A program made the position numbers and the translations under genes. The notes beneath the pieces are model-generated. The model worked only from the letters and a program-made list of their open reading frames with translations, had not been told where the DNA came from and searched no databases. A stretch of 36,399 bases of DNA, taken from an uncultured Candidatus Berkelbacteria bacterium. Its GTDB lineage: Bacteria; Patescibacteriota; UBA1384; CAJBMM01. Numbering within the stretch: the first letter of the stretch is position 1; the number at the start of each line of letters is the position of its first letter. Shown here piece after piece: positions 1 through 36,399 of the stretch. The stretch spans positions 1 to 36,399 of the forward strand of contig CAJBMM010000002.1 of the NCBI GenBank assembly GCA_903954185.1, written 5' to 3'.

Positions 1-126
1 AAGACTTCCAATGGTCTTGAAGGGTATTTCTCTCATCTGAAAAAACACTACCGGCAACATGCTGGTTTAACTGCGAATCATCTGCAAAATTACTTGTCTT
101 GGTATATCTATTTTACCAACACCTGA
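1..126 (+). pseudogene. Transposase C-terminal end, cut by the window edge
   Basis: Frame 1 is open from the first base to a TGA at 124-126 and encodes 41 residues. The core reads T-S-N-G-L-E-G-Y-F-S-H-L-K, then H-A-G-L and a W-Y-I-Y-F segment near the end. This pattern (T-N-x-x-E-G-x-x-S-x-L-K ... H-x-G-L ... W-x-x-Y) is typical of the last part of DDE transposases in the IS256/IS1249-like group. The catalytic part lies outside the window, so it cannot be told whether the element is intact. No clear terminal inverted repeat is visible just downstream. Confidence 0.6.
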
Positions 127-164
127 TGACCTTTATACCCAGGATGACAGCCGGAAAATGGATT

Positions 165-206
165 GAAATTCGAAATCAGAAATTCGAAATTAGAAATTAG
201 AATGAA
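165..206. repeat. Period-7 tandem tract, word GAAATTN
   Basis: Five to six consecutive 7-base units beginning GAAATTC, GAAATCA, GAAATTC, GAAATTA, GAAATTA. It is one of many heptamer tracts in this window and lies between the transposase remnant and an inverted repeat. Confidence 0.8.
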
Positions 207-219
207 AATTCCTCTTTTT

Positions 220-310
220 GTCATTCCTGCTTGAGACGTTAAGCGTTTCGTAGACAGGAATCTATTAATTACTACATTATTATGTAGATTCCTGCCTTCG
301 CAGGAATGAC
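220..310. repeat. Inverted repeat, GTCATTCCTGC family, copy 1
   Basis: The ends are GTCATTCCTGC and GCAGGAATGAC, an 11-base perfect inverted pair. Inside lie an AGGAATCTA and a TAGATTCCT, so the whole element can fold. Other copies are at 3439-3511 and 24814-24876, with a short remnant at 3774-3795. This looks like a REP or MITE-type dispersed repeat. Confidence 0.8.
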
Positions 311-335
311 AGGGGGGAGGCGAAGATAAAAGCGA

Positions 336-363
336 ACCCGCCAGAAAGTGCGCTCTAGCGGGT
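336..363 (-). terminator. Hairpin terminator of the 411-665 gene
   Basis: ACCCGC pairs with GCGGGT, with an inner AGA/TCT pair and one mismatch. On the minus strand it is followed by a moderately T-rich stretch. It lies about 50 bases past the stop of the minus-strand gene. Confidence 0.6.
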
Positions 364-410
364 AAACAAACGGAACAGGTTCGTCGGATGCGCAGGGTGC
401 GAGTGAACTG

Positions 411-665
411 CTATGGCTTAGCCGTTAAGCGCGCGTATAATGCGCAAAACGCTTTGCCGGTGGGCTGGCCTACTGCCATGCCCATTACTGCCCCAACAGC
501 AAGCCAGTTGCAGACGACGACGGCGCTAGGCTTTTCGATCATATCACACGAGGCGAACCAGATCACCAGCGCGAACACAACCACCACCACAACAACACCA
601 ACAAGCCAAACGCCGAACGCGCCACTGAACCTTCTGAGACTATCGAGCCATGATGCCTTTTGCAC
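411..665 (-). CDS. Small two-helix membrane protein, unknown function
   Basis: 84 residues from a GTG start. The start is fixed by a GGAGG ribosome site six bases upstream (on the minus strand) and a near-consensus promoter at 707-735. Two hydrophobic segments are visible, roughly residues 18-41 (very valine-rich) and 47-66, so a two-pass inner-membrane protein is likely. No family is recognised. The gene stands alone between its own promoter and a hairpin terminator, and its base composition is clearly richer in GC than the next gene. It shares these traits with the genes at 2514, 3076, 15581, 34854 and 35821. The antisense reading frame over the same bases lacks such signals and is taken as a shadow. 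Confidence 0.65.
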   Translation of the reverse strand: MQKASWLDSLRRFSGAFGVWLVGVVVVVVVFALVIWFASCDMIEKPSAVVVCNWLAVGAVMGMAVGQPTGKAFCALYARLTAKP

Positions 666-706
666 GAAACACCTCCAATGGTGCGAATTTCGGGCGATCT
701 ACCGAT

Positions 707-735
707 ACTATACCACTATATAGCTCAGCTTGCAA
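707..735 (-). promoter_or_regulatory. Sigma-70-type promoter for the 411-665 gene
   Basis: On the minus strand TTGCAA (730-735), a 17-base spacer, then TATAGT (707-712). The transcript would start around 700, leaving a leader of about 35 bases with the GGAGG site in it. Confidence 0.7.
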
Positions 736-774
736 CCGACGAGTCGTATTATTAATGATGCGTGGCAATTGGCT

Positions 775-794
775 TTATTTATAACCATAAATAA
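775..794. promoter_or_regulatory. Perfect dyad upstream of the 821 gene
   Basis: TTATTTAT and ATAAATAA are exact reverse complements separated by AACC. The dyad sits between the divergent genes at 665 and 821, 26 bases before the ATG of the latter. It could be an operator. The pure A/T arms make chance more likely, so the call is tentative. Confidence 0.35.
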
Positions 795-820
795 GTTACG
801 ATTTAATCATAAAGGAGAAG

Positions 821-1600
821 ATGTTTGAGGGAGAAGCGGCAAATTTAGAAAATATGGGACCAGAATACGATCCTAAAACTGGCAATTTAATTGTCGATAA
901 AGAGGCTGCTGAAGATGCGGGTTTGTTGGATAATGAGCCAGATGTGGATGAAGAGGGGGATGACGTTGCAGAAGAACCAGCTAAACCGAAAAAAATACAA
1001 ATTAGAATTGCCAAAGATAGTAACCCAAATTCACCATCGGACGCCGAGGAAGATGGCACCGAAACTCTTTATATTTCCTTAAATGAGATTGTTAAACTTC
1101 TTGCCAACGAGTATCCAAGCTATTTAGTAGAGCGAGTTGCAGAGGCATATGAAAATCCCGCATCAGAAGAGGAATACCAACGATTAAATGCAGAAAACGA
1201 CGAAGCTGAGGCTAATTTTTTAGCGGGCGGTGATCATGATGAAAGCATAAGGACCAATGAAGCGGTGTTAGCTCTACCCGGCGCAATTGAAATGAGTTCC
1301 CCAAGTGAATTTGTGACTGTTCTAAATATACTCATGGCGTTAGGACTAGACAAATCGGTAATCCCCGCGGTTTATGAGCACGAGATGGCACATTATAAGG
1401 TAGATAAATCTTATGGGCTTTCACCAAAGTTTAGAATTGTAATAACAAACAAAGCCGACGGTCTGATGTTATGGCACCCGATGGTATATTCCCACATAAG
1501 CGGGTTTGATGAACAAACAGCAAGACGCATGACCAAAGAAAGTTTAGATGCAGCTACCGACCCAAGCGATAGCGACCGCGCCAAATTGCGCAAGTCTTAA
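821..1600 (+). CDS. Acidic protein with an HExxH motif, possible metalloprotease
   Basis: 259 residues from an ATG preceded by AAGGAG at close spacing. The first 150 residues are strongly acidic (many D/E, few hydrophobic stretches) and have no signal peptide. The C-terminal third is more structured and contains H187-E-M-A-H191, which fits the HExxH zinc-binding motif of zincin proteases, with a hydrophobic segment (VTVLNILMALGL) just before it. A third ligand is not certain; E and D residues occur 40 or more residues later. Family unknown. Alternatively the HEMAH may be chance and the protein structural. The following gene at 1709 is on the same strand 108 bases downstream and may have its own promoter. 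Confidence 0.75.
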   Translation: MFEGEAANLENMGPEYDPKTGNLIVDKEAAEDAGLLDNEPDVDEEGDDVAEEPAKPKKIQIRIAKDSNPNSPSDAEEDGTETLYISLNEIVKLLANEYPSYLVERVAEAYENPASEEEYQRLNAENDEAEANFLAGGDHDESIRTNEAVLALPGAIEMSSPSEFVTVLNILMALGLDKSVIPAVYEHEMAHYKVDKSYGLSPKFRIVITNKADGLMLWHPMVYSHISGFDEQTARRMTKESLDAATDPSDSDRAKLRKS

Positions 1601-1708
1601 AAGTAATACTTTTCTTAATAAATATGATGCTTTTTAAACTAATCTCCAGCTTGATTGTTGAATAAAGATAAATTTTGCAATTGCAGAAATAAATGTAATA
1701 TATATGCT

Positions 1709-2278
1709 ATGAATATCGAAAACTTACAAATTCCCGCAATGTGCTATGGCACATATGCCGAGGTTAAGAAAAAAAGCATTAAAGCGGTGAATGCATTTAT
1801 TAAAGGTGGCTCGCTTTTAGCCACAGTAAAGGCTGAAGGGCTAATAGATGTCGCGAATTCAGATGGGTTAATTGTGTTAAGTGGCCCAAGCCCACTTTTA
1901 AATAAATCTGCTCATTTTTACATTTTTTTGCCATTAATGCTTGCCATAAGCATAATTTTGCAACAAAATTTGCCTCAAAATTACAATGAAGTACTTTATG
2001 ACGAATTTTCCCAAACCCCTTGGGGCATTTTAGCCTTACTTTCTCCTGGCGCACTACCAATACTAGATAGAGCTAATAAGGACAATCAATTTATAGATAG
2101 GGTAAAAAAATACTGGAGCGTTTTGCAAACCGTAGGTGATAAATATACTACTGGTTTACCCGAAGGTAGAGCTTTATGGAAAACCCCATCTAATTTGCAC
2201 GTTGTATTAGCTCGCTTGGGTGTAGAGAAAGCTGTTTTAAATGCCGAGTTGCCCCCAAAAGGTATTTTTAAAACTTAA
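1709..2278 (+). CDS. Conserved-looking protein of unknown function
   Basis: 189 residues if begun at the ATG at 1709; an upstream TTG at 1655 would add 18 cysteine- and lysine-rich residues but has no ribosome site. No ribosome site precedes 1709 either, while TTGCAA (1675-1680) and TAATAT (1696-1701) lie just upstream, so a leaderless message is possible. A hydrophobic segment of about 20 residues (starting HFYIFLPLMLAISII) suggests one membrane or buried helix near residue 80. The rest is mixed, with no motif I recognise. The gene ends 54 bases before a strong hairpin at 2333-2359. Confidence 0.65.
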   Translation: MNIENLQIPAMCYGTYAEVKKKSIKAVNAFIKGGSLLATVKAEGLIDVANSDGLIVLSGPSPLLNKSAHFYIFLPLMLAISIILQQNLPQNYNEVLYDEFSQTPWGILALLSPGALPILDRANKDNQFIDRVKKYWSVLQTVGDKYTTGLPEGRALWKTPSNLHVVLARLGVEKAVLNAELPPKGIFKT

Positions 2279-2332
2279 TTTTGACCTCCAATTCATTTTT
2301 GTACTAAATGATTTTAAATAACAATTAAGCTT

Positions 2333-2359
2333 AATCGCCTCAGGGGGTGTGAGGCGATT
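2333..2359 (+). terminator. Strong 10-bp hairpin after the 1709-2278 gene
   Basis: AATCGCCTCA and TGAGGCGATT are perfectly complementary around a seven-base GGGGGTG loop. The T-run (TTTTT) comes only about a dozen bases later, so it is not a textbook intrinsic terminator. It may stop transcription, protect the 3' end, or be part of a small RNA. Confidence 0.5.
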
Positions 2360-2401
2360 GCTAGACCGTGTTTTTAGCAACAAGTTAGTTAGATGGGCTA
2401 C

Positions 2402-2420
2402 AGCGTTAATAGATAACGCT
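2402..2420 (+). promoter_or_regulatory. Dyad just upstream of the 2429 promoter
   Basis: AGCGTTA and TAACGCT are exact reverse complements around a five-base spacer. The dyad ends nine bases before the -35 box at 2429. It could be an operator or, with the following TGTATTTGTT, a weak terminator of upstream transcription. Confidence 0.4.
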
Positions 2421-2428
2421 TGTATTTG

Positions 2429-2456
2429 TTGACATATGCAATATTAATAGTATATT
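2429..2456 (+). promoter_or_regulatory. Sigma-70-type promoter for the 2514 gene
   Basis: TTGACA (2429-2434), a 16-base spacer and TATATT (2451-2456). The predicted leader to the ATG at 2514 is about 50 bases and contains AAAGGA eight bases before that ATG. Confidence 0.7.
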
Positions 2457-2513
2457 AGTAGCTAACTGACTAAGTTGCAACCAATGCCTCATGGCCACGA
2501 AAGGACAATCGGC

Positions 2514-2810
2514 ATGCCTGGCCCCAGAACGTACACCATACGATGGGAAGAGCTGGTCTTGGACGGCGAAGATAATCCCGAAAGTGTCAATGTCGGAGAA
2601 GACATCGTAGTAACTGCCGCCTCCCTAAAAGAGGCAAGAAGAGTCGCTCTCGGCTTGGCAAATCGTGCAGTGAATCGGCAGCGGGGCGGTCAAATATCCA
2701 GCGGTTCTTTCTTTGCGCATGTGTTCGCGATCGTCGACCCGCGCGGCAATACGCACAAAGTCTCTGACTCGTACATGATCGTGGATGGTCAATTCAACGC
2801 GCAAGCATAA
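2514..2810 (+). CDS. Small soluble protein, unknown function, GC-rich
   Basis: 98 residues. I chose the ATG at 2514 because AAAGGA lies eight bases before it; in-frame starts at 2475 and 2484 have no ribosome site. The protein is polar, with a basic mid-region (A-N-R-A-V-N-R-Q-R) and no membrane segment or signal peptide. It reads like a small alpha/beta domain: a strand-like start (TYTIRWEELVLDG), a helix (SLKEARRVALGLANRAV), then strands around FFAHVFAIVDPRG. No family recognised. It has its own promoter and a strong terminator, and base use unlike the AT-rich genes nearby. Confidence 0.7.
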   Translation: MPGPRTYTIRWEELVLDGEDNPESVNVGEDIVVTAASLKEARRVALGLANRAVNRQRGGQISSGSFFAHVFAIVDPRGNTHKVSDSYMIVDGQFNAQA

Positions 2811-2864
2811 TCCTAGGCGCTTGACGTAGCCGCAGAACACGTGTGCGCAGATTAGTGTCTAACT

Positions 2865-2902
2865 GGCCCGAAAGCGCTTGCTTCTCGGGCCTTGAATTTA
2901 TT
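2865..2902 (+). terminator. Intrinsic terminator of the 2514 gene
   Basis: GGCCCGA-AAGC pairs with GCTT-c-TCGGGCC (one bulged C) around a GCTT loop, positions 2865-2891, followed by TTGAATTTATT. This is a near-textbook rho-independent terminator. Confidence 0.8.
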
Positions 2903-3075
2903 ATGATAGCGCTGATTTTTATATAGGAGATTATTAATCAATCTAACGATAATTATTAAATTATTTTACTATAATTCGGCTTTATACCACACTAGAATAT
3001 TGCATATATAAGTAAATAGTGCGATGGTGAAGTAGCATTGGAGAAAGCATCATAAATCACAAGAAAGGCACACCG

Positions 3076-3261
3076 ATGCGATTGTTTAGACCACGCGCAC
3101 CACAGATTGATGCACTTGAGTTTGAGCGATGCTTGGCTCGCGCGCGCGAGGCACTCTTGGCCAGAAAGCAAACCGAGGCTAAAGGTTGCGCAGACGCCAC
3201 TAAGCCTGCGGAGCCTGCCGCAGATTTTTCGCCCGATCGTCAGGGCGACAACCAAGCATAG
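3076..3261 (+). CDS. Very small soluble protein, unknown, GC-rich
   Basis: 61 residues from an ATG with AAAGG eight bases upstream. The N-terminal half is basic and helix-prone with arginine pairs (CLARAREALLARK); the C-terminal half is disordered-looking, rich in A, D, P and E. There are two cysteines (residues 19 and 38). No membrane segment and no known family. A TATAAT at 2970-2975 is a possible -10 box but its -35 is poor. The gene ends before a clear hairpin at 3306-3332. Like the gene at 2514 it is monocistronic and GC-rich, which supports it as real despite its length. Confidence 0.6.
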   Translation: MRLFRPRAPQIDALEFERCLARAREALLARKQTEAKGCADATKPAEPAADFSPDRQGDNQA

Positions 3262-3305
3262 TGCGTCCGTAGGCGCACACCAACCACGACACATGTACCG
3301 TTTTG

Positions 3306-3332
3306 TGGGCCAGGCGTAACCCGCTTGGCCCA
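3306..3332 (+). terminator. Hairpin terminator of the 3076 gene
   Basis: TGGGCCA pairs with TGGCCCA, with an inner GCG/CGC pair and a short loop. It is followed by ATAATAAATAGTGATTTT, so the T-tract is weak, but the stem is strong. Confidence 0.6.
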
Positions 3333-3438
3333 ATAATAAATAGTGATTTTCCATCCTTCGCTAAAAGATACAGACGGCACGCAATTTTCAATTACCAACT
3401 TTCAATAAATTAACAATTTTGCAATAATTCAAATTTAT

Positions 3439-3511
3439 GTCATTCCTGCGCAGGCAGGAATCCAGTCTGTTATAATTCTATTATGTAGATTCCCGCTTAC
3501 GCGGGAATGAC
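3439..3511. repeat. Inverted repeat, GTCATTCCTGC family, copy 2
   Basis: It starts GTCATTCCTGCGCAGGCAGG and ends TACGCGGGAATGAC. The right end carries a CCTGC to CCCGC variant with the matching GCAGG to GCGGG change, so its inner palindrome is kept. A short remnant of the same family is at 3774-3795. Confidence 0.8.
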
Positions 3512-3665
3512 AGTTAGTGTGGTTTGCCTGCTTACCACATTCTTCATGCTCCATGCTCCATGCTACAACCTCCAGCCTATTGCCTGCCCGCTGTAAGATT
3601 GCCGCATCGACTACTGCGTACGCTCCTCGCAATGACTAAAAACTAAAAACTAACAACTCTTACGA

Positions 3666-3726
3666 GATCCTTCGTCCATCGACTGCGGAACGCTAAGCGT
3701 TCCAGGCTCAGGATGTCAGGATGACA
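3666..3726. repeat. GATCCTTCGTCC...GGATGACA dispersed repeat, copy A
   Basis: The ends match, in reverse complement, the sequence at about 19682-19724. The middle differs: here it contains the perfect palindrome GGAACGCT-A-AGCGTTCC (3687-3703), absent from the other copy. Confidence 0.65.
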
Positions 3727-3810
3727 GGCTAGGAGTATGAAGAATGGAGTAGGAAGTATTTGGAAGTAATTTAGTCATTCCCGCGTAGAAATGACAATAA
3801 AAAAAATTCC

Positions 3811-3880
3811 ATAATTCTTCATTCTGCATTCTTCATACTACATACTTCAGCCTGCACCCCTTACCCTACACCTTGCCCCT
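3811..3880. repeat. Ten-unit period-7 tract abutting the helicase promoter
   Basis: Exactly ten 7-base units, drifting from ATAATTC, TTCATTC, TGCATTC, TTCATAC to CTTACCC, TACACCT, TGCCCCT. The tract ends five bases before the TTGTTA box of the helicase promoter. Confidence 0.8.
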
Positions 3881-3884
3881 CCAA

Positions 3885-3913
3885 TTGTTAAAACACTCTA
3901 ATTAAGTTAATTT
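3885..3913 (+). promoter_or_regulatory. Promoter of the helicase gene, leaderless type
   Basis: TTGTTA (3885-3890), a 17-base spacer, TAATTT (3908-3913), then only six bases to the ATG at 3920. Transcription would start at or next to the A of the start codon, and no ribosome site is present. Confidence 0.6.
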
Positions 3914-3919
3914 AAATGC

Positions 3920-6727
3920 ATGGAAAAAACGCCCAAATATTTAGAAAAGCTAACACAATCCCAACGTAAAGCGGTAACTTATACTGGCAAGCACTTAATG
4001 ATTGTGGCAGGTGCCGGCACCGGAAAAACCACCGTTATTACCAGTCGTATTGCTTATTTAGTAGAGCAAGACGTTAAACCATCGCAAATTTTAGCCCTCA
4101 CTTTTACTGATAAAGCTGCGCACGAGATGGAGGAGCGTGTAGATCAACTTTTGCCATACGGCGTATTTGGCGTAAACATTTGCACCTTCCATCGCTTTGG
4201 CGAACAGATTTTACATCGCTATGGCCACACCTTAGGCATAAACGAAAAAACAAAGGTGCTAACCGAGGTTGAGCAACAGATATTTTTAAAAAACCACATT
4301 GCCCAACTACCGCTTAAAACCTTGCGTCCACTTTCCAACCCCTACAATTCGGTAAAAACTTTGCTTAAGTTCTTTTCGACGCTAAAAGATAATTTAGTTT
4401 TTCCAGCAAATCTTGAAACTGACAAGATCTCTCGCAGAGCTAGAGATGACAACGAGGAGTTGGACGAAGACACGCGCGAAGCGCTAGCGGCATACCCTGT
4501 TTACCAAGAATTAATGAACAAAAACAACCTGCTCGATTTTGGTGATTTATTAAGCAAAAACTACCACCTTATAAAAAATAACAAAGGTGTACAAGCAGAA
4601 ATTAACAAACAGTATACGTACATTTTAATAGACGAGTTTCAAGACACTAACTATGCTCAAATAGAGTTAATGGAACTACTAGTTAGTCCAAACACTTCGT
4701 TAACCATTGTGGGCGATGACGACCAATCAATCTACCGCTTTCGCGGCGCCAGCATAGGTCAAATGGAGTTAGTAACCAAAATATATTCAGACACTAAAAT
4801 TATCACCTTAAAAGAAAACTTTCGCTCCAAGCAAGATATTTTGGACAGCGCTTACTCACTTATCACCAAAAACAACCCACATCGCTTAGAACACACCGCT
4901 AAGGTGGATAAAAAACTAGTTTCTAAGGTAGAAAATGCCAATGCTACCGGCAACATTCAAAGTTACGCCTTTACCAACGATTACGAAGAAGCCGAGTCGA
5001 TAGTTAATGACATTGCCGCCAATCAAAATAAACGACCACTAGAGGATAACTGTATTTTGGTTCGCTCTAATGCCGCCGCTGCCATATTCATCCAAAAATT
5101 AACCGCTGCCAATTTGCCATTTACCACCAAAACCGAGTTTGGCATTGCCGACGACCCTATTGTTCGAGCATTAATGAATCTTTTTCATATTGTTGCTAAC
5201 CCCAAAGACTATCTGGCTTTCTTTTCTATAGCCACATCAACCATATACCAAATACCAAGCGAGATATTAATACCAGTCATTGCAGAATCAAGACATACGT
5301 TCACTGCCCCCGAAGAAAATATTGAGGAGGCGCAAATTGAAACATTCCAAGCTTTAATTGACGACATAAAAGACATTCGCTCAAAGATTCATCTTTCTAC
5401 AACTAGCGAAATCACAATCAATTTTGTTAGGGAAAAAGGTCATGTTGAAAAATATTTAGTTGTATATAATAACGATGAAACGCTTATTGCAGCCTCAATA
5501 GTCAAGTTTATAAAAATATGCCAACGGTTCGAATCAATCTCACGCGACAAAACACTTTTACACTTTTTAGAAAATGAAGATTTATTAATTAACGACGCGG
5601 ATGCCATTACCAGCGAAAACCTAAGTAGCGGCGTAAATTTACTCACTGTCCACTCTGCCAAAGGCCTAGAGTTTCCAAAAGTTTATTTAACCAATATGGC
5701 CGACGGCCGTTTTCCAAACATCGACAGGGGTGGGGGAATTGCAGTACCGTCCAAATTAATCAAAATGCAGGAAGACGATGATGAGCATATTCGCGAAGAA
5801 CGTCGGCTTTGCTACGTAGCTATCACCCGCGCCAAAGAAAATCTAACGCTTACATATGCCAAGCTATACAATGGGGGAGTGCGCGAACGAAAAGCCTCGC
5901 GATTTCTTGCCGAAATTTCACCACTAAATACCCAACCAGTTATAGCACAGGTCTTTACCGAATCTGTTAAAATTGAAAGTTTAGAAGTTGCGCCGTATAA
6001 AAACGTCATTTGGTCTATTCCAATAAGAGCATTAGAAGATTACGAACGCTGCCCGTACCACTTTAAATTGAGCCGTATTGATAAAGTACCAACTGCCGAT
6101 TCGCCGAATTTGCAAATTGGTCGTATTATGCACAAAGTTTTTGAATCGTACTTTCGTTCGGTTATCGAAAGTAAACCGCTAGTCGAAAAAGAACTTGTAG
6201 AAATCTTTGAAGCTGGTTTCGACCCCAAAGGACATGAATCTGAAGAGTTGAGAGATCTACGCAGAGCCGATTGCTTGGAGAAAATAACTAATTTTTATCA
6301 AAGGTTTAGTAAATATACTAAGCCAACCGATATTGAATCCGATATCTCCTTTAAAGTTAACGGCTTAACCTTAAAAGGAAGAATTGATTTCTTAGCTAAT
6401 ACTAAAGACCCAGTGATAGTCGATTTCAAAACTGGCTCAGTTAAGAATGAGGCTAAAGCGCAAGAAAAATCTGACGATTCTTTGCAGATAAAAGCTTACG
6501 CTTACTATTACTTCAATCAATTCCGCAAAATGCCACGCGCGGCACTGTATTTTCCTTCATCCAACATTTTAAGTTACGCTAAAATTGATGAGAAGGTGTT
6601 AGCTAAAACTGAAGAAAAAATTTCTAAGATTATTACTAATATAAAGGCGGGTAATTTTAAAGCCAAACCTAACAACATTGCTTGCCAATATTGTAGCACT
6701 AAACCATTTTGTCCATTCGCGAGCTAA
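3920..6727 (+). CDS. UvrD/PcrA-type superfamily 1 helicase fused to an Fe-S PD-(D/E)XK nuclease
   Basis: 935 residues. ATP-driven 3'-5' DNA unwinding is expected, with a nuclease at the C-terminus, probably for double-strand-break processing in place of RecBCD/AddAB. Visible motifs in order: Walker A GAGTGKTT (31-38), TFTDKAAHEMEERV (motif Ia area), DEFQDTN (about 238), GDDDQSIYRFRGA (about 265), LKENFRS, LLTVHSAKGLEF (about 574), CYVAITRAKENL (about 631). From about 700 there is a RecB/Cas4-like domain: GRIDFLA and V-D-F-K-T-G (about 834-838) carry the metal-binding D and the D...K pair. C711 plus C922, C925 and C931 match the four-cysteine 4Fe-4S clamp of AddB and Cas4. The start at 3920 follows a promoter only six bases upstream. 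No partner subunit lies beside it. Confidence 0.93.
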   Translation: MEKTPKYLEKLTQSQRKAVTYTGKHLMIVAGAGTGKTTVITSRIAYLVEQDVKPSQILALTFTDKAAHEMEERVDQLLPYGVFGVNICTFHRFGEQILHRYGHTLGINEKTKVLTEVEQQIFLKNHIAQLPLKTLRPLSNPYNSVKTLLKFFSTLKDNLVFPANLETDKISRRARDDNEELDEDTREALAAYPVYQELMNKNNLLDFGDLLSKNYHLIKNNKGVQAEINKQYTYILIDEFQDTNYAQIELMELLVSPNTSLTIVGDDDQSIYRFRGASIGQMELVTKIYSDTKIITLKENFRSKQDILDSAYSLITKNNPHRLEHTAKVDKKLVSKVENANATGNIQSYAFTNDYEEAESIVNDIAANQNKRPLEDNCILVRSNAAAAIFIQKLTAANLPFTTKTEFGIADDPIVRALMNLFHIVANPKDYLAFFSIATSTIYQIPSEILIPVIAESRHTFTAPEENIEEAQIETFQALIDDIKDIRSKIHLSTTSEITINFVREKGHVEKYLVVYNNDETLIAASIVKFIKICQRFESISRDKTLLHFLENEDLLINDADAITSENLSSGVNLLTVHSAKGLEFPKVYLTNMADGRFPNIDRGGGIAVPSKLIKMQEDDDEHIREERRLCYVAITRAKENLTLTYAKLYNGGVRERKASRFLAEISPLNTQPVIAQVFTESVKIESLEVAPYKNVIWSIPIRALEDYERCPYHFKLSRIDKVPTADSPNLQIGRIMHKVFESYFRSVIESKPLVEKELVEIFEAGFDPKGHESEELRDLRRADCLEKITNFYQRFSKYTKPTDIESDISFKVNGLTLKGRIDFLANTKDPVIVDFKTGSVKNEAKAQEKSDDSLQIKAYAYYYFNQFRKMPRAALYFPSSNILSYAKIDEKVLAKTEEKISKIITNIKAGNFKAKPNNIACQYCSTKPFCPFAS

Positions 6728-6810
6728 GGGGTCAAAGTTCAAAGACTAAAGTCCAAAGTCCAAAAATATGGAATATTCTTTTGTAAACCGGTTTCAGCTC
6801 GGTTCCAGCC

Positions 6811-6916
6811 ACGATAAATCGTGTCCCCCAACTTTTCTCGGAGCACAAGCTTTAGCTTGGCCAGAACTAGGTTAATGCCCGTCCTCTAGAAAGTTCGGAG
6901 TACACACTTTAGTGTG
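6811..6916. repeat. TTTA-centred palindrome cluster, locus A
   Basis: Short palindromes ACGAT-AA-ATCGT (6811-6822), CAAGC-TTTA-GCTTG (6846-6859) and CACAC-TTTA-GTGTG (6903-6916), each flanked by similar words (GGAGCA, GGAGTA, GGTTC, CCAGAAC). Related clusters are at 19884-20016 and 21417-21512. Confidence 0.7.
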
Positions 6917-7038
6917 GTTCTTGCCAAATTAAAACCCGTTCTCCAAGCTTATCCCGCAAAACAACAATTCCATAATTCTGCACTCCGCATCTGTGGTGAG
7001 CTTGCCGAATCCATTCAGCATTTTTTTCCTGCTCACTG

Positions 7039-7067
7039 TTCACTGTTTACCGTTTTTGTGTTAAAAT
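7039..7067 (+). promoter_or_regulatory. Promoter of the 7075-12016 operon, leaderless type
   Basis: TTCACT (7039-7044), a 17-base spacer, TAAAAT (7062-7067), then seven bases to the ATG at 7075. The boxes overlap the period-7 tract 7028-7062. No ribosome site is present, so a leaderless message is expected. Confidence 0.55.
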
Positions 7068-7074
7068 AATATAA

Positions 7075-7932
7075 ATGAAGAACACAAAAACCCTCATATT
7101 TTACATCTTGACTCTAATTACGTTGGTTGTAATTATATTCGCGTCTGCTTTTATTGTTTTATCTAAAACCTTGTTCAAAACAAGTAATGCCAGCCAAACA
7201 AACACCACCAATAGCTCAGAAAAAGCAGTTCAAATGCCAATAACAACTCTTGCAGATGCACATTCAAACTTGGCGAGTAATAATGATGTACCAATTCTAA
7301 TGTATCACTACATAAGGAATGTAAACCCAACTACCGATAAGCTAGGCTACAATTTATCGGTTACACCCACAAATTTCGAAAATCAACTTTCTTGGATTTC
7401 AGAACAAGGTTACAAAACGATTACTCTTAATAGTTACTGCAGCAATCCTAAATTAGCCCCAGATAAATCTATTATTTTATCATTTGACGATGGCTATCGT
7501 GATGCTTTTAACAATGCCCTTCCAATTTTAACTAAATACAACTTTATTGGAACATTCTTTATTATAAAGTCTAAAATTGACAGGCTAAATTATTTGACCA
7601 GCAATCAAATTAGCCAAATGACGGCAGCTGGTATGGAATTTGGATCTCACACAGTAACTCATCCAAACCTAGCACTAGCCAAAATAGATAAAATTAAATC
7701 AGAATTAACCGAAAGTAAACAAAATTCTCCTGTTTTTGCTTACCCATCTGGAAAATATAACCAAATTGCGCTACAATTAACTAAAGAAGCAGGCTACATA
7801 TGTGCCGTTACTACTAATAACGGAGTTGCAAAAAGCAACTCATCGTTATTTGAGTTACCTCGCATTAGAGTCAGTGGCAATACAACATTAGAAACATTTA
7901 AGAAATCAATTCTGACTGGCAAAGGACTTTAA
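7075..7932 (+). CDS. Membrane-anchored polysaccharide deacetylase (NodB domain, CE4)
   Basis: 285 residues. An N-terminal membrane anchor (about 7-29) is followed by a linker rich in N, S and T, then a carbohydrate esterase 4 domain facing outside. Motifs: LMYHYI at the domain start; S-F-D-D-G-Y (about 135-140), the catalytic-base/metal motif; S-H-T-V-T-H-P (about 191-197), the two metal-binding histidines; and Y-P-S-G (223-226), corresponding to the R/YPxG motif. This family removes acetyl groups from N-acetylglucosamine polymers such as peptidoglycan or surface polysaccharide. It is the first gene of a six-gene operon; the next gene starts immediately after its stop. The substrate cannot be told from sequence. 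Confidence 0.9.
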   Translation: MKNTKTLIFYILTLITLVVIIFASAFIVLSKTLFKTSNASQTNTTNSSEKAVQMPITTLADAHSNLASNNDVPILMYHYIRNVNPTTDKLGYNLSVTPTNFENQLSWISEQGYKTITLNSYCSNPKLAPDKSIILSFDDGYRDAFNNALPILTKYNFIGTFFIIKSKIDRLNYLTSNQISQMTAAGMEFGSHTVTHPNLALAKIDKIKSELTESKQNSPVFAYPSGKYNQIALQLTKEAGYICAVTTNNGVAKSNSSLFELPRIRVSGNTTLETFKKSILTGKGL

Positions 7933-9099
7933 TTGAAAATATTAATTTCTACCGAGAGTTACTACCCCACAGTCTCTGGCGTGGCGGTTTTTAGTCGATA
8001 TTTAGCACTCGGATTATTAAAACGTGGTCACGAAATTCACGTTGTTTGCCCAGCTACTAAATTTGCCGACTACACCGAAAACGATGACGGCATTGTAGTA
8101 CACCGAGTAAAGGCTATCAAAAATCCGTTTAGACCAAAACTTAAGGTTAGTTTTTTACCCAAAGCTGCTATAGCTAAATTATTCATTGAATTAAAACCCG
8201 ATATTGTGCACTTACAAGACCCAACAGGAATTAGTAGTCAAGTATTAAAACAATGTAAAAAACACCATATTCCAGCTATTGCTACAAATCATTTTTCATT
8301 TGATTACGTTTTATCATATTTACCACTGTTAAAACCATTTCACCCATTATTATCAAAGATATTAGAACAATATTTAGTCAAATTTTATAATCAATGCAGT
8401 TATTTAACATTTCCATCCGAAACTATCCGTGAAGAATTTAAATCACAAAAACTAAGAACCAAGTCTGAAGCAGTTTCGAACGGGGTTAATTTAGATCAAT
8501 TTTTCCCGAGCTTTAATTTTGACGATATAAGGTTAAAATACCACTTACCCAATAACCCAATAGTGTTACATGTTGGTCGCCTAGACCAAGACAAATCTGC
8601 GAGTGTAATTTTAGAAGCATTCTTTAAAATCAAACCCAGCCTGAGTGCTCATTTGGTAGTAGTAGGCGATGGTAACGATTTAAAAAAACTAAAAGCATTA
8701 GCTGCAGAAAATCACGCCGAAACTCATGTCACTTTTACTGGCTTTGTTGGTCATGACGAGCTTCCTAAGATTTACCAGCTTTCTAGCGTGTTTATAACCG
8801 CTTCTACTATTGAAACACAAGGAATCGTGGCGCTAGAGGCCATGGCTTCTGGGCTACCAATCATCGCACCCAATGCTGGGGCATTACCCGAACTAGTTAA
8901 AGAAGGCGTCAACGGTTACTTATTTAAAGCCGATAACGCCCAAGAGCTAGCCCATAAAATTGACATGGTTTTAATTGATGCTGATAACGCCAAAAAAATG
9001 GGCGAGAATAGTCTGGAAATTGTAGAGAAACATCAAGTTGATAATTCTTATGATACTTTTGAGAATATTTACAATTTAGTCACACAAAAGAAAAAATGA
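7933..9099 (+). CDS. GT4-family glycosyltransferase
   Basis: 388 residues from a TTG directly abutting the TAA of the previous gene, so translation is probably coupled. The N-terminal Rossmann half has the usual start (KILISTESYYPTVSGVAVF, with the glycine loop) and DIVHLQDPTG. The C-terminal half has ILHVGRLDQDK-like sequence (here VLHVGRLDQDKS), HVTFTGFVGHDELPKIY, and the E-x7-E signature around IETQGIVALEAMASGLPIIA. This is a retaining GT-B enzyme of the kind that adds mannose or glucose to lipid acceptors (PimB- or diacylglycerol glucosyltransferase-like). No membrane segment is seen, so it is cytosolic or peripheral. Donor and acceptor are unknown; the neighbours suggest glycolipid or surface glycan synthesis. 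Confidence 0.92.
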   Translation: MKILISTESYYPTVSGVAVFSRYLALGLLKRGHEIHVVCPATKFADYTENDDGIVVHRVKAIKNPFRPKLKVSFLPKAAIAKLFIELKPDIVHLQDPTGISSQVLKQCKKHHIPAIATNHFSFDYVLSYLPLLKPFHPLLSKILEQYLVKFYNQCSYLTFPSETIREEFKSQKLRTKSEAVSNGVNLDQFFPSFNFDDIRLKYHLPNNPIVLHVGRLDQDKSASVILEAFFKIKPSLSAHLVVVGDGNDLKKLKALAAENHAETHVTFTGFVGHDELPKIYQLSSVFITASTIETQGIVALEAMASGLPIIAPNAGALPELVKEGVNGYLFKADNAQELAHKIDMVLIDADNAKKMGENSLEIVEKHQVDNSYDTFENIYNLVTQKKK

Positions 9100-9908
9100 T
9101 CAAACTAGTTAAAAACTACCTAAATATTACTAAACATCATAAATTTATTTACGCCTTCATCTTGGTTGTTTTGTGGGGGGCGGGGTATATTGCTTATTTT
9201 CGATACTTTGGAGCGCTGCCACAAGCAACCATTGCTTTATTTCAAGAAATTGAGGCGCCCAAAGCAAGCGACCGGATTGTTGTTTTTTCTCCGCATGAAG
9301 ATGATGAATCTTTAGCATTGGGCGGATATATTGCCCAAGCCGAATCGAATGGAGCTCAAGTTTTTATAGTTTTTGCAACCGACGGAAACCATCGCAATAA
9401 AAAAGAAACGCGCCTTAAAGAATCTCAAAGTGCAACTGAAATATTAGGGGTTCCTTATGAAAATTTACAATATTACGATTACCCAGATACGGAATTATCA
9501 GCGCACAAATTAGAACTCACTACCTCAATTAATAACACATTAAATAATGTTAAGCCAAATATTGTTTTTGTCTCAGACAAAATGGATATACATTCAGATC
9601 ATAAAGAGTTAGGATTAGCCATAGCTGATTCGGTTAAAACAATGCCAAACATCAATTTATACACGTATATTATTCATTACAAAGCATATCCACGACCGCA
9701 GGCTTTTCGTCCCAACGATTTTTTGCTGCCGCCTGTAAAATTACTTAATCCAAGCACTACGTGGTACAAATTTTCTTTAAATAGCCATGATTTTGATAAA
9801 AAGAATGAAGCAGTGTTAAAATATAAGAGTCAGCTTAAAACTCCGTTTTTACATAGTTTAATGGTTTCATTTATTAGACAAAATGAAATTTTCGCGAAAG
9901 GTAATTAG
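9096..9908 (+). CDS. PIG-L family (LmbE-like) deacetylase with N-terminal membrane anchor
   Basis: 270 residues; the ATG overlaps the TGA of the glycosyltransferase gene (ATGA). One membrane segment lies at about 17-36. The catalytic domain has S-P-H-E-D-D-E (about 65-71), the P-H-x-D-D zinc/catalytic motif of GlcNAc-PI and mycothiol-type deacetylases, and H-S-D-H (about 166-169) carrying the later zinc histidine. The family hydrolyses N-acetyl groups from GlcNAc conjugates. Its place between a glycosyltransferase and DedA suggests it edits a GlcNAc-bearing glycolipid or glycan at the membrane. Whether the domain faces the cytosol cannot be judged here. Confidence 0.88.
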   Translation: MIKLVKNYLNITKHHKFIYAFILVVLWGAGYIAYFRYFGALPQATIALFQEIEAPKASDRIVVFSPHEDDESLALGGYIAQAESNGAQVFIVFATDGNHRNKKETRLKESQSATEILGVPYENLQYYDYPDTELSAHKLELTTSINNTLNNVKPNIVFVSDKMDIHSDHKELGLAIADSVKTMPNINLYTYIIHYKAYPRPQAFRPNDFLLPPVKLLNPSTTWYKFSLNSHDFDKKNEAVLKYKSQLKTPFLHSLMVSFIRQNEIFAKGN

Positions 9909-10513
9909 TGGACTGGTTCGCTCATGTTCTAAATTTTGTACAAGAGCTTGGCATAATTGGCATACTATTAGTGATGATTGTCGAAAATTTAGGTATACCT
10001 TTTCCTACCGAGGTGGGGTTTATTGTAGCACAAGGATTAATTTTAAAAGGTACTATCGATTATTTTGATGCAGTGCTAATAATAACAGCAGGGCATATTA
10101 TTGGGTCAGTTATAGCTTATTATATTGGTTTCGCAGGGGGGCATGGCTTAAATAAACGTTTTAGACATAACGAAAAGTGGCAAATTACTAAAGAGCGAGT
10201 AACACTTTGGTACACGCGGTGGGGAAATATCACCATATTTGCAACACGAAATTTTGGCTATGTTCGCCCATGGTCTTCGTTAGTTGCCGGATTTGCCAAA
10301 ATGCCTTTTGGCCCGTTTTTGCTTTGGACAGCCATCGGTTCTTTTGTTTTTAGCTTTGTTTCGCTTACTATTACCAAGTATTTAGTAGTAATATGGCAAA
10401 ATTATCCTAGTTTGCATATTTTAATATCAATTATTATGGGGCTTCTGTTTTTTGGGTTAGTTGGGGCAGAATTAGGAAAAAAGGTTTATGAAAAATTTCA
10501 CCGTCAAAAGTAG
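9908..10513 (+). CDS. DedA family membrane protein
   Basis: 201 residues from a GTG that overlaps the previous TAG by one base. Several hydrophobic segments are visible: about 10-30, 45-75, 115-160 and 170-190. Conserved DedA features are the re-entrant-like N-terminal segment ENLGIPFPTEVGFIVAQG and the later R-N-F-G-Y-V-R-P followed by AGFAKMPFGPFLLWTAIGS. DedA proteins are linked to lipid-carrier or phospholipid flipping (undecaprenyl phosphate or phosphatidylethanolamine) and to proton-driven homeostasis. In this operon a role in recycling the lipid carrier of the surface glycan is a reasonable inference. Confidence 0.88.
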   Translation: MDWFAHVLNFVQELGIIGILLVMIVENLGIPFPTEVGFIVAQGLILKGTIDYFDAVLIITAGHIIGSVIAYYIGFAGGHGLNKRFRHNEKWQITKERVTLWYTRWGNITIFATRNFGYVRPWSSLVAGFAKMPFGPFLLWTAIGSFVFSFVSLTITKYLVVIWQNYPSLHILISIIMGLLFFGLVGAELGKKVYEKFHRQK

Positions 10514-11453
10514 TGAAGTAGGCGAGCGCTTAGACAAAATTATATCTGCAAGGTATAAAGAGTTTTCGCGTGTTGCATGGCAAGATCAAATTAAGGCAGG
10601 TAAGGTATTAGTCAACGACGAATCTGCAGATCCGCGTCATATTATTCATCATAATGATCATATAAAATATGAATTTCCAATTTCAGCCTACAACCTACAA
10701 CCTACAACCTACAACCTTCTCATTCTCGATATAATATTCGAGAATGATAGTGTTTTAGTCATCAACAAACCCGCTGGCATCATTACCCATCCCGCTCATG
10801 CTAACACCACAGACTCCGTGGTACATCGCATTTTGGCTTACGACAAAAGTATTGCCAACGCAGTATATGACGCTGATAAAGAAATTAGCCGTATGCGCCC
10901 CGGGATCGTTCATCGTTTAGATAAAAACACATCTGGAGTAATGATTGTGGCCAAAACCAAAGATGCCATGACTCATTTGGCAAAACAAATTCAAGATAAG
11001 CGTGCGCAAAAAACGTATATCGCCATATTATTTGGACATTTAGAGCAAGATGATTTAACCGTGCATAACTGGCTTAACCGCGATATTAACGATCGCCGTA
11101 AAGTGGCAATAACTACGCCAGATAGTGGTAGAGAAGCCGAAACATTTTTTCATATTGTTTCGCTATTAACCAACCACAAAGGTGATAAAATTACACTTGT
11201 TGAGGCAAAGCCAATTACTGGCCGCACACACCAAATTCGCGTTCATGCCGCACATCTTGGTCACCCAGTATTAGGCGATTCAATGTATTATACTCACGAA
11301 TCAAAATTACTTTCCGAAAGGCTTGGCATAAAAAGACAATTATTGCATGCTAAAACGCTCTCAATTCGCTTGCCCAAAGAAGCAAATAGAACCACCTTTG
11401 ATGCTAATATTCCAAACGATATATTAAATATATTAAAAGATTTTAAAGGCTAA
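10488..11453 (+). CDS. rluD-like: RluA-family 23S rRNA pseudouridine synthase with S4 domain
   Basis: 321 residues. The ATG lies inside the end of the DedA gene (26-base overlap). Residues 1-60 form an S4 RNA-binding domain (GERLDKIIS ... AGKVLVN). The catalytic domain starts near 83 with ILDIIFENDSVLVINKPAG and contains H-R-L-D-K-N-T-S-G (about 142-150), where D is the catalytic aspartate, then QIQDKRAQKTYIA and GRTHQIRVHAAHLGHPVLGD. It converts uridines of large-subunit rRNA to pseudouridine. Odd feature: the linker between S4 and catalytic domains (residues about 66-78) is encoded by four perfect copies of CCTACAA (10687-10714). Exact target uridines unknown. Confidence 0.93.
   Translation: MKNFTVKSSEVGERLDKIISARYKEFSRVAWQDQIKAGKVLVNDESADPRHIIHHNDHIKYEFPISAYNLQPTTYNLLILDIIFENDSVLVINKPAGIITHPAHANTTDSVVHRILAYDKSIANAVYDADKEISRMRPGIVHRLDKNTSGVMIVAKTKDAMTHLAKQIQDKRAQKTYIAILFGHLEQDDLTVHNWLNRDINDRRKVAITTPDSGREAETFFHIVSLLTNHKGDKITLVEAKPITGRTHQIRVHAAHLGHPVLGDSMYYTHESKLLSERLGIKRQLLHAKTLSIRLPKEANRTTFDANIPNDILNILKDFKG
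10687..10714. repeat. Four perfect CCTACAA heptamers inside the RluA-like gene
   Basis: CCTACAA occurs four times in a row, preceded by TCAG and followed by the 7-base units CCTTCTC and ATTCTCG. The tract encodes the residues A-Y-N-L-Q-P-T-T-Y-N-L in the interdomain linker, a place that can tolerate extra residues. Confidence 0.9.
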
Positions 11454-11455
11454 AT

Positions 11456-12016
11456 ATGAACCATATTTTTATTTTGTCTGGCCCCGGTGGATGCGGCAAA
11501 GATTCCATCATCAAAGCGCTAGTAACTGATACATCTTTAAATTTGGTGCGCGGCGTAAGCGCCACATCACGCCCTAAAAGGGTAGGGGAAGAAGAGGGCG
11601 TAAACCGATACTTTTTAACCAAAGATGAGTTTAAAAAGGCAATTGATGATAAAAACATTTTAGAATATGAAATTATGGAATCTAACGGTGAATATTACGG
11701 CACGCCCAAAAAAGAAACGGCAGAGCTTTTAACAAAACATAACATTATTTTTGACAAAATGGCGTATGGCGCCACAGTGTTAAAAGAGCACTTTAAGGAA
11801 AATGCAACTACAATTTTTATCGATGCAACAGATGCGGAGCTAAAACGCAGGCTATCTGATTCCAGCAGAGCGGGGGAGAGTGAAATAATAGAAAAACGGC
11901 TTGCCCAAGGGCAAAAAGAGCGAGAATATAAACCTCATTTTGAGTATTGCCTACAAAATCATGATGGCGAACTAAAAAAAGTTGTTAGCCAAATTAAACA
12001 AATTATACTAAAATAG
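11456..12016 (+). CDS. gmk: Guanylate kinase
   Basis: 186 residues, two bases after the stop of the RluA gene. It phosphorylates GMP to GDP with ATP. Motifs: P-loop G-P-G-G-C-G-K-D-S (9-17), the GMP-binding start S-A-T-S-R-P-K-R-V-G-E-E-E-G-V-N-R-Y-F (about 35-53) and the E-Y-E-I-M-E-S-N-G-E-Y-Y-G-T segment (about 71-84). Later, IFIDATDAELKRRL and the lid-like arginine cluster near R-A-G-E-S-E-I-I-E-K-R-L are as expected. The length is near the usual 200. The P-loop has D where K/T-S-T is usual, but the fold reads as intact. It is the last gene of the operon; no clear terminator follows. Confidence 0.85.
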   Translation: MNHIFILSGPGGCGKDSIIKALVTDTSLNLVRGVSATSRPKRVGEEEGVNRYFLTKDEFKKAIDDKNILEYEIMESNGEYYGTPKKETAELLTKHNIIFDKMAYGATVLKEHFKENATTIFIDATDAELKRRLSDSSRAGESEIIEKRLAQGQKEREYKPHFEYCLQNHDGELKKVVSQIKQIILK

Positions 12017-12273
12017 CAACTCGTAACCTCACCCATCCCTATCCTACAAGGATAGAGTTCACTGTTCACTGTATTCCGCGTCATCATCCGCACTATCTTA
12101 CGCTCAGAGCTACGGACGGCGCGGCATGCTAACGCTGGTTCACATTGCAGGAATGCTTAACGACCAAACTAAGGGCGGACACGTGGGTACCGCCTCTACA
12201 ATCTAATTTATTCAATAACTTTTGACTTTTGCATTTTGATTTTTGAATTATCTTTCATACTTTTTCATACTTG

Positions 12274-12282
12274 TGCTATACT
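12274..12282 (+). promoter_or_regulatory. Extended -10 promoter for the RHH gene
   Basis: TGC-TATACT is an extended -10 element placed immediately after the period-7 tract 12218-12273. The only -35 candidate (TTTCAT, 18 bases upstream) is poor, which the TG extension can offset. Transcription would begin near 12289. Confidence 0.55.
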
Positions 12283-12315
12283 TACAATTACAAGAATCTA
12301 AATAATTGTTTTTGG

Positions 12316-12340
12316 ATCCTCGAATAGGCTCGTCGAGGAT
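12316..12340 (+). promoter_or_regulatory. 8-bp hairpin or operator in the leader of the RHH gene
   Basis: ATCCTCGA (12316-12323) and TCGAGGAT (12333-12340) are exact reverse complements around a nine-base spacer. It lies in the predicted 5' leader, 48 bases before the ATG. It could be an operator for the ribbon-helix-helix protein (autoregulation) or an RNA hairpin. Confidence 0.45.
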
Positions 12341-12387
12341 AACAAGGAAAGTTTATACAAGTTCACCAGACGTTTCAAAGAGGGAAT

Positions 12388-12996
12388 ATGGCACAAGAAC
12401 GTATAACAATTACCATCGATAAAGATTTATTAAAAAAGGTAGATCATACTATTAATAAATCGACAATTCGTAATCGCTCACATGCAATAGAGGAGTTATT
12501 AACTGAAGCTCTAGGCAATATTGGCATTAGCTCTGCGGTGGTATTTTTAGGTGGCGAAAATTTAGAAAAAAGTTATAAGTTTAAGATACCTGTCATAATT
12601 CAACTGATTGAAATAGGTATTGATGAAATTCATTTAGTATTTGGCGAATATGGCGCAGATTTTATTAAATATTTTAATTTTGAAAATATTGATATTTATT
12701 ATCATCAAACCGAATTTGGAAGTGGTGGAGGGCTAGCTGAAATTATTGATGATTTACCAAATGATTTTTATATTGTAGATATAGAAAAAAATATACCTGC
12801 AAATTGGGATAAAATTATCAAATATTATCAACAATATTGTCCGACACTATGCGGTGAATTTGATAGCAACGGCTTTGGATGTTTTGTGGCTAATAACAAA
12901 ATTGCTAAATATTTAACCCCAGATTTTGCCTTATTTAATTCCGATGTTGTAAGCAAGGTTAACGAGGCAGATGAGCTGATTGCAATTAGGCAATAG
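12388..12996 (+). CDS. Ribbon-helix-helix DNA-binding domain fused to a degenerate sugar-nucleotidyltransferase-like domain
   Basis: 202 residues from an ATG with AGAGGG just upstream. Residues 4-43 match an Arc/CopG ribbon-helix-helix domain: a strand (RITITID), a helix (KDLLKKVDHTI) and a second helix (NRSHAIEELLTEAL). Residues 51-190 follow the Rossmann-like order of NTP-sugar nucleotidyltransferases: VVFLGGENLEK, then a K-I-P-V helix, G-I-D-E-I-H-L-V-F-G-E-Y-G, and F-G-S-G-G-G-L-A-E-I (about 110-119), matching the LGTAGAL-type loop. The G-T-R-L-x-P-L-T catalytic loop is missing and the NGD strand reads IVDIEKN, so catalysis is unlikely. I infer a regulator whose effector-binding part came from a sugar-nucleotide enzyme. 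It stands alone between the glycan operon and secD. Confidence 0.75.
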   Translation: MAQERITITIDKDLLKKVDHTINKSTIRNRSHAIEELLTEALGNIGISSAVVFLGGENLEKSYKFKIPVIIQLIEIGIDEIHLVFGEYGADFIKYFNFENIDIYYHQTEFGSGGGLAEIIDDLPNDFYIVDIEKNIPANWDKIIKYYQQYCPTLCGEFDSNGFGCFVANNKIAKYLTPDFALFNSDVVSKVNEADELIAIRQ

Positions 12997-13012
12997 GCGG
13001 GTGAGTGAGTCT

Positions 13013-13030
13013 GGCGATTCGTGGATCGCC
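13013..13030. repeat. GGCGAT...ATCGCC palindrome
   Basis: GGCGAT and ATCGCC enclose TCGTGG and are followed by CCTACGA. The layout (inverted GC-rich arms then CCYCTAC) matches 12174-12194, so the two are likely copies of one short dispersed palindrome whose arms differ. Confidence 0.5.
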
Positions 13031-13049
13031 CCTACGAATGATTATATCT

Positions 13050-13078
13050 TTGACTTTTGAATTTTCTTTAGGTACAAT
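13050..13078 (+). promoter_or_regulatory. Promoter of secD-secF
   Basis: TTGACT (13050-13055), a 17-base spacer, TACAAT (13073-13078), then 13 bases to the ATG at 13092. The leader would be only about six bases and lacks a ribosome site. The spacer lies in a short period-7-like stretch (TTTGACT, TTTGAAT, TTTCTTT). Confidence 0.7.
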
Positions 13079-13091
13079 TCAAACATAAATT

Positions 13092-14375
13092 ATGAATAAA
13101 AGAAATCTATACATTCGATTAGCTCTTATCGCCATTGTCGTAGCACTCGCTACGATTGTTGCGGTACCAAACGGTCCAGACATTAAAATTGGTTCTTTAA
13201 ACAAACCGCTATTCATCCATCAAGGCTTAGATTTACGTGGCGGGGTGGCTCTTACTTACCAAGCAGATATGTCTGCGCTATCTTCTGATCGTTACAACGA
13301 GGCATTAGTAACGCTTAAATCGCGTATTGAAAATAAGATAAACGCCTTTGGCGTATCGGAACCAGTAATTCAAACTGGCAAAATTGGTAACGATACTATT
13401 GTTAAAGTAGAACTTCCTGGTGTTACAAATGTGCAAGAGGCGATAAAAACATTAGGCGAATTTCCAGATTTAAAGTTTTACGATCAAACCGGAAATTTAG
13501 TAGTAACCGGAGCAGATGTTGAGAAGGCAAGCGTGCAATTTGGAAGTTCTAGCACAGGCAGCAGCTCTAATTCAATTTTAGGTGAGCCAGAAGTGCTCAT
13601 TAAATTTAAAGCTGATGGTAAACAAAAGTTTGCAGACGCAACAACTAAAGCTGCGGCCGCCAATCCTAAAGAAACAATAAGAATAGATTTAGACGGGCTC
13701 ACAATTTCAAACCCCGTAGTTAACGAAGCTATAACAGACGGTTCGGCTGTTATTAGTGGAAGTTTTTCAGTCGAAGCTGCTAAAAAACTTTCCACCCAAT
13801 TGAATGAAGGCGCATTACCTGTGCCAATAAAAATTATCGGTCAGCAAACCATTGGTGCCACATTAGGGTCTGAATCTTTAAAGAAAAGCTTAATTGCAGG
13901 CATAATAGGTATTATGCTAATTATGTTATTTATGCTTATTTACTATCGTTTCCCTGGGCTAATTGCCATTTTGGCGCTGGTTATTTACACCATCATCAAT
14001 ATCGCCATTTACAAATTATTGCCCGTAACCGTCACTCTAGCAGGCATGGCGGGCTTTATATTATCAATAGGCATGGCTGTTGATGCAAATATCTTGATAT
14101 TTGAGCGCATGAAAGAAGAGATTCGCTCTGGTAAAGCCTTGGTTTTGGCCATTGACGACGGTTTTAAGCGCGCATGGTCTAGCATTCGAGATAGCAACTC
14201 TTCTACCTTAATAACTGCTGTTATTTTATATTTTGGCACGGCCGGTTTAATTAAAGGCTTTGCACTAACTTTAGCCATTGGTGTAATAGTTAGCTTGTTT
14301 ACCGCCATTACTATTACCCAAATTATTCTTAAACTACTGGTTACTACAAAAATGAAAAAGTTTATACACACTTAA
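13092..14375 (+). CDS. secD: SecD, protein translocase subunit
   Basis: 427 residues. With SecF it forms the RND-type accessory of SecYEG that uses the proton gradient to pull exported proteins out. One membrane segment at 7-27, then a periplasmic-side P1 region with G-L-D-L-R-G-G-V (about 47-54) and the KSRIENKINAFGVSEPVIQ block, then five membrane segments from about 260 to the end. The later core has TLAGMAGFILSIGMAVDANILIFERMKEE (the RND D-A-N-I-L-x-x-E-R motif, here with D335-region residues). At 427 residues it is short compared with the 615 of Escherichia coli and like the small SecD of other compact genomes. secF follows after 10 bases. A very short leader suggests near-leaderless translation. 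Confidence 0.95.
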   Translation: MNKRNLYIRLALIAIVVALATIVAVPNGPDIKIGSLNKPLFIHQGLDLRGGVALTYQADMSALSSDRYNEALVTLKSRIENKINAFGVSEPVIQTGKIGNDTIVKVELPGVTNVQEAIKTLGEFPDLKFYDQTGNLVVTGADVEKASVQFGSSSTGSSSNSILGEPEVLIKFKADGKQKFADATTKAAAANPKETIRIDLDGLTISNPVVNEAITDGSAVISGSFSVEAAKKLSTQLNEGALPVPIKIIGQQTIGATLGSESLKKSLIAGIIGIMLIMLFMLIYYRFPGLIAILALVIYTIINIAIYKLLPVTVTLAGMAGFILSIGMAVDANILIFERMKEEIRSGKALVLAIDDGFKRAWSSIRDSNSSTLITAVILYFGTAGLIKGFALTLAIGVIVSLFTAITITQIILKLLVTTKMKKFIHT

Positions 14376-14385
14376 AAGAGAGCTT

Positions 14386-15297
14386 ATGGACACTAATTAT
14401 CACATGCCTAATATTATTCAAAAGAAATGGCTTTGGTTTGGGCTTTCGGCTGTTTTAATCATACCTGGAATTATTGCTTGGTCTGTTTGGGGTATGAAAG
14501 TTGGTGTAGATTTTAAGAGTGGCTCCGTTATTGAGTACAAAGGATCGACAGAGCTAACTATCGACAAGGTAAAGAATGCGATAGAATCGATTGATTTGCA
14601 AAATAAAATAATTTCAATGACGGGTGATGGGGGATTCGTTTTAAAAACCGATGCCTTGTCTGACGAGCAGCATCAAAATTTAACTAACACAATAAACACA
14701 AATTTACCAGGCACTGTCGAAAAATCATACACCTCTGTGGGCCCAACTATTGGCAAAGACCAAACCTCTAAAGCTGTTTGGCGCGTTATTATTGCCTCGC
14801 TTGCTATCATTTTTTACATTGCGTTTGCATTTCGCAAGGTACCAAAACCAACCAGTTCTTGGAGATTTGGCGTATGTGCCGTAGTTGCATTGCTGCACGA
14901 TTTGCTATTTGTAATGGGCATGTTTGCCATTCTAGGACACTACTATGACTTTGTTGAAGTAGATAGCTTAACCGTTACAGCGTTATTAACTATAATGGGC
15001 TTTTCGGTACATGACACGATTGTTGTTTTTGACCGCATTCGTGAGAATTTGCGCCTTAACCCAGGTGGTAATTTTGAAACTATTGCCAATGCGTCTGTAG
15101 TGCAAACCATCGCCAGATCTTTAAACACATCACTTACCGTATTGATTGTGCTACTAGCATTATTCTTACTTGGGGGCGAAAGCACAAAAGGCTTTACGCT
15201 AGCTTTACTAATTGGTATTACAGTAGGAACGTACTCATCTATATTTAACGCCACGCCGCTATTGGTTGTTTGGCAAAACGCCACTAAAAAGAAATAG
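14386..15297 (+). CDS. secF: SecF, protein translocase subunit
   Basis: 303 residues from an ATG with AAAAGAGAG upstream. It is the partner of SecD. The N-terminal membrane segment (about 16-37) is followed by G-V-D-F-K-S-G-S-V-I-E-Y (about 39-50), the standard SecF motif, a small P4-like region to about 120, then five membrane segments. G-F-S-V-H-D-T-I-V-V-F-D-R-I-R-E-N (about 205-221) is the SecF signature. Start, length and order agree with the family. It ends before a repeat-bearing intergenic region with no evident terminator. Confidence 0.95.
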   Translation: MDTNYHMPNIIQKKWLWFGLSAVLIIPGIIAWSVWGMKVGVDFKSGSVIEYKGSTELTIDKVKNAIESIDLQNKIISMTGDGGFVLKTDALSDEQHQNLTNTINTNLPGTVEKSYTSVGPTIGKDQTSKAVWRVIIASLAIIFYIAFAFRKVPKPTSSWRFGVCAVVALLHDLLFVMGMFAILGHYYDFVEVDSLTVTALLTIMGFSVHDTIVVFDRIRENLRLNPGGNFETIANASVVQTIARSLNTSLTVLIVLLALFLLGGESTKGFTLALLIGITVGTYSSIFNATPLLVVWQNATKKK

Positions 15298-15327
15298 CCG
15301 CTAATTATTAGCTATTTGCTTTTAGCG

Positions 15328-15362
15328 AATTTTCAATTATCAATTAACAATAATCCAATGAT
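15328..15362. repeat. Period-7 tract, AATTTTC type
   Basis: AATTTTC, AATTATC, AATTAAC, AATAATC, CAATGAT follow each other just after secF. The same word family recurs at 19769-19833. Confidence 0.75.
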
Positions 15363-15468
15363 TCAAGTTTATTAAAGGTTCCTAAATACCAATAGTTATT
15401 ATACCTACGCCCATATCGCTCGAGGCGAATAGCCGAGGCAGACAGGAGCGACAAAAAGAATATTCCAA

Positions 15469-15517
15469 AATTCTGTATTCTTCATTCTGCATTTTCCATT
15501 TTGTATTCCTCCAAACC
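15469..15517. repeat. Period-7 tract, TATTCTT/CATTCTG type
   Basis: Seven units, AATTCTG, TATTCTT, CATTCTG, CATTTTC, CATTTTG, TATTCCT, CCAAACC. The -35 box of the 15581 gene (TTGTAT) lies inside the tract and its -10 box just after it. Confidence 0.8.
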
Positions 15518-15528
15518 TGTGCTATAAC
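15501..15528 (+). promoter_or_regulatory. Promoter for the 15581 gene
   Basis: TTGTAT (15501-15506), a 16-base spacer, and TGC-TATAAC (extended -10, box at 15523-15528). Its -35 is made by a period-7 tract. Confidence 0.65.
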
Positions 15529-15580
15529 AAAGCTATCAAAGCAACGCGGGCTTTGACTGCTTTTGGCAAGGGGTGACTGC

Positions 15581-15787
15581 ATGCCTTCAAACAGACCAAC
15601 ATCCTCGATACTGCTTTGGTTGGTGGTAGCGATATTCTTTACGTTTGTTGCGGTAATTTGCATCGGCGTTAAGATAATCTACGACCAAAGCACGCGTACG
15701 GCTGCTTGGGCAGCCAAAAAGGCACCCGTTGTTAATGCCCATAAACAGGTGCCATCGGCTGTTTCGCGTCAAAGCTCAACGCAGTGA
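15581..15787 (+). CDS. Small single-pass membrane protein, unknown
   Basis: 68 residues. The ATG at 15581 is chosen over an in-frame TTG at 15563 because AAGGGGTG lies just before it. One strong membrane helix covers about residues 9-32 (SILLWLVVAIFFTFVAVICI), preceded by a short N-terminus and followed by a basic, then polar, alanine-rich tail of about 35 residues. No family is recognised. The gene has its own promoter and a GC-rich terminator hairpin and is more GC-rich than secF or the minus-strand genes, like other small genes in this window. Confidence 0.7.
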   Translation: MPSNRPTSSILLWLVVAIFFTFVAVICIGVKIIYDQSTRTAAWAAKKAPVVNAHKQVPSAVSRQSSTQ

Positions 15788-15798
15788 GCAAGCAATTT

Positions 15799-15826
15799 GG
15801 GGCGCGCCTTAGGACACACGCGCCCC
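15799..15826 (+). terminator. GC-rich terminator of the 15581 gene
   Basis: GGGGCGCG pairs perfectly with CGCGCCCC around a 12-base loop, followed by a pyrimidine-rich ACTCCTCCTCCTT. The stem is strong and the T-run imperfect. Confidence 0.7.
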
Positions 15827-16317
15827 ACTCCTCCTCCTTAAATTATAATTAATCCTAATAAGCTAAAACCTAGCACCTAATGAATGATTGCCGCGTCGAA
15901 TACTGCCTATGCGCCTTGCAATGACTAATTGCCCCAAAATACACGATACTTACTTTTAAACAATAATTAATCCTCATCACCTAATAGCCTCATCACTTCC
16001 TAAAGTGGGGGAGTGGGCTATGAGAAATGACTAAATATCTAATTTCTAATGACTAATTTTCATTTATAGATAGGGCGGGGGAGGTTAGTCGGATAGATGT
16101 GTAGTTAGGTAGTCTGATAGTAATTTTTATAGCATTTACATAGCCATACATACTCGAGAGATCGTTTGAAGAGTTCACGTAAAGTGAAAGGATTATTAAT
16201 AGATTAATTATATAGAAATTCCAAAACTTTTCACTAATCACTTTTAACTTTAAACTGAAATACTGTGTCGCACAATGAATCTTATACGACACTGTTGAAA
16301 GATATTATTTAGCGCGT
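15827..16317. other. About 490 bases without a supported gene
   Basis: It holds period-7 stretches at 15850-15884 (TAATCCT, AATAAGC, TAAAACC, TAGCACC) and 16028-16069 (TGACTAA, ATATCTA, ATTTCTA, ATGACTA), and a half-copy (15886-15928) of the 34474-34574 element. An imperfect hairpin at 16262-16295 (GTGTCG/CGACAC) could end the minus-strand ATPase message. A 79-codon minus frame at 16053-16292 lacks a ribosome site and is not called. Confidence 0.6.
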
Positions 16318-19300
16318 TTATTGATCGAATGTGTACTGTTCGCCCTCTTTAAGCTCACTTCCGTCTACTTTGTTGCTCTTGGGTAATGTTTCATCATCTT
16401 CGTTGCTATCTGCATCTGTTGCTTTACTTGCCATCACTCGATCAATTATGCTATTCGAACCACTATTTGTATTACTACTAATACTATCATCGATTCTGGG
16501 GCTTTCTGGGGGTTTTTGTGCTCCGGATGAGCTCAAAACTATACTCTTCTCCGCAATTTTATCATCGGAGGGGAGTGCCAAAGCGTGATTTTGCTCAAAT
16601 TGAGCTTGTTTAATAATGCTATGATCGGCTTTATCACTAACAGTTAATTCTTGTTTATTTTGATTATTATGAGAAATTGCGCCAACTGGGCCTAAACCTG
16701 GCTTCGGTTCAGAATTACCAGCATTTTTAGTAGAATAACTTCCTTGCGTGGTCTCCCCCAAGTTTGTCCCCTGCTGATTGTCAATTTTTTCTTTTATGCT
16801 CTCCCCTGCCTTATCTTTACTATCAAAGTTTTGCAAAACCAAATTGGTCTGGTCATCTTCGGATTCATATTTACTTTCTTTATTAGTGTCGGACAATATA
16901 TTATCAGACTGCCCTTCTACTTGAGAGTTATACCCACTAGCACTAGTCGCAGATTTTAAATGCTCTATCTTCTTAACAATAAACTTTTGCCTCTTCTTCT
17001 CTTCTTCTTCCATCACCTGCTCTAATGGATACCCTTCCCACCAGCGCACTCCCCCTTTTGTGTCTATCTCTTTATAGTAAATGCCTTCGACAATATTTTC
17101 GGGCTTAATTTTTATTGATGGTAATTCAATTCCTTTATCAGCAATTGCTGCCAAATTCATCGGTAGTGGATCTTTTCGCACTTCTCCAATTTTAGACCAT
17201 TGTTCAATATCATATTCAACTTCTACCCTAGGTCGCGAATACTTTTGTCGCGATAGATTGATAATTTCTTCGGTATAATCTTCATTTGCTTTTATTGGCG
17301 GTAAAGAGCTTGCAGAAAAAGCTGGGCTGGTTGTTCCGTCTATTGATAACTTTAGATAAATTTTATGAATATCTTGATTTACCATATCTGTTTCCGAAAA
17401 TACTGGTTCGTATTCTTTCACTAATGCCGATGCATCTGCAGCACCAACCCTAAAACTAATCATTGTTCCAACATTTCCAAACACGGCGTCTCGCACTTCT
17501 TCAGAAACCTGAGCAATATATTGATTTGCCATAGTTAAGCTTAAATGATATTTTCTGGCTTCGGATAATATGGTGGCAAAACTGCGCGTGGCAAAGTTTT
17601 GAAATTCGTCGACGTAGAAGTAACAATCGGTGCGCTTTTCTGCAGCAATATCGGCGCGACTCATTGCCGAAAGTTGAACCTTGGTAACTAACATCGCACC
17701 AAGCATCGCCGAATTATCCTCACCAATTTTGCCTCGTGATAAATTGATAAGTAAAATTTTACCCTCGTCCATTATTTTTCTAATATCGAAAGTCGATTTT
17801 TCTTGCGATACAATATTTCGAATGGTAGATGCGGCTAAAAACTGCCCGACTTTATTTAAAATTGGCGCAACTGCTTCTGAAGCAAACTTTTGATCCCAGC
17901 TGGCAAACTCATTCTCCCAAAAATCGCGTATAACAGGATCTTTTACTTCTTTTACTACCAAATCTCTAAGTTTTTTATCGGTTAACATTCTAGGGATTGA
18001 AAGCATAGTTGAACCAGGATAATCTAAAAGCGCTAAAACTGTATTCCGCAAAATATGCTCTAATCTTGGGCCCCATGAATTACTAAACATTTTTTCGAAT
18101 ATTCCTACAAATCCAGAAGCAATAATACCTTTTAGGTCATCATCAATTTTCTCGAGTAAATTAAACCCAACAGGGTTTTGTTTGTCTGAAGGATCAAATA
18201 CAATCACATCGTCTACCCGCTCTTTGGGCACACAGGCAATAATATGCTCAAATAACTCACCATGCGGATCGACTAAAATCACTCCCCTACCCTCACGGAT
18301 ATCGTCGATAATCATATTTTCCATCAAAGTACTTTTACCCGTGCCAGATTTACCAATAATATAAACGTGACGAGCGCGATCTTTTGTTGTAATGCCAAAA
18401 TCTTTTTCAACATTCCTAAAGTTTGTCTTGCCCAAGACAGTCATCATGTTTGCAGGCATAGATTCTGAAAGTGGTAAGTTGCTTGGCGGTTCACCTTTTT
18501 TAGCATTTGTCCAAACAATATTTGGTGTTTCGACGGTTTCGTTTGGTAAATGATAAAGCGAAGCCAATTCTTCTATGTTAAAAATTGCCGCAGGCTTTTT
18601 AAAATTGCGCGCTGCATAATCGTTCCAAAAGTCGTGATTATCGGCTAAAGATTGGGCGGCAACAAAACTATTTAAGTTAGTAGTATTAAATTGTTTAAAT
18701 GCCCCCACCACGCCGCTTGCCTTAGATTGAGCGGCATACAAATCTTTTCCAACAGACATAATACGAATGTTAGCTTCGTACCCTAACTTGGTTATCTTTT
18801 CTTCAATGCCCTTTAAGGCACTTTCTACTGGGCTAGAAAGTTTTGGAGCTTCTTTATCCTTCTTTTCGTCTTTTTTATCGCTAGGAGCACTTGATCCTGT
18901 TTGCACCGCTTCTTTTGCTGTATGATAAACAATTGTCGCAGCCTCTTTGGCAATTCCAGCCGGAATAGAAATTTGTTTTGGACTACCCTTTTTAATCTTT
19001 TCTACAAGCTCTATCCCCGCCTTTTGCCATTCGTCGCCTAAAGGACGCATCACTAATTGAATCCACACTTGTTCATTATCATTCAGTTTAGCCAATGCAG
19101 ATGTAATACCCGCCAACGGATCTACAGTAAAATTTAAAAATGTTTTAATCGGATAAACGTCTTCTTTTGTCATACGCAACTCAACGCCAACCATATGATC
19201 TGAATCTAAATCTACATCTCGGGTATAATCTTCTACTTCTTTAATTTCTACTGATGGATACTGAGCATATATTTGGCTTTCAACGTAATCTTTAAGATGC

Positions 19301-19605
19301 TCTGGTAAATACACGTAAAATCGAATGCTGTTACCCTTTGCCATAATCTCAAAACTAATATGCTCTTGAAACTCTGCGTTGGCTTGAAATATTCCGTGAA
19401 TAGACGCAAACATTTGCTCGGCGGCTAAAGGTGTTTTCTCATTTAATCTAGGCACTTGAATAGTAATAAGTACGTTATTACGCCCAGCTAGCCACGTAGT
19501 GTGACGAATGTTATGTTGGTTTTTTTCCCAAAAATTAAGCCACCTGGTTATTGCTAACCAAGCCAAAACAATTACAATTAATACTAAAAAGATGTATATA
19601 AACAT
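16318..19605 (-). CDS. Membrane-anchored VirD4/TraG-like (HerA-FtsK class) ATPase with a long disordered tail
   Basis: 1,095 residues. One N-terminal membrane helix (about 2-24) is followed by an alpha/beta region to about 400 with a charged linker (KKDEKKDKEAP near 240). The ATPase has Walker A G-K-S-G-T-G-K-S-T (about 417-425), Walker B-like I-L-V-D-P-H-G-E (about 443-450), and a second acidic motif Y-V-D-E-F-Q-N-F-A-T (about 665-674), the TraG/TraD-type D-E-F-Q-N. This class moves DNA or couples substrates to a membrane channel. The last 230 residues are low-complexity, rich in S, N, Q, D and E. It is a paralogue of the 21579 gene. A tentative extended -10 (TGC-TAATAT) lies 17 bases before the ATG. 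No relaxase is nearby, so a conjugative role is not shown. Confidence 0.9.
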   Translation of the reverse strand: MFIYIFLVLIVIVLAWLAITRWLNFWEKNQHNIRHTTWLAGRNNVLITIQVPRLNEKTPLAAEQMFASIHGIFQANAEFQEHISFEIMAKGNSIRFYVYLPEHLKDYVESQIYAQYPSVEIKEVEDYTRDVDLDSDHMVGVELRMTKEDVYPIKTFLNFTVDPLAGITSALAKLNDNEQVWIQLVMRPLGDEWQKAGIELVEKIKKGSPKQISIPAGIAKEAATIVYHTAKEAVQTGSSAPSDKKDEKKDKEAPKLSSPVESALKGIEEKITKLGYEANIRIMSVGKDLYAAQSKASGVVGAFKQFNTTNLNSFVAAQSLADNHDFWNDYAARNFKKPAAIFNIEELASLYHLPNETVETPNIVWTNAKKGEPPSNLPLSESMPANMMTVLGKTNFRNVEKDFGITTKDRARHVYIIGKSGTGKSTLMENMIIDDIREGRGVILVDPHGELFEHIIACVPKERVDDVIVFDPSDKQNPVGFNLLEKIDDDLKGIIASGFVGIFEKMFSNSWGPRLEHILRNTVLALLDYPGSTMLSIPRMLTDKKLRDLVVKEVKDPVIRDFWENEFASWDQKFASEAVAPILNKVGQFLAASTIRNIVSQEKSTFDIRKIMDEGKILLINLSRGKIGEDNSAMLGAMLVTKVQLSAMSRADIAAEKRTDCYFYVDEFQNFATRSFATILSEARKYHLSLTMANQYIAQVSEEVRDAVFGNVGTMISFRVGAADASALVKEYEPVFSETDMVNQDIHKIYLKLSIDGTTSPAFSASSLPPIKANEDYTEEIINLSRQKYSRPRVEVEYDIEQWSKIGEVRKDPLPMNLAAIADKGIELPSIKIKPENIVEGIYYKEIDTKGGVRWWEGYPLEQVMEEEEKKRQKFIVKKIEHLKSATSASGYNSQVEGQSDNILSDTNKESKYESEDDQTNLVLQNFDSKDKAGESIKEKIDNQQGTNLGETTQGSYSTKNAGNSEPKPGLGPVGAISHNNQNKQELTVSDKADHSIIKQAQFEQNHALALPSDDKIAEKSIVLSSSGAQKPPESPRIDDSISSNTNSGSNSIIDRVMASKATDADSNEDDETLPKSNKVDGSELKEGEQYTFDQ

Positions 19606-19622
19606 GTTATTTCACTATTTAT

Positions 19623-19631
19623 ATATTAGCA
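19623..19631 (-). promoter_or_regulatory. Possible extended -10 for the 16318-19605 ATPase gene
   Basis: On the minus strand TGC-TAATAT stands 17 bases before the start codon. No good -35 box is seen, and no ribosome site follows. Confidence 0.35.
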
Positions 19632-19768
19632 CAATATTTACAAATTAATCCAAAAACCAAACTTTTAAGCAACAATAATATTGTCATCCTGACACCCTGA
19701 GCCTACCAAAGGACGAAGGATCTTTTTTCAGATACTAGGGGTTATTTATTAGGTTCTAGCTTTTGGTG

Positions 19769-19833
19769 AATTTTCAATTAACAATTTTCAATTTTCAATC
19801 AATTATCAATATTCAATAATTCAAAGTTCACTG
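19769..19833. repeat. Period-7 tract, AATTTTC type
   Basis: Four clean units AATTTTC, AATTAAC, AATTTTC, AATTTTC are followed by units with 1-4 extra bases (AATCAATTATC, AATATTC, AATAATTC, AAAGTTC), as if the period slipped. Confidence 0.75.
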
Positions 19834-19883
19834 CTGTGCCCTCCGTAGCTCTGAGCGCAGGACGGAAGCTTGGTTCCATTGGC

Positions 19884-20016
19884 CACACCAAAGTGTGTTC
19901 TACAAGTTCACCTGTAGCACAAGCTTCAGCTTGGTTCTAGCCAGACTAAAGTCTGCTCTACGAGCTTTTTTCGAGAACAAGCTTTAGCTTGGCAATTCAT
20001 AACAGACTAAAGTCTG
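19884..20016. repeat. TTTA-centred palindrome cluster, locus B
   Basis: Five 14-base palindromes: CACAC-CAAA-GTGTG (19884-19897), CAAGC-TTCA-GCTTG (19920-19933), CAGAC-TAAA-GTCTG (19942-19955), CAAGC-TTTA-GCTTG (19978-19991), CAGAC-TAAA-GTCTG (20003-20016). Arms differ between units but always pair. Confidence 0.85.
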
Positions 20017-20092
20017 TGCTACCGAAGAACACGCTTTCATCCTTCGGCTGTAGTTGCTTGTAAAACTAGCAGCCATAACTTTTCACAGCTAA

Positions 20093-21229
20093 CTACCTTG
20101 CTTCAGTGGCTTTGAGTACAGCTTTTACTTCTTTTGTAACACTGCTTTTATCAATCTCGTTTAGTGAATATAGCTTTCGGCCAACCTTAATAAACTGAGG
20201 TTTAATTTGCAAATTAATAATAATGGTATTCTTTTTAACCTGTCTACTTTTTAGCACTTCTTCTACAATTTCATCGGTAGTCATTGGGCGTTTTGCCTTT
20301 TTTAGTACATCTTCTATTACCTCTTCAACGGTGCCTGGTGCATATCCCCACTGAGTAAGTGCATAAATTCCACGGCCAACCAGTACAAATCTATTATCGG
20401 CGATAAGCTCATTATGAACCGTTGGTTGTACAATCTTTTTGCCATCAAAGCTGCTTCCACCTATTCGCTTCGCAATTTCTGTAAAGTGAAGTGGTTTGCC
20501 AGATTCGTTTAAAATATAATAAATTTTGTCTCGAACATTTTTGGGGTTAACCGTTGGCCATGTTGACAAGCCATATTTGTGATCGGTAGTTTCGATGATA
20601 TCTTTTGATAAAGAAATAATGTGTTTCAAAAACGTTTGTGGAAACTTATGTAAATCTTCGCTGTTATCCCACAATAATTCAAATTCTACTACGCTTCCTG
20701 TTTCTTGAATTATTTCTAAAAGTTTTTGCAAAGACTGATCTATAGTGCTTTTACTAACAACTTTTAGCACCCAGCCAGCACGCATAGTTTTTGATTCTTT
20801 AATTTCGATTAAATCTTTAGTTAAACGTAAAAATAAGCGTAATGAATTAACATCTGCAGTACTTCTGTGCTCGGCTGGCAGTAATATAGTCACTAAACCA
20901 TTTTCTGAAATTACGCCACCCTCTTTATCTATACTAGAAATGACAACTTGAGTTTCTGAACGATATTTTTCGTGCAATTTGTCGGAAAGTTTATTCATTA
21001 CATCGCGTTCAATTTGTCTAATTCTTTCGCGCGAAAGATGAAATTTATCGCCAATAGAAGAAAGTGTTACTTTTTTATCTAACCCTAAACCAGCACGAGA
21101 TGATATAACTGTTCGTGCTTTTTCTTCTAATCCAGAAACTAAATCTCTCATTATCTCAGAAGGATTAAAGTTGGCTTTTATTTTTTCAGCATCGTGCTCA
21201 AGAATAGACTGTAGAAGTGAATTACTCAA
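20093..21229 (-). CDS. Sigma-70 region 4 protein with HARE-type winged-helix domains, likely transcription regulator
   Basis: 378 residues from a TTG at 21229. This start is chosen because AAAGGAG lies just upstream; the longer frame to 21286 would run into the promoter at 21272-21300. Residues about 50-85 read T-L-S-S-I-G-D-K-F-H-L-S-R-E-R-I-R-Q-I-E-R, the classic sigma-70 region 4 helix-turn-helix that reads -35 boxes. Region 2 (the -10 reader) is absent. About 225-290 (VRDKIYYILNESGKPLHFTEIAKRI ... LVGRGIYAL) and 300-360 (VEEVIEDVLKKAKRPMTTDEIVEEV ... VGRKLYSL) are tandem HARE-HTH repeats as in RNA polymerase delta. It may bind promoters or polymerase rather than act as a full sigma factor. 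It sits between the two ATPase genes with its own promoter. Confidence 0.82.
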   Translation of the reverse strand: MSNSLLQSILEHDAEKIKANFNPSEIMRDLVSGLEEKARTVISSRAGLGLDKKVTLSSIGDKFHLSRERIRQIERDVMNKLSDKLHEKYRSETQVVISSIDKEGGVISENGLVTILLPAEHRSTADVNSLRLFLRLTKDLIEIKESKTMRAGWVLKVVSKSTIDQSLQKLLEIIQETGSVVEFELLWDNSEDLHKFPQTFLKHIISLSKDIIETTDHKYGLSTWPTVNPKNVRDKIYYILNESGKPLHFTEIAKRIGGSSFDGKKIVQPTVHNELIADNRFVLVGRGIYALTQWGYAPGTVEEVIEDVLKKAKRPMTTDEIVEEVLKSRQVKKNTIIINLQIKPQFIKVGRKLYSLNEIDKSSVTKEVKAVLKATEAR

Positions 21230-21271
21230 GGCACTCCTTTCTTTATTACACCCCAAATTTATTACGTAATG

Positions 21272-21300
21272 ATTATACCATGTCAAGACAATTAAATCAA
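21272..21300 (-). promoter_or_regulatory. Strong promoter of the sigma-4/HARE gene
   Basis: On the minus strand TTGATT (21295-21300), a 17-base spacer and TATAAT (21272-21277), with a TG one base before the -10. The leader is about 35 bases and includes AAAGGAG before the TTG start. This is the best promoter match in the window. Confidence 0.8.
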
Positions 21301-21416
21301 CACATTAAATCGAATAAATAGGGATAGTAAATTAGTCGAGTAAGAGAAAATAGTAACGGAAATTTAAAATTAGAAATTAGAAGAATGGTAGATTCTCTAG
21401 AGCAGGAAATGTAGAA

Positions 21417-21512
21417 CAGGTTTTAACCTGGCCAGAACCAAGCTAAAGCTTGTGCTCCAGAAAGCTCGATCAACAGAATTTAATCTAGCAATAGGAACCA
21501 CACTAAAGCGTG
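21417..21512. repeat. TTTA-centred palindrome cluster, locus C
   Basis: CAGGTT-TT-AACCTG (21417-21430), CAAGC-TAAA-GCTTG (21439-21452) and CACAC-TAAA-GCGTG (21499-21512, one arm mismatch). Flanking words (CCAGAAC, TGTGCTCC, GGAAC) match locus A. Confidence 0.8.
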
Positions 21513-21578
21513 TTCAAAGTTAGCTTTTCGCTTTGCACTTGCCTGCCGCCTGCCCCCCCCTGTAAGCTGCCACACCCC

Positions 21579-24092
21579 TTAGCGTGCCGCAGGGGCAGAT
21601 TCGTTCAATGCACCAAGCTGCATTTCATCTACTCTAGCCCTATCTTGAATAAGCTGAGAAACAACTGTGGCATCTTTGCCATACTTTAAGCGTGAAAGTT
21701 GACGCACCATTTCACCCACTTCTTTAGAACCATTGGCGTCTTTAGGAATAGTTTCGCAGTTAAATGGCCTTTCAGCCCTATTATCAATAAGTAATTTAAT
21801 GTAGAAATTATATTTATCAATATTTTGTAAGTCATCTTCGGATAATGGTTGAAATTCATGAGCAAAAAACTCTGCATCTGCTGCACCCATTCTAAATGCC
21901 ACTAAAGACCCTGCGTTACCAACTACAGCGTTACGAATTGGCTCTGTTAGCTGCTCTACATACTGATTGGCAATGTTAAGCGCCAAACCATATTTTCTGG
22001 CTTCGGATAATATTGAGGCAATAGCATCAGTTGTAAAGTTCTGAAACTCATCGATGTATAAATAAAACGGTGTGCGTTCATTTTCTGGAATAGATGCCCT
22101 ACTCATAGCAGCCATATAAAGCTTACTTACCAAAATCATACCCAATAAATTACTATTTACTTCACCAATTTTGCCCTTAGAAAGGTTAACTAGCAAAATG
22201 CTCTTTTTATCCATCACCTCACGTAAGTCAAAAGCCGATTTTGGCTGGCCAATGATGTTACGCATCATGGTATTAGTTAAAAATCTGCCAAATTTAGAGG
22301 TAAAGTAATTTAACATTTCAGATTTATGAAAATCGGAAGTTTTAGCCATTTGCTGCTCCCAAAAACTACGCACCACTGGGTCTGTAACATTGGCCAACTC
22401 TTTTGTTTCAAAGTTCTTATCGGTAAAAAGCCTTGGAATTTCTATTAGGGTGCCGCCTTCTGGATCGGCCATTAATGTAAGTGCAGCATTGCGCATCCAA
22501 TGCTCAAACTGCGGACCAACAATACCTGTTTGATTTGGATCGAATAATTTATAAAATATTTGTACTGCTTCTTGCACTAAAAAGTCGCGTTGTTCTGGTG
22601 TTTTCCACTCTAATAAATTTAAGCCCATTGGCCTATCTACATCTGAAGGATCGAACAAAATCACATCTTCTAAGCGTTCTTTTGGAATGTGCTGCATAAG
22701 GTATTCAACTGAATCGCCATGCGGATCTAAATATGCGCAACCTAAACCCTCTTGAATATCTTGCAATATCATATTCTCTAAGAAAGTAGATTTTCCTACA
22801 CCAGTTTTTCCAGCTGCGTAAATATGACGTAATCTATCTGCAGGTTTAATATAAACTTTTTTATCTTCGCTCCTAAATTTAGATAATCCAATTAACCTGC
22901 CTTCGGTTGGCAAATTAGATGGTGGTGCAGTGCGTTTAGATTTTAGCCAATGAATGTTTGGCGTTTCTACATGCCTATTTGGAAAATGAAAGAGCGATGA
23001 TATTTCTTCAACGTTTAAAATCATCACTGGTCCGGGACTAAAAGTGCGTAAAATGTAATCTAAAACAAGGCGCGGTTTATTCTTATAATGCATTTCTTTA
23101 ATAGTATTGCCCATAGGATTTGTAAATTGTGAAAATGCACTGGCAATGCTATTTAAATGCATGGTTGCTTCTTCTTGAGTTGGCGATGTTACAAGCACCC
23201 TAATTTGCACATCAAAGCCCGATTTGCTCGATTTCATATTTAATAGCTTAAGTTGTTCTTGTTGCATTGGGGTAAGTTGACGCTGGTCTGCCTCGTCGCT
23301 AGGATTAGATTCGATTGTAGCTTTTTTAAATATCTTTACAAAACCCTGATAAAAGCGCTTAAAATCGTTATTGGCATGAGGGTTAAAACCACGCCCAGAT
23401 TGCAATTGCTTGGCATCGTAAGAAACTTGGCTACGCCAATAACCATCGTTTGGACGCACTAAATATTGAATAACAGCGGTAGATGTTTCGCCCATTTTAG
23501 AAAGTGAATTTGTAATCACACCTAGTGAATTTGTCTCTAGCTCGCGATAAGTTTTTATTGGCAAAACATAAGATTTTGTTAGTTTAAATTGATCTATCAC
23601 TATTTTGGCATCTTTATTATTTAAAACCGTGTAATCTTTAACTTCTTCAATCATGGCAGTGGGATACTGACCATGAATTTGCTTTTCGATCAAGCTAACC
23701 AAATGCCTAGAAACGCCAACGTAAAAGAATATTTCGTTGTTATGCGCTGCAATCTCAAACGTAATATGATCTTGCGGAATACCTTTTAATTTTCGCGAGT
23801 TATCATATAAATGCTGAAAACTAGCAAATAAAGGTTCTGCCACGGCAATAAGTTCTCTAAAATCTTTGCGCATTTGCTCTTCTGATACAGTAGTTTCTTT
23901 GGGCATGCTTACTTTTAGCATTACAAGCTCTAGAGAGCGCTGTAAGTTCATTTGCTCAGATTTATGTTTAATGTACCAAATGACGATGGTTATAAATGCC
24001 ACAAAAACAAAAAGCAATAATAGTAAAAGCAACATAGGCCATAAACTTTGGCTTTGCTCTACTGGCTGATTCGGAAAGTACCGCTCGTTCAT
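21579..24092 (-). CDS. Membrane-anchored VirD4/TraG-like ATPase, paralogue of the 16318 gene
   Basis: 837 residues. One membrane helix near the N-terminus (about 18-42), then an alpha/beta region homologous to the other ATPase (both read N-x-I-x-F-Y-V and then Q-I-H/Y-x-Q-Y-P near residues 110-140). Walker A is G-K-T-G-V-G-K-S-T (about 428-436), the next motif Y-L-D-P-H-G-D-S (about 455-462) and the later one Y-I-D-E-F-Q-N-F-T-T (about 680-689). It lacks the 230-residue low-complexity tail of its paralogue. Its ATG overlaps the TGA of the preceding 212-residue gene, so the two are co-translated. Likely a hexameric motor at the membrane; substrate (DNA or protein) unknown. Confidence 0.9.
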   Translation of the reverse strand: MNERYFPNQPVEQSQSLWPMLLLLLLLFVFVAFITIVIWYIKHKSEQMNLQRSLELVMLKVSMPKETTVSEEQMRKDFRELIAVAEPLFASFQHLYDNSRKLKGIPQDHITFEIAAHNNEIFFYVGVSRHLVSLIEKQIHGQYPTAMIEEVKDYTVLNNKDAKIVIDQFKLTKSYVLPIKTYRELETNSLGVITNSLSKMGETSTAVIQYLVRPNDGYWRSQVSYDAKQLQSGRGFNPHANNDFKRFYQGFVKIFKKATIESNPSDEADQRQLTPMQQEQLKLLNMKSSKSGFDVQIRVLVTSPTQEEATMHLNSIASAFSQFTNPMGNTIKEMHYKNKPRLVLDYILRTFSPGPVMILNVEEISSLFHFPNRHVETPNIHWLKSKRTAPPSNLPTEGRLIGLSKFRSEDKKVYIKPADRLRHIYAAGKTGVGKSTFLENMILQDIQEGLGCAYLDPHGDSVEYLMQHIPKERLEDVILFDPSDVDRPMGLNLLEWKTPEQRDFLVQEAVQIFYKLFDPNQTGIVGPQFEHWMRNAALTLMADPEGGTLIEIPRLFTDKNFETKELANVTDPVVRSFWEQQMAKTSDFHKSEMLNYFTSKFGRFLTNTMMRNIIGQPKSAFDLREVMDKKSILLVNLSKGKIGEVNSNLLGMILVSKLYMAAMSRASIPENERTPFYLYIDEFQNFTTDAIASILSEARKYGLALNIANQYVEQLTEPIRNAVVGNAGSLVAFRMGAADAEFFAHEFQPLSEDDLQNIDKYNFYIKLLIDNRAERPFNCETIPKDANGSKEVGEMVRQLSRLKYGKDATVVSQLIQDRARVDEMQLGALNESAPAAR

Positions 24093-24727
24093 TGTGCTGC
24101 TTGCCCCTTTTGCGCCTCTGCTCTTTGACTCATTATTTCTTTCTCTACTCCAATAGCTTTAGCAGGATCTATATTGCCATCTGGCCCGATAACCTTAGTC
24201 ACCAAATCTTTTACAGTTGACTCATTGTGTGCATTGGCTACTTTTGCTGCTCCTGCATCTTCTGCCGCCTCTGCACCAGCTGGAACAACATCGCCTCCTA
24301 CCATTTGTACTCCAGCAGCTAATGGCACTTCTGGTTGAGCTGGCGCGGGTTCTTGAGATGCGTTGGGTGATATAGGTGAAATAGGTGGTACAGGTGTTAC
24401 AGGTTCTGCAGGTTGTTCTGGTTGCTGTTTAATATCAGGCTCTAGGGGTGATATAGGTGTTATAGGTGGTATAGGTGGTATAGGCTCCGCAACTGCAACT
24501 TCTGCAGCCTGGCCTGCGCCGCCTGCATCCTGATCTATGGTCTCTGATCTTTGTTCTCTGTCCTGTCCCCTGCTGCCTGCTCCCTGCCCTACGCCATCTG
24601 CGTCCTGATCTATGATCTCTGATCTCTGTTCGCTGATCACTTCTTCCTGCTCGCTGCTCACGATGTCCTGTTCAATGTTCGCTGCTCGCTGATCACTGCT
24701 TATTGTTTTGTCCTGCGGATCGTCCAT
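24089..24727 (-). CDS. Low-complexity acidic, proline-rich protein, unknown
   Basis: 212 residues. The ATG at 24727 is chosen because AGGG lies just before it and a promoter at 24754-24782 would overlap the longer frame. Three parts: residues about 8-75 rich in Q, D, E, S, encoded by a period-7 tract; about 78-135 proline-rich (P-I-P-P-I-P-P-I-T-P-I-S-P), encoded by a period-9 repeat; and a C-terminal third with A, E, D and a short helix-prone end. No membrane helix remains with this start. It is probably a disordered linker or scaffold partner of the ATPase translated from the overlapping ATG. No family recognised. Confidence 0.65.
   Translation of the reverse strand: MDDPQDKTISSDQRAANIEQDIVSSEQEEVISEQRSEIIDQDADGVGQGAGSRGQDREQRSETIDQDAGGAGQAAEVAVAEPIPPIPPITPISPLEPDIKQQPEQPAEPVTPVPPISPISPNASQEPAPAQPEVPLAAGVQMVGGDVVPAGAEAAEDAGAAKVANAHNESTVKDLVTKVIGPDGNIDPAKAIGVEKEIMSQRAEAQKGQAAQ
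24361..24486. repeat. Period-9 coding repeat (proline-rich)
   Basis: On the plus strand nine-base units such as GGTGATATA, GGTGAAATA, GGTGGTACA, GGTGTTACA and, further on, GGTGATATA, GGTGTTATA, GGTGGTATA. Read on the minus strand they give the P-I/V-x-P pattern. Because nine is a multiple of three the period keeps one frame, unlike the next tract. Confidence 0.8.
24502..24701. repeat. Period-7 tract of about 28 units inside a coding region
   Basis: Plus-strand units run from CTGCAGC, CTGGCCT through ATCCTGA, TCTATGG, TCTCTGA, TCTTTGT, TCTCTGT and on to GCTGATC, ACTGCTT; at least 25 fit one phase (24527-24701). On the coding strand the units look like NNCAGNG. Seven is not a multiple of three, so the repeat is read in all three frames in turn, yet has no stop codon. 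Confidence 0.85.
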
Positions 24728-24753
24728 AAATTCCCTCACATTAATATAATATA

Positions 24754-24782
24754 ATGATACAATGCACCCGCCCCAAATGCAA
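24754..24782 (-). promoter_or_regulatory. Promoter for the 24727-21579 gene pair
   Basis: On the minus strand TTGCAT (24777-24782), a 17-base spacer and TATCAT (24754-24759), about 26 bases before the start codon. This splits the block into at least two transcripts. Confidence 0.55.
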
Positions 24783-24813
24783 AATATTTTATATATTGCC
24801 AAAAACAACACTT

Positions 24814-24876
24814 GTCATTCCTGCGCAGGCAGGAATCTACATAATAAAATTGGATTCCTGCCTACGCAGGAATGAC
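24814..24876. repeat. Inverted repeat, GTCATTCCTGC family, copy 3
   Basis: Starts GTCATTCCTGCGCAGGCAGG and ends CCTACGCAGGAATGAC, with GGAATCTACATAATA and its partner TTGGATTCC inside. It is 63 bases and lies between the 24976 gene and the promoter of the next transcript; it could also act as a terminator or processing hairpin. Confidence 0.8.
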
Positions 24877-24975
24877 AGATTGTTAAGTATAATTCCCATT
24901 AATCTTTTTCTAATCAATTTGCATCGGAATAAATTTCTACACTTGTTTCATTACCATCCATTAGTTCAAACCCAA

Positions 24976-27300
24976 TTAGCCCAAATTGGTTAGTGGTGCC
25001 ACTTCTTGCCCCGTGCCTTCTCCATTTAAACGTACATGTATAGTTATGTTTGTTCCTTTTTCAATATCTGTTATCTCTAAGAAGGCGTGTGTTACATTAT
25101 GTGTTACTAACTCCGCTAAAGTTTTATGGTCGCCCGAGACAATAGACAACCGTGTATTAATACCGCCTATATTTATCTTTGCGCCCTGGCCATATCGGGG
25201 ATGGATTAAGAAGTATAAACCTTCAATAATTGTTGCTGCTCGCAGAGTAGTCTCAAAGTATCCATAAGGAATATTTTTTAAAATTAAACTTTCACCTTTT
25301 TGTGGATCTTTAAGTTCCCAACTAACATTTGGATCAGACAAGTCGACTTCAAACACCTTCTTACCATTAATTTCTCGCGCTTCAATATCTACGACTTGTG
25401 CATCAGTGTCTTTTGGTTTTGCAAGTTCATAAATTTTAACCTGTGGTAAAAGTAAATTATTATTGGTAGATTTATTTTTCAAGCCAATCGTTTCAACTGC
25501 AGCAATTGTACCGTCTAATTCTTGATCTCTGGTCTCAATTCTTTGAACCACATCACATTCTTCTGTGGGTTTATCACCAACTGTTGGCACAACAACTTCG
25601 CAATATCGCAGCAGTTCGTTCCGTAAAGCAATTTGTTTCTGGATGTAATTATTATATTCACGTGATGCCTGCTGATAACCTAATTCTCCTGCAAGGTAAG
25701 ATAAATCTGGAGAAATATCAAAGAGTAATTGGCTAGCCAACGTATTAGCTTCATCAAATGTTATCGTATCTGGACTTTCTGCAAATTTAGCAATTATTTG
25801 TTGAACTAAAATAAAATACTGACTAATTTCCGCAGATGGCGTTGAAGGCTTACTATACTCATCAGACGTTACTGTACTATCATAAACGTACAATCTACTG
25901 CTTGGTCTTGAGTAAGTATACCCACCGATTTGCATATAAGTTCCTGTCCCTGCATAGATTTTTCCATCTTCATCAGGATCTGGTGTTTTGACACGGCTGT
26001 CTTCAATTGACATATCGGGAATATCAGAAGGATCGTCCCCATTTTGCGGACTCACGATAATTACATATTTATCCAACAATTTAACAATTTGATTTCTACG
26101 ATCTGATATTTTACGCAATGCCTCGTTTGCCTCATAATCATTACAACCTTCTATGATCAAATCATTGTAACTTACGAGTGGTAGATAGACAGCTTCAACA
26201 CTCTCACCCTTATCTGAGAGTCGCTTAATTCGTTTATTTTCATCTGCAATGTTGAGTATATTTTCTACCTTATCAAACAGTGCCATAGCGTCGGCATATT
26301 TTTCAGATTCTTCATACATTTTGTGCTCGGGGTTGTTTTTAACTTCTGGCTCTGGTATATGATCTGTATGTACGTACCTTCTCACAAGTGCTTTTCTAGG
26401 CACATCTTCGCCAAACTGCCACCCCCATGAACGCACATTTACAACTTTACCCTGGTCTTCTTTTATTGTAGTAAGCACTTCAGACCCGTCTGCACTTGCA
26501 TCATGTAAATTTGGATCAAATTCATCTTTATTTTTAGGATAAATTTGCGCTACGCCATGTTGGGCTAGTTCCCTGCCCATCAGTTGGCTTAATTTTACCC
26601 ATTCCGAAAGCGCAGCCAAGGCTTCGTTTTGGTTGCTACTTAATTTCATTAAGCTTTCTATATTTGGATTGCTCATATCATCAAGGTAGGGTAAAATATG
26701 CCTGCGCTCTTTTGGAGGCATGTCTATTAGATTTGGCAATGCTTCAAGCAGCTCAGTTGCATGCCTAGAAATTGTTTTCAATCCTGGCATTGCTTGCATT
26801 TTTTCAATTTGACCGCGTATATCGGCACTTGTTGTTGCTTCGGCTTCTGTGCCAAGGTTTGCACCAGCTGCTGCCGTCGCAACGCCACTTATTTCTGCCG
26901 TTCCTTCTAAACCGGCACCACTTTCTCCAGAACCTGGGAGTGTTTTGCTTATAGCACCCAAAACCACATCTACGTATTTATCTCCACCCTCGCTAAGCAT
27001 TGCCCTAAGTACGGCAGGGTTTCCAATTGCAGCTTTAACTATAATTTTTGCATCTCCTGTTGTAACCGCAGCTTTAAATGCCGCAGCGCCTTCTGCCCAT
27101 GTTTGCGGATCTAAATTAGTTAATACAGGAGCGATTATTTTTCGGTCTTGGTCGCCTTTTAGATGTTTAAGAGCCTCACCCAAACTTTCAAAATCTGGGT
27201 CAGAATTACCGTCTGCATCAACTCGCGTGGCCGCAGTTAAAAATTGCTGTGCCCAAACCGCACCTTCTGCCTCTGGATTGTATTCTCTTCCTTCTGACAT
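24976..27300 (-). CDS. Large protein with a duplicated N-domain and a GrpE-like segment
   Basis: 774 residues, no membrane helix and no signal peptide. Residues 1-120 align without gaps to the first 120 of the 27334 gene (59 identical by hand count, with N-L-D-P-Q-T-W and L-R-A-M-L-S conserved). Residues about 200-300 read like GrpE, the Hsp70 nucleotide exchange factor: ILPYLDD, a helix ending R-E-L-A-Q-H-G-V-A-Q-I, then E-F-D-P-N-L-H-D-A-S (260-269) and a beta end (GKVVNVRSWGWQFGEDVPRKALVRRY). The rest (300-774), with helices and beta stretches, is not recognised. The ATG lacks a ribosome site; the 33-base gap to the gene before suggests coupling. No Hsp70 gene is in the window. The GrpE reading is mine and unverified. 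Confidence 0.75.
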   Translation of the reverse strand: MSEGREYNPEAEGAVWAQQFLTAATRVDADGNSDPDFESLGEALKHLKGDQDRKIIAPVLTNLDPQTWAEGAAAFKAAVTTGDAKIIVKAAIGNPAVLRAMLSEGGDKYVDVVLGAISKTLPGSGESGAGLEGTAEISGVATAAAGANLGTEAEATTSADIRGQIEKMQAMPGLKTISRHATELLEALPNLIDMPPKERRHILPYLDDMSNPNIESLMKLSSNQNEALAALSEWVKLSQLMGRELAQHGVAQIYPKNKDEFDPNLHDASADGSEVLTTIKEDQGKVVNVRSWGWQFGEDVPRKALVRRYVHTDHIPEPEVKNNPEHKMYEESEKYADAMALFDKVENILNIADENKRIKRLSDKGESVEAVYLPLVSYNDLIIEGCNDYEANEALRKISDRRNQIVKLLDKYVIIVSPQNGDDPSDIPDMSIEDSRVKTPDPDEDGKIYAGTGTYMQIGGYTYSRPSSRLYVYDSTVTSDEYSKPSTPSAEISQYFILVQQIIAKFAESPDTITFDEANTLASQLLFDISPDLSYLAGELGYQQASREYNNYIQKQIALRNELLRYCEVVVPTVGDKPTEECDVVQRIETRDQELDGTIAAVETIGLKNKSTNNNLLLPQVKIYELAKPKDTDAQVVDIEAREINGKKVFEVDLSDPNVSWELKDPQKGESLILKNIPYGYFETTLRAATIIEGLYFLIHPRYGQGAKINIGGINTRLSIVSGDHKTLAELVTHNVTHAFLEITDIEKGTNITIHVRLNGEGTGQEVAPLTNLG

Positions 27301-27333
27301 AATTTATAGTTTCATTACTAATACTTTTATTAA

Positions 27334-28212
27334 TTAACCCTGCGGTGGCGTACTTTCTGGTGCTTCGTATTTATATAATGTCACATATGGTCTATTAATA
27401 ACCTTGTTATTAAGTAAGATACCGTTAGATTTGGCAATTCCAACACATTTTCCGTCTAATACAGGGCTATCTGTTTTTTGCGTGAGATATTTCGAAGCAC
27501 GATGCAATTTTTCATCAAAGTCCGCACCATCAACTATGTTATATGATTTTGCACCTGCGTTCCTCAGCGCCAAAAAAACATTCCGAGTCAGTCTGCGAAG
27601 ATTCACCTCAGCAGCTGCCACATTCGGGTCATTAAGAATTCTATGCATGGGTGTTGTGTGAAATGTTAATAAATCTAATGCGCTTTCAGTTTCTTCAATA
27701 GAAGATTTTTCAAAATAGTTTAGCGGCGTTTCGTTAAGTTCAATTAAATCAGCTGCCCGAAGATCATATTGTATTTTAACTATCGCTTCGATTTCACTTT
27801 CGCTTAATTTTCCTACTAATTCGCCTTTTGCTTCATCTTCATTTGATTTTGTATTTTTATTAATAGCAGTAACCACCACTTTTACATATCGTTCACCATC
27901 ATCACTTAACATTGCCCGTAATATTGCAGCATTAGAAATAGCTGCTCTCAATATTTTATCTGGATCTCCAGATTTGACCGCTTCTTGAAAAGCAATTTTT
28001 CCCTCATCCCATGTTTGCGGGTCTAAATTCATTAATACACTAATTAAAAGTCGTCTTTGGCCCGGTTCCTTTAAATGTTTAATAGCTTCACCTAAAGCCT
28101 CCATATCTGGGGCAAGTTCGCCATCTACTTTACTATTTGCCGCTTCTATTGCCGCCTGTTGCCAATCTGTTTCTGCCTCTGGTTCTGGATTAAATTTACC
28201 GTCATCTACCAT
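27334..28212 (-). CDS. GrpE-like protein sharing its N-domain with the next gene
   Basis: 292 residues; its ATG overlaps the stop of the 1,923-residue gene by one base (TAATG). Residues 1-120 match the start of the 774-residue protein. Residues about 120-215 are helical and charged. Residues about 219-282 fit the GrpE beta-domain: A-G-A-K-S-Y-N-I, then D-F-D-E-K-L-H-R-A-S (231-240), then G-K-C-V-G-I-A-K-S-N-G-I-L-L-N-N-K-V-I-N-R-P, which matches GrpE's G-N-V-L-G-I-M-Q-K-G-Y-T-L-N-G-R-T-I-R position by position. In GrpE this end contacts the Hsp70 nucleotide domain. The N-domain is not the usual long GrpE coiled coil. Likely a specialised co-chaperone-like protein, duplicated next door. Confidence 0.75.
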   Translation of the reverse strand: MVDDGKFNPEPEAETDWQQAAIEAANSKVDGELAPDMEALGEAIKHLKEPGQRRLLISVLMNLDPQTWDEGKIAFQEAVKSGDPDKILRAAISNAAILRAMLSDDGERYVKVVVTAINKNTKSNEDEAKGELVGKLSESEIEAIVKIQYDLRAADLIELNETPLNYFEKSSIEETESALDLLTFHTTPMHRILNDPNVAAAEVNLRRLTRNVFLALRNAGAKSYNIVDGADFDEKLHRASKYLTQKTDSPVLDGKCVGIAKSNGILLNNKVINRPYVTLYKYEAPESTPPQG

Positions 28213-31200
28213 TAAAGCCCTCCTAATAAATCATCGACATTTGCACCTTTTGGCGCTGTAATTCTAACGTCTGCAGGCTTGGTTTCTTCAGCAGGTTTAA
28301 CCTCTGGCGCCTTCGCTGCGACCGGAGCTGCCGGCGCAGGGGCTGGTGCAGGTTCAACTGGGGATGTAGGAACCTCAACTGGCTGTGGGGCAGCTTCTGC
28401 GGCTACAGATTGCTCATCACCTAGGCTTAAGACATATTTGCTAAGCTCCTGGTACATGTCAGATAAGCCTAAGCCTTTCTGGACGAAACTAACTTGGCCT
28501 CCAAGAACTACTTTTGCATCGCTCGCTATTGAAGAAATATACATTGCTTCTAGCGCATGCTGAGTAATATTTTCGTTACTAACATCACCCTCTGTTACTA
28601 AACGTTTTAGAGCACCAATAACTAATAGTTGTTCTGCAGATAAATTGTTTGGATTATCGCCAGTCACCTGTACGCCTAAAATAACTAAATCCTCTATGTA
28701 TGTTTTTAGTTCTTTATTGCCTGTAGGGATAGCAATTTCATTAGCCCTATCCTCTACCTTTGCGGCTTCTTCTGGCGATGAAACTATGGGCACTTCCCCT
28801 GGAGCTGGAACCATGCCTGATTGAGCAAACCTAGCTGTTCTACCTTTCAAAGCATTACCAATAATAGCATCTAAATCTGCAGGTGGTGGTTCGACTGGTT
28901 CTTTTGCTTCTTGCTGTATTGGCGTTACTGGTGGCCATTCTTCACCGCTTATTTTTGGCGGTTGTTGAGCGGGCGGCGATTGCGGCGCTGGTGGAGCTGG
29001 GGAAACAGTTGGGGTTCCTGGGCGAGGAAAATCTGCACCTCTTACACTTGTTCCGTTAAATGCGATAACATGCTTATCGGGGTCAAAACTGCCATCTGGT
29101 GGAATAATGGTAATGAGCATTTGCTTGTCGTCGTTCACTTGAATTAGCTCACCATTATACTGTGATCGGTAAAGTTTTCCGTCAACTTGAGAATTTCTGT
29201 GGCCAATAAACATTTTGGCATTTGCTGGTAAGCCAAGTTCCGATTTTAAGCTAGCTGATAATCTTGCTATTTCAGCCATATCTGCATGAGATGCCGCAGC
29301 ATTGTCTGTCCACGTTAGATTAAGCTTAACAGCATCATCTTTTGCCCTAATTTTATCTATACTTGGCAATTCCCAAGCCTCACCGCTTTCTCCACCCGGA
29401 GCGGAGTGTTCAATCAAATAGTCACGGCCTGTAACAATATATGGTAGTTGACTTTCAAAATGACGATACGCATCTAAGAAATTAAATCCTTGCCCATATT
29501 GCTTCATCCATTCTCGTACTTTTCTCGATTCTCCACCAGGTTCTTTAACGTTTTTCGCAAAATCAAGCCCATCAACATCGTCATGATTCCCACGCAAAAA
29601 GTGGAAATTATTTGGAAACATGGTTTTTAATTCCATAACTATTGCCATGGTATTTAAGCCAGCTGCCATCTCTTTATTCATATCGTCGTTATCCCAGTTT
29701 TCACTACGTTCAGTATGCAAACCGTCACCAACACAAACTATGTTTAATCTGCCTTGCGCTAATAAATCTAGCACTGGCTCACCTTGATACTCACCAAGCA
29801 ATAAATTACCAATAAATTCTTTTCTAGCGTGTAAATCGGATACAACAATGGTTGGCACATCTTTACGAGCAAGCTCTACCACACCAGATTCTTTCTTTAG
29901 TACCTCTATAGCGGCATCGATAGATGCCATGTATTTTTCTTTTGGCTCTAATTTATCGGAATGCACCAACCGCTCAACTTCTGTTCGCAACTTAGCAACT
30001 TTTTCTTTTGCTTCCCCACTTTCGCCACCACCCAAAGCTTTTTCTGAACCATCTGGCCCATTAGGCTCTGAACCGTCCGACGCACCTGTATCATCACTTG
30101 GTGGCAACGTACCCCGAGAAGATATTTGGTCAAAAATTCTATTAGCCTCAGCGCCCGGCTCTCCACTTAGAGAATCTTCTGAAATTAAAAAGACAGTTCT
30201 ATCAATCGTAGATATACGTGATAAAGGAGCCACTACACAATTTGTAATACCCTGTGTTAATAAGACATCTATATATTGCTTTACTTCTCTTTCTAAATTC
30301 GATTTTCGCTCTTGCTCGCTATTTCCGAGGGCAAATGGCAACCCTATCTTAAATTGATATTTATCATCGGTTGAATCTATTTTACCGGATAAATAACCCG
30401 CTTTAATAGTTAAAAAGTTGTTACCATCAAATATTATTCCTTTGGGATGCAGACCAGTAATTGCGACTTTGTCTGATGGCTTTAAACCCATTAATTCAAC
30501 ATGCTGCGAATTTGTAACATCGACTGCAAAGTTATTCGGCTCATCTTCTTTTCTATTACCTTGCTCGTCATCTCCACCACCAATATTATCTGAATCTTCG
30601 TCTAATTGGTCATTCAAAACGATTTCGTTTACTTCGTAATTAGAGTCATCTCTATTCTTTTCATCTCTTGGCGAAATTACCTTGTACGAATATGTCTCAT
30701 CATCAGTGCCAAACGTACCATTGGTACTCAATTCAAGATGATATTTTGAAGTAGATTCATTCGCTCTAACAAGCCTTTGCACTTCCATTTTATTTGATGC
30801 TTTTGGATCAAATTTATATTCTTTACCCGCAATTGTAATTGAAGGCAACTTCCAATATCCACCCATTCTAGCTCGAATTGGACGGCCTAGTAAACCAATT
30901 TGACAGTATACATTCTCGCTTATGGGGTAATCATAAGAATCTCCCCCAATTTTGAACTCTTTTCTGCCATCAGCAAACATCATATTTACATTAGCTTGCG
31001 GCAACTCATCATTTTCTAGAAATTCCATTTCTGAATCGTATTCATCTTCTATTGCTTTAGAATCTGCTTGCGGGATTAGTTTGCAATATACTGCATCAAT
31101 TTTTAGCCCGTTACTGCGCCTAACTCCCCTATCATATTTAGCATCATCTGCAGATACTCCCGGAGGAGTTTCGGAAATTATTTGCACACCCATTGTTGGA

Positions 31201-33983
31201 TTATTTTCTAATGATTTGATTTCTTCTTTTGATAATTGGCCGTTTTTGCCACTACCCAATACCACAACTTCTACGTCGTTTATATAATGAGGTCTTAATT
31301 TTTTACCTAGCCCAACTACACCAGTTTTAGTTACATGTATATTCTTGTCATTTTTCATCACAATTTTTTGATTTGGGGCTAGTAGCTGGCTTGCCGTTCT
31401 TTCTTCTGGCTCGTAACGCCAGCAATTTTCATAACCGTTATTCCACATTTTGCCACCGCTTAAAAACAATGGTCTAACAGATTCCTCGGCAATTTCTGCA
31501 TCTCGTTCTTGCACTCTTTCTGCCTTTATTTCTGCGGGCGTTTTGGCGGGTGCTTCGGCTAAAACTAAATCTACTGCCACAATATCTGTGTTTGCCGATT
31601 CACCAACAAAGACTATCTTCATATAATAGTGAGCATTATCAAACTCGGTTTGTGGCATATTTGCCATTTTTTCAAGTTCTGCCTGTTGCTCTGGGCTTTC
31701 CATGTTTTCTTTGCCATTGCATAAATATCGGTTGCCAATTTTTACGCCAGCTGGTAAAGACCAAATAAACTTTCCTTGCCCATTATCTAATTGAATTGGA
31801 CGACCAATTTCTGTTGCAAGCATAGACCATTGCGTGCCAACAGTTGGCTCAGAAGGTTCTTTTAACTCTTTTACGTCTACACCTTTTTGCATGTTTTCTT
31901 GATTAACTGCCCCAACAACTGGTATGGTATCAAATTTATCCGCACCCAATGCATTAACTTTTGCTCCGGTATCTGCACTATTTAGTAACACATATTGTAC
32001 TGCACCGTTAGCTACTTCTACCGCTTTTATTGCAATTGGAACTGGCATAGGGGTTTCGTGAATTTCACGAAGCCTAGCTTGTTGTGCGGACGGATTTTGC
32101 AACGTTAACTGCTGACCATCTGCGCTGACAATTACAGGCATTGCATACTCACCACCCTGTTGCGTTTGCAATCTTACTGGAAGCACTCGCAAATTTAGTA
32201 GTTGCACATCTCCAACGTGTAATTCGGGTATAGTACCCGCTCTTGCCTCTGGTGGTGTTCCGCCTGGCTGAGATGGACCATTTTCAGGGGATGTTCCACC
32301 ACCACCGCTTGGGGCAGTACTATTTGGTCCAGGCGTATAGCTTTCGCCTCCGCCACCTCCACCACCGCTGCCAGAGCCACCGCCTAAACCGCTTCCGCCA
32401 CCGCTTGGTTGAGTTGATGATGATTTAAATTTTGGCATGCCAGAATCGGCTAAATTGCCACTTGGTAAAAGCCTGCGTCTATAAGATTCGTGATCGGTAG
32501 CATCGCGATTATATTGTTTAATTGTTTCGTTGTAATCTCCTACTATAGACGGAACTGCCATACCCATTCTTGCAGCTAAACCAAGTATTATTGGCGCAAA
32601 TGTATCTTTAGTGGCATTCATGGCTGCCCATCTAATTGCAGAGGCAACGCCTTCTTTCATCGCATGCCCACCCAACGGAGTACCGGGCGCAAACTGATGT
32701 TGCAACATTTCTGCAGCATCATTAAATCTGTAAGTTAAATTATGAGCAGATTCGTTTACAGAGTGTGCGGTTCCTTTGGCAAACTCTACCATGTGTTTAA
32801 TGCCATCACCATCTACATCCATAGCAACATGGCCTTTTTCTAATAATTCTTGAGTAATGCGAGCTTTTACCGTTAAAAAGTTTACTACTCCGCCAGTTAT
32901 TCCACCCGCAGCCGCTAAACACTCCTCTATTTTTCGCCATTTTTTCTTATGTTTTTCTAAAGCCAATACTTTTTCGCCATAAGTTTCTCCAGGAGCGTTT
33001 TCACTAGGCTGGTAAACTTCTGTTCCTTCTCCTAGTTCGGGACCATTTAACCCATGAGCATCTGCATCTCCAGGGCGCATAGGCTGATTAATTTCACCAT
33101 GCATATTGGCTGCTGTATAATATTCAGTTGCTCCATTTGCATTAGTTCTTGTTTTTACATTCACATTGTTTTGTTCATAAGTAGCGACAAAATTTACTAA
33201 ATCTTTTATGGCACGCTCTCTATTGGTATACCATTCTGTAATTCTTTCGCGCTCCTCGGCTGTTGGTGAGTCTACATCGGCAGGTTGTGGCGCCGCACCT
33301 AAACTGGGAATTCTATCTGCCAATTCACGCCCTTTTTGAAACATGCGTGTTCTAGCCACTAATAATTCGGCGCGTAATTTTCTTTCTTTGCCATTAGAGA
33401 ATTGAATACCTTCGGCAATACCACGCCCAACCGCAGAACCTACTAGCGAATAGCCAATACCTGCACCCCAAGCAACACCACCCGTTAAAACACCTGCAGC
33501 AATTACAGCGCCACCAGTTAATGCGGCCGTTGCAGCAGTTTTCCAACCAACCCTAGTCAATCTACGGCGTAGTTCGTTGCCCATATTGTATCTAATAACA
33601 GCTTCGTGACGTTGCGTGACATTTTGCCCATCTACATTGTTAGTTAAAGGCGGAGCCGGATCTACACAAACATCATTTTCGCCCTCCATCCAGCCTTTAA
33701 ACCGGCCAAACCACCCTTCTCCGTGCCTGTGATCTATTTTGGACTGAACTTCACGCTCCCAACCATCGCCGCGCACATGCTGAATAAGGCGCATTATTTC
33801 TTCTTCGCGCCTAAAATTACTTTCTCTATCTAGCGGCCGATGTGGTGTGTGTTCTTCTGTAGTTGTATGCGAGGTTGCATTGGGCAGCATGTGCCTCTGT
33901 GGAGCACTATTAATTCTAGTTGGGTGAATACCTTGAACACCGTCGATAGATTGAGTGACAGCTGGTCCTTCTGGAGTTGGCAT
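28212..33983 (-). CDS. Giant protein with membrane-type segments and a PPP-like phosphoesterase domain
   Basis: 1,923 residues. The ATG follows the stop of the preceding gene by one base and has GAGGAG upstream. Layout: polar start; glycine/alanine-rich hydrophobic stretch at about 147-185; further hydrophobic segments near 355-375 and 445-480; a glycine/serine-rich linker (about 520-575); a long mixed region to about 1,290; an acidic D/G/S linker; then a metallophosphoesterase at about 1,370-1,625 with S-D-L-H-A-R, V-G-D-G-L-H, R-G-N-H-D-D, E-H-S-A-P-G and I-G-H-R-N-S. These are the five metal-binding blocks of the PPP/calcineurin-like fold. A proline-rich stretch and a C-terminal region rich in A, P and E follow. 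It probably hydrolyses a phosphoester, protein or small molecule. No relative recognised outside the phosphoesterase. Confidence 0.85.
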   Translation of the reverse strand: MPTPEGPAVTQSIDGVQGIHPTRINSAPQRHMLPNATSHTTTEEHTPHRPLDRESNFRREEEIMRLIQHVRGDGWEREVQSKIDHRHGEGWFGRFKGWMEGENDVCVDPAPPLTNNVDGQNVTQRHEAVIRYNMGNELRRRLTRVGWKTAATAALTGGAVIAAGVLTGGVAWGAGIGYSLVGSAVGRGIAEGIQFSNGKERKLRAELLVARTRMFQKGRELADRIPSLGAAPQPADVDSPTAEERERITEWYTNRERAIKDLVNFVATYEQNNVNVKTRTNANGATEYYTAANMHGEINQPMRPGDADAHGLNGPELGEGTEVYQPSENAPGETYGEKVLALEKHKKKWRKIEECLAAAGGITGGVVNFLTVKARITQELLEKGHVAMDVDGDGIKHMVEFAKGTAHSVNESAHNLTYRFNDAAEMLQHQFAPGTPLGGHAMKEGVASAIRWAAMNATKDTFAPIILGLAARMGMAVPSIVGDYNETIKQYNRDATDHESYRRRLLPSGNLADSGMPKFKSSSTQPSGGGSGLGGGSGSGGGGGGGESYTPGPNSTAPSGGGGTSPENGPSQPGGTPPEARAGTIPELHVGDVQLLNLRVLPVRLQTQQGGEYAMPVIVSADGQQLTLQNPSAQQARLREIHETPMPVPIAIKAVEVANGAVQYVLLNSADTGAKVNALGADKFDTIPVVGAVNQENMQKGVDVKELKEPSEPTVGTQWSMLATEIGRPIQLDNGQGKFIWSLPAGVKIGNRYLCNGKENMESPEQQAELEKMANMPQTEFDNAHYYMKIVFVGESANTDIVAVDLVLAEAPAKTPAEIKAERVQERDAEIAEESVRPLFLSGGKMWNNGYENCWRYEPEERTASQLLAPNQKIVMKNDKNIHVTKTGVVGLGKKLRPHYINDVEVVVLGSGKNGQLSKEEIKSLENNPTMGVQIISETPPGVSADDAKYDRGVRRSNGLKIDAVYCKLIPQADSKAIEDEYDSEMEFLENDELPQANVNMMFADGRKEFKIGGDSYDYPISENVYCQIGLLGRPIRARMGGYWKLPSITIAGKEYKFDPKASNKMEVQRLVRANESTSKYHLELSTNGTFGTDDETYSYKVISPRDEKNRDDSNYEVNEIVLNDQLDEDSDNIGGGDDEQGNRKEDEPNNFAVDVTNSQHVELMGLKPSDKVAITGLHPKGIIFDGNNFLTIKAGYLSGKIDSTDDKYQFKIGLPFALGNSEQERKSNLEREVKQYIDVLLTQGITNCVVAPLSRISTIDRTVFLISEDSLSGEPGAEANRIFDQISSRGTLPPSDDTGASDGSEPNGPDGSEKALGGGESGEAKEKVAKLRTEVERLVHSDKLEPKEKYMASIDAAIEVLKKESGVVELARKDVPTIVVSDLHARKEFIGNLLLGEYQGEPVLDLLAQGRLNIVCVGDGLHTERSENWDNDDMNKEMAAGLNTMAIVMELKTMFPNNFHFLRGNHDDVDGLDFAKNVKEPGGESRKVREWMKQYGQGFNFLDAYRHFESQLPYIVTGRDYLIEHSAPGGESGEAWELPSIDKIRAKDDAVKLNLTWTDNAAASHADMAEIARLSASLKSELGLPANAKMFIGHRNSQVDGKLYRSQYNGELIQVNDDKQMLITIIPPDGSFDPDKHVIAFNGTSVRGADFPRPGTPTVSPAPPAPQSPPAQQPPKISGEEWPPVTPIQQEAKEPVEPPPADLDAIIGNALKGRTARFAQSGMVPAPGEVPIVSSPEEAAKVEDRANEIAIPTGNKELKTYIEDLVILGVQVTGDNPNNLSAEQLLVIGALKRLVTEGDVSNENITQHALEAMYISSIASDAKVVLGGQVSFVQKGLGLSDMYQELSKYVLSLGDEQSVAAEAAPQPVEVPTSPVEPAPAPAPAAPVAAKAPEVKPAEETKPADVRITAPKGANVDDLLGGL

Positions 33984-33984
33984 A

Positions 33985-34359
33985 CTACTCCTCTTCTTTT
34001 AATACATTTGTTAACGCCGCCATCTCCATTTTGTAGCTGATAGATTCCTCGGCAAATAATTTATCTAAATTAATTTCGTGTTCTGTTAAAAACTTGGCAT
34101 AAGCCTGTTTATCGCCAGATTCAACAATTTCTTTCCATTCATCTACTTGGTCATCGCTAATTAAATCATCTACCCTAGATATTACGCGGGTTTTAACGGT
34201 GGCCGTCATTTCGTCCATCATTTTTTGCTTGGTATCACTATCTGAATTTGAGAGTCCTAAAATTTCAAATATATCTTTATCAATCACTTCTTGTGCAGTG
34301 TATTTTTTAGCTGAATTATTTGCTGCATCGTTATTTTGAGTACTATTATCGTCTGCCAT
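33985..34359 (-). CDS. Small helical acidic protein (DUF5663-like)
   Basis: 124 residues. The ATG at 34359 follows AAGGAG at good spacing; an upstream ATA/ATT-rich extension to 34395 is discarded because a promoter lies there. After a polar N-terminus (S, N, D, T) the protein is helical: D-I-F-E-I-L-G-L, then KQKMMDEMTATVKTRVISRV, DQVDEWKEIVESGDKQAYAKFL and a final charged helix. The pattern resembles the small CPR family labelled DUF5663, recalled from memory and not checked. It is the first gene of the block and ends one base before the giant gene, so the two are almost surely co-translated. Confidence 0.7.
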   Translation of the reverse strand: MADDNSTQNNDAANNSAKKYTAQEVIDKDIFEILGLSNSDSDTKQKMMDEMTATVKTRVISRVDDLISDDQVDEWKEIVESGDKQAYAKFLTEHEINLDKLFAEESISYKMEMAALTNVLKEEE

Positions 34360-34387
34360 GCCTCTCCTTAATTTATTAGTTCTACCT

Positions 34388-34415
34388 ATTATCATTTTCT
34401 ACTAATTATAGTCAA
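34388..34415 (-). promoter_or_regulatory. Promoter of the minus-strand block
   Basis: On the minus strand TTGACT (34410-34415), a 16-base spacer and GATAAT (34388-34393), about 30 bases before the ATG. A TTGACA and a TATAAT also occur within these bases but at the wrong spacing for each other. Confidence 0.5.
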
Positions 34416-34473
34416 GTTGTCAACAATCTGATGTGGTTACACTCATTGTCTTCATGCCTAATCAGTCATTTTC

Positions 34474-34574
34474 AGTCATTGCGAGAAGCATATGAAGTAC
34501 TCGACGAAGCAATCTGATCACAGCAGATAAAAGATTGCCGCGCCTTTTGCTGCGCTCAATGGTTCGCAATGACT
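34474..34574. repeat. 101-base MITE-like inverted repeat
   Basis: Ends AGTCATTGCGA and TCGCAATGACT are perfect inverses; inside, GCAATCT and AGATTGC also pair. The right part (GATTGCCGC...CGCAATGACTAA) recurs alone at 3597-3639 and 15886-15928. No coding capacity. Confidence 0.75.
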
Positions 34575-34665
34575 AAATAATAAAAATCATATTTGGATGC
34601 GTACCCATGCCAGTCTGCATATCCAATTGGTCAATTTATAAAGAAGATATTGACACCACCCCTAA

Positions 34666-34686
34666 CCCCTCCTTAAAAAGGAGGGG
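34666..34686. repeat. Perfect 9-bp palindrome CCCCTCCTT-AAA-AAGGAGGGG
   Basis: A 21-base hairpin with no T-run on either side. It lies between the MITE-like element and the terminator and is probably another dispersed palindrome. Confidence 0.6.
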
Positions 34687-34749
34687 AAATCAACAAGATG
34701 ATTAATATTACTTCTTTGTACTTGAATTCACGTTTTTAGACAAAGAAAT

Positions 34750-34775
34750 AGGGCCAGCCCGGATGGACTAGCCCT
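34750..34775 (-). terminator. Terminator of the collagen-like gene pair
   Basis: AGGGC-x-AG pairs with CT-x-GCCCT, followed on the minus strand by ATTTCTTTG. It lies 79 bases past the stop of the 34854 gene. Confidence 0.75.
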
Positions 34776-34809
34776 ACTTCATGATTTGAAAGTTGTTCGT
34801 ATCAGATGT

Positions 34810-34834
34810 GCTTAGGTATCATGAAAACCTAAGC
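34810..34834 (-). other. 8-bp hairpin just after the collagen/RRM gene
   Basis: GCTTAGGT pairs perfectly with ACCTAAGC around a nine-base loop. It is 20 bases past the stop codon and before the main terminator; no T-run follows it. It may stabilise the message. Confidence 0.5.
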
Positions 34835-34853
34835 GCGTCTGTGCCCTCCTCCT

Positions 34854-35786
34854 TTAGAGGGCGACGACTGTGAACTGTCGGCCCCCCAACGTATTGTTGG
34901 GAGCAGCCGAAAGCGTCGTAACCGCCGCATCTCGAGTTGCCGTATCGGCAAATTCGATGGCGGCGGCGCCGCCACAAGGCTGCTGTCCCCGCCCAGGCAT
35001 CAGAGCAGTGTTAGTGATCTGATTGCCCTGTAGGTCGCAGGCTGCCCGTATATGCACCACCAACGCTTGCGCGGTGGTGCCAAAATCCAAACCGGTGATG
35101 CCTACCGCCCGAGAGCGATCGACACCAGCGGCGTTCAGGAAGGCCTGCTGCGGGTTTGCCCCTGCAGCAGCGCCGGCTGCAGCGACTGCGCCTCCTGCAG
35201 CCCCTGCAGCTCCTTGTTGTGGGCGAGCGCCTGCAGCAGCGCCTGCGCCTCCTGCAGCCCCTGCGGGGCCAGCTGGGCCTTGCGCACCCTGCGGACCTTG
35301 CAGTCCGGCAGGGCCAGCAGGTCCGCGCTTGCCCTTGGACTTGCTGCCCGGCTGCCCCTGAACAAGGAGCAACGGGCTGGGCACTGCTTGCTGGACGTAG
35401 GTCGGTGCCGCCGGAATGTACCGGCGCACGTGCACCTGACCGTCCGCCCCACGGACTCCTTCGACGATGTCTTGTCGATTGAAGTCCGTGCCATCAGCGG
35501 CCAAAAGCCCGAGTTGCAAATAGTCTGGGGTGCCGATTGCACCCATCTGGACTACCCGCAATCGCGGAGCCGTGTTTGCCTGCCCTATGACGGCATGGAC
35601 GTTCGCCACACGCTGTGCGGCCGCAGTGGCCTGTGCCACCTGCAGCTGCCCCATCGCTTGCGCGTGTCCATTCTGTGCATTCTGCACGGCGACGCCGTGC
35701 GCGTTGCTGTCTCTGGTGACAGCTACCACAACCATTGCGGCGACGAACGTCACCACTACGGCTGCAAAAATGACCCACGGGTCCAT
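34854..35786 (-). CDS. Membrane-anchored collagen-like protein with a C-terminal RRM-like domain
   Basis: 310 residues from the ATG at 35786, fixed by AAGGAG seven bases upstream; a longer frame to 35873 overlaps the other collagen-like gene. One N-terminal membrane helix (about 5-25). A polar, A/Q/V-rich region follows, with helix-like parts. A collagen-like Gly-X-Y stretch (G-P-A-G-P-A-G-L-Q-G-P-Q-G) and alanine/glycine repeats span about 145-210. Residues about 226-310 follow the RRM order: V-G-I-T-G-L (RNP2 place), a helix, Q-I-T-N-T strand, G-G-A-A-A-I-E-F-A-D (RNP1 place), a helix, and T-L-G-G-R-Q-F-T-V-V. The RNP aromatic residues are missing, so RNA binding is doubtful. GC-rich and second in a two-gene unit. 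Confidence 0.78.
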   Translation of the reverse strand: MDPWVIFAAVVVTFVAAMVVVAVTRDSNAHGVAVQNAQNGHAQAMGQLQVAQATAAAQRVANVHAVIGQANTAPRLRVVQMGAIGTPDYLQLGLLAADGTDFNRQDIVEGVRGADGQVHVRRYIPAAPTYVQQAVPSPLLLVQGQPGSKSKGKRGPAGPAGLQGPQGAQGPAGPAGAAGGAGAAAGARPQQGAAGAAGGAVAAAGAAAGANPQQAFLNAAGVDRSRAVGITGLDFGTTAQALVVHIRAACDLQGNQITNTALMPGRGQQPCGGAAAIEFADTATRDAAVTTLSAAPNNTLGGRQFTVVAL

Positions 35787-35820
35787 CTTGTCACTCCTTC
35801 CCGGCTCCCCGGGATCATGG

Positions 35821-36306
35821 TTATTGGGGACGGCGAAGTACCTGAACCCCAAAGAAGATTGCCAACGGAACAATGACTAGAAAGATCGCGGCTATCAGAT
35901 TGCCGTTTTTCTTCTGCCCTTGCTTCCCCGCCTCGATGCCGGCTTCCGCGCTGTCTAGGCGGTTATCGGCATCGTTCATCCGATCATCCAGGCCGCCGAT
36001 TTGGCGGTCATGCTGCGAGATGATGCGCCACTGCTCCAGCTGCGGAGCAGTGTGGCCATATTCCCTCAGGAATCTGGCCATGCGCGGATCGGTACGACCA
36101 GCGGGGCCGCGGTAACCGCGGGCTCCACGCTGGCCGGTGAGGCCGGACGGTCCGGTGGGACCAGCGGGCCCTTGCGGTCCAGCGTCTCCGCCGAACCACC
36201 CCATCGCTGGGGGGCCCGACTGCGTGTCGCCGTCCGCGAATGCGGTTACGGCAAGTGCGGCGACCAATGCGACGGCCGCCAGTACGACAACGATCAGACG
36301 TCGCAT
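35821..36306 (-). CDS. Collagen-like protein with coiled coil and C-terminal membrane anchor
   Basis: 161 residues from an ATG with GGAGG eight bases upstream. An N-terminal hydrophobic segment (about 4-23) ending A-F-A-D reads as a signal peptide or anchor. A short Gly-X-Y stretch follows (about 42-69: G-P-Q-G-P-A-G-P-T-G-P-S-G), then a charged heptad-like helix (about 95-125, with D-R-M-N-D-A-D-N-R-L), a basic stretch, and a membrane helix (about 136-156). Collagen segments plus a coiled coil suggest a trimer. The next gene starts 35 bases later, so the two are likely co-expressed and may assemble together. GC-rich; no family recognised. Confidence 0.75.
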   Translation of the reverse strand: MRRLIVVVLAAVALVAALAVTAFADGDTQSGPPAMGWFGGDAGPQGPAGPTGPSGLTGQRGARGYRGPAGRTDPRMARFLREYGHTAPQLEQWRIISQHDRQIGGLDDRMNDADNRLDSAEAGIEAGKQGQKKNGNLIAAIFLVIVPLAIFFGVQVLRRPQ

Positions 36307-36399
36307 GGCTTGTGCCTCCTATAGCACGTGAATCTGGATTGTTGTTTTAGTTCGTGAGACATTAGAAAAGGTGGTTTTTTGTTATGTAGATTGTTATGT
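36307..36399. other. Upstream end of the collagen-like unit, edge of the window
   Basis: 93 bases with the GGAGG site of the 35821 gene near the gene. No clear promoter could be placed. GTTATGT occurs twice near the right edge (around TAGATT), and TTATGTAGATT also occurs within the GTCATTCCTGC repeats at 220-310 and 3439-3511, so another copy may begin at the edge. Confidence 0.35.

Follow-up and report, generated by a model that had tools for sequence, protein, structure and literature searches.

GrpE ordinarily has one task, that of assisting DnaK. Most of its contacts with DnaK are made by the beta-domain, which inserts into the nucleotide cleft, and the stalk contributes to DnaK binding and dimerisation, and the BAG proteins of eukaryotes combine an Hsp70 exchange module with targeting domains of various kinds (PMC4753570). 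A second point of reference is the VirD4-like coupling ATPase, 5,713 homologues of which are reported from 2,918 Patescibacteria genomes, 148 of them near virB4, and which may have been exapted; the main text of that study mentions neither GrpE nor a phosphoesterase (PMC12102498). Our searches of the literature on GrpE-like and GrpE domains, and on GrpE in Patescibacteria, found nothing on proteins such as the two described here.

These two proteins (hereafter the twins) are encoded in the window, by which we mean the whole 36,399-nt stretch analysed, contig C2 of a 998-kb genome in 43 contigs that is 96.6% complete (Table 1). The small size of the genome, together with its DUF5663-like gene and VirD4-like ATPases, points to Patescibacteria/CPR. 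As an earlier sequence-only reading had noted, the twins share a locus with a phosphoesterase-bearing protein, ATPases and a small lead gene. P0004, P0003, P0002, P0001, P0005 and P0006 form a compact run in the same direction, in which P0004 and P0003 lie 1 base apart, P0003 and P0002 overlap by 1 base, P0002 and P0001 are separated by 33 bases, and P0005 and P0006 overlap. The start of P0005 is probably the ATG, which has GAGG upstream, and not the GTG at 24811, in which case the longer version's hydrophobic N-terminus would not be real. Between P0001 and P0005 (24813-24877) lies a 25-nt inverted repeat belonging to a dispersed palindromic family with 75 matching pieces genome-wide, including 3438-3512 and 277-311 of the window. 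The interval between the two VirD4-like ATPases encodes a protein with sigma-70 region 4 and HARE-HTH domains (20093-21286); similar sigma-like genes of relatives come after the ATPase.

Table 1. Features of the twin locus, with positions in the window
Feature	Position	Strand	Description
P0001, 774-aa protein	24976..27300	-	New N-domain, GrpE head R1, apparently degraded R2 and R3, C-terminal part of no recognised kind
P0001 N-terminal domain, residues 1-125	26926..27300	-	46% identity to counterpart in the 292-aa protein
R1, GrpE head, P0001 residues 202-312	26365..26697	-	FDPNLHDA motif; Pfam PF01025 31.7 bits
R2, probable degraded GrpE-head-like repeat, P0001 residues 390-481	25858..26133	-	Shuffle test and model match
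R3, third repeat, weakly supported, P0001 residues 548-635	25396..25659	-	Shuffle tests
P0002, 292-aa protein	27334..28212	-	N-domain as in P0001 (27838-28212) and one degraded GrpE head
P0002 GrpE-head-like region, residues 205-284	27361..27600	-	FDEKLHRAS
P0003, 1923-aa protein	28212..33983	-	N-part of a family found across the class, containing hydrophobic stretches; middle variable; phosphoesterase domain
P0003 calcineurin-type phosphoesterase domain	29184..29855	-	SDLH, GDGLH, GNHD, EH and GH motifs
P0004, 136-aa DUF5663-like lead gene	33985..34395	-	Pfam 21.6 bits, cut-off 23.7
P0005, acidic, proline-rich protein	24089..24811	-	Start more likely ATG at 24727
P0006, VirD4/TraG-like ATPase	21579..24092	-	One N-terminal membrane segment
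P0008, second VirD4/TraG-like ATPase	16318..19605	-	Coupling-protein model match

Both ORFs lie where the sequence-only reading had placed them, and the GrpE motif that it had recognised is present once in each protein: in a six-frame translation of the 36.4-kb window, F-D-x-x-L-H-x-A-S occurs exactly twice, once per twin, and the shorter F-D-x-x-L-H-x-A was found elsewhere solely in GrpE ORFs (429 ORFs of the compared loci). The proposed GrpE kinship of the 774-aa protein is borne out by profile comparisons. The Pfam GrpE model (PF01025) matched residues 202-306 above its curated cut-off of 25.8 bits (E 1.5e-7), with 32.7 bits in the whole-genome scan, and several NCBIfam GrpE models touched the protein below their whole-protein cut-offs. 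Using hhalign with a profile of the genome's own GrpE and those of class relatives (1 and 20 sequences, 21 in all), we obtained for residues 200-320 a probability of 95.5% and a score of 52.3, the maximum over 40 shuffles being 21.0. R1 matches GrpE profile positions 67-161 of 165, which cover the bundle helix and beta-wing, and its head motifs are nearly complete, with FDP-x-LH-x-A, the G-[YW] position (GW) and the R-x-A-x-V end (R-K-A-L-V) all kept; the departures are HDA for the GrpE HEA and, in the last strand, R-K instead of R-P. Unlike GrpE, the protein has no N-terminal coiled-coil stalk (profile positions 1-66 are unmatched and an orphan N-domain stands instead), carries extra, apparently degraded heads, and runs to 774 aa as compared to about 150-250. 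Since AlphaFold models were of low confidence (mean pLDDT 40.5 for R1 and 33.9 for the full-length protein, modelled with two sequences) and Foldseek on the R1 model returned noise, the fold was predicted from homology, according to which R1 would form a helix bundle with beta-wing and bind DnaK.

GrpE-head repeats are not confined to the twins. A 429-aa protein of another class member (G013, L005:3154-4443, minus strand; Pfam GrpE 32.8 bits) has two of them, though it differs in having no shared N-domain and in lying between uvrB- and uvrA-like genes and not in a VirD4-like cluster. From R1, the 292-aa head and the two G013 heads we built a four-head model that included no canonical GrpE. In the class, its top matches were R1, both G013 heads and the 292-aa head, followed almost only by GrpE ORFs; across 380 phylum genomes it gave matches in 78 at E up to 0.01, where, among the matches listed, all except this genome's two seed ORFs were 140-310-aa, GrpE-sized ORFs, and 5 of 5 sampled were GrpE by Pfam (78-136 bits). 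Because the seeds were picked after Pfam hits, this reverse search was not blind and tests for consistency only. Its return of GrpE ORFs across the phylum, together with the Pfam match beyond the curated cut-off and the hhalign score far above the shuffle maximum, makes it very improbable that the similarity is fortuitous or due to convergence of a short motif, even though phmmer of R1 directly against the PDB did not retrieve GrpE, the profile of all four heads also matched the unrelated THO1, and no confident structure was predicted.

With what seem to be two further degraded copies of the head, the 774-aa protein looks like a tandem array of three head-like units. Residues 201-320 aligned best with residues 393-481, a result equalled by 1 of 5000 shuffles (no fine boundaries were preset), and residues 321-500, compared with the remainder of the protein, aligned at 548-601, that is R2 with R3 (3 of 5000 shuffles as good). 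R3 also resembled the 292-aa head (65 of 20000 shuffles as good), and the four-head model found R2 as well, ranking it (16.1 bits, E 0.011) over the genome's canonical GrpE (14.0 bits). Given that hhalign of R2 and R3 to the canonical GrpE profile gave no support, the repeat claim is based on the R1-R2 and R2-R3 similarities and on the four-head model. Both R2 and R3 keep the conserved head motifs only in part; the low-confidence AlphaFold model places helix-then-strand blocks at both, to which we gave little weight. Taken together, these comparisons leave R2 fairly well supported as a degraded GrpE-head repeat, and R3 weakly supported as a third head-like one.

Duplication and fusion to a new N-domain, as originally proposed, were borne out by the N-terminal 130 residues of the twins (46% identity, E 5e-33), from whose similarity the two are certainly paralogous. 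The GrpE-like character ascribed to the 292-aa protein held in part: a decayed head scored above all shuffles, but it fell below the Pfam threshold, and the Pfam scan of this protein gave no GrpE hit. Residues 210-275 reached 11-13 bits with class-GrpE models, whereas shuffles reached at most about 3-5 bits, and hhalign with the GrpE profile gave a probability of 27.6 and a score of 26.0 (shuffle maximum 14.9). This head has HRA in place of HEA and retains the conserved motifs only partly, and its direct alignment with R1 was not significant (1572 of 20000 shuffles as good). No transmembrane segments were found in either twin, both of which are apparently soluble. Relatives of the 774-aa protein or its N-domain were absent from 60 further genomes of the class and phylum, from two scans of genome contigs and from viral contigs, and a search of 380 phylum genomes gave marginal matches of 15-17 bits only; the only other genome compared from the same family (77% complete) had no match to the twins.

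A dedicated Hsp70-type module, as first suggested for the locus, is in line with the twins' GrpE homology, yet the rest of the genome speaks against it. A canonical grpE and dnaK, which the sequence-only reading had proposed to look for elsewhere, are present in a normal grpE-dnaK-dnaJ group on contig C37, away from the window. The gene of the 774-aa protein thus differs from grpE also in lying apart from dnaK and in occurring in addition to an ordinary grpE. The one full-length Hsp70 of this 96.6% complete genome (841.9 bits) adjoins that grpE, the remaining HSP70-profile matches being short and partial (16-47 bits, in 338-424-aa frames), and a Pfam scan of the window cluster's proteins found neither an Hsp70 nor a J-domain protein. 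Because the genome has one real Hsp70 and its normal group lies elsewhere, the suggestion is unsupported, and we judge it highly improbable that the twins belong to a dedicated Hsp70-type machine. A separate pair of such a dedicated Hsp70/GrpE type was seen in another genome (G022, L006:6092-8937), in which a 114-aa GrpE-like protein (26.5 bits) adjoins an 830-aa Hsp70 homologue.

The phosphoesterase domain of P0003 scored 21.2 bits against calcineurin-like PF00149 (cut-off 21.5) and 21.8 bits against the PHROG 246 phosphatase, and its D-x-H, GD, GNHD, H and GH metal-binding motifs are all there, in order. The domain looks complete; sampled relatives of the membrane-protein family of P0003 are without such a Pfam domain. 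Members of the family of the P0003 N-part adjoin DUF5663-like genes in G033, G009 and G030, with weaker cases in G003, G041 and G048. P0006 and P0008, like the VirD4-like coupling ATPases of Patescibacteria (PMC12102498), match TrwB/TraG-type coupling-protein models, and the P0006 type is matched in 54 of the 55 class genomes, mostly by two adjacent genes. Two more VirD4-like ATPases are encoded in the genome (G000:C12:1021-2676 and G000:C39:31698-33347). Anti-phage defence was considered, as the mad8 model picked up both P0006 and P0008 (59-61 bits), and was rejected, the hits being taken as general VirD4/HerA ATPase similarity. Unlike type IV secretion loci, the window had no VirB4, VirB3/PrgI, VirB6, relaxase or other type IV secretion part among the proteins examined. 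Since most VirD4-like ATPases of Patescibacteria are encoded apart from virB4, perhaps having been exapted (PMC12102498), the twin locus may, but need not, belong to a secretion machine.

When co-occurrence was followed across relatives, as the earlier reading had advised, the ATPase cluster was kept and the twins were absent. G048 and G023 have the gene order seen here (DUF5663-like, large membrane protein, acidic protein, ATPase), and in G011, G031, G037, G045 and G050 the small protein comes after the large one; the G023 protein in the matching position (L066:2510-6103) contains FIDHHGP, which by eye recalls DHH phosphoesterases, and has no Pfam hit. Because none of the relatives' clusters examined holds a GrpE-head gene, the twins are a lineage-specific addition to a conserved cluster. 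Their cluster position matches that of the acidic, disordered protein which relatives encode directly upstream of the VirD4-like ATPase, and some helical-hairpin resemblance can be seen by eye, as would be expected if the twins were a diverged, lineage-specific form of that protein that gained GrpE heads later. This derivation is improbable, as the position is already occupied by P0005 and a model of the relatives' N-termini did not score clearly above shuffles on either twin; homology of the N-domain to those disordered proteins was, on the same result, unsupported.

The explanation that we put forward, at a probability of roughly 0.4, is by analogy with BAG proteins: the twins would be a targeted GrpE-derived adaptor that recruits the housekeeping DnaK to a membrane/ATPase complex. 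The proposed plan resembles that of BAG-domain proteins in combining an Hsp70-exchange module with unrelated domains for targeted recruitment; fold and sequence are unrelated, so the likeness is one of analogy only. The heads presumably derive from a duplicated GrpE that lost its long N-terminal coiled-coil part. The N-domain would anchor the twins to the complex, where R1 would engage the nucleotide-binding domain of the single DnaK and, by opening it, cause client release on the spot, while the degraded heads might supply a scaffold or binding surface. One working head among worn repeats is proposed because R1, in which most of the conserved head positions survive, could still engage DnaK, whereas R2, R3 and the 292-aa head have probably decayed too far to do so. 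Contact of the twins with the ATPase is suggested by gene order alone. The single normal DnaK, as an available partner, speaks for the adaptor; the missing stalk, the motif departures and the low-confidence structure models speak against it.

A rival of equal standing, and just as tentative, is a pure scaffold role, in which GrpE-derived heads would be reused as building blocks of a tandem scaffold in a VirD4-like/membrane complex, with no DnaK contact. This would account for the strong degradation of 3 of the 4 heads and for a cluster without a second Hsp70 or J-domain gene, and the two-head protein of G013 likewise sits away from dnaK; it accords less well with R1, which retains most canonical conserved positions that a mere spacer would not need. 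The more specific form of the adaptor reading, a BAG counterpart of an ultra-small bacterium in which stalkless tandem GrpE heads plus a targeting domain would provide a VirD4-like membrane complex with its own local exchange factor for DnaK, we regard as doubtful. With a single genome so far known to encode the twins, conservation is no guide to their function.

If the adaptor reading is true, a multi-head GrpE that has acquired a new domain and is encoded alongside secretion-type ATPases would represent a use of the fold undescribed in the literature searched, and would imply that the targeting of Hsp70 exchange to a particular site is within the reach of bacteria as well. The twins also bear on the role of the near-universal VirD4-like loci in these small-genome bacteria.
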